Source of the DNA: Branchipolynoe longqiensis
Taxonomy: Eukaryota; Annelida; Polychaeta; Phyllodocida; Polynoidae
Direction: 5' to 3'
Assembly: GCA_030323885.1 (NCBI GenBank)
Contig: CM059193.1
Span: 59,106,042 to 59,170,041 of the forward strand
DNA: 64,000 nt
The first letter of the stretch is position 1, and each line of letters begins with the position of its first letter. Below are positions 1 through 64,000 of this stretch, piece after piece. The translations under genes were made by a program, and so were the position numbers. The notes beneath the pieces were generated by a model. The model was given only the letters and a program-made list of their open reading frames with translations. It had not been told where the DNA came from and did no database searches.

Positions 1-60
1 ACAAAGAGAGTTCAATGAACTTAGAAATATTCCTCCACATCTCACGCTAATGACAGTTTT

Positions 61-288
61 TGTTGTTGTTGTTGGTACATTAGTTGCTTAAGCAGGAGAA
101 ATTTCAATCGCAGGTGATTGGTCTTCCTCATTCCACTGCTCCTTGCCCTATCCTAATAATGCTGAGCGCCTGGCTAGGAAGCGACAAGTATCAATTTTTA
201 AGTCATTTGTTTGACTCGACCAGGATTCGAAGCCACGACCTACCACATGGGAGATGGACGCTTTTACTCATTTGACCATCCCGTCTGG
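61..288 (-). mobile_element. SINE-A copy (short-tail family)
   Basis: tRNA-like head at the right (B box in TTCGAA context), body GATACTTGTCGCTTCC, tail ending AACTAATGTACC on the element strand, then CAA repeats. SINE-A and SINE-B share head and body but differ in tail. Confidence 0.85.
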
Positions 289-300
289 AGAATAATGCAG

Positions 301-1010
301 TTGGTTGATATTTTTGTTTAATTATAAGCCATATATAATATATATTATATATAGTATGTATATTATATATAGTATGTATTATATATAAATATAATATATA
401 TATTATATGTAATACATACTATATAATATATATTATATAAACTCAATAATAGATTATATAAATATATATGCACAATATACAAATATATGCAGATATATTC
501 AATTCTTTTATTTTAGCTCTCTGCAAAGTATGTTTACAATAAACTGAGGTGATACAATAAATGCATACAAATTCCTTACAGACAGAAAGGATCCCAGAAA
601 GCAATGCTTATCTGCCTGGTCTCCATGAAACCCTTATAAATAATGCATACCATATATGTCCCAATAGAACCACGCTACCCAATAGAGGCACACCCCATTT
701 AAAGATTGAAAGCATGCACAAAGTTACTATCATATTCAGACTGAATGCACATAAAATAAGACAATCCCACTTTATTTCAGAGCACAACAAATATATATCC
801 TCATATATAAAATATATGTACACATATATATGTATATATACAAATATATATACACACATGCACAACTATATGTTCTTATATATATACACATATATGTATA
901 AATGTATATGTATGTACATATGTATATGTGCACATACATATATACAATTCATAGAGATGTATTAATATGTGTACATGCACATATATAAATAAATAGTATA
1001 GTTATACAAA
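301..1010. repeat. AT-rich stretch with TATATA runs; no gene
   Basis: Dense ATATAT/TATATG tracts (310-480 and 790-1000). The open frames here are low-complexity (Tyr/Ile/His) and are not supported. Confidence 0.7.
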
Positions 1011-1012
1011 TC

Positions 1013-1727
1013 TTCAATCAATCAATAGTTCCATCCTCTAGTCGAGGGTTGGATGCAATGGTTCTCCACTTGTCCCGATGTTGTGCTGTTCTGATAGACT
1101 GTGAATAATTCAAGCCTGTCCACTGTGAAATATTTGTAAACCATGATGTTCTTGGTCTCCCTCTCCCTCTGCTGCCATTCACCTTCCCTTCCAACAATGT
1201 ACGGTATATTGAACTCTGACGAATGATGTGGCCAAAATAAATAAGTTTCTTTGTCTGTATAGTGGCAAACAAGCTTTTCTTATTTTTAATTTTTCTGAGA
1301 ACTTCTTTGTTGGTGATCTTCTTTGTCCATGATATTTTCATCATCCTTCGATAAGTCCACATCTCAAATGCTGCTAAACGTTTGTACATTTTCTTAGAGA
1401 TTGTCCATGTCTCTGCCCCATACATTAGAGTAGACCACACATAACACTGAAGAATACGCTTCCTTGTTTGTATTAATATCTTACTTGATGTTAACACTCT
1501 ATACATTTTGGAGAATGTTGTTCGGGCTATTGTTATCCTTCTTTTAATTTCTTCCTCACATCTCCCATCATTTGTAATCTTTTGTCCGAGATATATGAAT
1601 TCGGATACTTGTTCTATGTTTGTGCCATCTATGGTTATATTGACATTTGGATTATCTGTCTTTTTACTTATAACCATTGTTTTGGTCTTCCTGGCACTCA
1701 TCTTCATGTTGAATAGTATTCCAGCTT
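1013..1727 (-). mobile_element. RTE-like non-LTR retrotransposon, 5'-truncated, copy 1
   Basis: The frame encodes the C-terminal part of an endonuclease-RT: KTKTMVISKK, FIYLGQKITNDGRCEEEI, YGAETWTISKKM, then RGRGRPRTSW near the end. The 3' end is a TTGA-type simple repeat (TTGATTGATTGA on the element strand), as in RTE and related LINEs. Only about 240 codons remain; RT catalytic motifs and endonuclease are absent. Almost identical to the copy at 21.45 kb. Confidence 0.85.
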
Positions 1728-2037
1728 TACCTGGATACAAATGATGGATAACTGGTGTTTTCCCAAGGTACTAGCCTCGGATAGTCCTGGGTCAGGGAGA
1801 AGGAAGCACATCCGGATCCAGCAATCTTTTACATACTTTTTAGGATAAAAAATGATCTAACTCTATATGGATACTGATAGTGTTTTCGACTTGGTTCTAG
1901 CGAAAATGCTAGTCATGGTAGGGTAGGGTGGGTAGGGTGGGTAGGGTGGGTAGGGTGGGTGGGCCCTGACCCATGACTATCCGAGGCTAGTACCTCAAGA
2001 AAACACCAGTTATCCATCATCTGTACCCAGGTAAGAT
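1728..2037. repeat. foldback structure with 66-bp arms
   Basis: Arms 1728-1793 and 1972-2037 are inverted copies (TGATGGATAACTGGTGTTTT / its complement) at about 90% identity, between the RTE copy and the DIRS left end. Confidence 0.8.
1919..1967 (+). repeat. G-quadruplex-prone repeat (GGGTAGGGT)n
   Basis: More than eight runs of three G at 1-3 base spacing, in the loop of the inverted repeat 1728-2037. Confidence 0.8.
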
Positions 2038-2051
2038 TTGTATAACTATAC

Positions 2052-2098
2052 TATTTTCCCTCGGTAGTACACCTCTGGCTACTCGTAGCCCAGGGAGA
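2052..2098 (+). repeat. DIRS inverted terminal repeat, left
   Basis: TATTTTCCCTCGG...CCCAGGGAGA is the reverse complement of 6471-6517. The adjacent right-end motif GAAGGAAGCACATCCG recurs outside the left end at 1799-1814, suggesting a rearranged or nested end. Confidence 0.85.
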
Positions 2099-2177
2099 AT
2101 TTTACGTAATCTCATTTTTTATCCTTTTATGTTGTAACAATATTATGCATATATGAGTACATGAATTTAATTTTTTC

Positions 2178-3716
2178 TCTCACCTGTTTCTAGTTGGTGA
2201 GTAGGTGTGTCGCCACGCCGCTTGACTTTTCCAGTCGTTTGTCATAATGTTTCAAACGATCCAGCCGTCTTCCACCCAGCGTGTGCTAGAATTGTCTTAA
2301 CCAAGATTCCTAATTGTCTTGCCTTGGAGACCATGGCTCCACGCATTGAGTGAGACGCATAACGTCCAGTGTTGACTCCTCCTTGCTTAAGCACCTTGAT
2401 AGTCCACCTTGTGAGAGTGTTTCTCGAGATGGCTTTATGTGGTCGTAAAAAGCTGATTAGTAGTTGCCTGGAATTTCTGATTCCACCTGACTTGGATATG
2501 TAAGCCCTAATGGCCGAAACTATATCATCATCATCATCATCATGCTGTCGGTCATGATGCGACAAAGACTGCTTTCATTACTTGACTGCCGCTCTCCATT
2601 TAGCTCTCTGCTGTGAGAGTGATGTTTTGTGCGGTTGTACATTTCATGAAAGCTGCCTGCAAAAGTGTTGAAGTGCTCCTGGCTTTTGCAAGTTACCAGC
2701 GGCACTCTCTCGGGGAGCAAATAGAGGTCTCACACCGGCAAGAACATGTCCAGACAGGCGCAAAACTATTTGTCCCTGCAGTGGCTGGTTGGGAGATGTT
2801 GGGAGTTCCATACATCAACCGCCCTTGATGCTGCCACAGTGACATGGTTTTCTGTTCAGCGTTTGCTCCCTTAGCCTTCAGTTCTGTCAAGAACCTGTAC
2901 CACAAGACATTGGTTTACAACTCTGCAGGGCAGGGGCATCAAACTCCCTGAGGTATTGCAATACCTGCATACTACACATAACTGTTCATCCTCCAGAAAA
3001 CCAGTAATGTGTACTGTGGACAGTGGGTCCCCTGTACAATTTGATTTAAGCAATGTCTGTAAATCAAATGTAGCTTCTTCCTTATCTATTTCTAATCCAT
3101 CCAGTGAAAGTGCCACAATGCTTTTGCCTCTGTGCCCTGTAATTAGCAATAATAAGACTGCTAATTTAAATCCTAGGTCTTTCATTGATAACTGTTTGTT
3201 GCTAGGCCATGACTTGAATAGATCCCTAAACCTATTATATTTAGGTTTGGGTGGGTTTCTTTCGTACACCGATCTAGTGAACCAGTGTACTAACTGATAT
3301 TTCCCAAATGTATGTCCATCTATTCTTGGTAAAATTATGGATAGGGCACATCTCGCTGCGTTAATAGCACCAAATCCTAGTCCTTTGTCTTCTAATATTA
3401 TTAGAAATCATAGCACTTGAGCTATTGTAGGTTTTAACGGTTTGACTCCTTTGAGAAGGCAATGAAGGTCCCATTTCTTTAAATAACTTGTGTATAATTT
3501 AACTGTTCCTTTTCTCCAGGCATGTGATATTATTCTTTCTTTTGTTATTTTGTCTATTCCAAATTGTTCCAAATCTTTTCTTAGAAAAGGAATGCCAAAA
3601 GGGGTGTTGTCGACACGTTTCCGTGGACTGTTAGTGGTCCTTGATGATGAAGGTTGTTCCTTTCTCTTTGGAAGCTCATCAAGTCTTTTGCTGCTGATGT
3701 TATTGCCGCTAACCAT
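2178..3716 (-). pseudogene. DIRS tyrosine recombinase
   Basis: The N-terminal SAM-like part (FLRKDLEQFGID, AWRKGTVKLYTSYLKKW) lies at 3408-3716. The catalytic part begins at 3269 with LLLITGHRGKSIVALSL (first Arg). The C-terminal part (2242-2565) has HSMRGA and HAGW, the H-x-x-R and His of the family. The catalytic Tyr (KHYDK) follows in another frame after a stop, near 2245. The pieces sit in different frames, so the protein is dead. Confidence 0.8.
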
Positions 3717-3840
3717 GGTTGCGTTACTATCAGTAGTGCGTGGGTGTGATCCATCTTGACATTCCTGGCCTCTCTGCTCATAATGCTGAATGGAGGGAAT
3801 ATGTAATAGAATTTATTATTCCAAATTAATGAAAATGCAT

Positions 3841-4576
3841 CTACTCTCCAGGCTTCTTGCTCTGGATGCCAAGACACATATTTTTGTAACTTTTTGTTGT
3901 TGCATGATGCAAAGAGATCAATGTCTGGCTTGCCCATTTGTGACAAATACTGTCGAAAAAGTTGTTCAATGACCATTCTAAATGGTCATGGAAGTGTTCG
4001 CTTTTCCTGTCAGCCAAAGTGTTTTGGCTGCCTGGAATATGTGCTACTGTTAGCCATATTTTGTGTGTCTCTGCCCAATCCCAAATAAGCTTTGACAGGT
4101 TGATACATGGTTTGGAGCAAGTCCCTCCCATATTACGAATGTAAGCTATAGCTGTTGTGTTATCTGTTAGAACTCTTACATGATTTTTAGGAATGTGCAC
4201 CAGACTGCAGAGTCCTAGGTAAATGGCTCTAAGCTCAAGTACATTAATGTGGTCGGAGATTTCCTCTTCCATCCATCGGCTACCTGTTGTCTGTTGGTGT
4301 CTATTGGCCCCCCAGCCTTCCAACGAAGCATCTGTTGTCTCCATGTATAATCGGGTTGGGTGAGTTGTTTATGTGTGAAAGCCACCAAATTATATTGTTT
4401 TGGGCTTCTGGTGAAATTGTCATGGGCCGCTTGAAATTTCCTTTTGTGCAAGCCAGTGCCAAGTTGTTATCTATCTCTAAGGATTTGATATGGGCCTGGT
4501 CATATAAGATAGCTGGTGCATAGACTATCATTATTCCTATCAAGACTGCAACTTGTCGTATTTTTGGTTTGTTCAA
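3841..4576 (-). pseudogene. DIRS RT connection and RNase H domain
   Basis: The connection piece (KIRQVAVLIGIMIVYAPA, then ISPEAQNNIIWWLSHI) and the RNase H piece (TDASLEGWGA, then INVLELRAIYLGL, VLTDNTTAIAYIRNMGG, HIPGSQNTLAD) lie in two frames separated by a frameshift near 4340. The first Asp, the Glu of LELRA and the Asp of TDNTTA are the RNase H catalytic positions and remain. Confidence 0.8.
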
Positions 4577-4589
4577 TTGTAATAATTGG

Positions 4590-4698
4590 GGGTTTTTGGG
4601 TTGTTTTTTTGGTACATTAGTTGTTTAAGCAGGGGAAATTTCAGTCGCAGATGACTGGTCTTCCTTATTCCACTGCTCCTTGCCCTATCCTAGTAAGG
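4590..4698 (-). mobile_element. SINE-A tail fragment inside the DIRS element
   Basis: Only the 3' half is present (ACTAATGTACC to GATAGGGCAAGG). It abuts broken RT sequence on both sides. Confidence 0.8.
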
Positions 4699-4966
4699 TT
4701 AGATCTAAAATTAGTCTAACATCCCCCTTTGGTTTGGGTCTTAAGAAAATGTTCGAGATAAATTCGCCAGCCATGTGTAGTGCTGGTGCTATAATGGCCT
4801 TTTTGCAAAACTTTAGGACATGATTGTTTAATGCTTCACATTCTGAAGCATGAAAACGATATGAAAATGGTATTCTATTTTGAATAGGTTCTTCTATTAA
4901 TGGAATTCTTACACCTTCTGCTAGGCTAAGGATATTTAAGTTATCTGTAACTATATTCCATTCCAA
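4699..4966 (-). pseudogene. DIRS reverse transcriptase, N-terminal fragment
   Basis: IQNRIPFSYRFHASECEALN, then LKFCKKAIIAP and ISNIFLRPKPKGDVRLILDL, the entry to RT motifs 1-2 (FLRPKPKG-R-ILDL). The frame is cut at 4698 by the SINE fragment. The YxDD-type catalytic motifs are absent from the window, so polymerase function is lost. Confidence 0.75.
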
Positions 4967-5022
4967 AAGACAGTTATTGAGGTTACCGGCTTGAAAGGTA
5001 TTGCTTACTCTTTCGGTTGCTA

Positions 5023-5283
5023 TTATTTAGTCACCATTTCTATTTGTTCCCTGGGTGGGGGAACAGCTTCTGAGTGTTGAACTCCCACTTGAATGGCCTC
5101 TTCCCGTCGTTCCAGCTGAACGACTGCCTCTGGCCCGGTCCTTTGGCTTGGAAGCTGAAGTTGGATCGGTTGCGAAAATCCTGCCTCAGTTCTTGAAGCA
5201 GTTGGAGTTGCCATCAGCCGTTTCTTTCTGTCCGTTTCCATGTTTTTCCCACACTTGGAGCAGGTCTCTACTTGTTTGAACAA
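5023..5283 (-). pseudogene. DIRS gag-like segment with CxxC
   Basis: Starts near FKQVETCSKCGKNMET (a single CSKC knuckle), then Gln/Pro-rich sequence. It lies between the gag N-terminus and the RT start, in the expected gag position. The frame from 5590 to 5290 is a Lys/Ser-rich linker on the minus strand with interruptions. Confidence 0.5.
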
Positions 5284-5590
5284 TTATTGCAGATGTCCAC
5301 CGAACATCTTGCCCTTATCCAGTGGCTTGCCCTTAATAGCCTTTGGTGCTAGGAATAGACTGTATTCCTTTCTTCTGCGACTTTTTCTTTGTTTTCTTCA
5401 TGAGGGGCTTCTTTTTACGGGCTCTCGTGTACTTGTCTCCTTCGGACGAATTATTTTTCTTGTGTTTGAGCTTCGGTGCAGACACAAACACCTCCTCATC
5501 TGAGTCATCCTCAGTTGAGGCCTGATCCTCAGAATCGTCCTCCCATTCTGACTCATCAGAGTCTTGCGGTACCTTGCTTCGCCTTCTTTT

Positions 5591-5815
5591 TTATGTACCC
5601 ACTCTAGATGGTACCATTTCCTCCATTTTTTGTTGCACTAGCCTGGCAACCTGTTTGTCTAGGTCCCTATCAGTGGGGCCGGTTTCGTACCCCCCTGCCT
5701 CTTCAGAATCCCTTTGTTCTGGTGAGGGCGACCTTTGTACCCGACCAGGCGGTATGGCATCTTCATCCGCACTGAGTGCGTGAGTTGCCTCTGCCTTACT
5801 CTGCTTCGTAGCCAT
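5591..5815 (-). pseudogene. DIRS gag-like N-terminus
   Basis: The open frame begins MATKQSKAEATHALSAD and is acidic, with RDLDKQVARLVQQKMEEM predicted as a short coiled coil. It is the first ORF inside the right inverted repeat and the frame ends early. The gag assignment rests on position and composition; gag of DIRS elements is poorly conserved. Confidence 0.55.
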
Positions 5816-6470
5816 GGCTCCGAGACTGTGAGTAAAAAGACGGATGATTAGGCATTGTCTTAGACGAAATACCACAATAATAATTAGAGTATAATTACAC
5901 TAGCTGTGTATTTTATGGCTTTAAATCAATGTTTAATGCAGGCGTATGGCTACCCGACAGTCAGAGGATAATGGCATGGGTAACCAACCAATCCTAATGA
6001 GGGGTAGGGACCAGTGTAGCGGTGCCCTCCCACACTAAGTACCTATAAACTTTGCCCACCTGTGGCTTTTTTCGCCAACAATTTGAAGAAAATAGTATAG
6101 GACTCGGAGGTATGCCTTAACGAGAATGACAACCAGGGGAATCTTATTGAGACCCAGGGAATGAATCCCCAATGATGTAACTGGCTCCTGCCAAACATCT
6201 CTCCATTCGGCAAAGGGTGGCTTTTAATAACCGAACAATGGAAGCATTGTTCTTTCGATCATGCCAATTATGATCGAAACTAAGCTGTAAAAACAGCTTA
6301 AAAAAACTTTGTATGTGAATGCTAACATGAACTAAACCAATGTATCGAGTTTGAAAGATACTACCCGGTTTGGTTTTGTAGTAAATGTAGAAAAACTGCC
6401 AGAGCTGCTCACAAGACGTCCTCCTGCTGTGAGCTAATTATGCTAATTGCTGAACTCGGATGTGCTTCCT

Positions 6471-6517
6471 TCTCCCTGGGCTACGAGTAGCCAGAGGTGT
6501 AGTACCGAGGGAAAATA
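6471..6517 (-). repeat. DIRS inverted terminal repeat, right
   Basis: TCTCCCTGGGCTACGAG...CCGAGGGAAAATA mirrors the left repeat over 47 bp. Confidence 0.85.
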
Positions 6518-6519
6518 TA

Positions 6520-6860
6520 TATATAGCTGAAGAGCAGGCACAGGGAGGCACAGTTAAGCACATTGAGTCACACTGAGGCACCGTGGGGGACAAGCAGGCA
6601 CTGATGACAGTACAACGTTTCGCTGGTACCCAGCAATACTAGACACTCAACTAAAAATCATGTGTGGCTACATCGGAGATCCTAATAAGTATTGTCGCTA
6701 CACAAAACTGAAATACAAAATACACCTGCAAGCCCATCATGTGTACTCTAATCTGAAGAACTCTACATTTTGCTCAGAGTTCTTATCAACGACAGTTGCA
6801 TATAACTATCAACAACAAACCTGAGCTTCCCTTCATGTGAACTCACATTGTACATGTTAC
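6520..6860. other. unassigned stretch
   Basis: Starts with GGCACAGGGAGGCAC-type short repeats, then unique-looking sequence; no exon or element end seen. Confidence 0.4.
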
Positions 6861-6862
6861 CC

Positions 6863-7150
6863 GGGCCGCATTCAGGGTATGCCTCGGAGACGGCTCCGCA
6901 ACGTTTTTTGGCCTATTTGCGTTCAGGGTGCGCCTCGGAGTCGCCTCGGAGACATCTCACTTTTCAGATAGGAGGCAAAAAGCATCTCCAAAATGTCCAC
7001 CGGATTCAGTGATTTCAGCCAATCAGAGCTGTTCTTCTCAATTGCAAATGGCTGCCCCCTATGGAGCTCGCCATTTTCGAGGAACCGGACAGCTAATGTT
7101 GTTCAGACTAGCGCAACATCCGGAATATCTCCGAGGCATATCTTGAACGT
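6863..7150. mobile_element. MITE-E copy 1 (GGGCCGCATTC end)
   Basis: GGGCCGCATTCAGGGTATGC, CCTCGGAG repeats, GCCAATCAGAGCTGTTC; the right end near TCTCCGAGGCATATC is degenerate. Confidence 0.7.
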
Positions 7151-7650
7151 TGCACTGGTAGTGGTAACATGGGTACTTCTCAGTGTGGCCACCTATTGCA
7201 TTAACCACTGGTTCCATCAGGGCATTGAACTCAAACATCTCGACTGTGCCGCCACCTAGTGCAGACTTACTCCTCGAGGCTCACTGACGTCACAACTGCC
7301 TCCGGATTCAAACTGACCCACTTCATGTATGGACATGAATCTGCGAGGTTGGACCGATCACCTTTTGCCGCCACCCACCCCACAATTTAGTTAAGAATGT
7401 TTCGTTCGTAGGGTTGAGTGCCTGAGTTTTTACTTGATTTGAACATTGTCTTGTCTGTTACGATAATATGAAAAAAAGCACTATTATATCACTCCTTGTC
7501 TCGTGAATTACAATGTACACATAAACTAACATTATGGGATATAAACAGAATTTCAATTATTGCATATTAAAATGGGAAAATGCCAAGCCATAGAATGTTG
7601 GGCATTGAAAAAACAATTAAGAATTTATTTATATTTATTTAAACCTATCA
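7150..7650. other. unassigned stretch
   Basis: Mixed composition; no ORF above background and no repeat match within the window. Confidence 0.4.
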
Positions 7651-7653
7651 TAT

Positions 7654-8154
7654 TGTCGCGGGGGTGATGAAAGGGGAAATATTGTGCCTAGAGCGGGACT
7701 CGAACCCACATGTCTTTGCATTCCGGGACAGTGTGCTAACCATTACACCACCTACGCTCCCTGATATCAACACACTACCCACGCCTACCTGTCTATGTGG
7801 TTACCTGCCTGAGAGGTCAGTGCCGACTACTACACTCGTCCCCCTGGAATTGTAAGTCTTTTAATGCTTACAATTACATACACACAGGCAATGCAACGCA
7901 CTTACATACACAGAGTAGATTCAACAACCAGACAGTGAGTAGCTTGTACAGGATCATTGTCACGGCAACCAGTGTCATGGGGATGATGAAAATGGGAAAT
8001 ATTGCACCTAGAGCGGGACTCGAACCCACATCTCTTTGTATTCCAGGCCAGTGTGCTAAGCATTACACCACCTAGGCTCCCTGATATCAACACACTACCC
8101 ACGCCTACCTGTATATGTGGGTACTTGCCTGAGAGGTCAGTGCCGACTACTACA
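7654..8154 (-). mobile_element. TRIM-like miniature LTR element, copy 1 (tRNA-Gln-like promoter in the LTRs)
   Basis: A 501-bp element with LTRs at 7654-7834 and 7973-8154 flanking 138 bp. It is flanked by a 4-bp duplication, ATAT (7650-7653 and 8155-8158), and its ends are TG...CA. On the element strand the primer-binding site one base after the 5' LTR reads TGGTTGCCGTGACAATGATC, and a purine-rich CAGGGGGACGAG precedes the 3' LTR. Both LTRs share variants absent from other copies (GCCGACTACTACA at one end), as expected when both LTRs are copied from one template. The two LTRs differ at about 8% of sites. No coding capacity. Confidence 0.8.
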
Positions 8155-8335
8155 ATATCTTCTTTCACAATTTTATTAATATCTCAGAATGTTTGACCTA
8201 TTTCCAGACATTTGAACTATTTCATGGGATTACAAAGAATTGCGTTCTTTAAAGGTACAGTGCTACTTTTCTAATTCAGTATGGCTACTTTATTTCAGAC
8301 ATGGTATTTTCCTATTCATGTTGGGTTTTAAATTG

Positions 8336-8596
8336 ATTGGCAGTTGGAGTTTTACATTCTAGCAACACCTAAGGTCATATCAGGACAGGTACCGATTTGT
8401 GACAGTGCACACTCATGGCAACGTTAGTGCTGCCCCACTGGGAAATCAGGCCGCCAGCACCATAACCCGGTATCCCACTCAGTCACATTATCCTGACACT
8501 GAGCTAACCCGTCCTTACCCTATCCTATTAATGCTGAGCGCCTGACTACGAAGCAACAAGTATCAATTTATAAATAATTGGTTTGACTCGACTGTG
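8336..8596 (-). mobile_element. SINE-B copy, head missing
   Basis: Contains GGTCATATCAGGAC and CAGTCACATTATCCTGAC; stops after GTTTGACTCGAC without the tRNA-like head. Confidence 0.8.
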
Positions 8597-8807
8597 AACT
8601 TAGATTCTTCTTTGGAACAAATTCACTTCACGCTACCTTCAGCAGGCACGTCGATGGTCCCTGGGGGATTAGTTGTGGGAAATCAAACATTTATCACCAG
8701 CATCCTATCACGCTGCAGGGTTCCATCAAATATTTAGACAAAATTAGGGGCGGGCTAGGGGGGGTGGGTGATGCTAAATCGGGGTTCAGTTTACTGAATT
8801 AAAAATC

Positions 8808-9043
8808 TTTTTTTTGTTGGTCCATTAGTTGTTTAAGCAGGGGAAATTTCAATCGTGGACGACTGGTCTTCCTCATTCTACTACTCCTTGCCCTATCCTA
8901 ATAATGCCTAGCGCCTGGCTAGGAAGCGACAAGTACACATTTTTAAGTCATTGGTTTGACTTGACTAGGGTTCGAACCCATGACCCCACGATCTACCAAA
9001 CACGGGAGACGGACGCTCTAACTCATTCGGCCATCCCATCTGG
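8808..9043 (-). mobile_element. SINE-A copy, full length
   Basis: Head with GGGTTCGAACCC-like B box and CGGCCATCCCATCTGG end; tail with GGACCAACAAAA. Confidence 0.85.
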
Positions 9044-9533
9044 TTATGGCTGAATTACCTTCGAATTAAAGAATTCCGGGTCAAATGACGCATCCCATTA
9101 TATATCCGAATTTGCGTTAAATCTAGGCGCATACAAACGCGGTTTCACTGTATGTAGCAACTATATAACTATAAATCTACATACATACATTCAACAATGA
9201 AGATTGGCTACAATGATGTCATATATACTGCCCTTTGAAGTTTGCAATACCATGATACAATATGTGCTAATTAATAATTAGTGTACAGTCGTACCTGTCT
9301 TCAGCGACTCTTGTGCTATCTGAATTACTCACTTATGCGGACAATTTTTACAATGTACAAACTGTTTTTGATTCATCTGGCTGTCCGTCCGATGACACGA
9401 CACCTGCTATGACAGGGACAACATTGGCATAAATGCCGTTGTTTGTTGGTGGTTTATGCCCTAGCAACAGTTACGGGCATATCAAGACGCTTGTTCGATT
9501 CATAGTTGTCATTTGGAGACAGGTATTACTCTA

Positions 9534-9536
<3 letters not shown>

Positions 9537-9584
<48 letters not shown>
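9537..9584. repeat. (AT)n microsatellite
   Basis: About 24 AT units. Confidence 0.95.
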
Positions 9585-9585
<1 letters not shown>

Positions 9586-9734
9586 GAATAGCAATATTAT
9601 TCTGAGGATTACCGTATTTCTTTTACATTTGTCTTTTTTTTGTGCGTGTGGACGGGAGTGCGTGAACACAAATTTCAAGTAACAGTTAAATATATGTTTC
9701 AAACTACAGAATACACTAGGCTCTGTTTTTCAGT

Positions 9735-9909
9735 TTTTTGGGGTACATTAGTTGTTTAAGCAGGGGAAATTTCAGTCATAGACGACTGGTCTTCCTCATT
9801 CCACTGCTCCTTGCCCTATCCTAGTAATGCCGTGCATCTGGCTAGGAAGCGACAAGTATCAATTTTGAAATCATTGGTTTGACTCGACCAGGATTCGAAC
9901 CCACTATCC
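9735..9909 (-). mobile_element. SINE-A copy, head truncated
   Basis: Tail and body present, ends just after GGATTCGAACCCAC. Confidence 0.8.
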
Positions 9910-10149
9910 CATAATAACACATAACGATGATAATAACTCTAAAATATCAATGAACGGTCAATAAATATCTAACAGACATATGCAAAGCTAGGTGCACAAA
10001 TGGTGAGATCCAACAATTAAAAAGAAGAAATACAAACACCATTTGTACAACACTGTACAACGAAGCGAGGAATAGTGAAAGTGCAAATATAATGAGTGAA
10101 AATAAGTGTACCAGGCATCAGTTAACGACGAAAGTAACTGGGCCATAAT

Positions 10150-10350
10150 TCAAGGTCATATCTAATTAGCGCATGTCTAATTAGTGCATGTCCAATTAAT
10201 GCAGTCTAATTATTACATTCTAATTAGTACATGTCCAATTAATGCATGTCCAATCAATGCATGTCTAACTAATGCATGACTAATCATTGCATGTCTAATC
10301 ATTGCATGTCTAATCATGGTATGTCTAATCATGGCATGTCTAATTAATTT
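10150..10350 (+). repeat. 16-18 bp minisatellite (GCATGTCTAATTAAT)
   Basis: Repeated CATGTCTAAT / CATGTCCAATTAATG units, degenerate, about 12 copies. Confidence 0.8.
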
Positions 10351-10394
10351 GGGAATGTTGCTCCACAACTCTGTTCATCTAAAAAAAAAAAAAA

Positions 10395-10890
10395 AACCCA
10401 TTAAGTTGAAACTCGGAACCCCATTCAATTGAAGCTCAGAACCCCATTCAGTTGAAACTCAGAACCTCATTCAGTTGAAACTCAGAACCCCATTCACTTG
10501 AAACTCGGAACCCCATTCAGTTGAAACTCAGAACCCCATTCAGTTGAAACTCAGAACCCCATTCAGTTGAAACTCAGAACCCCATGCAGTTGAAACTCAG
10601 AATCCCGTTCAGTTGAAACTCAGAACCCTATTCAGTTGAAACTCAGAACCCCATTAGGTTGAAACTCAGAACGTCATTCAGTTGAAACTCAGAACCCCAT
10701 TCAGATGAAACTCAGAACCCCATTCAGTTGAAACTCAGAGCCCCACTTTAGGTTGAAAGTCAGAACCCCATTCAGATGAAACTTAGAACCCCATTCAGTT
10801 GAAACTTAAAACCCTATTCAGTTGAAACTTAGAACCCCATTCATCTGAAATTCAGAATCCCATTCAGTTGAAACTCAGAACCCCATTCAC
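10395..10890 (+). repeat. 22-bp minisatellite, about 22 copies
   Basis: Unit ACCCCATTCAGTTGAAACTC plus AG. Preceded by a 16-18 bp array (10150-10350) and poly-A. Confidence 0.9.
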
Positions 10891-11285
10891 AGGGGATGAG
10901 CGTCGAATATAACAACAATAACAACCCCCCCCCCCCCCCGCCCCAAAATAACACCAACGAAATACGGAAACCTGACTTCCGGTAAATGTGCTGTGATGTT
11001 CCGAGTGTGCAACTAAGCATGTGAAGGGAAATAACCTGTATGAGCAAGAAATAAAATCGGAAACCCGCCTACCCAACTCAGAAATCCTCTAATCCCTGCA
11101 CTCAGGTAGGCCTAAATTCCAAAACTGTCAAGTTGAAATCCACATCCCCACTCAAACTAAATCCCTTCACTAATTTAACTTGGATCCCTTCCCCACCCCA
11201 TTCAAGTTAACCCCCCACAACCCTTAGTGAGTTCGGAGGTTGTTTGTGTGATCATCATTTCATTCCCAGAATGCTTGGCGCGCGC

Positions 11286-11503
11286 TTACGATCCTTGCGC
11301 TACATAGGAGGAGGAGTCTGTGGCGCAGATCGCGTCAGCACAGCCAGCCTCGGCGAACGCCTTATAGAAGGCGCACTGCGGGACGCCAGCCTGGTTGTTC
11401 TCGCCATATATGGACTTAAAGAACTCGTGGGGAGGGATGCCGTCCTCTTGTGCCTCTGCCATCAGGAAAACCATCTCTAGCCACATGCAACTTGGGTGAA
11501 AGG
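11286..11503 (-). CDS. terminal exon of an unrecognised protein-coding gene
   Basis: A good acceptor (pyrimidine-rich, TTGCCTGTTGCAG) is followed by an open frame: HPSCMWLEMVFLMAEA, then HEFFKSIYGENN, QCAFYKAFAEAGC and ADAICATDSSSYVAQGS, then TAA (11286-11288). Codon choice (C/G at third positions) resembles the cyclase and EGF exons rather than the AT-rich surroundings. The frame requires one nucleotide from an upstream exon, so it cannot be an alternative end for the phase-0 cyclase exon. Upstream exons should lie above 11.5 kb but I could not find them. The product family is not recognised; the four Cys and lack of a membrane segment suggest an extracellular tail. Confidence 0.5.
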
Positions 11504-11750
11504 CTGCAACAGGCAAGAGAAACAAGACAAGTCAGTGTGCATGCAACAAGGCGTCACCGTCACCCACCCTCACCGGAAGTGGGAAATACTCATTTAGGAC
11601 TGGGGGCTTTGCTCAGCACTGCCACTGGATAGGTTATCTTATTCTTATGTGAATTGGATATGTGACGTTGTTTGTTGTTGTTTTTATGTCATGGCAACAT
11701 TTAAGGTCATATCGGGAACATTTAAGTAAACACTTCATATCCGATTAATG

Positions 11751-12078
11751 GGATGCGGTGGCCGAATTGGTAAGAGCGCAGGTTTCCCATGCAGAATGTT
11801 GGGGAGTATGAAAACCCAGCCGAGTCAAAGCAATGACTTATCAAATTGATACTTGTCGCTAGATACCCTGATATTCAGCATTAATAGGATGGGAGAAGCA
11901 CTGGTTAGCACAGCATCATGATAATATGACTGAGTGGGATATGGGGTCATGGTGCCGGCGGTGTGAGTTCCCAGTAGGGCAGCACTATAAAATTGCCATG
12001 AGTGCACACTGTCACAAGTCGGTACCCGTCCTGATATGACCTTAGAAGTTGCCAGGAGGTAAAATTCCAACAACCATC
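11751..12078 (+). mobile_element. SINE-B copy with second head type
   Basis: Head GATGCGGTGGCCGAATTGG, TAAGAGCGCAGG, then SINE-B body and tail ending AATTCCAACAACCA. A fragment of another tail (minus) lies just upstream (11665-11720). Confidence 0.85.
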
Positions 12079-12082
12079 ACCA

Positions 12083-12376
12083 TTTAAGGTCATATCAAGA
12101 GGAGTACAGACTTGTGACAGTGTGCATTGATGGCGACTTTATAGTGCTGCCCCCACTGGGAGACCAGGCTGCCAGCATCATGACCCGATGTCCCACACAG
12201 TCAAATTATCCTGATGGTATGCTAATCAGTGTTTGCCCTATCCTATTAATGCCAAGCGCCAGGCTAGGTAGCGACAAGTATTAATTTAAGTCATCGGTTT
12301 GACTCGGCTAGGTTTTCAAAGTCCCAACCTTCCGCATGGGAACCATGTGTTCTTACCCATTTGGCCACTGCGTCTA
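12083..12376 (-). mobile_element. SINE-B copy, tail-to-tail with the previous one
   Basis: Inverted neighbour of 11751-12078, a few bases apart; ends in TTTGGCCACTGCGTC. A further plus tail piece lies at 12409-12456. Confidence 0.85.
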
Positions 12377-12455
12377 TTCAACCGAATATGAAGTGTCAGA
12401 CAGATGTTTATGATATGACCTTAGATGCTGTCAGGATGCAAAACCCCCAACAAAC

Positions 12456-13130
12456 AACAACACAAGTTACTTAAATGCAGGAAGATATTGAACTTTTCTT
12501 TGTGGTCAACAAATTGAACACGTTGCCTTTTTACTTTCATTTGTTTAGGGTTTTTTGGGGGTTTTTTTATTGACCAATTTATATGAGTTATTTAAAGGGA
12601 TTACGGATTTCTTTCATGGTTGTGTCATAGGTGCTATTTAATCAAGTTTCTTTTTTGTTGTAAATAGGTTCTATTCTTTAGGGGGTGTTTATTTTAGAAG
12701 TTTACGGTAGGCTGATGACGGTCTCACATTGCAAGCTATGGATAAAATACTTACCGTGTTTTAAAAAGAAATGTGTGGCTATAAATGTTTATTTGGCTGG
12801 CAGAGTCTAACCGAAACGAGCCTACTGTACTATACACACGTGTATATCATGAGCTACCTTTCATCATCCAATACCTTCGTATTCTAAATGATAAATTGGA
12901 CTCGTCCTATAAAATCTTCTTTATTTTTACATGCTATTTATAGATAATTATATAAAGCATACTTCTAGCAATACATGCTATTTATATATAATTATATAAA
13001 GCATACTTCTTACAATAAATAATATCTTTTAAATCACATTAACTCATTGTGAACTTTGATCAATGCTTTCTGAAATTCATCTGATGGGTCTTACTAAAAC
13101 TCTGAAAGTGTTAAAACTATCAAAACTTAA
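12456..13130. other. unassigned AT-rich stretch
   Basis: No gene seen. A 30-bp direct repeat (ATGCTATTTATA-TATAATTATATAAAGC) occurs at 12929 and 12976. Confidence 0.4.
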
Positions 13131-13132
13131 TA

Positions 13133-13142
13133 CATGTATATG

Positions 13143-13222
<80 letters not shown>

Positions 13223-13224
13223 AC
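13133..13224. repeat. (AT)n-rich microsatellite
   Basis: TATATA with CATATA interruptions. Confidence 0.95.
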
Positions 13225-13620
13225 AAATAAAAGAAATGTCAAAACTAAAAAAAACTTTTTGATATCTGTCAAAACAAAAAATCTATAAAATCTACCAAAT
13301 GTCAGCCAAATAAATATCTACATCAGCAATAATTATTGGATTACCAGCCCCCCTGACAATCGAATAATTATCATAGTGAGGAGCTGAGGTTGATTTCGCA
13401 TGAGCTTTCATCATTTGAGGTATTGGAGGGGTGGGGGGGGAGGGGGGGGGGGTTGTCGTCTAGTATTGTCTTTAAACTGGATTTACATAGTCTTGGTTGA
13501 TAGAAAGGTCTGCGGATAAACCTCTACTTGCCGTACAAAGGATCAAAAGCTCATGACAGCGAGACAATGCAAAACGTATGGCAAGCAGTCACAACACACA
13601 CCGAGTACCGAGGAACCTAA

Positions 13621-14309
13621 AGGCCCTGTCACACTACGACGTGTGTTCCGGCGCAGCCAACGGGCTTCGACGCGCGGCGGAACAGCATGTCAACGTCCCG
13701 CCAGCGGGTTCCCAGCGTGCCATCGGCGTGCTGTCGGCGCGCTGTCGGCGCGTTGGTATCGTGTTAGTACCGTGGCAACGCGTACATACCCGCCAGCAAC
13801 ACGTTAGGACGCACCCGCAGCGTGTCCACACCGCGCGGCCAACGCATCCAGGCGCGCCGGCAACACATCCAACGCGCCGAGAAATGCTGGAGCAACGCCA
13901 ATGGAGCGCTCACAACACGTCGATGGGACGTTCCCGACGCGCCGACGGAACAGTCGCATTTTGGGGGAAAAAAAGCCAACGTTAACCGACGTTGATCAAC
14001 GTCCTGCCAGCGTTGCACCGGGGCGCCGCCAACGGGTGTCGACGTGTTGCTAACGCGTCCGTAATGCGCCCGCCAACACGCTGCCGCGCGTTGCGGCCCG
14101 TCGAAAGTTTTGTGCAAGCACAAAACCTCGACGCGGCCCGACGCGCGCTGACGTGTTCATTCAAACATTGCTATGTACCGACGCGCCGGTAACGCGCTGG
14201 TAACGCGCCGGTAACGTACCGGACGTGTACCGACGTTTTGAACAAAAACCCAACATGTCGGCACGCGTCGAAGCGCGTTCGTGAGAAACGTCGTAGTGTG
14301 ACAGGGCCT
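13621..14309. mobile_element. foldback element with GGCCCTGTCACAC ends, TAA duplication
   Basis: Terminal repeat AGGCCCTGTCACACTACGACG and its complement, flanked by TAA (13618-13620 and 14310-14312). The 689-bp interior is GC-rich and made of degenerate AACGCGCCGG-like units. Open frames inside are composition artefacts. The TAA duplication and GGCC-type tip fit the Harbinger superfamily. Confidence 0.82.
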
Positions 14310-14420
14310 TAAATTACCTGGTTAACTTATACTTAGTCAAATCGGTTACCTTTGTTCAAATTATGTAATCCAATTAGCGTCGCACACTATTTTGTACAAA
14401 CACTGATCTTTAGGTTCAGC

Positions 14421-14607
14421 TTTGTTTGTTTGTGTATTGTTGTGTTACGTCCTAGCAACATCTAAGCTCATATCAGGACGGGTAATGACTTGAGACAGTG
14501 CGCACTCACGACGACTTTTATAGTGCTACCCCACTGGGAGACCCTGCCGCCAGCAGCATGACCTGATGTCCCACTCAGTCACATTATCCTGACACTGAGC
14601 CAACCAG
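14421..14607 (-). mobile_element. SINE-B 3' part
   Basis: Tail through GACACTGAGCCAACC only; begins 110 bp after the foldback element 13621-14309. Confidence 0.8.
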
Positions 14608-15029
14608 TTTTTTTTTAGGTTCATGTGGTCATGTTGTGGGTGCATTTAGAATTGTTGGAGACATATACACAAATGTGTAATGAATTTGTGGAGCAGGGGG
14701 TGGGGGTGGGGGTGGGGGTACTGTGGAAGATTCTTCGTTTTTTTTATATCAATGGAGTGGAATGTAATTATTTTAAAATTAATAACATCTGATTGTGTGC
14801 CTATGATAAAAGAAAACTGAGTAGAAATAACATAATTATAAAAAATAATATTATATATAAATACATCAAAGATATATAATATATGTGATGTACAATGCAT
14901 TATGCGAGTATAAATGCAAGGGTAACATGTACATCCTATATTTCCTTGTGTGCATTGGTGGAGCGCCCCCCCTCCCAGCTGTCAGGTATTGCCAGCCGGG
15001 CGCCTCCTCGCATCACACTGTGGAGGAAA

Positions 15030-15120
15030 AATATATTAGATATATATATTAGATATATATATATGTATATATTATATATATATATATATAGATATATATA
15101 TATGCATATATATATATATC
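15030..15120. repeat. AT-rich microsatellite after the cyclase 3' end
   Basis: TATATATAT runs with GATATATA units about 100-190 bp past the cyclase stop on the minus strand. Confidence 0.85.
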
Positions 15121-15216
15121 CCCCTCTGACCCCAATCACCCCCCAAACCAACCCATTGCAGAGGCGCTGCTGGATATAAGTAATGACAAGCTGCACCAAA
15201 TTGCGCAGGCGCATGC

Positions 15217-15972
15217 TCAGATCATGGCGCACGTCGCGCTACACCCGTGTCCGCCCGCAACCGTTAACTTCTTATTTCTGTGCCCATTCGCCTTTTTCAT
15301 ACTTGGTCCATTCTCTGTTGTCGTCCTCTCCTGCACAACGCGTGCCTTCCTCTCCAACGTCTGCTCCCCGCTCGCCACCTTCCCGCCTCCGCCTCCTCCG
15401 CCGCCGGTAACCGCCTGTCTGTTGTCGGTTGCCATGGTTATACGCGATACGCTGCTCTTCATTTTCTTCGTCTGCGCCGGAGTCGCGACCGCCGGAGTCG
15501 CGACCGCTGACGTCGACGCCACCTTGCGAGTATCATCAAACACCTTTCCATTTCCGTCTCCGCCTCCGTGTCCTCCAACGTATCCGTCTGCGCGCGCGTC
15601 CGTCGCCAGCCCGCCCTTCCGTGCGTCGCGCGTCGATGTCTTCCTGCCGTAGCAGAGCGGGTCGCGCTTTCCCGCCGATTTGGACGCAGCAGCAGTCTCG
15701 GCGATGACGTCATTATCGTAGACGGGTGCGTTGAAATAGTACAGCGCTTGCTTGCCAATCATGGCTCCCTTAACCCCGCGGCTGTCCCCACTGTCCCCGC
15801 TGTCCCCGCCGCCCGCGCCGCCGCCCCCGCCGATGTCGGGCTTTCCGTTGACGTTGAGGGAGATGTTGGTGTTGCCGTCCATGTCGGCCGCATCCTCCTT
15901 CATGTAGTTCAGCGCGCTGCCCATAGTCGTGTCTCTGTCGGTCAGGAAGTAGGTCTTCAGGGTGTTCCCGCC
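15217..15972 (-). CDS. Gyc88E-like: soluble guanylyl cyclase 88E/beta-2-like, terminal exon with Gly-rich tail and CaaX end
   Basis: The acceptor CTACTCAG|GGC opens GGNTLKTYFLTDRD, the last beta strand of the cyclase domain (families have GKG-MKTYFL). About 235 residues of C-terminal extension follow: a Gly/Asp-rich stretch (residues 40-60 of the exon), a segment with repeated VATPA, a run of eight Gly, and a basic tail. The protein ends ...GCSATCAMI and then TGA. The last four residues, Cys-Ala-Met-Ile, fit a CaaX prenylation box. Mammalian soluble cyclase beta-2 is known for a C-terminal CaaX box, so this supports a beta-2-type, possibly membrane-tethered enzyme. The tail is GC-rich and low in complexity, but the frame stays open for 251 codons. 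Confidence 0.8.
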   Translation of the reverse strand, partial: GGNTLKTYFLTDRDTTMGSALNYMKEDAADMDGNTNISLNVNGKPDIGGGGGAGGGDSGDSGDSRGVKGAMIGKQALYYFNAPVYDNDVIAETAAASKSAGKRDPLCYGRKTSTRDARKGGLATDARADGYVGGHGGGDGNGKVFDDTRKVASTSAVATPAVATPAQTKKMKSSVSRITMATDNRQAVTGGGGGGGGKVASGEQTLERKARVVQERTTTENGPSMKKANGHRNKKLTVAGGHGCSATCAMI

Positions 15973-16029
15973 CTGAGTAGACAAATGCAAGATTTATTTG
16001 TAATTATTATTATTTTTTTTTTTTAAATG

Positions 16030-16103
16030 GCGCTTCCCCATAGTTGTGTCTCTGTCTATCAAGAAGTAAGTCTTCGGGGTGTTCTCGCCCTCAGTGGACA
16101 AAT
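16030..16103 (-). pseudogene. partial tandem duplicate of the cyclase terminal exon start
   Basis: This segment repeats 15914-15985 with roughly 15% divergence, about 115 bp upstream of the terminal exon on the coding strand. On the minus strand it retains an AG (CCACTGAG) followed by codons for GENTPKTYFLIDRD, an altered copy of the real exon start GGNTLKTYFLTDRD. It then runs into Lys/Asn codons from a homopolymer and a stop. It could be a dead exon duplicate or an alternative short terminal exon that would remove the Gly-rich tail and CaaX end. Confidence 0.6.
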
Positions 16104-16169
16104 GCAATTTAAAAAAAAATTAATATTATTTTAAAATGCGGCACATCATTGCTGCCTGTCTGTTTGCTT

Positions 16170-16537
16170 GTTGAAGTTGTTATGTCCTGGCTACATCTTA
16201 AGTCATATCCGTCCTGATATGACCTTAGATGTTGCAAAAGCGTAAAACACCAACAACCAACCAATCTAAACTCATATCAGGACGGGTACCGACTTGTAAC
16301 AGAGCGCACTCCTGGCGACTTTATAGTGCTGCCAAACTGGGAGACCAGGCCACTGATTCCATGGCCCAATTTCCTTCACTCAGTCACATTATCCTGATAC
16401 TCAGCTAACCAGTCCTTGCCCTATCCTAGTAGCGACAAGTATCAATGCTTAAGTCATTGGATTGACGCAGCTGAGATTCGAACTCCCGATCTTATGCATG
16501 GGAAGCCTAGGCTCTACCGATTCGGCCACCGTATCCG
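16170..16537 (-). mobile_element. SINE-B copy with duplicated tail, second head type
   Basis: Two tail pieces in opposite senses (16175-16255) precede a full body and head ending TTCGGCCACCGTATCC. Confidence 0.8.
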
Positions 16538-16578
16538 ATTTCATAGACAAATATACAAAGTCAATTTAATAGAATCTG

Positions 16579-16934
16579 TTAAAGTTGCCTAGTCCGATGG
16601 TTTTATATTTCTGTATTTTTTTCTGAGATAAATATATTAGATCGATCACTAGTATCTGCTTTACATTAGTTTAAAGTTACTTTTATTTTAAATGGTAAAC
16701 TTTTGAGATATTTTGAGTGCAAACATGGAAAATTAGTTTTGGCAAGCTTGCGAAAACTCTGACACCATAGACTTCTGCAGTAACGGGTTCTGTTAAATTA
16801 ACTCAGTATTGCCTTCTACGCAGAAACAAGGGCTTAATAAGTGCATCAGTATCTTAGTTAGATATGTAAAATCAAATCTAGATATTTGGTTTGGTTTTGA
16901 AAATTTGATATTTCATCGGACTATGCAGCTTTAA
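16579..16934 (+). mobile_element. TTAA-type MITE, copy R1
   Basis: TTAAAGTTGCCTAGTCCGATG ... CATCGGACTATGCAGC-TTTAA. Terminal inverted repeat about 17-20 bp, ends in TTAA, no ORF. Confidence 0.85.
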
Positions 16935-17034
16935 GACTGAAGTATATGGTGTCACAATTTTGATGTGCATGCCAAAATTTTATTGGCATATTTTCACTTC
17001 AAATATCTCTTAAGTTGGCCACTTGTAACGTTTA

Positions 17035-17389
17035 TTAAAGCTGCATAGTCCGATGAAATATCAAATTTTCAAAACCAAACCAATTATCTAAATTTGATTT
17101 TACATAGCTAACTTAGATACTGATGCACTTATTAAGCATTTATTGTTGCGGAGAAGGCAATACTGAGTCAATTTAACAGAACCTGTTACTGCAGAAGTCT
17201 ATGGTGTCAGAGTTTTGGTAAGCATGCCAGAACTAATTTTCCATGTTTGCACTCAAAATATCTCAAAAGTTTACCATTTAAAATAAAAGTAACTTTGAAC
17301 TAATGTAAAGTAGATACTAGTGATCGATCTAATATATTTATCTCAGAAAAAATACAGAAATTCAAAACCATCGGACTATGCATCTTTAA
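17035..17389 (-). mobile_element. TTAA-type MITE, copy R2
   Basis: Inverted neighbour of R1, 100 bp away, about 90% identical. The space between holds a fragment of the same family. Confidence 0.85.
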
Positions 17390-17478
17390 TTTAAAGTAAG
17401 GTAGATTATACTGACCAGCCTAGGATATTTATCCTAAAAATAGCAGAAACTTAAAAACATCGCACTATGCCACTTAAA

Positions 17479-17482
17479 TAAC

Positions 17483-17521
<39 letters not shown>
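17479..17521. repeat. (AAT)n microsatellite
   Basis: AATAATAAT run of about 14 units at the end of a SINE fragment. Confidence 0.95.
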
Positions 17522-17522
<1 letters not shown>

Positions 17523-17555
17523 GTGATGGTGATCGTAATGATGACCCAGCACCAT

Positions 17556-17742
17556 GACTCAATATCCCACTCAGTCTCATTATTCTGATACTGAGCAAAC
17601 CAGTCCTTCCCCTAGTAATGTCGGGTCCCAGGACAGGTAGCGACAAGTATCGATTTTGTGAGTCATCGGTTTGACTCGACCAGGATTCAAACCAATCACC
17701 TCCCACAGCTAGCGCTCTTACCCTTTCGGTCATCCCGTCTGC
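17556..17742 (-). mobile_element. SINE-B copy, 5' part
   Basis: Body and degenerate head (CTCGACCAGGATTCAAACC); the tail is replaced by (AAT)n and GATGGTGATGG. Confidence 0.75.
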
Positions 17743-17784
17743 TTATGTGAAAATGCAATACCAAATATTGATAGCGAAAGAAAC

Positions 17785-18132
17785 TTAAAGTTGCAGAGTC
17801 CGATGGTTTTGAGTTTCTGTCATTTTTCTGAGATAAATATCTTAGGTTCATCATTATAATCTACCTTACTTTAGTTTGAGGTAACTTTTATTTTGAATAA
17901 CTAACTTATGAGATATTTGAAGTGCAACTATGCAAAATTAATTTTGGCAAGCACGCCACAACTCTGACACCATAGAGTTCTGCAGTAACATGTTCTATTC
18001 AATTGCCGCAGTATTCCCTTCTGAGTGACGACAAATGTCTAATACGTGCACCAGTATCTAAGTTTGATATGTAGAATCAAATCTAAATAATTGTTTCGGC
18101 TTTGACAATTTGATGTTTTCATCGGACTATGC
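17785..18132 (+). mobile_element. TTAA-type MITE, copy R3 (diverged)
   Basis: TTAAAGTTGCAGAGTCCGATGG start; its right end is fused to the next copy at GACTATGCAG|TCCGATGG. Confidence 0.8.
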
Positions 18133-18649
18133 AGTCCGATGGTTTTGAGTTTCTGTCATTTTTCTGAGATATATGTTAGATTAATCATTATAATCTACCT
18201 TACTTTTAGGTTGAAGTAACTTTATGTTGAATGGCTAACTTTGGAGATATTTGAAGTATAAACATACATACAAATTAATTTTGGCATGCATGCCAAAACT
18301 CTAACACCATAGGCTTATGCACTAACAGGTTTCATTAAATTTGGCAACACATGCTGAATACGTGTGTCATGGGGGTGGTGAAAATGGGAAATATTGCGCC
18401 TAGAGTGGGACTCGAACCCACATCTCTTTGCATTCCGGGCCAGTGTGCTAACCATTATACCACATAGGCTCCCTGATATCAACACACTACCCATGCCTAC
18501 CTGTCTATGTGGTTACTTGCCTGAGAGGTCAGTGCAGCCTACTACAGTCGCATCAGTATCTAAATTCTAGGTTAGTTATGTAGGATCAAATCTAGATGGG
18601 TGTTTTTGTATTGAAAATTTGATGCTTCATCGGACTATGCCGCTTCAAT
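18133..18649 (+). mobile_element. TTAA-type MITE, copy R4, split by the solo LTR
   Basis: Left part to 18364, right part from 18547; the right end CATCGGACTATGCCGC is mutated. Confidence 0.8.
18365..18546 (-). mobile_element. solo LTR of the TRIM-like element
   Basis: A single 182-bp LTR with TG...CA ends, containing the same tRNA-like block. It interrupts a TTAA-type MITE (18133-18649), whose sequence resumes on both sides (GAATACGTG / GCATCAGTATCTAA). The 4-bp target duplication is degraded. A solo LTR is what unequal recombination between LTRs leaves behind. Confidence 0.75.
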
Positions 18650-18685
18650 TTGTTTCTACTTTTTCTAGCAGAGAATACCAAACCT

Positions 18686-19283
18686 GGGCCGCGTTCGGGG
18701 TATGCCTCAGAGTCAACTCCGAGACAGCTCCACAACGTCTTTTTTTGCCAATTTGTGTCCAAGGTGCACCTCAGATTCAACTCCGGGATGTCGTGCTTTT
18801 CAAGTAGGAGGCTACAAAATGGCCATGTGTGTCAGCCAAACAGAGCTATTCTTTCAATTCCAAATGGAGGCCGTCATTTTCAAGGCACCCGCAAGCTAAA
18901 TGTTGTTCAAAATGGTGTTCTCTGTGGCAGAGTGGTTAGAGTGTCTGACTTTTTTCTAGGTCAGACTCCTAATCTGAGGGTCGGCGGTTTGATTCCCCAT
19001 GCCCCCAGCTCTGCCAATTTGGATTTCCACCGCTGTGTATAACTTACAGCGTCATCAAAGGCCGGTTGCTCTCATACCATGTCTATGTGGTGTGGGAGGT
19101 ACAAAATCCCTTGGGTCGGTAAAAGTGTAGGCTCGGGCTTCCTATCGACCAGCAGTGGAATGAGGAAGACCAGTCGTCTATGACTGAAATTTCCCCTGCT
19201 TAAACAACTAATGGACCAAAACTAGCGCGACTTCTGGATTTTCTCCGAGGCGCCTCTGAGACGCACACTTCAATACGGCCCAG
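18686..19283. mobile_element. MITE-E copy 2, split by SINE-C
   Basis: GGGCCGCGTTCGGGGTATGC at the left, TTCAATACGGCCCAG at the right; SINE-C inserted at 18912-19222. It ends 9 bp before the cyclase exon at 19292. Confidence 0.8.
18912..19222 (+). mobile_element. SINE-C copy with a SINE-A tail
   Basis: A different tRNA-like head (CTCTGTGGCAGAGTGG, TTAGAGTGTCTGAC, GGCGGTTTGATTCC) but the 3' end is the SINE-A tail (GGAATGAGGAAGACC to CAACTAATGGACC). Inserted in MITE-E; flanking TTCAAAA / CCAAAACTAGC suggests a short target duplication. Confidence 0.82.
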
Positions 19284-19291
19284 TTGCTTAC

Positions 19292-19381
19292 CTTGATTTC
19301 AATGGTGGCGTTCTCCTCGACCTTGTACGGATAGTTCATCAGCTCGTCACGGGTCGTCTGACTGATGTGGATTTTCATTGG
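19292..19381 (-). CDS. Gyc88E-like: soluble guanylyl cyclase 88E/beta-2-like, exon 3 (visible)
   Basis: A 90-nt, phase 0-0 exon (acceptor TTCCTCAG|CCA, donor AAG|GTAAGC) encodes 30 residues beginning PMKIHISQTTRDEL and ending ENATIEIK. This is the cyclase-domain segment after the NRMEAQG helix: family members have KIHIS followed by a strand and then a Lys/Gly-rich turn. It lies 41 kb from the previous exon yet joins it in frame. It is flanked immediately on its 3' side by a MITE (18686-19283) and on its 5' side by a SINE (19440-19769), so this exon has stayed intact in a repeat-saturated region. Confidence 0.82.
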
Positions 19382-19439
19382 CTGAGGAAGACAGTAAATT
19401 GTGAATTAGCTATCCCCTTTATGCAAAAGGTTGGTTGGT

Positions 19440-19769
19440 TGGGTGGTTGTTGGAGTTTTACATTGTGGCATCATCAACGGTCATATCAGGACGGGTACTG
19501 CCTTGTGACAGTGCACACTCATGGCATCTTTATAGTGCTGCCCCACTGGGAAATCAGGCCACAATCACCATGACACGATATCCCACTCAGTCACATTATC
19601 CTGACACTGAGCTAACCAGTCCTTGCCATGTCCCATTAATGCTGAGCGCCAGGCTAGGAAGCGACAAACTTCAATTTGATAAGTCATTGGTTTGACTCGA
19701 TCGGGAGCCGAACTCCCGATCTCCCGTACACGAGGCCCGCGCTCTATCGATTCGGCCACCGCACCCGGT
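19440..19769 (-). mobile_element. SINE-B copy, second head type
   Basis: Full length; ends TTCGGCCACCGCACCCGG. It lies 60 bp upstream (coding sense) of the 90-nt cyclase exon. Confidence 0.85.
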
Positions 19770-19805
19770 TTAGGCAAAAGGTAAAAAGGTAATGGGCAAT
19801 ATTCC

Positions 19806-21332
19806 AGTCACACTACGGCTTGAGACCACTTTGTGACCACAAAAAAAGGAGTGGTTGCGAAAAGGTTGTAAGATTTCGCAAAATAGTTGCAGGTAGTCCT
19901 CATACCCCAGTCACACGACGGCCAGCATTCGTCTCCGACCGCCTTACGACCAAAATGTCGCCGACCTCCCAGTGTCCCATTCACTATATTGATTCAAAAA
20001 CACGGTTGGAGACTGGACGGCGAACGGTCGGCGATTGGTCGCCGACCGCTCAGCAACCGCATTGGCGACCGCATTGGCGACCGCATTGGCGACCGCTCGA
20101 CGACCGCTTGCCCACCACTCACCAACCACTCGCTGACCGCTCACCGAAGTTTAGGGTTGTTGGTCGGCGAACAGTCGCCGAGCAGTCACAAGCGAGCACC
20201 GACCAAAATTGTGATGTTCCTGGCACGGCGGTCGCCGAGTGGTCGCCGAACAGTCGCCGAGCGGTCGCCATGTGATCGACGAGCGGTTGCCGAAGTTTAG
20301 GGGGATTGGTCACCGAGTCGGCGACTGCTCGGTGACTGCTCGGCGACCGCTCGGCTACCGCCCAGCTACCGCCCGGCAACCAAAATTCTCACGCTCCTCG
20401 CGCAGTAGTCACTGAGAGGTCGCCACCAGGTCGCCAACCAATGGCGACCCAGCGCCGACCGCAGTGGTTGCAAGGTGGTTGCAAGTGCAGCACCTGCAAC
20501 CTCCTTACGACCAAAATGATCGTGAGTGGTCGGCGATATCGCGCCGCTGGCACGTAAGGAGGATGTATGGTGGTCGTAATGGAGGACATATTGTGGTTGT
20601 TATACCCCAGTCACATGAGAGCCAGCATTCGCCGCCAACCTCCTTACGCCCAAAAGTATGCCAACCTCCCAGAGTCCCATTCGATACATTGATTCAAATA
20701 TGTGGTAGGCGCCAGGGCGGCGCAAGATCGGCGCCAGGTCACCGGCAACTCGCCAACCAAGAGGTCGGTGCAAGGTCGCCACCAGGTCGGAGCCAGGGCG
20801 CCAACCATTTTGATTGGCACCGCCAGAACAGGACGCAAGGAGGTTGCAGGTGCAGCAGCTGCAACCTCTTTGAGTCCAACATTTCTGACAGCACTTAAAG
20901 TTGCATAGTCTGTTGGTTTTGAATTTCTGTATTTTTTCTGAGATAAATATATTAGATCGATCAGTACTATCTACTTTACATTAGTTCAAAGTTACTTTTA
21001 TTTTAAATGGTAATCTTTTGAGATATTTTGAGTGCAAACATCAGAAATTAGTTTTGGCAAGCTTGCCAAAACTCTGCCACCATAGACTTCTGCAGTAACA
21101 GGTTCTGTTAAAATGACTCAATATTGCCTTGTACGCAGAAACAAATGTTTAATAAGTGCATCAGTATCTAAGTTATATATGTAAAATCAAATCTAGATAA
21201 TTGGTTTGGTTTTGAAAATTTGATATTTCATCGGACTATGCAGCTTTAATGTGGGTGAAAGGAGGACGTTTTGACATCGCGAATCGATCGTAAGCGAACG
21301 CAGGCCTCGTGTGACTGGGGCATTAGGAGGAC
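19806..21332. mobile_element. composite foldback region with CCCCAGTCACAC ends
   Basis: Several CCAGTCACAC termini (about 19806, 19898, 20603) and the inverse GTGTGACTGGGGC at about 21310. Interior of GGTCGCCGACCGCTCG-type units, interrupted by MITE R5. A further terminus lies at 22502. Confidence 0.7.
20895..21249 (+). mobile_element. TTAA-type MITE, copy R5
   Basis: 355 bp bounded by TTAA on both sides, inserted in a GTCACAC-ended foldback element. Confidence 0.88.
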
Positions 21333-21452
21333 AAATGGTGGCTTTTAAGGAGGACATATGGTGGTTGTAAGGAGGAGAAATGGTCGGAAGGCGGACGTAT
21401 AGTGGTCATAAGGAGGACGTATGGTTGTTATAAGGGGGACATATGGTGGTCG

Positions 21453-22000
21453 TCAATCAATCAATCAATAGTTCCGTCCTCTAGTAGAGGGTTGGATGCA
21501 ATGGTTCTCCACTTGTCCCGATGGTGTGCTGTTCTGATAGACTGTGAATAATTCAAGCCTGTCCACTGTGAAATATTTGTAAACCATGATGTTCTTGGTC
21601 TCCCTCTCCCTCTGCTGCCATTCACCTTCCCTTCCAACAATGTACGGTATATTGAACTCTGACGAATGATGTGGCCAAAATAAATAAGTTTCTTTGTCTG
21701 TATAGTGGCAAACAAGCTTTTCTTATTTTTAATTTTTCTGAGAACTTCTTTGTTGGTGATCTTCTTTGTCCATGATATTTTCATCATCCTTCGATAAGTC
21801 CACATCTCAAATGCTGCTAAACGTTTGTACATTTTCTTAGAGATTGTCCATGTCTCAGCCCCATACATTAGAGTAGACCACACATAACACTGAAGAATAC
21901 GCTTCCTTGTTTGTATTAATATCTTACTTGATGTTAACACTCTATACATTTTGGAGAATGTTGTTCGGGCTATTGTTATCCTTCTTTTAATTTCTTCCTG
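21453..22000 (-). mobile_element. RTE-like non-LTR retrotransposon, 5'-truncated, copy 2
   Basis: About 548 bp, roughly 99% identical to 1014-1545, with a longer TTGA tail. It is truncated further at the 5' side (breakpoint near 22000) and inserted in a 21-bp minisatellite, which resumes at 22010. The open frame of 162 codons (YRVLTSSKILIQ...RLAAFEMWTYRRM) ends with the same stop as copy 1. Confidence 0.85.
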
Positions 22001-22009
22001 TCATTAAGG

Positions 22010-22500
22010 GAGATGGTGGTCATAAGGAGGACATATTGTGGTCATAAGGAGGACATATGGTTGTCGTAAGGGGGACATATGGTGGTCGTAAGGAGGACGT
22101 ATGGTGGTCGGAAGGAGGACGTATGGTTGTCGTAAGGGGACATATGGTGGTCGTAAGGACATATGGTGGTCAAGGAGGACATATATGGTGGTTGTAAGGA
22201 GGACGTATGGTGGTCATAAGGAGGAGGTATGGTGGTCGGAAGGAGGACGTATAGTGGTCGTAAGGAGGACGTATGGTGGTCGGAAGGAGGACGTATGGTG
22301 GTCGGAAGGAGGATGTATGGTGGTCGGAAGGAGGACGTATGGTGGTCGTAAGAGGACATATGGTGGTCGTAAGGAGGACATATAGTGGTCGTATGGAGGA
22401 CGTATGGTTGTTGTAAGGAGGACGTATGGTGGTCGTCAGGAGGTATGGTGGTCGTCAGGACGTATGGTTGTTGTAAGGAGGACGTATGGTGGTCGCTGAA
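22010..22500 (+). repeat. 21-bp minisatellite (GGAGGACGTATGGTGGTCGTA)
   Basis: Degenerate units such as GGAGGACGTATGGTGGTC repeat about 20 times. The array starts near 21330, is split by the RTE copy (21453-22000) and ends at a CCCCAGTCACACTAC terminus. Confidence 0.85.
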
Positions 22501-22727
22501 ACCCCAGTCACACTACAGCTTGCGACCACTTTGCGACCACCTGAGACGAAAGTACCCACAGTCACCAGTGACGTACTTGGGGGCCAAAGGCTATGGTAGC
22601 CGACCTCTGCGCCCCAGATGTTCGAACCCCACGATCTACCAAAACAGCAGATATACACGCTCAACTCCATCAGTCATCTGTGAGCAAACGGGCTGATGAG
22701 TCTATCCACGTGATGCAATGGTGGACG

Positions 22728-23020
22728 GAAAGGTTTGTTTGTTGTTGTTTTACGTCCTAGGAACATCTAAGGTCATATCAGAATGGGTTCCTACTTGTGA
22801 CAGTGCGCACTCACGGCGACTTTATAGTGCTGCCCCACTGGAAGGCCAGGCCGCCAGCACCATGACCTGATATCCCACTCAGTCACATTATCCTGACAAC
22901 CAGTCCTTGCTCTATCCTAATAATGCCGAGCATCTGGCTAGGAAGCGACAAGTATCAATTGTTAAGTCATTGGTTTGAGTCGACCAGGGTTCGAACCCAC
23001 GACCCCATGATCTACCAAAG
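22728..23020 (-). mobile_element. SINE-B copy, first head type, truncated at the anticodon region
   Basis: TTTTACGTCCTAGGAACATC to GGGTTCGAACCCACGACC. A separate head fragment lies at 22618-22670. Confidence 0.8.
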
Positions 23021-23097
23021 TGGACGGAAAAGAAAAGCCAGATGGGAAAAGTCACAGAAATAAAAGTTTTGAATTACTTTGGCTAGCAAAAAAAGTC

Positions 23098-23338
23098 ACA
23101 GTGCACACTCATGCCATCGTTATAGTGCTGTCCCACTGGGAAATCAGGCCACCAGTACCATGACCTGATATCCCACTCAGTCACATTATCCTGACACTGA
23201 GCCAACCAGTCCTTGCCCTATTCTAATAATGCCAAGCGCCAGGCTCGGAAGTGACAAGTATACATTTTTGTAAGTCATTGGTTTGACTCAACGGCAATTG
23301 AACTCCGGACCTTCCGCACGGGAGGCCTGCGCTATACT
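23098..23338 (-). mobile_element. SINE-B copy lacking the tail end, second head type
   Basis: Starts in GTGCACACTCATGCC and runs through the head (GGCAATTGAACTCC) to GGCCTGCGCTATAC. Confidence 0.75.
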
Positions 23339-23373
23339 GTCTATCTCTGGCCATACATACAAATGTGAAGGCC

Positions 23374-23878
23374 CTGTCACACTTTACCGGATCGAGGAAA
23401 CGGATTGAAACAGAACAAAGTCGGTTGATATCTGGCAAAGTCCGGTTTGTGTCCGTTGCATATCCGTTGATATCTGTTGATATCCGGCCCGATCCGTTAC
23501 AAGTTTTGAGCATGCACAAAACTTGGAACTGATTACGCCGGACTGGCATATGCGGTTATTATCCGTTACCGTCCATTCCCCATCCTTTCCCTGTCTGTTA
23601 CCCGTCCGTTCCCGTCCGTTACTGCCCGTTCCAGTCCCTTACATATCCATTACACGTCCGTTGCCGTTCGCTATAGTTCTTTTTGTATACTGAATTGTCT
23701 GTTGATCGTTAGATACGTTATCAACCGTTACCATCTGTTACCCATCCATTACCATCTGCTACCCGTCCATTACCATCCGTTACATTATCGATACATGTCA
23801 CGCCCGAATAACACCGAACTAGAATATTCTTTGCCCGGTTCTGTCCGTTGCTCAAGCCGCCGTAGTGTGACAGGCACT
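23374..23878. mobile_element. foldback element with GGCCCTGTCACAC ends, second family
   Basis: AAGGCCCTGTCACACTTTACC ... AGTGTGACAGGCACTT. The interior is degenerate TCCGTTACCGTCCGTT-type units. Confidence 0.75.
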
Positions 23879-23995
23879 TAATAACGGGATACGCAGCGGG
23901 AGACCTGCCAATCAAACCCACCGGACGCGCATGGCTGCCTTCTGATTGATTGATTGACTGTTCATATCAGGACGGGACTGATTTTTGAACCTACC

Positions 23996-24378
23996 CAAAG
24001 ACCCTATAATACTAAGACGGCTCACTCAGCCTGTACTGTGTAATCAAAATGATCAAACCCACCACTTGGTGCGCTGGCTGTTCTCTTGGTTAAACAGGTG
24101 CTATATTATATGTATAAATGTATATATGAATGTGAAAGATGTGTGATGATGGCGATGCTGATGATGATGCTGATGATGATGTGTATTTGTTCATAGCAAT
24201 TTCATATTGATGTGTATTCATACTTACCTATCTCATGTATCATATATTTGTATGTGCTTACATGTGAAACACCAACCAGCAGCCGGGCTGATCAAACCCA
24301 CCACAAGGTGGCACTGCAAAATTTACATTACCATGGGAGAGATAGGGAGTGAGCCATCTTAGTATTATAGGGTCTTTG
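23996..24378. mobile_element. hAT-like MITE with ACCTACC duplication
   Basis: CAAAGACCCTATAATACTAAG and its complement at the ends; 383 bp; flanked by ACCTACC (23989-23995 and 24379-24385), an 8-bp duplication with one mismatch if the next base is counted. CAAAG ends fit hAT. Confidence 0.8.
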
Positions 24379-24414
24379 ACCTACCTCGGGGCGAGTAAAA
24401 GACTTGTTCCAAGG

Positions 24415-24620
24415 TTTGACTTGATGGGTTTTACATCCTAGAAACATCTGAGGTCATTTCAAGACGGGTACCGACCTGTGTCAGTGCGTAACTCACGGTG
24501 CATGCTTTATAGTGCTGCGCCCACTGGGAGACCCATCCGCACATGCACCATGACATGATATGCCACTCAGTCACATTATTGTGATGCTGATGTACCTAGG
24601 TCTTTCCCTATCCTAGTAAT
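24415..24620 (-). mobile_element. SINE-B 3' part, degenerate
   Basis: Tail and middle; about 15 bp before an opposite-sense full copy. Confidence 0.75.
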
Positions 24621-24633
24621 GCTAAGAGACTGG

Positions 24634-24947
24634 ACGTGGTGGCCGAATCGGTAGAGCGCAGGCTTCCAGTGCAGAAGGTCAGGCGTTCGAATCCTAGCCG
24701 AGTCAAACCAATGACATACAAAATGTATACTTGTCGCTACCTAGCCAGGCGCTCGGCACTACTAGGGTAGGTCAAGGGCTGGTTAGCTCAGCGTCAGCAT
24801 AGCGTGACTGAGTGGCAAATCAGGTCATGATGCCGGCAGTCTACTACCCCAGTGGAACAGCACTATAAAGTCGCCATGCGTGTGCTTTGTCGCGAGTTGG
24901 TACCCATTCTGATATGACCTTAGATGTTACCAGGATGTAAAACCCCC
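24634..24947 (+). mobile_element. SINE-B copy, second head type, full length
   Basis: Head GACGTGGTGGCCGAATCGG, B box GCGTTCGAATCC, tail ending TAAAACCCCCCCAAAAC. Confidence 0.85.
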
Positions 24948-25794
24948 CCAAAACAAGCAGAAATGCAGTGCGACAGGCTAGGTAGGGCAATCAGTGATTA
25001 GCGCATACCCCCCTCCCCCTCCCCCGCACACCCCTACCCACACCACGCACACCCCTACCCACACCACGCACCACTCACATCACACACACCACACACACAC
25101 ACACCGGCTCCCCCGCAACCTCCACCACCACCCCCCCTCCACACACAGCACTGCTATTTTGAACCGAACCAATAAATGATTGATTGGGCCCATCCCCATC
25201 CCTCATTCCACCCCTCCCTCCGACACCAACAAAAAGTCCAAACCAGAAAAGATTGGCAAGTTATCGGCGATCGTTGGAGTTCAAAGTAAATTTGACATTA
25301 TTCGTGTCTTTTCATTTTATATTCACAACATACTCAACAACTCGACAACCCCCGTGTGCATCCACAAGTTTGTGTTTTACATGACATTGTATTCTGTTTT
25401 ATTTCTGGTAGGTATACGAATAACACCTCACATAATAGCACCTAGGTTCTTCTGTTATATTGGCTTAGGATGCCCTTCTATGGAGCAACAAATACGTAAT
25501 AAGTGCACCAGTATCTAAGTTGGACATGTAGGTTCAAATATAGGTAACTACTTTGCTTTAGAAAAGTCTATGCTTTCATCGGAATATGTCACTTTAATGA
25601 GTGCAAAATGGCAACCCTGCCTGTAGCTTCAATTCAAATAATGGATTAGTCGGAATTGGTACGAGAAGGAGAGGAGCAAAGGGGGGCGGGGGGTAAGGAC
25701 GATCCATATCGACAATATGGCAAAGGGGCTGATGAGGGGGTGGGGGTGGGGTTAACATCCTACACTGGCTATCTTATTCGAACCTGGAAACACA

Positions 25795-26080
25795 ATTCCC
25801 AGTCAAACTCTAGTCGAGTCAAACCGGGTACTTACAAATTTGTACTTGTCGCTTCCTAGTCAGGCGCTCAGCATTATTAGCCTAGGGCAAGGACTGGTTG
25901 GCTCAGTGTCAGGATAATGTGACTGAGTGTGATATCAGGTCATGGTGCTGGTGCCTTGGTCTCCCAGTTGGGCAGCACTATAAAGTCGCCATGAGCGTGC
26001 ACTGTCGCAAGTTGGTACCCGTCCTGATATGACCTTAGATGTTGCTAGGACGTCAAATTCCAAAAATCAACCAACCAACA
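25795..26080 (+). mobile_element. SINE-B body and tail, first of a tandem series
   Basis: Lacks an intact head; its tail (AATTCCAAAAATCAACC) leads directly into the 366-bp tandem units. Confidence 0.8.
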
Positions 26081-27037
26081 AGTCGATACCCGTCCTGATA
26101 TGATGTTGCCAGGATGTAAGTTTGAGCGTCCGTCTCCCATGTTGGTAGACTGTGGGATCTGGGGTTCGAACCCTGGTCGAGTCAAACCAATGATTTAAAA
26201 ATTGATACTTGTTGCTGCCTAGCCAGGCGCTCGGCATTATTAGGATGAGGCAAGGACTGGTTAGCTGAGAGTCAGGATAATGTGACTGAGTGTGATATCA
26301 GGTCATGGTGCTGGTGGCCTGGTCTCCCAGTTGGGCAGCACTATAAAGTCGCCATGAGTGTGCACTGTCACAAGTTGGTACCCGTCCTGATATGACCTTA
26401 GATGTTGCTAGGATGTCAAATTCCAAAAATCAACCAACCAACAAGTAGATACCCGTCCTGATATGATGTTGCCAGGATGTAAGTTTGAGCGTCCGTCTCC
26501 CATGTTGGTAGACTGTGGGTTCTGGGGTTCGAACCCTGGTCGAGTCAAACCAATGATTTAAAAATTGATACTTGTTGCTTCCTAGCCAGGCGCTCGGCAT
26601 TATTAGGATGAGGCAAGGACTGGTTAGCTGAGAGTCAGGATAATGTGACTGAGTGTGATATCAGGTCATGGTGCTGGTGGCCTGGTCTCCCAGTTGGGCA
26701 GCACTATAAAGTCGCCATGAGTGTGCACTGTCACAAGTTGGTACCCGTCCTGATATGACCTTAGATGTTGCTAGGATGTCAAATTCCAAAAATCAACCAA
26801 CCAACAAGTCGATACCCGTCCTGATATGATGTTGCCAGGATGTAAGTTTGAGCGTCCGTCTTCCATGTTGGTAGACTGGGATCTGGGGTTCGAACCCTGG
26901 TCGAGTCAAACCAATGATTTAAAAATTGATACTTGTTGCTTCCTAGCCAGGCGCTCAGATGTATTAGGATAGGGCAAGGCGGTGTGGAATGAAGAAGCCC
27001 AATCGTCCGTGGTTGAAATTTCCCCTGCTTAAACAAC
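26080..27037 (+). repeat. SINE units tandemly repeated at 365-366 bp
   Basis: The junction CAACAAGT(C/A)GATACCCG...GATGTTGCCAGGATG followed by the head recurs at about 26080, 26445 and 26810. Units 1 and 2 are nearly identical. Unit 3 switches after GGATAGGGCAAGG to the SINE-A tail, which the TRIM then interrupts. Confidence 0.88.
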
Positions 27038-27538
27038 TGTAGTGGTCTGCACTGACCTCTCAGGCAAGTAACCACATAGACAGGTAGGCGTGGGTAGTGT
27101 GTTGATATCAGGGAGCCTAGGTGGTGTAATGGTTAGCACACTGGCCCGGAATGCAAAGAGATGTGGGTTCGAGTCCCGCTCTAGGCACAATATTTCCCAT
27201 TTTCATCACCCCCATGACACTGGTGCCATGACCAGGATCCTGTACAAGCTATGCGCTGTATGGTTGTTGAACCTACCCTGTGTATGTATGTGTTAGTGCA
27301 TTGCCTGTATGTATGTAATTGTAAGTATTACAAGACTTGCAATTGCAGGGGGACGAGTGTAGTGGTCTGCACTGACCTCTCAGGCAAGTAACCACATAGA
27401 CAGGTAGGCGTGGGTAGTGTGTTGGTATCAGGGAGCCTAGGTGGTGTAATGGTTAGCAAACTGGCCTGGAATGCAAAGAGATGTGGGTTCGAGTCCGCTC
27501 TAGGCACAATATTTCCCATTTTCATCACCCCCATGACA
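27038..27538 (+). mobile_element. TRIM-like miniature LTR element, copy 2 (inserted in a SINE tail)
   Basis: 5' LTR 27038-27219, internal 27220-27357, 3' LTR 27358-27538; length 501 bp as in copy 1. It is inserted in the tail of a SINE, with target CAAC duplicated (27034-27037 and 27539-27542). The intact SINE tail elsewhere reads TTAAACAACTAATG, which gives the empty site. The primer-binding site TGGTGCCATGACCAGGAT (27221 on) resembles the reverse complement of the tRNA-His 3' end, and the polypurine tract is GCAGGGGGACGAG (27345-27357). The LTRs are about 98% identical, so insertion is recent. Each LTR contains a tRNA-like block (about 27114-27187) with A box TGGTGTAATGG and B box GGTTCGAGTCC. 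Confidence 0.85.
27114..27187 (+). promoter_or_regulatory. tRNA-Gln-like sequence with Pol III A and B boxes inside the LTR
   Basis: The acceptor-like ends GCCTAG / CTAGGC pair. The D-arm reads TGGTGTAATGGTTAGCAC, matching animal tRNA-Gln. The T-arm is GTGGG-TTCGAGT-CCCGC. The anticodon arm does not fold, so this is not a tRNA gene but could act as an internal Pol III promoter. Equivalent blocks lie in the other four LTRs. Confidence 0.7.
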
Positions 27539-27575
27539 CAACTAATGTACTAAAATAAAACACCCCAAAAAAAAC
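27539..27575 (+). mobile_element. remainder of the SINE-A tail after the TRIM insertion
   Basis: CAACTAATGTAC plus A-rich end completes the tail interrupted at 27037. Confidence 0.8.
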
Positions 27576-27643
27576 GAGCGACACAATTCAAGTCGAGTTG
27601 TCGGTTTGTGTGAGTTGGGCTTTAGAACGCGTGTGGAGACCGG

Positions 27644-27926
27644 TGTGGCGTGCTCAGTCGTGTCCCGTGCTCAGCCGTGTACCTATACTCAAACTCAAGG
27701 CATTGTCAATGGTCGTGAGTAATTTTCATACAGAAAATACAGAACAAGTGAAATATCTCTAAAACCACACCACCTAGAAACAAATCGCTTGGTATACACA
27801 TAGAAAACATCTTTACCAAAAACATTATATTAAATTTATAAGGTTAGTGACTTACAACCATTGACAATGCCTTGAGTTTGAGTATAGGTACACGGCTGAG
27901 CACGGGACACGGCTGAGCACGCCACA
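27644..27926. mobile_element. TGT...ACA element with CCGG duplication, copy G1
   Basis: Terminal repeats of about 70 bp (TGTGGCGTGCTCAG ... ) flanked by CCGG (27640-27643, 27927-27930); 283 bp, no ORF. The TGT ends and 4-bp duplication recall Ginger-type transposons. Confidence 0.85.
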
Positions 27927-28062
27927 CCGGCAAGTTTGAAAATCGACAACCTGCAATTGAACATATGTCATGCCTGGCGGACACCAATCGACATCGGCGA
28001 CAGAATTCTGCACATCGGGGATCGGGAATGCTGGACGGATGTCTCTGGTTTGAGTGGGTTTT

Positions 28063-28130
28063 TGGTTATGTTTGTTTGTTGGAGGTTTTATATCCTGACA
28101 ACATCTAAGGTCATATCAGGGATGGTAGTG
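28063..28130 (-). mobile_element. SINE-B tail fragment
   Basis: TTTTATATCCTGACAACATC, TAAGGTCATATCAGG only. Confidence 0.7.
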
Positions 28131-28451
28131 ACCAGGTTGGAGAGATTACCTCATTCGGATGACGTTGGTCATTTTAGGTCCGCTTCAATTTCCAAGGTCG
28201 TATTTGATATAAGATTATGTAGTGAAATGAGATAAATGACTGTGGAACTCTGAGTTTGGGTTAGTTTTACTATTGGAACATATCACAGGAAAGGACACAA
28301 CTATATTAAGATCACTGATTAGTGTCAGGATATTTTGTTAGGGAAGTAATTAGTAAAACAACATTTAAATATTAGTGCATAATGGTCATGAACCAGGCTC
28401 CCTTTGCTAGTTACTGTGTTGGTATAACCAAACAACCACATCACAATAGGG

Positions 28452-28868
28452 GTAGCTCTAGATAAAGGATTCACCCGGTACTCGCAGTACACGGGTGAAG
28501 ACCAGCTCTATATAAAAACGGTCTAAAAAGCGGGATAATGAAATGAGAGCTTAATTTCACAATCTAAGAAGCAACATTTATTCTTTGGAGATGTCTTCAT
28601 ATTTCCCCGCTACCTTTGAGTTGAAAAATATAATAAAACATCTATTTTAATCAGATTTAAAAGTGAAATCGACGGTGTTCTATGGCCGCCATCTTGTCTT
28701 TTTGCATTCTCTCCCATTTCACCAACTCTGTGCCAATATAAGTATCCATTTAATACTGGAGGCAGGCATTCTACTTCCTGTTCCATACTAAAGCTATTTT
28801 CACCCATATTTACACTACGTTGCCGTGCACCCGTGTACTACAAGTACTGGGTGAATCTTTTATCTAGG
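28452..28868. mobile_element. TAGATAAA MITE, copy T1
   Basis: CTAGATAAAGGATTCACCC end and its complement near 28866. Interior CGCCATCTTGTCTTTTTGC. Confidence 0.82.
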
Positions 28869-29304
28869 GTAGCTCTAGATAAAAGATTCACCCGGTACTT
28901 GTAGTACATGGGTGAAGGACACCATAGTGTAAATACGGGCGAAAATAGGTTTAGTATGGAACATGACCTAGAAACTGTGGTTCCATGATCAAATCAGGAC
29001 AAATGGCTACTCATATAGGCACAGAGTTGGTGGAATGGGAGAGAATGCAAAAAGACAAGATGGCGGCCACAGAACGCCATCGATTTCACTTTTAAATCTT
29101 ATTAAACTATATATTATATTATATTTTTCAACTCAAAGGTAGCGGGGCTATCAATAAGACATATGTAAAGAATAAATGTTGCTTCTTAGATTGTGAAATT
29201 AGGCTCTCAATTCAGTAACCTGCTTTTTCGACCGTTTTTATATAGGGTTGGTATTCACCCATGTACTGCAACTGCGAGTACCAGGTGAATCCTTTATCTA
29301 GGGT
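28869..29304. mobile_element. TAGATAAA MITE, copy T2, inverted beside T1
   Basis: Same ends; interior in the opposite sense (AAGACAAGATGGCGG). The two share a short GGGTAGCTC junction. Confidence 0.82.
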
Positions 29305-29884
29305 AGCACCAGTCAGTCTTGTGTGTACATGCAGGTCAGTGGCAAACCCTGTGTTACTGTCCCCTCCCAATATGAGCACGAGTTCGTCAACAGAAAGAAC
29401 TACCATTCCATCAACGTGCAGGTAGATTTAAGCTGTGTTTCTTCCATTGTCATGAACATTTAATTTCCTTGCCTAACTATACTGTTCGACGTGTTGGATG
29501 TAAACAAGTGTTCCAACTCATAAAACGAAGAAGTCAATCTCCATTGACTAGTCATCAAATTATGCGACCGAGTTTTGTTCTCGTTATTCCCCCTGCGCCC
29601 TAGCTTAGGTGTGTGGGAAGAAATTTCAAACCCCTTAAATACATCACGAATAAAATGCCACGCCCCGGAAATAACTCCAAACGCCCTTTAACTTGTCCCA
29701 CATATTATTGGAATACGGCAAGTAGTAAAGAAGATATGCCTTTGTGAAAATCGTACACTCATGATGATTTGCGTACATTTATTATAATGTATCATCGATA
29801 TGTGTTATGCAAATAGGTTAATTTTCTGGTACTATGCAGGTCATTTATTGGTTAATTGCGGCAGCTAGATGCCATTTGGAGTTG
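29305..29884. other. unassigned stretch upstream of the Harbinger transposase
   Basis: No transposase N-terminus or HTH exon is visible here, so the 5' part of the element is missing or unrecognised. Confidence 0.4.
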
Positions 29885-30255
29885 TGAATGTGTGTCACTA
29901 TATCTGACTGTGTTTTACTATATGAGGATAACATGTATGTGAGTGTGTGTGAATGCATGTGACTGTATCTGACTGTGTTTTACTATATGAGCATAACATG
30001 TCTGTGAGTGTGTGTGAATGCGTTTGACTGTATCTGACTGTGTCTTAGTATATGAGGATAACATGTCTGTGAGTGTGTGTGAATGTGTGTGACTGTATCT
30101 GACTGTTTTACTATATGATGATAACATGTCTGTGAGTGTGTCTGAGTGTGTGTGACTGTATCTGACTGTGTTTTACTATATGAAGATAACATGTCTGTGA
30201 GTGTGTGGGACTGTATCTGACTGTGTTTTACTATCTGAGGATAAGATGTCTGTGA
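29885..30255 (+). repeat. 65-bp minisatellite, about 5.5 copies
   Basis: Each unit contains GACTGTATCTGACTGTG, TTTTACTATATGAGG and ATAACATGTCTGTGAG. It ends 135 bp before the Harbinger transposase exon. Confidence 0.9.
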
Positions 30256-30389
30256 GTTGCATTTTTAGGCGAACCTAGTCTAATTCTTTTTATATTGAGG
30301 CATTTCACTAAGATTATATCCCAAACTAGTCGATGCCTAATACCTTTGTGTCATCTAATTTCTGTGGTTATGGTCATTTGTCTTTGCAG

Positions 30390-30960
30390 GTAATCTGCGG
30401 CACGGATCTGAAATTCATCAACTGCATCGTCAAGTGGCCGGGCAGCGTCCATGATGCTCGAGTTCTCCGTGAGTCGGACCTGTTCGACGCATTTGAGAGT
30501 GTGGACGCTAAACCTTTGGCAGGCGTTCTCCTAGGGGACAGTGGCTACATGTTGCGGGATTGGCTGCTTACCCCCTTCATGAACCCAGTCAATGCTCAGC
30601 AGGAAGCATATACACCACAAGTCCGCTAGGTGCATTGTTGAAAGATCGATAGGAGTCCTCAAGTGACGCTGGCACTGTTTGCGCAGGCTGCGCCTCCAGC
30701 CCGAAAAAGCATGCAATGTGATAACAGTGTGCATCATCTTGCATAACAAAGCTAGGGATCTGCGCCTCACTGACCCCGCTGACTCGGATTATGAAGGCGA
30801 ATCAGACCACGAAGATGGGGGACACGATGAACCTCCTCGGCCACGGAACTACCAACAAAGTGAGCATGTGCGCTCAGTCGTGGGTAAAGCTGCCCGCCAG
30901 AGAGTCGTTGACAATTATTTTTTATTTACTTTGAATACCACATCCCACTCTAATATGTTG
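30390..30960 (+). pseudogene. PIF/Harbinger (HARBI1-like) transposase, 3' part
   Basis: After an acceptor (TTGTCTTTGCAG|GTA) come VICGTDLKFINCIVKW, PGSVHDARVL and VLLGDSGYMLRDWLLTPF, matching the DDE_Tnp_4 fold with its second Asp (GDSGY). The Glu motif (ERSIGVLK) follows near 30640 in a shifted frame, with an in-frame TGA directly after it. Then come RRLRLQPEKACNVI, CIILHN and an acidic tail (EGESDHEDGG). The exon with the first catalytic Asp is not found upstream. Frameshift and stop make it non-functional. Confidence 0.85.
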
Positions 30961-31063
30961 TCGCTAATGGGTGTGTAAGATGGTAAACATTTGGACAAAA
31001 CGTATGTACATGTGTTGATAGAATTTATTAATGGATAGCCAGCGGAGTACAACACTTTTACGT

Positions 31064-31392
31064 TCAGTAACCCATTTCCCTCTCCACCTTCTGTATCTCG
31101 AGCAGTTCACGCCGATACTGCGCCTCCATCAACTTTGTGTGGGCCGTCGCTTCCTCATATTGCGCTTCGAGCCGGCACATCTTGGATTAATTTTTTTCTG
31201 TCGTACTCGACAGGAATGCCATGTACGCAGCTCGCTCTTCCGGGTCAGTGGTGCCCTCCCCTATGGTGTGTCTGTTTGCACGACATCTTGAACACGGCTT
31301 GTGGTGTGTCAAGGGAGTCTGGAAGAGTGTTGCTGCCTGGGAACGGGTGGTGAGGTCCGACTGGGCAGTAACTACCAGCGCACTGGCTGCAC
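31064..31392 (-). pseudogene. Harbinger Myb/SANT gene, terminal exon
   Basis: Acceptor TGTTCACAG|GT. The frame runs GAASALVVTAQSDL ... DPEERAAYMAFLSS, hits TAA, then continues in the same frame as MCRLEAQYEEATAH and RRELLEIQKVEREMGY before TGA. The end is a charged coiled coil, typical of the partner protein. The internal stop marks decay. It lies about 100 bp from the transposase end, tail-to-tail. Confidence 0.65.
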
Positions 31393-31762
31393 CTGTGAAC
31401 AGCAACGATCGGAACTGCCCGATAACTTACAGAGAGTCGTGGGCAGTTCAATGTCCTGTTACAAGTGGACACTTTCCTGTTACAAGTGCACAGTTAAATT
31501 TGCTCATTTATTTGTATATGTATTCCAATAATTCTTGTCTAAAGTTACCATGTACAGTTGGTATGTATTTTTAGTAATCGACAGATGGGTTGATTTATAT
31601 TGTGTGACCAATTTTACATTTACAGAATGTTCCTCCAGAATGGCCATGCGAAATGCTGTAATTCTTTCATTACTTTTGTCCCTATGTCCCTATGTTTATT
31701 GTTACACATCGCCCACATTATTGGTTGTAATGTTATTAAACACACACGCATATAGTAGTTAC

Positions 31763-31975
31763 CTGTGTTTCTCCAGGAACCCGTGTACTCGGCTGTTGGG
31801 GATGGGGTTTGTCGGGTCACCGTGCAGCAGGGTGGTGTTAGGGTTGGCTCTGGGGTCGCAGCGCACATCACACTCTCGCGCACACTCATGCCCGTAGTCA
31901 GCGACGCAACTGGCTCTTCTTGTGACCAGCCGATCTCGATATTGCTAGCCACATGCGCGGGGACCGCAGAGGGTG
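31763..31975 (-). CDS. Harbinger Myb/SANT gene, exon 3
   Basis: Acceptor TCGTTGCAG|CA, donor ACACAG|GTAACT. The 213-nt exon reads APSAVPAHVASNIEIGW, then a Thr/Pro-rich linker. Phase matches the microexon upstream and exon 4 downstream. Linker regions of this kind separate Myb domain and C-terminal coiled coil in these proteins. Confidence 0.6.
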
Positions 31976-32370
31976 CTGCAACGAAAAAAGATAATGGGTT
32001 TATAAATAATAACATATTCTCTTAATGATCCCTATCATTTTATTGGCCGTTTCACTCACCCTCGCCACATAATTGCTCACAGACTCACTGGTGTACCAAG
32101 GTGTACCAAGGTGGCTGTGGTAAGTTTCCGTGCACACACCTATTAGTTTAAAACGTTGAACGTGTATGCAATGTATATATTTACACATTAGTAGGAATGC
32201 ACATTTATGCGTAGGAACAAAATAGTGTAAGGAGCAAACTGCCGATGCGGCATGAGCAGTAGAGGGCATCGCGACTTATAAATGTTTGTAACTAACTTAG
32301 TTTTTAGTAATCCTTTAAGGGGCTGTAGGGGTGACTCGAATCCGTGCCAATTACTCATTACTGTACTCAC

Positions 32371-32394
32371 CGACAAAGCTGTCTGTATATTGCG
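32371..32394 (-). CDS. 24-nt microexon of the Harbinger Myb/SANT gene
   Basis: Acceptor TCTCTTTCAG, 24 nt, donor GTGAGTAC. It enters and leaves in phase 1 and encodes TQYTDSFV between the neighbouring exons, joining YESSLYEGV to APSAVPAHV without a stop. Confidence 0.6.
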
Positions 32395-32863
32395 CTGAAA
32401 GAGAGGGAAACATAATTAAGCTGAGACATAACAACTATTTGCCAATTTCATACAATAATAAACGTAATTAGCTACCCGATTATCAGTCACTACTCGTTGT
32501 TATATTTCCTTCGAACCATTTCGGCATGCAAACCATTTTGATGAAAGCAAATTAAATAGTTGGAGAAATGGTCTTTCCATCCGATGTGAAATTCAATTGC
32601 ATATATTGTTTTATGGGTAACTAACCGATAACAAAACAGTCAATTTTAGATTTATTACGATCGAAACTAGTAGGCTTTCAATGCTAACAGCATGTTTTGT
32701 TCGACGTAAAAAGGATAATGCTGTCCCATATATCTAATGAAATTAAGGGGATGTAATGACGTCCGTTAAATTTTGTGGAAATGTTTTCGCAGCTACCTGA
32801 ATGAATCCCTATGATTTGTAAGTAGCTTTGTCTTTAATAACTTGTCCACATTGCAGAACTTAC

Positions 32864-33238
32864 TTGTGACTCCCTCGTACAGGCTCGACTCGTACCCGAT
32901 AATTTCCTGGATGGTGTCCTCGTACGTACCATAGCGGAGGCTCCTTCCGTTTGCTTGGCCCTTCTCTGTCGCGCGAGCACCTCACTCTTCATTCCCTTCC
33001 ATTTCTCTTTAATTTCGGACCGCGATCGCTTGGCCACACCACATGCATTTATTGCTGCGACCACAGTGTCCCAGGCATTGTTCTTGTCGTTGTGCGTCAA
33101 TTTATTATTGAATGAGGAAAATAAGTCGAACCTCCGTAGCAGCACCTCCTCCAAGAGCACTTGGATCTCATTGTGGCCGTAGTTGCACTTACGCTGCCGT
33201 TTATTCGCAGAGCGGCCCACACACTCCGACGCCATCAT
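32864..33238 (-). pseudogene. Harbinger Myb/SANT-like DNA-binding protein, exon 1
   Basis: Begins MMASECVGRSANKRQRK, then NEIQVLLEEVLLRR, KNNAWDTVVAAINACGV and RSRSEIKEKWKGMKSEV, the trihelical Myb/SANT domain of NAIF1-like proteins that partner Harbinger transposases. After about residue 100 the conserved-looking frame (YEDTIQEIIGYES) is one base out from the N-terminal frame, so there is a frameshift near 32945. The donor is ACAA|GTAAGT. Confidence 0.8.
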
Positions 33239-33611
33239 AGAGATTTTAGGGTTTATTAGGTACAATCAAGTGTGTGCACGAAACCGTAGTAGCTGTACCT
33301 GACTTGTACTGACTTGTACTAGTATAGATGACTTGTATAGCCGTAGGCGTCGGCGTGTCAAAACGTACGCTAGGGATTGAGCAGCTCTTTGTTTCTCTCG
33401 GCCGAAATCAGTGATTGTCAACAAACCGATTTTGAAGCGTTATACACGTGGTACTTGGTCTTTTGGTCGTTTTTACATGGAGTAAGTGATCGTAGAGTAG
33501 TTTGATAGTTGCCGGCAATGCGAAATCAAAAGTTAGGCTGTACCCGTCGGAAACGTGCAACTTTCAATGCGGTTGCCGATACCAGCGACATGGGGGGTAC
33601 CCCGATCTATA

Positions 33612-34945
33612 AAGTCAGGTCAGGTGAAGTCGGGTCGGGTAAAGACAGGTCGGGTAAAGTCAAGTCGGGTGAAGTCAGGTCGGGTGAAGTCAAGTCAGGT
33701 GAAGCCAGGTCAGGTGAAGTCAGGTCAGGTGAAGTCAAGTCGGGTGAAGTCAAGTCGGGTGAAGTCAGGTAGGGTGAAGTCAGGTCGGGTAAAGTCAGGT
33801 CGGGTGAAGTCAAGTTGGGTGAAGTCAGGTCGGGTAAAGTCAAGTCGGGTAAAGTCAAGTCGGGTGAAGTCAGGTCGGGTGAAGTCAAGTCATGTGAAGT
33901 CAGGTCATGTGAAGTCAGGTCGGGTGAAGTCATGTCAGGTAAAGTCAGGTCGGGTAAAGTCACATCGGGTGAAGTCAGGTCGGGTAATGTCAAGTAGGGT
34001 AAAGTCAAGTCGGGTGAAGTCAGGTCGAGTAAAGTCAGGTCGGGTGAAGTCAGGTCAGGTGAAGTCGGGTCGGGTGAAGTCACGTCGGGTAAAGTCAGGT
34101 CAGGTGAAGTCAAGTCGGGTGAAGTCAGGTCAGGTGAAGTCAGGTCAGGTGAAGTCAGGTCGGGTGAAGTCAGGTCGGGTAAAGTCAAGTCGGGTGAAGT
34201 CAGGTCGGGTGAAGTCAAGTCGGGTGAAGTCAAGTCGGGTGAATTCAGGTCGGGTAAAGTCAGGTCGGGTAAAGTCAAGTCGGGTGAAGTCAGGTCGGGT
34301 GAAGTTGGGTCGGGTAAAGTCAGGTCGGGTAAAGTCAAGTCAGGTGAAGTTAAGTTGGGTGAAGTCAGGTCGGGTGAAGTCAGGTCGGGTAAAGTCAAGT
34401 CGGGTAAAGTCAAGTCGGGTGAAGTCAGGTCGGGTAAAGTCAAGTCAGGTAAAGTCAAGTCGGGTGAAGTCCGGTCGGGTGAAGTCAGGTCGGGTGAAGT
34501 CAGGTCATGGGTGAAGTCAGGTCATGTGAAGTCAGGTCGGTCAGGTCAGGTCAGGTGAAGTCAAGTCGGGTGAAGTCAGGTCAGGTGAAGTCAGGTCGGG
34601 TGAAGTCAGGTCGGGTAAAGTCAAGTCGGGTGAAGTCAGGTCGGGTGAAGTCAAGTCGGGTGAAGTCAAGTCGGGTGAATTCAGGTCGGCTAAAGTCAGG
34701 TCGGCTAAAGTCAGGTTGGGTTAAGTCAGGTCGGGTAAAGTCAGGTCGGGTAAATTCAGGTCGGGTAAAGTCAGGTCAGGTAAATTCAGGTCGGGTAAAG
34801 TCAGGTCGGGTAAATTCAGGTCGGGTAAAGTCAGGTCGGGTGAATTCAGGTCGGGTGAAGTCATGTCGGGTGCAGTCATGTTGGGTAAAGTCAGGTCGGG
34901 TAAGGTCAGGTTGGGTAAAGTCAGGTCAGGTAAAGTCAAGTCGGG
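33612..34945 (+). repeat. 15-bp minisatellite, about 90 copies
   Basis: Monomer GGTGAAGTCAGGTCG, with A/G alternation (AAGTCAAGTCGGGTA). Since 15 is a multiple of three, frames stay open on both strands for up to 319 codons (VKSGR and DLTSP pentapeptides). The array has no start context, splice signals or conserved flanks suggesting coding. Confidence 0.92.
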
Positions 34946-35497
34946 TAATATATATCGATTTGTGTGCACTTGCCATACATATATATGCATACATATGCAT
35001 ACACATGTAAGTGCCTATGTATATAAACGGATACTAATCAACCCTTTATCACATTGAAAGCCTAAGTCGCGCGAAGACAGATGATAGTGTCAGATCCCCC
35101 CCGAGGAAAATCAAATGCAATGCAAAGCATTATGACCAACCCCCCTTCGGGGGTGGGGGGGGGGGATTGGGGGAGGGGGTGGAGCACAGGGTAACTCCAC
35201 TCATTCGAAAGTTTATATATATAATATTATATGTGCATGAATCCCTACATATGCATAAGTATATAATAAGTATATACATAATTACAATAATAATGTCATT
35301 AATAAGGACGACAGAAATAATGATAATAATAATGACAATAATAATGATAATAATAATTGATCAAATATAGATAATAATACAGCTAATAAACCTAATCTGG
35401 CTGCTCACTGTTCTCCCTCTCTGAACTAACCCCCAACGCCCAGTAAGCTGGCCACTGCATATACAGTAAAACCTCTCGAGGTAAGCTCTCCAACCTG

Positions 35498-35610
35498 CTG
35501 ACTTGTGATAGTATGCACTTATGGTAACGTTATAGTGCTGCCCGAATGTGACACCAGGCCGCAAGCATCATGACCCAATCTCCGGTTCGCTAGGAGTCGG
35601 ACGTAAAACC
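35498..35610 (-). mobile_element. SINE-B middle fragment
   Basis: GACTTGTGATAGTATGCAC to CATGACCCAATCTCC, bordering a foldback element. Confidence 0.7.
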
Positions 35611-35666
35611 CTCCAACCAAACTCTCGATCCACGATCAACGCCATTTCCTTCCTGGATGTGTCCTC

Positions 35667-36130
35667 GGGCGTAATCGATTAATCGACTCTGGTCACTCGA
35701 GCCACATTTTGGTGCATGCGCACATCCTGCAGACTTGGGTCGAATAATCGAATAAGCTTCTCCATGCTCGGGTGACAAAAATGGTGGCCGTTTTATTTGT
35801 TTTTTTAGTAGCCGATATAATTACAGCAAAATATGATTTAACTATTTGTATGATAGCATAGTTTAGTGATATTTCCATTTCATTAATCTATGTTATTACC
35901 AAAAAAAAAGATGTATGACTGGTACCGGTGGCTGTTAGCCTGCAGACTGGTACCAGCGCAAATGTGACGTCATCGCTCCTTGCAAACCCCAGCCAAGAGG
36001 TGGGTTACTGGGGTCGGGTTCTTTTGCACACGGCACATGTATTTGTCGACTCCACCCGGGGTGTTCTATTTTAAATACTGATGACTCGGGTGACCCGAGT
36101 CGCCCGGGTCGTGTTAATCGATTACGGCCC
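35667..36130. mobile_element. foldback element GGGCGTAATCGATTA family, copy 1
   Basis: GGGCGTAATCGATTAATCG / TTAATCGATTACGGCCC, flanked by CTC on both sides. Interior contains GGGTGACCCGAGTCGCCC. Confidence 0.8.
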
Positions 36131-36235
36131 TCGTGTCTGGCGGGGTTCTGGCTAATGGGGACCTTTCACGAGCCATTTCTCTCGCTATACACTTGGTGGC
36201 AGCACCCGTTCCCGGTCCAAGTCGGCCATCAAGGT

Positions 36236-36645
36236 TGGATAGAAGGGTGTAGGTGTGTGGTGGGGGTGGTGGTGTATGGTATGTGGTGGGGGTGGTGGTG
36301 TATGGTGTGCGGTGGGGGTTTAGGGATGTGGTGGGTGTATGTGTGGTGTGGTGGGGGTGAAGGTGTGTGGGTGGGTGTGTGGTGGGTGGGTGTGGTAGGT
36401 GTGTGGTCAGGGGTTTAGGGGTGTGGTGGAGGTGTAGGTGTGTGGTGGGGGTGTAGGTGTGTGGTGGGGGTGTAGGTGTGTGGTGGGGATGTAGGTGTGT
36501 GGTGGGGGTTTAGAGATGTGGTCGGGGTTTGGGGTGGGGGGGGGGGGTTGAGGTGTAGGTGTAAGGGGTATTGGGGGTATAGGTGTGTGTGGTGGGGTAG
36601 GGGTATATGTATGTGTGATGGGGGTGTAGGGATGCTAAAGATTGT
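36236..36645 (+). repeat. GT-rich array, left arm of an imperfect inverted repeat
   Basis: Units like GGTGTAGGTGTGTGGTGGGG. Complementary in composition and motif to 36905-37330. Confidence 0.85.
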
Positions 36646-36674
36646 GAGGTGCTGCTCTGAAAGACACCCCTACA

Positions 36675-36902
36675 TACTTGTTGCTTCCTAGCCTGGTGCT
36701 CGGCATTATTAGGATAGGGCAAGGGCTGATTAGCTCAGTGTCAGGATAATGTGACTGAGTGGGCTATCAAGTCATGGTGCTGGCGGCCTGGTTTCCCAGT
36801 GGGGCAGCACTATAAAATCGCCATGAGTATGTACTGTCACAAGTCGGTACCCGTCCTGCTATGACCTTGGATATTGCTAGGATGTAAAACAACAACAAAC
36901 AA
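36675..36902 (+). mobile_element. SINE-B copy without head, between GT/CA arms
   Basis: Starts at ACTTGTTGCTTCCTAGCC and ends TAAAACAACAACAAAC. Confidence 0.85.
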
Positions 36903-36904
36903 AC

Positions 36905-37335
36905 AGACACCCCTACACCTCCACCACAAACCACCTACACTCCCACCACGCACACCATCAACCCCCACCATACCCACTCACCACACACCCCTACACCCAC
37001 ACCACACACCCCTAAATCCCCCCACCACACACCACACACCAGCATCCTCACCACACCCCTACACCACACATACATATGCCCCCACCACACACCCACCACA
37101 CACCTACACCCCCACCACACACCCCTAAATCCCCCCATGCCCCACCACACACCAACATCCTCACCACACCCCTACACCACAAACCCACCACACACCCACC
37201 ACACACCTACACCCCAACCACACAGCCACCACACAGCCACCACACACCTACACCACCTTACCCACTCCCCACACACCCCCACCACACACCCCTAACCCCC
37301 CCCCCACCACACACACCAAAATCCTCACCACACCC
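36905..37335 (+). repeat. CA-rich array, right arm of an imperfect inverted repeat
   Basis: Units like CCCACCACACACCTACAC, the complement of the left arm. A partial SINE (36675-36902) separates the arms. Confidence 0.85.
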
Positions 37336-37834
37336 TGCTTCGATCCAACCGCAGCATTACATGAGACCGGCATGGTGCGCCATCTGACGAGAGAGTCATG
37401 CAAACTGAAAGGTCCCCATTGTCTGCGAATCTATTTTTAGACACGTTGACCGGCTAGGCTCCCATCACGTGACTCGCATTTCGGAACGGTCCGACTGGCA
37501 GAACAAAAGACCAGACTGGTGTCACTCTGTATAGAAATCAAACAAGTAAATGTACTTTAGTTGAATTGATCATTTCCATAGCGTTCCAACTGGTATATCT
37601 GTCAAATAGGCTGGGTCTCGGTCCGGTTGTTTTTTTTTGGTGGGTTTATGGTGTGGGTTTTTGTGTGTGTTGTATGTGTGTGCTTTTTTTGGTATACATA
37701 TCCAATGCTTCCGAAGTGTTGAACATGAAAGAGGTAAGTAAAACCAACCGAACACTAACTGTAACTTGTAAGCCACATCCAAATGAAGAGTTTTTTTAAT
37801 TCATTAATTTTTTTATTGAGGCTGTATTTATACT

Positions 37835-38230
37835 GTCCATAGAATATAAGCCCGGCTACCCAGGCTTGTTTTCAATGCTGGCCAGCTGTAGTGTTGGTGT
37901 TATCTTACCACACAGTAGCTGCTGATAAGGTATTTGATTTCCTGCATTTCAGTAGCAGATAGATAGTTGGTTGGTCTGGTTAGTAGTCTATGTTAATTTT
38001 TTTTAATTTTCTTGGAATATATGTGTTTAATTTTTTCTACTCTTACTACTAGACTAGCCTACCCTTATTTACATATCATAGGCTTGTACATAGCTGTGTG
38101 GTGTGCTATCTGGCTACTTTTGGAATGGTTTGCTTCCTTTGGGCATCCTGCTGGTGGGCTGTGACATATCACATGCCCCCTTGCAGTGCAGCTTAGTGGG
38201 GGTTTCCTAGCCTTACTTTGCACAGATATT
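37835..38230 (+). repeat. dispersed repeat H, copy 1
   Basis: Shares about 350 bp with the inverted copy 51020-51390 (GCTGGCCAGCTGTAGTG, ATAAGGTATTTGATTTCCTGC, TAGCTGTGTGGTGTGCTATC). Confidence 0.8.
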
Positions 38231-38599
38231 TTTTGTATGTTTTTAGGTCAGGAATTTGTTGTTCCTTTACTGTTTGGGCATTCCACACCTTTGCAGCCAT
38301 TTCCAGCATGCTTATCTCATGAGTTCATGCGCAAAACCACGTAGACACCGATCCAAATATTGAGCTAAACATTGAAATAAAACCTTTAAAAAAAATCCTT
38401 TTTTTTATATTCCTACATTTTTGTTCATTGCTCCATAATTATTACATCAATTAAAAAGTGGAATTAGTAAGAATTAAAATAAGCTTCTTGGAAAAGTCTT
38501 ACTTTATTCAAAGTTTTTGATTGGCGTTTACGGGGTGACCAACTAGAGGAAAGTCGTGTAAACAGTGTTGAATAATCATGCTAGCGAGTTTCAAATAAC

Positions 38600-38770
38600 A
38601 TTTATATATGTGTGTATGTATGTATGAATGTATGTACGGATGCATGTATGTATACATGAGTGCCTGTGTAGGTATGTGTGTGTGTACGTATGTATACATG
38701 TATGCCTGTGTATGTATCTATGTGTGTATGTATGTATGCATGTTTATATGCATGTATGCACATATATGTT
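38600..38770. repeat. (TATG)n-type microsatellite
   Basis: Imperfect GTATGTATG array with TGCATG and TACATG variants. Confidence 0.85.
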
Positions 38771-38782
38771 GTCAGAACCAGA

Positions 38783-39103
38783 TGGGATGGCCGAATGAGT
38801 TAGAGCATCCGTCTCCCGTGTTGGTAGACCGTGGGTTTGAACCCTGGTTGAGTCAAACCAATGACTTAAAAATTGATACTTGTCGCTACCTAGCAAGGCA
38901 CTCTGCATTATTAGGATATGGCAAGGACTGGTTTGGCTCAGTGTCAGGATAATGTGACTGAGTGTGATATCAGGTCATGATACTGGCGGCCTGGTCTCCC
39001 AGTGGGGCAGCACTATAAAGTCACCATGAGTGCACACTGTCACAAGTTGGTACCCGTACTGATATTACCTTAGATGTTGCTAGGACGTAAAACAACAACA
39101 AAC
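38783..39103 (+). mobile_element. SINE-B copy, first head type, full length
   Basis: Head GATGGGATGGCCGAATGAG, TTAGAGCATCCGTCTCCC, B box GGGTTTGAACCC; tail ends AAAACAACAACAAACA. A second tail follows (39114-39200). Confidence 0.88.
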
Positions 39104-39540
39104 AAACAAAAAGTGGGGATTGTCACAAGTCGGTAACCGTCCTGATATGACTTTAGATGTTGCCAGGACATGAAACTCCAATAACCAACCAACAACCTCC
39201 GACCACCTCACCTACTGCTGCGACCGACCTGTTTAGGTCACAGCGAAATTTTGTTCAGAAACTATTTAAATATATATATAGACATTAGACATTTTTTATT
39301 CACAATTTCCATACATTTTTCCACAAACATAAACTATCCCGTTAACAATAGAAATTGCAGGAACAGTGTAACCATTAATGGTTGCCTTCCCAGTTCCCCT
39401 CATAAACAAAATAATTCATATAACAAAATCATGAGCCCCAGTGCTAATATATAAATAACCTACAAACTGCTCTCTTTCTTTTAGTTCTTTACATACTATA
39501 GAGAGCTGTAAATAATTGTTTAAATACCACACACGCATAG

Positions 39541-39892
39541 TTTGTTTGTTTGTTTGTTGTTGTTTTACGTCCTAGCAACATCTAAGGTCATATCAGGACG
39601 AGAACCGACTTGTGACAGTGCGCACTCATGGCAACTTTATAGTGCTGTCTCACTGGGAAACCAGGCCGCCAGCACCATGACCTGATATCCCACTCAGTCA
39701 CATTATCCTTACACTGAGCACACCAGTCCTTGCCCTATCCTAATAATGCCAAGCGCCTGGCTAGGAAGCAACAAGTATAAATTTGTAAGTCATTGGTTTG
39801 ACTCGACCGGGGTTCGAACCCACGACCCCACGATCCCACGATCTACCACCACGGGAGACGGACGCTCTAACCCATTCGGCCATCCCGTCTGG
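39541..39892 (-). mobile_element. SINE-B copy, first head type, full length
   Basis: TTGTTTGTTGTTGTTTTACG start; ends ATTCGGCCATCCCGTCTGG. Confidence 0.88.
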
Positions 39893-40098
39893 TCCACAAC
39901 TGGTTCATCAAAGGCCGTGGTATGTGCTGTCCTGTCTGTTGTGGAAAGTGCATATAAAAGACCCCTTGCTGTTTATCGGAAATAGAAGCCTATGTGGCAG
40001 CAGCAGGTTCCCTCTAAAGAAATGTGTCAGAATTACCGAATGTTTGACGTCCAATAGCCAATGATGCTCTAGAGGCGTCATTAAATAAAACAAACCCT
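39893..40098 (+). mobile_element. mollusc-type interspersed repeat (GTGCATATAAAAGA family), copy 1
   Basis: GGTCCACAACTGGTTCATC, GGTATGTGCTGTCCTG, GTGCATATAAAAGACCCC and CATTAAATAAAACAAAC. Starts immediately after a SINE-B head. I recall this repeat from mollusc genomes; that is memory, not a search. Confidence 0.75.
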
Positions 40099-40440
40099 CC
40101 AGAACCCAGCTACTAATAGTACCATAGTACTATCGCACCAACGCCCGCCCTGACGCGACCGTAGATGTTGTTAGGATGTAAAACCCCAGCAGACAAGCAC
40201 GCGCGATCACCGACACGGTCACCCGTGACTTGTTGCCAAGCGGACCGTGACGTTGAACATCAAGTGATAACACACTCAGCGCGGCAATGTCCCCCTGTCC
40301 CCCTGTCCCCTATTTTTAGACCACCGTCCGTCGACAACCCACCCCGACCAGTCGGAACCGCCCAACGCGCAGAGGTCACGTGACACCCGAGAAGGCATTT
40401 GATTAGCTTCGGCTGGTTCGTGCGGGGGACGTCCCGCCTG

Positions 40441-40446
40441 TATAAA
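40441..40446 (+). promoter_or_regulatory. possible TATA box and core promoter
   Basis: TATAAA sits in a locally GC-rich, non-repetitive stretch (40310-40620), with CCGCCTG just upstream and a plausible initiator region (TTCTTCTGGGCAGTC) about 25-35 bp downstream. It could serve an upstream non-coding exon of the EGF/poly-Asp gene at 51.5 kb, but nothing proves this. Confidence 0.25.
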
Positions 40447-40634
40447 GTGGATGGTTTCGAGTTCTTCTGGGCAGTCTCCAGTCGAGGAGTGAAAAACGTT
40501 GGTCTGAGCCCGTCGGCCAGCATTTACGGTTCCGTCTCCGTCTACAGCGCCGTCTCCGGGTCTCCGGGTCACCGTAGTAAAGGATTTCAAGTGGCGAGGT
40601 TGGCCCTTTCATCTCTTCCCTCCCTCCCTCCCCC

Positions 40635-43600
40635 CCCCCCCCGTCCTGCTATGACCTTAGCTGTTGGCAGGGCGTAAAACTCCAACCACCACACATAACC
40701 AATCCTTCCTTCCCCCATCCTGCTATGACCTTAGCTGTTGGCAGGGCGTAAAACTCCAACCACCACACACAACCAATCCTTCCTTCCTTCCCCCATCCTG
40801 CTATGACCTTAGCTGTTGGCAGGGTGTAAAACTCCAACCAGCACACACAACCCATCCTTCCTTCCTTCCCCCGTCCTGCTATGACCTGTTGGCAGGGTGT
40901 AAAACTCCAACCACCACACACAACCAATCCTACCTTCCTTCCCTCGTCCTGCTATGACCTTAGCTGTTGGCAAGGTGTAAAACTCCAACCACCACACACA
41001 ACCAATCCTTCCTTCCTTCCCCCATCCTGCTATGACCTTAGCTGTTGGCAGGGTGTAAAACTCCAACCACCACACACAACCAATCCTTCCTTCCTTCCCT
41101 CGTCCTGCTATGACCTTAGCTGTTGGCAGGGTGTAAAACTCCAACCACCACACACAACCAATCCTTCCTTCCTTCCCCCATCCTGCTATGACCTTAGCTG
41201 TTGGCAGGGTGTAAAACTCCAACCACCACACACACCAATCTTCCTTCCCCATCCTGCTGACCTTAGTGTTGGCGTCCTGCTTGCCTTAGCTGTTGGCAGT
41301 GAACTCCACACACCACACCTCCTTCCTTCCCCGTCTGCTATGACCTTAGCTGTTGGCAGGGTGTAAAACTCCAACCACCACACACAACCAATCCTTCCTT
41401 CCCCCGTCCTGCTATGACCTTAGCTGTTGGCAGGGTGTAAAACTCCAACCACCACACACAACCCATCCATCCTTCCTTCCTTCCCTCGTCCTGCTATGAC
41501 CTTAGCTGTTGGCAGGGTGTAAAACTCCAACCACCACACACAACCAATCCTTCCTTCCTTCCCCCGTCGTTGTTTTGTGTTGGGGTAAAACTCACACCAC
41601 ACACCAATCCTTCCCTCGTCCTGCTATGACCTTAGCTGGTGGCAGGGTGTAAAACTCCAACCACCACACACAACCAATCCTTCCTTCCCCAATCCTGCTA
41701 TGGCCTTAGCTGTTGGCAAGGTGTAAAACTCCAACCACCACACACAACCAATCCTTCCTTCCCCCATCCTGCTATGACCTTAGCTGGTGGCAGGGTGTAA
41801 AACTACAACCACCACACACAACCAATCCTTCCTTCCTTCCCCCATCCTGCTATGACCTTAGCTGGTGGCAGGGTGTAAAACTACAACCACCACACACAAC
41901 CAATCCTTCCTTCCTTCTGTTGTTGTTGTGTGGGGGTGTAAAACTCAACCACCACACAACCAATCCTTCCTTCCCCAATCCTGCTATGGCCTTAGCTGTT
42001 GGCAAGGTGTAAAACTCAACCACCACACACAACCAATCCTTCCTTCCTTCCCATCCTCTATGACCTTAGCTGGTGGCAGGGTGTAAAACTACAACCACCA
42101 CACACAACCAATCCTTCCTTCCTTCCCCCATCCTGCTATGACCTTAGCTGGTGGCAGGGTGTAAAACTACAACCACCACACACAACCAATCCTTCCTTCC
42201 CCCATCCTGCTATGGCCTTAGCTGTTGGCAGGGCGTAAAACTCCAACCACCACACACAACCAATCCTTCCTTCCCTCGTCCTGCTATGGCCTTAGCTGTT
42301 GGCAGGGTGTAAAACTCAAACCACCACATGCAACCAATCCTTCCTTCCCTCATCCTGCTATGACCTTAGCTGCTGGCAGGGTGTAAAACTCCAACCACCA
42401 CACACAACCAATCCTTCCTTCCCCCGTCCTGCTATGGCCTTAGCTGTTGGCAGGGTGTAAAACTCCAACCACCACACACAACCAATCCTTCCCTCGTCCT
42501 GCTATGACCTTAGCTGTTGGCAGGGTGTAAAACTCCAACCACCACACACAACCAATCCTTCCTTCCCCCATCCTGCTATGGCCTTAGCTGTTGGCAGGGC
42601 GTAAAACTCCAACCACCACACACAACCAATCCTTCCTTCCCTCGTCCTGCTATGGCCTTAGCTGTTGGCAGGGTGTAAAACTCAAACCACCACATGCAAC
42701 CAATCCTTCCTTCCCTCGTCCTGCTATGACCTTAGCTGCTGGCAGGGTGTAAAACTCCAACCACCACACACAACCAATCCTTCCTTCCCCCGTCCTGCTA
42801 TGGCCTTAGCTGTTGGCAGGGTGTAAAACTCCAACCACCACACACAACCAATCCTTCCTTCCCTCGTCCTGCTATGACCTTAGCTGTTGGCAGGGTGTAA
42901 AACTCCAACCACCACACACAACCATCTTCTTCCCCCGTCCTGCTATACCTTAGCTGGTGGCAGGGTGTAAAACTCCAACCACCACACACAACCAATCCTT
43001 CCTTTCCCCATCCTGCTATGACCTTAGCTGTTGGCAGGGTGTAAAACTACAACCACCACACACAACCAATCCTTCCTTCCCCCATCCTGCTATGACCTTA
43101 GCTGTTGGCAGGGTGTAAAACTCCAACCACCACACACAACCAATCCTTCCTTTCCCCATCCTGCTATGACCTTAGCTGTTGGCAGGGTGTAAAACTCCAA
43201 CCACCACACACAACCAATCCTTCCTTTCCCCATCCTGCTATGACCTTAGCTGGTGGCAGGGTGTAAAACTCCAACCACCACACACAACCAATCCTTCCTT
43301 TCCCCATCCTGCTATGACCTTAGCTGTTGGCAGGGTGTAAAACTGCAACCACCACACACAACCAATCCTTCCTTTCCCCATCCTGCTATGGCCTTAGCTG
43401 TTGGCAGGGTGTAAACGTCCAACCACCACACACAACCAATCCTTCCTTCCCTCGTCCTGCTATGACCTTAGCTGTTGGCAGGGTGTAAAACTCCAACCAC
43501 CACACACAACCAATCCTTCCTTCCCCCGTCCTGCTATGGCCTTAGCTGTTGGCAGGGTGTAAACGTCCAACCACCACACACAACCAATCCTTCCTTCCCT

Positions 43601-45350
43601 CGTCCTGCTATGACCTTAGCTGTTGGCAGGGTGTAAAACTCCAACCACCACACACAACCAATCCTTCCTTCCCCCGTCCTGCTATGGCCTTAGCTGTTGG
43701 CAGGGTGTAAACGTCCAACCACCACACACAACCAATCCTTCCTTCCCTCGTCCTGCTATGACCTTAGCTGTTGGCAGGGTGTAAAACTCCAACCACCACA
43801 CACAACCAATCCTTCCTTCCCCCGTCCTGCTATGGCCTTAGCTGTTGGCAGGGTGTAAACGTCCAACCACCACACACAACCAATCCTTCCTTCCCTCGTC
43901 CTGCTATGACCTTAGCTGTTGGCAGGGTGTAAAACTCCAACCACCACACACAACCAATCCTTCCTTCCCCCGTCCTGCTATGGCCTTAGCTGTTGGCAGG
44001 GTGTAAACGTCCAACCACCACACACAACCAATCCTTCCTTCCCTCGTCCTGCTATGACCTTAGCTTTGGCAGGGTGTAAAACTCCAACACCACACACAAC
44101 CAATCCTTCTTCCCCTCCTGCATGGCTTAGCTGTTGGCAGGGGTAAATCCAACCACACACAAACCAATCCTTTTCCTTCCTGTTGTTGTTTGTTGGGGTG
44201 TTTTTTTCCCCGTCTGCTATGACGTTAGCTGTTGCAGGGTGTAAACTTCAACCACCAACACAACCAATCCTTTTGTGTTTCCTTCTTCCCCCGTCCTGCT
44301 ATGACCTTAGCTGTTGGCAGGGTGTAAAACTCCAACCACCACAACACCAATCCTCCTTCCCCGTCCTGCTATGGCTTAGCTGTTGGCAGGGTGTAAAATC
44401 AACCACCACAACTTTTTCCCACAAACCAATCCTTCCTTCCCCCCGTCCTGCTATGGCCTTAGCTGTTGGCAGGGTGTAAAACTCCAACCACCACACACAA
44501 CCCATCCTTCCTTCCTTCCCCCATCCTGCTATGGCCTTAGCTGTTGGCAGGGTGTAAAACTCCAACCACCACATGCAACCAATCCTTCCTTCCTTCCTTC
44601 CCTCGTCCTGCTATGGCCTTAGCTGTTGCAGGGTGTAAAACTCCAACCACCACACGCAACCCATCCTTCCTTCCCCCGTCCTGCTATGACCTTAGCTGTT
44701 GGCAGGGTGTAAAACTCCAACCACCACACACAACCCATCCTTCCTTCCTTCCCCCGTCCTGCTATGGCCTTAGCTGTTGGCAGGGTGTTAAACTCCAACC
44801 ACCACACGCAACCCATCCTTCCTTCCTTCCCCCGTCCTGCTATGGCCTTAGCTGTTGGCAGGGTGTAAAACTCCAACCACCACACACAACCCATCCTTCC
44901 TTCCTTCCCCCGTCCTGCTATGACCTTAGCTGTTGGCAGGGTGTAAAACTCCAACCACCACACACAACCAATCCTTCCTTCGCCCGTCCTGCTATGGCCT
45001 TAGCTGTTGGCAGGGTGTAAAACTCCAACCACCACACACAACCAATCCTTCCTTCCTTCCCTCGTCCTGCTATGACCTTAGCTGTTGGCAGGGTGTAAAA
45101 CTCCAACCACCACACACAACCAATCCTTCCTTCCTTCCCTCGTCCTGCTATGACCTTAGCTGTTGGCAGGGTGTAAAACTCCAACCACCACACACAACCA
45201 ATCCTTCCTTCCTTCCCTCGTCCTGATATGGCCTTAGCTGTTGGCAGGGTGTAAAACTCCAACCACCACACACAACCAATCCTTCCTTTCCCCCCATCCT
45301 GCTATGACCTTAGCTGTTGGCAGGGTGTAAAACTCCACACATAACCAATC
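40635..45350 (+). repeat. 4.7 kb satellite of about 70-80 bp monomers derived from the SINE 3' end
   Basis: About 60 monomers with core CTATGACCTTAGCTGTTGG, CAGGGTGTAAAACTCC and ACCACCACACACAACC, spaced by CCTTCCTTCCC. The core aligns to the local SINE end (ATGACCTTAGATGTTGC, AGGACGTAAAAC). Between about 43.4 and 44.05 kb two variants (GTAAAACTCC and GTAAACGTCC) alternate with a 147-bp higher-order period. Frames opened by the array are not genes. Confidence 0.92.
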
Positions 45351-45421
45351 CTTCCTTCGTCCCGAGTCCTGGTTCACCACATTCCTGAGTTGGTTCATAC
45401 CACGTTGGCTTCTACATCAAA

Positions 45422-45645
45422 CAATGACTTAAAAATTGATACTTGTTGCTTCCCAGCCAGGCACTCAGCATTATTAGGACGGGGCAAGCACTGGTGTGCT
45501 CAGTGTCAGGATAATGTGACTAAGTGGGATACCAGGTCATGGTGCCAGTGGCCTGGTTTCCCAGTGGGACAGCACTATTAAGTCACCATGAGTGTGCACT
45601 GTCACAAGTCAGTACCCGTCCTGATCTGACAACAAACAAATCTAC
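45422..45645 (+). mobile_element. SINE-B copy without head, directly after the satellite
   Basis: AATGACTTAAAAATTGATAC through CAGTACCCGTCCTGAT. Confidence 0.8.
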
Positions 45646-45997
45646 ATCAAACTGTGTTTGGTGACAATCTTATAGATGTATAGTCCAATGCTTTTGACTT
45701 GTCATTTTTCTTAGATTATAAACAAATCTAATACATGTGTCCATCTTTTTCTAGTTTGAAGTAACTTTTGGGTTTTAAACGGCTAACTTTGTAAGGATTT
45801 TTGAAATGCAAACATGATATATTGGTAACAAATACTTTAACAAATTCATCTAAGTTAAGATATACATATTCAAATCTAGATAAGCAGATAAGTGTTTCCG
45901 GGGTTTTTAAAAGTGCTTTCATTGGACTCTGTAGTTTGAACATGTTTTGATTTTGGCTTTATTTTGGGAGGGGTTTTTTGGGGGTTTTTTTTCTTGA

Positions 45998-46306
45998 AGA
46001 TTTATACTGCCTATCATGGATAAGTCTGAATAGTCTTGTTTTCAGCATTAGACAGTTTGTCGATAGAAAGCCTGAGCCTACACTTTTACCGACCCAAGGG
46101 ATTTTTAACCTCCCACACCACATAGACATGGTATGAGAGCAACCGGCCTTTGATGACGCTGTAAATTATACACAGCGGTGGACATCCAAATTGGCAGAGG
46201 TGGGAGGGGGGGGGGGAGGGACGGGGGATCGAACCACCAACCTTCAGATTAGGAGTTTGACCTAGAAAAAATTCAGACACACTAACCACTCTGCCACAGA
46301 GAACAG
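45998..46306 (-). mobile_element. SINE-C copy with its own tail
   Basis: Head at the right (CACTCTGCCACAGAG). The other end is AGATTTATACTGCCTATC, unlike the SINE-A tail. Confidence 0.8.
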
Positions 46307-46504
46307 CACGTTTTTTTTATTTATTTTTGCCGAGTGGTGTGGATAGGTTTGTGTATATGCCATGCCCTTACACAATCGTTCTCTACAATGTAGACTTCCA
46401 TTCCTGAATCGTAACACTTGCCTCTAATAATCTTTGTTCTTGATCGCGAAACCCTGGTTTGCAACTTGTCCATCTATGCGCTGATATATAACTATCCTGC
46501 TAGT

Positions 46505-46832
46505 TTGTTTTTGTTCTACATCCTAGCAACATCTAAGGTCATATCAGGACGGGTACCGTCTTGTGACAGTGCGCACTGATGGCAAATTTATAGTGCTGTC
46601 CCACTGGGATACCAGGCCACCATCACCTGATATCCCACTCAGTCACATTATCCTGACACTGAGCCATCCAGTCCTTTCCCTATCCTAATAATGCCGAGTG
46701 CCTGGCTAGGAAGCAACAAGTATCAAATTTTTAAGTCATTGGTTTGACTCGGCCAGGGTTCGAACCCACGATGCCATGGTCTACCAACACGGGAGACGGA
46801 TGCTCTAACTCATTCGGCCATCCCATCTGGTT
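46505..46832 (-). mobile_element. SINE-B copy, first head type, full length
   Basis: TTTTTGTTCTACATCCTAGC start; ends CATTCGGCCATCCCATCTGG. Confidence 0.86.
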
Positions 46833-47125
46833 CTCTATCCTGCTAGTAATTGTAATGACTCACTGTTGCCTTATTTGATGAACAACTATCGGTCGGTGAT
46901 TTGGGGCAGTTGAGCGACATGGAGGGCAGTGCTGCCTGCTTCAAAGCATGTCAATTTTTACCCTTTACCACTTTCCGCTCGGCAGGCCTTGTCCCATTTT
47001 GATTTAAAGTTGCATCGTCCGATTGTGTTCGAATTATGTCATATTTCTTTGATAAATATAGTAATGTATGGTTATGGTAACGTACACTCTAACTCTTTCG
47101 GCCAGCCCGTCTGGTTTTTAGACCT

Positions 47126-47883
47126 GGGCCTATATGTATGTGTCCGGGTTACCGGTCGTAACCCGGCGTCGTGCGGATTTCCTGGGTTAGCGGCGAAAAC
47201 TGCGTATGTATGTGTCGGGGTTAAACTAACTCGGCGAGCGTAAAGTCGCCTGCACTAAACCCAAGAGAAACCAGGATTAAAGGTGGGGTTAGGCGCCGAT
47301 TATGGCCAAATCTATTCAATTCGATCATATTTAATTAAGTTACATAGTCAAATAGTGAAATTTTATTAAATTAACCCTAAAATTGAAGCGAGATTAACGC
47401 TGCCACTGCAACGGCGGCGATATTAATATTTTTGAATTGACGGATGTAAAGTAAACAAATCGCTGCCTCCGCAGCGACGTTGATATCCATACTGTCTAAT
47501 GTAAAATAAAAATGGCCGCGGTCGCCGCCGAATCGGCGGGAATATATTATGCCCATATCTATTCAATGCGATCATATTTAACAGAATTACATACGCAATA
47601 AGTGAAATTTGATCAATTTAACCCTAAATTCGAACCGTTATTTAGTTGACTGCCGCATTGGCGGAGATATTAATAGTGTCGAATCGACGCAAGTAAATAC
47701 GCACACAGAGATTTCCCAAATCTATAAATAACTGAAACATTAGCTAACCCACGCGTGCTTTGGCCCCATACATCCCCCCCCCCCCCCCCCCCCCCCGTGA
47801 CACATTTGGAACCCCGGGGTTAGATAACCCGGGACCCGCCTTTAACCCTCGTACGGTTAAAAATTGGCTCATACATATGGGCC
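47126..47883. mobile_element. foldback element GGGCC-ATATGTATG family, copy 1
   Basis: GGGCCTATATGTATGTGTCC ... GGCTCATACATATGGGCCC. Interior arms with GGCGGCGATATTAATATT. Confidence 0.8.
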
Positions 47884-47885
47884 CA

Positions 47886-48569
47886 GGGCCCATATGTATG
47901 TGTCCGAGTTAGCGGTCGTAACCCAGCATCGTGCGGATTTCCCGGGTTAGCGGCGAAAACTGCGTATGTATGTGTCGGGGTTAAACTAACTCGGTGAGCG
48001 TAAAGTCGCTTGCACTAACCCCATGCGAAAGGAGGGTTAAAGGTGGGGTTAGGCACCGATTATGGTGAAATCTATTGAATGCGATCATATTTAACAGAAT
48101 TACATACGCAATAAGTGAAATTTGATCAATTTAACCATAAATTCGAACCGTTATTAAGGCTACCGCCGCATTGGCGGCGATATTAATATTAATATTTTCG
48201 AATCGACGAACGTAAAGTAAACAAACCGCCGGCGCCAGTATGGAAAGCGACGTCGATGCGGCGGTGATTTGTTTACTTTACGTTCGTCGATTCGAAAATA
48301 TAAATATTAATATCGCCGCCAATGCGGCGGTAGCCTTAATAATGCTTCGAATTTAAGGTTAAATTGATAAAATTTCACTTATTGCGTATGTAATTCTGTT
48401 AAATATGATAGCATTTAATATATTTGAGCCTAATATATGGCTACAAATGCAGAGGGATTTCCCAAATCTATAAATAACTGAAACGTTAGCTAACTCGGGT
48501 GCGTTTTGGTCACATACATCCTCCTTTTAACCCCGGTCCAGTTAAAAATTGGCTCATACATATGGGCCC
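47886..48569. mobile_element. foldback element GGGCC-ATATGTATG family, copy 2
   Basis: Directly follows copy 1. Its internal arms (about 48170-48235 and 48255-48330) pair around GACGTCGATGCGGCGG. Confidence 0.82.
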
Positions 48570-48570
48570 T

Positions 48571-49214
48571 GGGGCCCTGTATGCACCATCGGTGATAGGC
48601 TTAGCCGGAGTTAAGGCGCTAGCCGCGGTTAGCTACCTCAGGGTAGCGGGGGGGTTGGAGAAATGTGTGTCGGTATGCACCAATGTACTAGCCGGGACGG
48701 ATAGCTAACTGTGAGTTTATTTATAGATTTGGGAATTCCCTCCAGTCGACGATATGAATAACGCCCAATGGGGGGAGCTTAATAAGGTTCGATTTTATGT
48801 TAATTTGAATAAATTTCATTATTGCGTATGTAAATCTGTCAAATATGATCCATTGAATAGATTTGGGTATAATATATTGCGCCGATTCGGCGGCGGGCCA
48901 TGTTTAGTTGACGTTGGACAGTATGGATATCGACGTCGCTGGGGGGATTGTTTACTTTACATTCGTATTGTTGTGGTGGGGGTTCTATGTAACTCTGTTA
49001 AATATGATAGCATTGAATAGATTGACATCCATACACGCACACTAACCACCCCGGCTAGCAGTTAAACGTGATTTGAAAGTGGGGTAGCTTAGCCTAGGCT
49101 AAAGTCTGCAGTTAGCACTGGCACCGATTGATGCATACCAATTTCTCACATTTAGCCGTGTGGAGCTAGCCTAGCCGTGGTTAAGGCCCTAACACCGATT
49201 GGTGCATATGGCCC
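48571..49214. mobile_element. foldback element GGGGCCCTGTATGCACC family
   Basis: Ends GGGGCCCTGTATGCACC / GGTGCATATGGCCCC; interior has TAGCCG/GGTTAG units and relics of the 47-48 kb family. Confidence 0.7.
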
Positions 49215-49225
49215 CAGACCAGACC

Positions 49226-49462
49226 AGACGGGATGGCCGAATGAGTTAGAGCGACCGTCTCCCGTGGTGGTAGATAGTGGGTTCGTTTACCTGGTCAAGT
49301 CAAACCAATGACTAAAAAAATTGATACTTGTCGCTTCCTAGCCAGACGCTCGGCATTACTGGGATAGGGCAAGAAGCAGTGGAATGAGGAAGAACAGTCG
49401 TCTGCGACTGAAATTTCCCCTGTTTAGACAACTAATGTACCACCCACAAAAAAAAAAAAAAA
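49226..49462 (+). mobile_element. SINE-A copy, full length
   Basis: Head GACGGGATGGCCGAATGAG; tail GACAACTAATGTACC, then poly-A-rich sequence. Confidence 0.85.
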
Positions 49463-49637
49463 AATTATTGACCTGATATAGCCTACCTTACTTTAAATTT
49501 GAAGTAACTTTAATCTTAAATGCCTGTTTTCAAATATTTAGTGCAACCGTGACAATAGGTTTTCTCTAGTGCCTGGTTCTATTAGCCTTAGTATTCCCTT
49601 CTATGTGGTGACTAAACATGTTTAATAAACATGTTCG

Positions 49638-49790
49638 CTTCCGAGCCAGGCGCTCGGCATTATTAGGATAGGGCAAGGAGCAGTGGAATGAGGAAGACCT
49701 GAGGAAGACCTGAGGAAGACCTGAGGAAATCGCCTGCGAATGAAATTTCCCCTGCTTAAACAACTAATGTACCAAACAAAAAAAAAAAGC
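49638..49790 (+). mobile_element. SINE-A tail part with internal triplication
   Basis: GAGGAAGACCT occurs three times in a row (49688-49722), a local slippage in an otherwise typical tail. Confidence 0.8.
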
Positions 49791-49804
49791 GTCAGTATCT
49801 GAGT

Positions 49805-50312
49805 ACAGTATAAACCCGTTAAACCAAACTAGAAGGGAGCATATACATTTTTTTGGATTAACCGATCATTGGTTTAACCTGACTTTGACTTGTCTTTGGC
49901 AAAAACGGGTGTATTATGAATGTATAATATATGTGGACACTATGATAGTTTTTTTATGTATATACAGTTTAACCCCATTAACCAACCTCGGTTAAATCAA
50001 ACGATCGGTTAATCCAAACTTTTTTCGGTGACCTGGCAAAATACTACCATTTTTATCATATACAAAAGTCTCAGATGACCTTAAAACCACATGAAAGTTT
50101 GGTTTAACTGTGCCAGAATTGGCCTGGGGCCGACAATGTTATTTGGATTAAGCGATACTTTGGATTAACTGACTTTGGATTAAGCGATACTTTGGATTAA
50201 CCAATTTTTGTTTAACCAACTTTTTTTATATGATAAATGGTGGTATTTTGCCGGGCTGCCGAAAAAAGTTTGGATTAACCAAATGATCGGTTAATCCAAA
50301 CGGGGTTTTACT
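49805..50312. mobile_element. pogo/Tigger-like MITE remnant
   Basis: CAGTATAAACCCGTTAAACC at the left and AACGGGGTTTTACTG at the right; many GGATTAACC/GGTTAATCC units inside. CAGT ends fit pogo-type elements. Similar CAGT pieces lie at 9290 and 35463. Confidence 0.6.
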
Positions 50313-50330
50313 GAACATGGATAATTATTT

Positions 50331-50668
50331 ACCAGACGGTGGCCGAAAGAGTAGAGCATCCATCTTCTGTTTTGGGAGATCGGGAGATCCAAACCCATGA
50401 GTTTGTAGGTTCGGATCTTAGTCGAGTCAAACCAATGACTGAAAAATTGGTACTTGTCGCTTCCTAGCCTGTTGCTCGGCATTATTAGGATGGGACAAAG
50501 GATGGGGCAAGGATGCGACAAAGGATGGGGCAAGGATACTGTGATATCAGGTCATGGTGCTGGTAGCCTGGTTTCCCAGTGGGGCAGCACTATAAAAGTC
50601 GCCATGAGTGCGCACTGTAACAACTTGGTACCCGTCCTGATGACCTTAGATGTTGCTAGGACAAACGT
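50331..50668 (+). mobile_element. SINE-B copy, variant head
   Basis: Head ACGGTGGCCGAAAGAG with extended GGGAGATCGGGAGATC region. The body has a direct repeat of GGATGGGGCAAGGAT. Confidence 0.8.
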
Positions 50669-51019
50669 GGATAATTGTTTTGCTTTTGAAAATGTGATGC
50701 TTCGTTGATTATGCAACTTGAATAGACCCTAACGGTAGGTTTTTAAATGCCAATCACACAAGTATCTGTGAACCGCACTAGCCTCACCATTAAAATGCAT
50801 CCCACTCACTGTTCAGACTTAACTAAACTCCAGCGAAATTAACCACCTTTTAGTAGAATAGGAACTGAGGATACCACAAAGCTGCTTTCCCCCCCCCCCC
50901 CCAAATACCCGATGTCTACTTATTGTGCTGGGGTGGGGGTGGGGGTCGTTAAACAATGCTGTTTACCAAACCAAATATCCAAATTCCCACTCAAATTCTT
51001 CGGCCTCTTCATACCACCC

Positions 51020-51390
51020 TTCACACACATTGTCACGGCTCACCAGCGGGACGCCCAATGGAAGGTAACCATGCTAAAAGTAGCCAGATAGCACACCACA
51101 CAGCTACGTACATGCCTATGATATGTAAATAGGATAGGCTATGTAATATATGCTAATGAGATGCAGTCAAAGTGTTCAGACGTTGTACTTTTACAGGCTA
51201 GTCTAGTAGTAAGAGCAGAACAAATCAAATACATGCATGTATGGCAAGAAAATATAAAACAAATTAACATAGGCTATTAACCGTACCAACCCACTATCTG
51301 CTACTGAAATGCAGGCAATCAAATACCTTATCAGCAGCTAATGTGTGATAACACCAACACTACAGCTGGCCAGCATTGAAAGTATTTTGC
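51020..51390 (-). repeat. dispersed repeat H, copy 2, just upstream of the EGF gene start
   Basis: Inverted relative to copy 1; ends about 80 bp before the first coding exon, so it may contribute to the promoter or 5' intron. Confidence 0.8.
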
Positions 51391-51471
51391 CTTTAACAAT
51401 ATTTTGTTTTGTTTTCATCGGACCATGCAGCTTCAAGTGTGCTAAATATTGCATGACATTGGTTTTGTAGG

Positions 51472-52491
51472 ATGACCATGAGCTTCCCTATGCTCGTCGC
51501 TCTGGCTCTGGCTCTGGCCGTCATCGAGGCTGCTCCTTTCCCGGAAGACTCTGCTACTCCTACTCCAACCTCTTCCACTGTCCCTGCACCTGCCACAACG
51601 CTGGGCTTTGACGCTGAGAGAGCTGCGCTGTTCATGCGTCTTGCGCGTCAACTGGAGGGCAGTGATGGAAACTCGAGCCTGTCAAATGCCGCCACCACCG
51701 CCTCTACCACCACACCGACACCAGCTACGACTACCACTACATCCCAAGAATCTGTACTGATCATGCGTCTGCTGCGTGAACTGGAAGATAGCGATGATGC
51801 CAACTCGACCCTGTCAAACGCTACGACCACAACGCTATCACCAGCTACGCCTTCCACAGAATCCCAAGAATCTGCACTGATCATGCTTCTTGTACGTGAA
51901 CTAGAAGGTAGTGACAATGTTAACTCGACCCTGTCAGACCTACTGGATGCCCTGTCAAATGCCTTCACCACAACTCCAGCATCAGCTACGACTACACCAT
52001 ATTCTGAGAATCTCATCCTCAGAGCACTTGGTCTACTGGACAAGGGTTTCGCCGTTGACAAGTCTGCACTGATCAGGCGTCTTGTGCGTGAACTGGATAC
52101 CGCTGATGCCAACTCAACCATGACAAGTACTACGACGACGCCGGCACCAGCTATGCCTACAACAGCATTCAAAGAATCTGCCATGATCATGCGTGTTCTG
52201 CGTGAACTGGAAGGTAGCACCGATGTCAACTCTACCTTGTCAGACCTACTGGATGCCCTGACAATTACACCAACACCAGCACCAGCTACGACTACGCCAG
52301 CTTCATATGATCGCATCCTCAGAGCGGTTGGGCTACTGGACAAGCAGAGCTTAGCTGCTGACAAATCTGCGTTGCTCTTGCATCTAGTGCGTGAACTGGA
52401 GGGTAGTGGTGACAATGCCAATTGGACCCTATCAAATACCACCACCACCTCGCCTGATGACGACGATGACGATGACGACGATGACGATGAC

Positions 52492-52533
<42 letters not shown>

Positions 52534-52618
52534 CTCAATCTCATCCTCAGAGAACTTGGATTACTGGATAAGCAGCTGCCGGCTATGAATTTGGGTCGAC
52601 GCCAATCTTCTGATACCA
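51472..52618 (+). CDS. secreted repeat / poly-aspartate / EGF-like protein, exon 1
   Basis: This is the first coding exon of a three-exon gene for a 481-residue protein. The start follows a likely acceptor (TTTTGTAG|GATG), so there is probably an upstream non-coding exon. Residues 1-20 form a signal peptide (MTMSFPMLVALALALAVIEA). Six related modules follow, each with an amphipathic helix like ALIMRLLRELEGSD, then N-STLS (Asn-x-Ser/Thr sites) and Thr/Pro/Ala-rich linkers. Two modules carry an extra SDLLDAL and a RALGLLDK helix. Near the end is a run of 26 Asp (52456-52533), then LNLILRELGLLDKQ. The donor is ACCA|GTAGGT, leaving one nucleotide. I do not recognise the family. Acidic, Thr-rich secreted proteins with EGF modules occur in mollusc extracellular and shell matrix, but that role is inference. 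Confidence 0.82.
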
Positions 52619-52768
52619 GTAGGTGTTTTTTTTTGTTTTTTTAAATATAAATTTCAATCCCAATAAATGGGGCACCCGAGAGGTCACTTCTTTCATTGCT
52701 ATTGAACCGGAATGAGTGGCTTATGCTGCTTCCAGTGGTGTAGATATTGACAGTTTCTTCAAGATTTA

Positions 52769-53429
52769 AGGGCGCATTCCATATACGCGTAATGCGTAAT
52801 GCGTTATGCGTTACGCGTTATGCGTTATGCGAATGCCAGCATTCCATATATGCGTTATGCGAATGCCAGCATTCCATATACGCGTAATGCGTAATGCGTT
52901 ATGTGGCGCACGACTGGCTATATTTAAAAAATAAAAATAACAATTATTCTCCATACTGCTCTGTATGTGACCAAATATTGCATTATATCTATGTAACTTT
53001 TTGTATGTCACATGGGGGTTCCTACCTTTATTATAACCAAATTATAGATAAGTATTCATATTTCTGTGCATATGGTAGCATTTTTAGCTTTCCCCTAACC
53101 CTATGTCTCCCTGGTGCCCAGCTCACCATGTGTTTCCAATTAGCACCCCTCTGTGAGGCCGTTCCGTAATGCTCAGTCGCCTCTCCTGGTGTTAAACTAA
53201 TGGAGACATCAGACTCAGGTTTCTCTTCACATCCAGCTTGACGCATAACGCATTACGTACCGATCGCTACAGGGACCGATCGGGATAATGAATTTCTGAT
53301 GCATTCGCATTCGCATTACGCATTACGCGTGTATGGAATGTAGCTCATAGGTTTCAAGGCGTTTCGATTTTTTTGTCGCATTCGCATTCACATTCGCATT
53401 ACGCATTACGCGTATATGGAATGCGCCCT
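52769..53429. mobile_element. foldback element with AGGGCGCATTCC ends, TTA duplication
   Basis: AGGGCGCATTCCATATACGC and its complement, flanked by TTA (52766-52768, 53430-53432). The insertion splits a SINE-C end (GATTTATACTGCC intact at 46003). Near the ends GCGTAATGCG/GCGTTATGCG units repeat. Confidence 0.88.
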
Positions 53430-53722
53430 TTATACTGCCTATCATGGATAAGTCTGTTTTCACCATTAAGACAGTTTGTCGATAGAAAGCACAGGCCTAC
53501 ACTTTTGCAGACCCAAGGGATATTTAACCTCCCACACCACAGATATCATATGAGAGCAACTGGCCTTTGTTGACGCTGTCGGTTATATACAGCAGTGGAA
53601 ATCCAAATTGGCAGAGGTGGTGGGGGGGGGGGGGGGGGCACAGGGTATTGAACCACAAACCTTCAGGTTAGGAGTGCGACCTAGAAAAGTTGCACACTAA
53701 CCACTCCGCCACAGAGCACAGC
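53430..53722 (-). mobile_element. SINE-C copy, interrupted at its end by a foldback element
   Basis: Matches 46003-46306 and continues across the foldback element 52769-53429 into 52755-52768 (TTCAAGATTTA). Confidence 0.8.
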
Positions 53723-54140
53723 CGTGCTAAATAATTCAAATATTTATCTCGTATTGCCTGCTTTAATTACGAAATGTAGATTACTAATTTTAAAGTCAAA
53801 TTGAGATTTCTAACTGCTCCCAAATTTGTACAGGCTTTTCATTAAATCTATCAACATTAAGCCAATATAAACACTACGCACTCTACCTACCACCAGTTAA
53901 TACTGAAGCATTCTTTTGCTTGGATTTTAATCAAGGTTATTCCCCCCCCCCCCTTCCACTCCACACACAGCTTCTAGTGAATAGTGGAGACGGGTGATCT
54001 GCCATCTCCATGGCCTAGTGCTGGGGTATTTGTCATAGCGCGAACACGTTAGGCACTACTGGCACTTTAGTTGTTTCAGAGTTGAAGCTCTGACGCACAC
54101 ACCCTGCATTTAAATTTAGATATTTAATTTGGACTGAGAC

Positions 54141-54496
54141 TTAAAGCTGCATAGTCCGATGAAATATCAAATTTTCAAAACCAAACCAATTATCTAGATT
54201 TGATTTTACATATCTAACTTAGATACTGATGCACTTATTAAGCATTTGTTTCTGCCTAGAAGGAAATACTGAGTCAATTTAACAGAACCTGTTACAGCAG
54301 AAGTCTATGGTGTCAGAGGTTTGGCAAACTTGGCAAAACATAATTTTCCATGTTTGCACTCAAAATATCTCAAAAGGTTACAATTTAAAATAAAAGTAAC
54401 TTTGAACTAATGTAAAGTAGATACTAGTGATCGATCTAATAGATTTATCTCAGAAAAAATACAGAAATTTAAAACCATCGGACTATGCAGCTTTAA
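54141..54496 (-). mobile_element. TTAA-type MITE, copy R6, in intron 1 of the EGF gene
   Basis: 356 bp, TTAAAGCTGCATAGTCCGA at one end and its complement at the other. Partial relatives lie at 25480-25597, 45670-45940, 49470-49620, 50670-50715, 51405-51437 and 55849-55975. Confidence 0.88.
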
Positions 54497-54524
54497 GTGT
54501 CTTTTGTCACTTGTTTCATTTCAG

Positions 54525-54665
54525 CGCCAATACCAGTTTCCTGCTCCGCAGACACCGTCTGCGTAAACGGCGGTACATGCACTTGGCTACTCTCATCGCC
54601 CGGCACCATCCTCTACACCTGCACCTGCACCGCCGCTGTCGTTGGTGTCGTCTGTGCCATACCTG
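54525..54665 (+). CDS. secreted repeat / poly-aspartate / EGF-like protein, exon 2 (EGF-like domain)
   Basis: The exon is 141 nt, phase 1-1 (acceptor TTTCATTTCAG|CG, donor CCTG|GTCAGT), the usual form for a shuffled EGF exon. It encodes PIPVSCSADTVCVNGG, TCTW, then YTCTCTAAVVGVVCAIPG. The six Cys are spaced as in an EGF-like domain, with the hallmark C-NGGTC and a C-C-G-C end. No Asp/Asn calcium-binding signature precedes the first Cys. A TTAA-flanked MITE (54141-54496) ends only 28 bp before the exon. Confidence 0.85.
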
Positions 54666-54748
54666 GTCAGTAATCCTTTTTATTCCATGCCTAAATCCTA
54701 TCTTCCACCCTATTACAAGTATTAGTAGGCCGATAACATCCACATACC

Positions 54749-55180
54749 TAGATAAAAGATTCACCCCATACTTACAGTACAGGGGTGAACCTTAACGTAG
54801 TTTAAAAAACGAGCGAAAATAGCTTTAGTATGGAACAGGAAGTAGAAACTCTGGCTCCAGGATCAAATGGCTACCCATATCGACAGAGTTGGTGAAATGG
54901 GAGAGAATGCAAAAAGACAAGATGGCGGCGCTAAAAGGCCATCAAATTTTATTTGTTAAATTCCTTAAACTGTTTTATTTATTTCAAATCAAAAGTAGCG
55001 GGTGAATATCAAAAGTAGCGGGTAAATTTGAAGATTTATGTGAAGAATATATTTTGCTTCTTAAATTAAGAATTTACGAGCTCAAATCATTTCCCCGCCA
55101 TGTCGAAATTCTTCGCCCATTTTTCTAATGTTGGTTTTCACCCCTGTACTGCATGTACAGGGTGAATCCTGTATCTACCC
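54749..55180. mobile_element. TAGATAAA MITE, copy T3, in EGF gene intron 2
   Basis: TAGATAAAAGATTCACCCC ... GGGTGAATCCTGTATCTA, 84 bp after exon 2. Confidence 0.82.
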
Positions 55181-55321
55181 CATACCTCGTCCCCCTTGAC
55201 AGTCGCTCTGGCTGGGACGTCAGTCAACATCACGTCGCTATCACGTGACTCGCACAAAGCATGTTTGGATCTTTTCAATAAAGTAATCGGGCAATACTCA
55301 ATACACAATATTCACACATAT

Positions 55322-55660
55322 GCGCTGTGGCAACGGTCCCACATCCGTAGTGTTTGTCATCGTTGTCAGATGTCGCATGCATTTTGAATATTGTGTATTA
55401 ATAGTGACTGACTAGTTTGGTACCCTCCTAAAATTTTGAAAAGGGTCCAAACATGAAAATTGTATTTTTCTTGGAAGCTCCAATGACGCAAAAGCAATAT
55501 ACTTTTGGAATTTTCCAAATATCCCAAAATTTGACTGACATGCATACATTTGAAAGTTAGTAATTTCCATAGCTTTTGTATGCGCTATGGCAACGGTCCC
55601 ACAACCGTAGTGTTCGTCGTCGCCGTCAGATGCGCATGCATTGTGAATATTGTGTATTGA
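55322..55660 (+). repeat. direct repeat in EGF gene intron 2
   Basis: GTGGCAACGGTCCCACATCC at 55327 and a related GGCAACGGTCCCACAACC at 55587, each followed by GTTTGTCATCG/GTTCGTCGTCG and GAATATTGTGTATT. No gene recognised. Confidence 0.65.
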
Positions 55661-56329
55661 ACGGTTTGTCTGCTTGGGCAATACTTCAATTGAACGGTTT
55701 GTCTGCTTAAAAATGTTAAAACTGGGGGAAAAGCTACCGTAAAATGCACACAATTTCAGCTTGGTGTATTTTCGGATTTGTGCCTCTCTACAGTGCTTCT
55801 GAAGCACTGCGAAACCCCATACCCATACCAAACCAGAACCCAGCTAAAACTTAGTTGCATAGTCCGGTGGTTTTGAGGGTTTTTTTTGGTGGGGTTTTTT
55901 CTTAGATATATTAGGTTGATTTTTGTAATGTACCTTATTTTAGTTTGAAGTAACTTTTATTTTAAATGGTAAGCAGTTACACATAACACAGACACAATTA
56001 TTTTGGTTGAGAACGTTAACTCTGGCTGGCCAACATTTCCAGCCTACCGTTTATTTCTTATGGTCAAACTTTCTAACGGGAGTGATAGCGATAGTGGTGC
56101 TCGTGCCAGCTCGGCAGCTACTCGCGGTGGGTTTGCCACCCTGCATGCAAACCCAAGTCGCCCAGGCCGCTGCCATCAGCGGTTCGGGTGATAAGTCGCG
56201 TTCGGTTGACGAGACGCCAAGCACTCTGTTAATAATATCAATATAATGTATTTATATTTCACATATACTATATAGATAAGCCCTCGGTGATTCCCTGAGC
56301 ATAACTCTGGTTCTACAAATGCCCTACAG

Positions 56330-56487
56330 GTCCTGACGGCGTTCCCTGTGCCACCGGCTGCCCCTGCGCGGTGCCTTCCTACGACTCAGCCGGCGAGTTC
56401 TGCTACAACACCGACTACCAGCTGATCGCACAAACCCCTGCCGACCCTGCACTGCCCCTCGTGTACCTGCTCCAGCACGTCAACTGA
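56330..56487 (+). CDS. secreted repeat / poly-aspartate / EGF-like protein, exon 3 (C-terminus)
   Basis: Acceptor GCCCTACAG|GT completes the Gly codon split after exon 2. The exon reads GPDGVPCATGCPCAVPSY, then EFCYNTDYQLIAQ, and ends LLQHVN with TGA at 56485-56487. Four more Cys suggest a small disulphide-bonded tail after the EGF module. No membrane anchor is seen, so the product is predicted to be secreted. Exons 1-3 sum to 1446 nt, a whole number of codons. Confidence 0.83.
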
Positions 56488-56530
56488 CACTCCACACCTT
56501 GTTAGCCCGCGTCTTTTTGTTTCCCTATGG

Positions 56531-56536
56531 AATAAA
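56531..56536 (+). terminator. polyadenylation signal AATAAA of the EGF/poly-Asp gene
   Basis: AATAAA lies 44 nt after the stop codon, followed by TG-rich sequence (TATGGCTGCTGCTG). Confidence 0.7.
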
Positions 56537-56696
56537 GCAACTATGGCTGCTGCTGTTTCAACATATTGGTGTCGCGCGTTCTCTTCTAATATATATAATC
56601 TTGGCTGGGTTATGAGTCTATATATGGATCTCAGTTATTGAATATGTTCACTATCTTAGACAAAATATGATTGTTTAATTTAAAAAAATTTAAGCT

Positions 56697-57864
56697 GGCC
56701 TATATGTATGTGTCCGGTGTCATGGTATACAACCCCTGCCTGATCGCAGCCCCTGTCGTGGCTTCTGCGCATGTGCAGAGGTTGTAAACAAGCTCAGCTG
56801 GGCTGCAGAACGACTACACACTGCCAGTGTCTATTAAAGATTAATAGAAATGCACAACCCTAACCATATAAATTTAATATAATCTGTTCGTTGGATATGT
56901 TTTCTATATATGCTCCAGGGGGTTTGTTTCTAGGTGGTGTATAGTTTCATAGATATTTCACTTTTTCTGTTTGAAGATTGCACTGACACTCAGAATATCC
57001 CAACTTTCACTATTTAGTCTATTATCTCTGTTTTTAATACTTTCAGCATAAATTGCTCTTAGGTTACATTAAATACTTCAGATCTTCCTCTTCAATCGCG
57101 CATTAAGATATTTTTAATCGATCCACTGAAAGTTTTTAAATTTATTTTACAAAAATAAATGCTTAGTCAACTGTCTTCACGACAGGGGCTGCGATCAGGC
57201 AGGGGTTGTATACCATGACACCGGGTTAGCGGTCGTAACCCTGCGTCGTGCAGATTTCCCGGGTTAGCGGCGAAAACTGACTCGGCGAGCGTAAAGTCCC
57301 CTGCACTAACCCCATGCGAAAGGAGGGTTAAAGGTGGGGGTTAGGCACCGACTCGGCCCAAATCTATTCAATCCGACCATATTTAACGAATTAGATACGC
57401 AATAAGTGAAATTTTATCAATTTAACCCAAAATTCGAAGCGTTAAGGCTATCGCCGTATTGGCGGCGATATTAAGTTATATTTTCGAATCGATGAACGTA
57501 CAGTAAACAAACCGCCGCCGCTGCCGCCGCCAGTATGGAAAGCGACGTAGATGCGGCGGCGGCGGCTTGTTTACTTTCGTCAATTCGAAAATATAAATAT
57601 TAATATCGCCGCTGCATTGGCGGCGATATTAATAACGCTTCGAATTTAGGGTTAAATTGATAAAATTTCACTTATTGCGTATGTAATTCTGTTAAATATG
57701 ATAGCATTTAATATATTTGAGCCTAATATATGGCTACAAATGCAGAGGGATTTCCCAAATCTATAAATAACTGAAACGTTAGCTAACCCACGTGTGCTTG
57801 GAGCTAACCCGGCACCCTCCTTTAACCCCGGTCCGGTTAAAAATTGGCTCATACATATGGGCCC
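56697..57864. mobile_element. foldback element GGGCC-ATATGTATG family, copy 3, with a nested element
   Basis: Same ends and interior as the 47-48 kb copies, split by a 503-bp insertion at CCGG (56718-57220). It lies 160 bp past the EGF gene polyA signal. Confidence 0.85.
56718..57220. mobile_element. TGT...ACA element with CCGG duplication, copy G2
   Basis: Perfect or near-perfect terminal repeats of about 43 bp (TGTCATGGTATACAACCCC...), flanked by CCGG (56714-56717, 57221-57224). The uninterrupted relative at 47.13 kb reads GTGTCCGGGTTA. The interior shares segments with G1 and the 59.2-59.8 kb palindrome. Confidence 0.88.
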
Positions 57865-57962
57865 TGGGGAATCTAGCCCATGTGGGGCCCATCTCATGCC
57901 CACTTCAGAGCCCAGCTGTGCCCAGCTCGCCCATGTAGGGCCCACCAGGGCATGTTGGCTGG

Positions 57963-58062
57963 GATGGTGCTGGTAGCCTGATTTCCAAGTGGGGAAGCAC
58001 TATAAAGTCGCCACGAGTGCACACTGTCACAAGCTGGTACCCCTCCTGATATGATCATATAT
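57963..58062 (+). mobile_element. SINE-B tail fragment
   Basis: GATGGTGCTGGTAGCCTG through TACCCCTCCTGATATGA. Confidence 0.75.
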
Positions 58063-58332
58063 TTTACTACAGGGTAACACCCCCGCCCCCCCCCCCAATA
58101 ACGAACAGTGCTACGGGATTACCCAATAGCCTACCAGTCCCTACATTAGGCCAGTTAAAAAAAACAAAAACATGAGCGCCCCCCCCCATGCCTAAAAAAT
58201 CGCCTGCCTGATTTTGTTTGGATTTTTTTTTTAAATTTGTGTTAACTGCTAAAAATCTGTGACAAGCAGCAATTCAACTTAAGTAAGCACGCCATCTGTG
58301 CAACATAGTTATGTATTACGTTTACGTCATAC

Positions 58333-58672
58333 GCCAGAAGTACCAGACGGGGTGGCCGAATGAGTAAAGCGTCCGTCTCCTGTTTTGAGAGATTGGGAGA
58401 TCCGAACCCATGGCTTCGTGGTTTCGAATGCTGGTCAAGTCAAACCAATAACTTAAAAATTGATACTTGTCGCTTCTTAGCCTAGCGCTCGGCATTATTA
58501 GGATAGGTCAAGGACTGGTTTGGCTCAGTGTCGGGATAATGTGACTGAGTGGGATATCATGCATTGGTGCTGGCAGCCTGGTTTCCCATTGGGGCAGCAC
58601 TATAAAGTCGCCATGAGTGTGCATTGTCGGTACCCGTCCTGATGACCTTAGATGTTGTGAGGACATAAAACA
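58333..58672 (+). mobile_element. SINE-B copy, variant head
   Basis: Head CAGACGGGGTGGCCGAATG; same extended GAGAGATTGGGAGATCC region as the 50.3 kb copy. Confidence 0.85.
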
Positions 58673-58848
58673 AACCAAAAATACACCAGAAGTTGTACCT
58701 TATGAAAATGAAATAAAATAAAAACTGCCTTCCCGACCGTGATTTGTGATCAAAAGGACGATCACCTTTAACAACAAAATAAAAAATAAAAAATTGCCCT
58801 ATTGCACATCTGACAAGTCGCCTTTCTGACAGTCAACACCAGTCTGTT

Positions 58849-58953
58849 GGGCGTAATCGATGAGCCACTTTTTGGCGCATGCGCACATCCTACAGACTCG
58901 GGTCGAATAATCAAATAGGCTTCTCCATGTGCAAATGTGACGTCTTCGCTCGT

Positions 58954-58985
<32 letters not shown>

Positions 58986-60015
58986 AGCCAAGATATGGGT
59001 TACTGGGGTCGGATCGTTTTGCACATGGCGCGTGTATTTGTCGACTCCACTCGCGGTGTCCGAATTGAAATTCTGACGACTCGGGTGACCGCAGTCGCCC
59101 GGTGTGGCCGTCTCAGCTGCCACAAGGCTGATATGCCAAATGTCGCTTCTGCGCATGCGCGGATTCGAGTGACGAATGGAGACTGTAGATTGTGGCCGTC
59201 TCAGCTGCCACAAGGCTGATTTGCCATGCCCAACTTTCACTATTATCTCTGTTTTTAATACTTTCAGAGAAAATTACCCTTAAGTTAAATTAAATACTTC
59301 AGATCTTCCTCTTCAATTGCGCATTAATATATTTTTAATCGACTCAGTGAAAGCTTTTAAATTAATTTTGCTAAAATAAATGCTCTGCATAGACATAGCA
59401 TTGCTGCAGTGTTTACCCTTCGCGGGTTAGTCCGCGAAGGGTAAAATACGGCAATGCTATGTCTATGTGGGGCATTTATTTTTGTAAAATAAGTTTAAAA
59501 GCTTTCATTGGATCGATTAAAAATATCTTAATGCGCGATTGAAGAGGAAGATCTGAAGTATTTAATGTAACCTAAGAGCAATTTACGCTGAAAGTATTAA
59601 AAACAGAGATAATAGTGAAAGTTGGGATATTCTGAGTGTCAGTGCCAGTGCATTGTCAATGGCCGTGAGCAATCTTCATACAGAAAAAGTGAAATATCTC
59701 TAAAAATACACCACCTAGAGACAAACCGCTTGGTGCACATATGGAAAACATATTTAACGAATAGATTATATTAGATTTATATGGTTAGGCTTCTGCATTT
59801 CTACTCGCGGTGTTCGATTTGAAATTCTGACGACTCGGATGACCCGAGTCGCCAGGGTCGTGTTAATCGATTACGGCCTTTGAGACTGGCCCAGTTTTGA
59901 CGCATGCGCAGACGACGCTGTTGGATTCTGACGCATGCGCAGAAGCGACATTTGGCATATCAGCCTTGTGGCAGCTGAGACGGCCACACCGGGTCGTGTT
60001 AATCGATTACGGCCT
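58849..60015. mobile_element. foldback element GGGCGTAATCGAT family, copy 2, rearranged
   Basis: Left end GGGCGTAATCGATGAGCC; two right ends (about 59880 and 60013). It encloses a 30-bp poly-C and the large palindrome. Confidence 0.7.
59225..59800. repeat. large palindrome with a central CCTTCGCGG hairpin
   Basis: Arms 59228-59402 and 59460-59640 are inverted copies; the centre pairs CCCTTCGCGG with CCGCGAAGGG. Its right part (59640-59800) matches the G1 interior (CATTGTCAATGGCCGTGAG). Confidence 0.85.
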
Positions 60016-60500
60016 AGAAGTGCCCTGTAGTGCATAAGCATATTCAGCGCTCTACGGAGCCACCCAACCAGCCACGGTGCAACCCAACCAGCCATGGTTG
60101 AACTCGTTTGGGCTCGTTTAGACTTGTTTCCGGTACAAAGGCTAGGGGACCAGGTTGGAAACTGAGCGATAATAGATGAAAACTTCAATGCCTCTGCATG
60201 AGCAAATAAATGCCAGGGGACCAGGCTAGACCTCCACAGAGCTAGCAGTGTAGTAAAATATTATTTGACGTTGTTGTTGTTTGTTCAGACATTATCACAT
60301 ATTTATGTATCTTTTGCACAGATTAAATTGTTTGAAGTATATTTGAAATTGATCTACATTGATTTCTGTTTAAATCACACAATATCACTACTTAATGAAT
60401 GGGAAACTCATCCTGCAAGGGTATGCTCGATATTACCCAGTGGGAACTCGTTTTTCATCCTTTCGTCGCTGTGGACCCTTCTCCTGTAGTGAGTACTTAC

Positions 60501-60610
60501 CGACCCTTGCGCCTCCATGCGGTTGGCGCAGTTGACAGTTTCGCCAAACAGACAGTAGCGGGGCATCTTCACTCCGACGACTCCCGCCACCACGTTCCCG
60601 GAGTGACAGC
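60501..60610 (-). CDS. Gyc88E-like: soluble guanylyl cyclase 88E/beta-2-like, catalytic exon 2 (visible)
   Basis: The exon continues the cyclase domain: [25 protein letters not shown] and NRMEAQGS. In class III cyclases the Cys of PRYCLFG helps select guanine, and the Asn of TVN and Arg of NRMEA sit at the transition state; all three are present. A Cys replaces the usual Val/Ile before HSG. The acceptor is TTTAACCAG|GC and the donor TCG|GTAAGT. It is 110 nt: two nucleotides complete the Gly split with the upstream exon, and it ends in phase 0, exactly matching the exon at 19.38 kb. The 1.04 kb intron upstream contains a foldback element (60945-61214). The downstream intron is about 41 kb. Confidence 0.88.
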
Positions 60611-60944
60611 CTGGTTAAAGGTCAAACGGCAACAGATTGTACTTATATTTTTGTGTAACTGCTTACCAAGGACTTTTTCTTACTTTTAAAACTTGTTGGG
60701 GGGGGGGGGGGTGGAGACCAGTGGAACTCGGAAGACAAGGGGATAGGGTTTTCTTTTCTTTTTCTTTCTAAATTTCTTTTCACCTAAAATTTGTTTCCCC
60801 CTCTTTGGTTTCTTAATATTTGAATAAATCTGTTTTAACTTATTTAGAAAAAAAGAGATTAACCACTTCAATATCTCTCATTCTCATGTCTGAACTTGTT
60901 ACACATCCCACATGATTGAATTACTCGTCAAATATACCCCCAGT

Positions 60945-61214
60945 TATACCCCCATCACACCAAACTAGTTCTCACTACGTTCTTGAAAATGTTGCTGAAC
61001 GGACTCAAACTTTTATGTGAGAACTGAATGGACATAGTAGCAACTTTGTTCGGTCTTTTTACGAACGGGATCGGCAGGCTAGAACGGAATGGTGCTCCAG
61101 AACTTTAAGCATGCCCAAAATTTTCTTGCAGCCATGTTCTACCCCGACCACATCCTGTTTTAGAACGTGGTCGGACTTTTTTGAGAACTAGTTTGGTGTG
61201 ATGGGGGGGGGGGG
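60945..61214. mobile_element. foldback element in a cyclase intron
   Basis: ATACCCCCATCACACCAAAC / GTTTGGTGTGATGGGGG terminal repeats, about 270 bp; the right end continues into poly-G. Confidence 0.8.
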
Positions 61215-61651
61215 TGAAAGCTAGTGACATCTATCGGCAGAATTTGGAACCACTCTAGTCGGGTCGTTTCCCTGACTGCCTATGATTTCACATGCTATAT
61301 CTCCTTAAATAATGCTTGGGAAAATAATAAAATGCTTGGTTATATTCAGGTATTCATATCGCAACATGTTTCAAGCTTTTATCGTTGTAATATATATATT
61401 TTTTTGCAAAAGACAACTATATTGTGTTTTTCTTATGGGTTTCACTGCTGCTCTCTTCATGTATTACACCCCTCCAGTTAAGCTAGTGACATATATCGGA
61501 GGAATCTGGATCCACTTTAGTTGCATACTTTCAGCTTAAATGGTGGGGTCTATTGTTTGTGTTATTCATGACGCGACACAGGTTAAAGGTAGTACATGTA
61601 TATATTATACTTTGTTTACGGATTAATGTCCTTGTTGAAAGAGTGACTCAC

Positions 61652-61808
61652 CGACTCGTATCTTCAAATGGTTTCCGGTGTGAGGGTCAATGAGTTCCTG
61701 CATGACTTCCATCATGTCGAAGGCCATGTCACATATGTACAATGAGTGAAACTTGGTGATGACTGGTGCGCCCGACACCACCATGTACGCGTCTCCAATG
61801 GTCTCCAC
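61652..61808 (-). CDS. Gyc88E-like: soluble guanylyl cyclase 88E/beta-2-like, catalytic exon (first visible)
   Basis: This exon encodes the core of a class III nucleotidyl cyclase domain, which converts GTP to cGMP. It opens with VETIGDAYMVVSG, which carries the metal-binding Asp of the cyclase fold, and ends with DPHTGNHLKIRV. The DP-TG-HL-IRVG pattern is what I recall from atypical, oxygen-sensing soluble cyclases (Gyc88E type) rather than receptor cyclases. The acceptor reads CCCTCAG|GTGGAG and the donor G|GTGAGT. The exon is 157 nt, enters in phase 0 and leaves one nucleotide, which the next exon completes to Gly. The heme-binding H-NOX domain, the coiled coil and the start of the cyclase domain must lie beyond 64 kb; I found no exon for them in 61.8-64 kb. 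Family assignment is solid; the subtype is about 70% sure. Confidence 0.88.
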
Positions 61809-61814
61809 CTGAGG

Positions 61815-62440
61815 GCGGAGAGTGGCAAGATATTCTTCGGTAAATGCGTTTATTCCTCTAAATATGGGTCTTTTCATGTCAAATGGGGCCAAGTATGACA
61901 TGAGGGTTACAAATTAATGTGTATTTCACAATTATTTTCGCTGAGTAGCCAACTCTTGTCGATATGGACACTAGGAATGTGAAAGAAAAGATTGTTGAGG
62001 TCACCATCTTGTCAGAATAAACAATAATTAAGTACTCAGCCCCAAGTGTAGGTCTAACATATGATTTATTAATAACAATTATTTAAGAAAATTTATTGCA
62101 TGAAACAATTTTTATGCTGTGACCCCCTTAAGTACATAACTGCACTATAAAGAAATCAGTAGAGGGAAGTTATATTCTTCCCAATTTTGTGTTAGGGATG
62201 TAACAAAATAGAAGGGGACACACAAAAATAGGGGACTTCAACTTCAATTTCTTTTCCCAATAAAACTTTGTATAAAAATATTAATAGTAATGGTCCTATA
62301 AAATAGGCTTACACATGCAACAGTAGCAAGTATTTTCTTACTGAAGCTCTGGTATTCTCAGAATAGCATATTCCTGACGTACCAAGCAGGGGACATGACA
62401 GTTACGTCCCAAACCGGTTTAATGATCATGGAATATTAGA
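61815..62440. other. intron sequence of the cyclase gene
   Basis: AT-rich, no exon or repeat recognised. Confidence 0.4.
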
Positions 62441-62446
62441 CAACCA

Positions 62447-62666
62447 GTAGTCCACAACTAGTTCATCAAAGGCTGTGGTATGTGCTGCCCTGTCTGTGGG
62501 AAACTGCATATAAAAGATCCCTCGATGCTTATCGAAAAGCGTAGCCTATGTGGCGACAGCAGGTTTCTTCCAAAAAATATGTCAGAATGATCATATGGTT
62601 GACGTCCAATAGCCGATGATAAAAATCAATGTGCTCTAGAGGCATCGTTAAATAAAACAAACTTTC
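62447..62666 (+). mobile_element. mollusc-type interspersed repeat, copy 2
   Basis: AGTCCACAACTAGTTCATC through GTTAAATAAAACAAAC, about 85% like the 39.9 kb copy. Confidence 0.75.
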
Positions 62667-62669
62667 TTT

Positions 62670-63185
62670 TGGAATATTAGATAAAGATACAAAGATATGT
62701 ATGCAACATGGACATTTATTTCAAGTGAGTGTCCTTTTATTATTTCATTGACTACCAGGTAATATTCTATGAAAAATAAAGGTATTGCATTAGTAGGCTG
62801 TAGAAAAGTCCACATTCTCCATGTAACAAATTCATGCCCTTAAAACAACCATATTTTTGGAATGAATATGTTGGGGGCTTTTTTTTTACTATGCCACATT
62901 AGATCCTCATTTGATCAAATCTATCCCTCTAAAGTGTAAGAATATAACTCTAAAGAAAATAACTCCTCTACTCTTTCAATGATTGTTTTTGACCATTACA
63001 TACTAGAAAAGACAGTGAACCCCCCCCCCCCACCCCCACCCCCCACCCCCATTTACCATGAAAAGACTCGTACACAATTTGTCAGTGGCCGGGCCCTGGT
63101 CTTCAGCTGTCGAACAATCGTAGTAGGTTACACATATTGGTAAGAGTAGTCTGTACTGCACTGTGTACAACACACACTATTTTAT
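62670..63185. other. intron sequence of the cyclase gene
   Basis: AT-rich with a poly-C tract (63020-63050); no exon seen. Confidence 0.4.
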
Positions 63186-63188
63186 GAC

Positions 63189-63560
63189 CAGACGCAGTTT
63201 CCGAATCGGTAGAGCGCAGGCCTCGCATGCGTGAGATCGGGAGTTTGGTTCCCGGTCGAGTCAAACCAATGACTTACAAAATTGATATGTGTGGCTTCCT
63301 AGCCTGGCTTTTGGCTTTAATAGGATAGGACAAGGACTGGTTAGCTCAGTGTCAGGATAATGTGACAGAGTGGGATATCAAATCATGATGCCGGCGGCCT
63401 GATTTCCCAGTGGCGTTGCACTACAAAGTCGCCATGACTGTGCACTGTCACAAGTCGGTACCCATCCTGATATGACCTTAGATGTTGCAAGGACGTACAA
63501 TTCCGACAACTATACTGATATGACCTTAAATATTGCCAGGATGTAAAACCCCAACAACCA
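63189..63560 (+). mobile_element. SINE-B copy, second head type, with partial second tail
   Basis: Head ACGCAGTTTCCGAATCGG, TAGAGCGCAGGCC; the tail is followed by a second GATATGACCTTAAATATTG unit. Confidence 0.85.
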
Positions 63561-63567
63561 ACCAACT

Positions 63568-63990
63568 AGATAAAAGATTCACCCCGGACTTTCGGTTGGG
63601 GTGAATGCCAATGTAGTCTAAATACGAGTGAAAAAAGCTTTAGTATGGAACACGCAGGGAGTGGAAACTCTGGTTCCAGTATCAAATGGCTACTTATTTC
63701 GGCACAGAGTTCGTGAAATGAGAGAGAATGCATAAAGACAAGATGGTGACCATAGCATGCTGTCGATTTCACTTTTGAAGTCCATTAAACTACATATTTT
63801 ATTATATTTTTCAATTGAAAAGTAGCAGGTAAATATGAAGACATATATAAAGAATATATTTTGCTTCTTGAATTAAGAATTTATCTGTACATTTCATTTA
63901 CCCAGCATGTAGATATTTATCGCCAGTTTTTCTAATGGGTTGGCATTCACCCCCCGTACTGTAAGTATGGTGTGAATCTTTTTATCTACC
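63568..63990. mobile_element. TAGATAAA MITE, copy T4
   Basis: TAGATAAAAGATTCACCCC ... GTGTGAATCTTTTTATCTA, directly after a SINE tail. Confidence 0.82.
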
Positions 63991-64000
63991 AACCAACCCA

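Follow-up and report, generated by a model that had tools for sequence, protein, structure and literature searches.

The name Helenus was given by Kojima in 2024 to TRIMs that carry tRNA-derived sequence in their LTRs, together with a primer-binding site (PBS), a polypurine tract (PPT) and, in animals, 4-bp target site duplications (TSDs) (PMC10886601). The hosts listed for these elements are Ctenophora, Chordata, Mollusca (bivalves only), Brachiopoda, Nemertea and Arthropoda (six animal phyla), as well as fungi and one plant, and the group forms part of the proposed 'TRIMp3' (PMC10886601). According to the same source, Helenus may have arisen by insertion of a SINE into an LTR, multiple origins are thought likely, and transcription by RNA polymerase III (Pol III) is put forward without experimental demonstration (PMC10886601). 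A 2026 meeting report cites this work (PMC12859917).

We analysed a stretch of 64,000 nucleotides (hereafter, the window) from contig CM059193.1 of the annelid Branchipolynoe longqiensis, in which an element very probably of this type is represented by two full copies and one solo LTR, that is, by five LTRs. Its features are given below, in positions of the window.

27034–27037, + strand: left TSD of copy 1, CAAC; the sequence recurs at 27539–27542
27038–27219, + strand: 5′ LTR of copy 1, 182 bp, TG...CA
27115–27187, + strand: tRNA-like block in the 5′ LTR of copy 1 (Rfam RF00005, 48.4 bits; ARAGORN 27115–27188)
27122–27132, + strand: A box of this block, TGGTGTAATGG
27166–27176, + strand: B box of this block, GGTTCGAGTCC
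27200–27203, + strand: TTTT past the tRNA-like block, a possible weak Pol III terminator; the same at 27519–27522 in the 3′ LTR
27220–27357, + strand: interior of copy 1, 138 bp
27221–27238, + strand: PBS, 15/18 to the complement of the tRNA-His 3′ end
27347–27357, + strand: PPT, AGGGGGACGAG, identical in both copies
27358–27538, + strand: 3′ LTR of copy 1, 181 bp
27435–27506, + strand: tRNA-like block in the 3′ LTR of copy 1 (Rfam RF00005, 35.4 bits)
27539–27542, + strand: right TSD of copy 1, CAAC
7654–8154, − strand: second full copy (copy 2), with the 5′ LTR at 8154–7973, the interior at 7972–7835, the 3′ LTR at 7834–7654 and an ATAT TSD on both sides
7685–7757, − strand: tRNA-like block in the 3′ LTR of copy 2 (Rfam RF00005, 37.2 bits)
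8005–8077, − strand: tRNA-like block in the 5′ LTR of copy 2 (Rfam RF00005, 40.5 bits), with one change in the A box
18365–18546, − strand: solo LTR, 182 bp, flanked by cgac and cacg
18469–18397, − strand: tRNA-like block in the solo LTR (Rfam tRNA model, 37.9 bits)

The first-pass annotation of this DNA had described two elements of identical layout, bounded by TG...CA LTRs and 4-bp target duplications, and our analysis agreed on all of these points. The layout of 182 + 138 + 181 bp is present in both full copies, TG...CA ends were found in 5/5 LTRs, and exact duplications flank 2/2 full copies (CAAC/CAAC for copy 1 and ATAT/ATAT for copy 2), as in animal Helenus elements. With a total of 501 bp and an interior that is far below the size of a reverse transcriptase or integrase coding region, copy 1 lies within the Helenus definition of less than ~1000 bp in total, two LTRs and no retrotransposon proteins. 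The solo LTR that had also been reported is indeed present at 18546–18365 with the same ends, but a search of its flanks for a matching TSD found none.

Within copy 1, the two LTRs are 3 substitutions and 1 indel apart. Copy 2 is 91% identical to copy 1 over 503 aligned columns; its own LTRs are separated by 15 substitutions and yet differ from the 5′ LTR of copy 1 by only 10 and 9, which fits an older insertion whose LTRs have decayed independently. Copy 1 is clearly the younger of the two, and is fairly young. As for the earlier claim that LTR variants are shared within but not between copies, it holds for 2 of the 27 variable columns, namely 11 and 7 (the latter with the solo LTR on the side of copy 2), whereas 23 of the 27 are private to a single LTR. 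The pattern gives no strong support to within-copy sharing.

Both priming sites were found where they had been annotated. The PBS starts with TGG one base past the 5′ LTR, and AGGGGGACGAG lies immediately 5′ of the 3′ LTR in 2/2 copies, so that, as in Helenus, a PBS adjoins the 5′ LTR and a PPT adjoins the 3′ LTR. In copy 1 the best fit of the PBS was to tRNA-His (15/18; tRNA-His letters taken from PMC12217144), followed by tRNA-Glu (14). When the letters of the interior were shuffled 20,000 times and compared with a panel of 20 tRNAs at offsets of 0–5, no shuffle reached 15, and across both strands of the whole window two other places reached 15/18, both to the complement of tRNA-Ala. The PBS of copy 2 matches tRNA-His at 13/18 positions without gaps, and at 15/18 with one gap, the first 12 positions all matching. 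The site is therefore imperfect in both copies, and tRNA-Glu is a close second in copy 1; some PBS motifs are known to be hard to pin on one tRNA (PMC4724089). Among the primers given for Helenus in bivalves and vertebrates is tRNA-His (PMC10886601).

These structural features bear on the reading of the locus as a tandem tRNA-derived SINE, with a unit of 320 bp, that was misread as an LTR element. Two near-identical units do lie 320 bp apart, other dispersed tRNA-like sites occur in the window, and one Helenus family has been reported in tandem arrays (PMC10886601). Against this, exact TSDs surround both full copies at the same outer ends, the PBS and PPT stand at the right places, and the outer ends recur in a solo LTR. 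In the window, this evidence largely refutes a plain 320-bp SINE tandem, and we regard such an origin as extremely unlikely.

All five LTRs scored above the gathering score (29) of the Rfam tRNA model, at 35.4–48.4 bits and with E values down to 2.7e-07, and tRNA-derived sequence inside the LTRs, a feature shared with Helenus, was thus found in 5/5. At the gathering score the model had no match in the rest of the window; with a loose threshold, a further weak match was obtained at 16535–16463 (− strand; 24.9 bits). Matching A and B boxes had been annotated in each LTR, which proved correct for the B box (5/5) but not entirely for the A box (4/5), since one change alters it in the 5′ LTR of copy 2. 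A loose A-box pattern also gave 3 additional matches across the two elements. Compared with the published Helenus box wording, copy 1 has YGG and GGTTC, whereas its A box reads TGGTG instead of the TRGCY of most Helenus elements (PMC10886601). The block had been called tRNA-Gln-like: among 20 human tRNAs, tRNA-Gln did obtain the top score, with 51 identities and an extended exact match across the A box, but tRNA-Asn reached 50. ARAGORN called 1/5 blocks, as tRNA-Ser(gga).

The Rfam scores of up to 48.4 bits, and the fact that the block in the 5′ LTR of copy 1 has only two non-standard pairs, both in the anticodon stem and with no others marked, would be compatible with a block that works not only as a promoter but also as a structured RNA, for instance in processing by tRNA-end nucleases or in packaging. 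However, the anticodon stem is broken in both 5′ LTRs (non-standard pairs at 2/5 positions in copy 1 and 3/5 in copy 2, from the Rfam alignments), the minimum-energy folds, judged by eye, formed no cloverleaf in 5/5 blocks, and folding stability was not clearly above that of shuffles (z −1.81 to 0.34 for the five blocks). A structural role is in our view very unlikely. As the promoter boxes are kept while the anticodon stem is broken, the block more likely serves as a promoter than as a tRNA; for most Helenus elements, too, no functional tRNA is predicted (PMC10886601).

A different question is whether the block has any role, as the element could be an ordinary TRIM driven by Pol II, in whose LTR a dead SINE or tRNA fragment landed by accident. 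Variable columns do not avoid the block, which covers 73 of the 182 bp and holds 13 of the 27; it is not better conserved than the remaining LTR, and these five LTRs therefore lend no support to selection on it. The ordinary folding energies also agree with a block that has no role. On the other hand, the 5′ LTR of copy 1 contained neither a TATA-like motif (TATAA or TATATA) nor a polyadenylation hexamer (AATAAA or ATTAAA) when searched for these, the A box remains recognisable in four of the five LTRs and the B box in all, and it is the boxes that are conserved in the Helenus families published so far (PMC10886601). Taken together, we consider a Pol II-driven TRIM unlikely.

Regarding a possible donor of the tRNA-like block, comparison of the block with the window, the five LTR copies aside, returned only runs of 11 to 12 nt (E of at least 0.21), and the SINE-like repeats of the window are thus not supported as its source. 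These repeats include a 363-bp tandem repeat (3.2 copies, 25806–26979) that ends ~60 bp before copy 1 and carries the B-box-like GGTTCGAACCC at 26163, 26526 and 26887, with an A-box-like motif upstream of each. More GGTTCGAACCC sites lie in a common sequence context at 8969, 22988, 39811, 46757 and nearby, which suggests a tRNA-derived SINE family that is dispersed and differs from the tRNA block of the LTRs. At 46235 and 53654 (− strand), two sites resembling a B box share a different context ('gagtggttagtgtg...') and perhaps represent a second SINE family.

The proteins encoded in the window were surveyed with Pfam, using 92 of the 231 stop-to-stop frames of at least 70 aa plus sets of 10 and 9 frames (partly overlapping), and the matches comprised fragments of transposons, low-complexity hits and one exon of guanylate cyclase type. 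The latter is a probable guanylate/adenylate cyclase exon at 61626–61913 (− strand; E 5.2e-12). One protein search returned 21 hits out of 23 candidates, and a text search of the literature for a repeat of the window found 0 papers. A piece of a DDE_Tnp_4 transposase and a Myb_DNA-bind_5 domain were found at 30330–30975 (+ strand) and 32837–33265 (− strand), a combination typical of Harbinger-type transposons. By eye, ORF pieces at 2245–5026 (− strand) resemble the RNase H and tyrosine recombinase of a DIRS-type element, and in Pfam this region gave only a weak RVT_3 match, below the cut-off (E 0.0083). A 4.7-kb tandem array occupies 40638–45337, with a 74-bp unit over 40638–44172 and longer-period units beyond.

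Judged by anatomy as published, the element is very probably a further member of Helenus, with which it shares TRIM organisation, a tRNA-derived block with A and B boxes in the LTRs, PBS and PPT, 4-bp TSDs and the occurrence of solo LTRs (PMC10886601). The first-pass annotation had proposed an animal TRIM with a tRNA-derived promoter of Pol III type that was possibly undescribed; the anatomy supports the first part well, but not the second, as the kind was named in 2024 (PMC10886601). The origin suggested there, capture of a SINE-like head by an LTR element, agrees with the one that Kojima proposes (PMC10886601). Exact patterns of 22 and 25 bases in viral contigs, and of 22 bases in prokaryotic contigs, had 0 matches each, which says little because the collections cover viruses and prokaryotes and may omit records near the genome of the window.

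Other described TRIMs resemble the element less closely. Cassandra of plants likewise has the promoter of a Pol III gene in its LTRs, and a transcript that extends between the promoter blocks of its two LTRs, but this promoter is derived from 5S rRNA (PMC10886601). Ajax, from nemerteans, also carries a small-RNA promoter in the LTRs of a TRIM and differs by its 5S rRNA fragment, 5-bp TSDs and tRNA-Leu primer (PMC10886601). The harvester ant PbTRIM is an animal TRIM with 4-bp TSDs, PBS and PPT, whereas it has a TATA box in U3 and a tRNA-Leu primer, and the available text of its description does not mention a tRNA-derived LTR block (PMC3532108). The biv-TRIM of bivalves, another animal TRIM, has no canonical PBS, and its tRNA similarity lies in the inner domain rather than in the terminal repeat (PMC6934838). 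The available text of PMC10294476, consulted for TRIMs with promoters, added nothing further.

From the arrangement of these sequence features, the element is very probably a non-autonomous TRIM of Helenus type, with a putative Pol III promoter in its LTR, priming by tRNA-His and enzymes supplied by a partner. Transcription by Pol III would begin in the 5′ LTR, at the tRNA-like block or just upstream of it, and would continue through the interior into the 3′ LTR. R would then extend from the tRNA-like block to a stop point shortly past it, U5 would be the short tail of the LTR, and U3 would comprise roughly its first 75 bp. Reverse transcription would be primed by tRNA-His at the PBS and the second strand by the PPT, with reverse transcriptase and integrase coming from an autonomous LTR retrotransposon, probably of Gypsy type as Kojima proposes for animal Helenus (PMC10886601). 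Integration would generate the 4-bp duplication, after which inserted copies would decay independently.

Runs of at least four T in copy 1 number one per LTR, each 3′ of the block, and copy 2 no longer has the TTTT in its 3′ LTR. When the letters of the element were shuffled 2000 times, 0 to 2 such runs arose in 1453 cases, so that their number is not unusual by chance, and their position is at most suggestive of a terminator. The TTTT in the 5′ LTR could end transcripts early. A bolder version of the proposed life cycle, which we consider rather doubtful, is that of a Helenus lineage beyond the listed host groups in which the block sets the whole of R, and in which a weak terminator would act as a switch: a stop of Pol III at the first TTTT would give a short RNA, and read-through to the second would give the genomic RNA.

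In practical terms, elements of Helenus type make tRNA finders report false tRNA genes, as with the tRNA-Ser called by ARAGORN inside one LTR, and they scatter promoters of Pol III type across a genome. The present example, which offers TSDs, a PBS that can be read and a copy of fairly young age, adds to the picture of how far these elements have spread, but leaves the concept of Helenus as it was.
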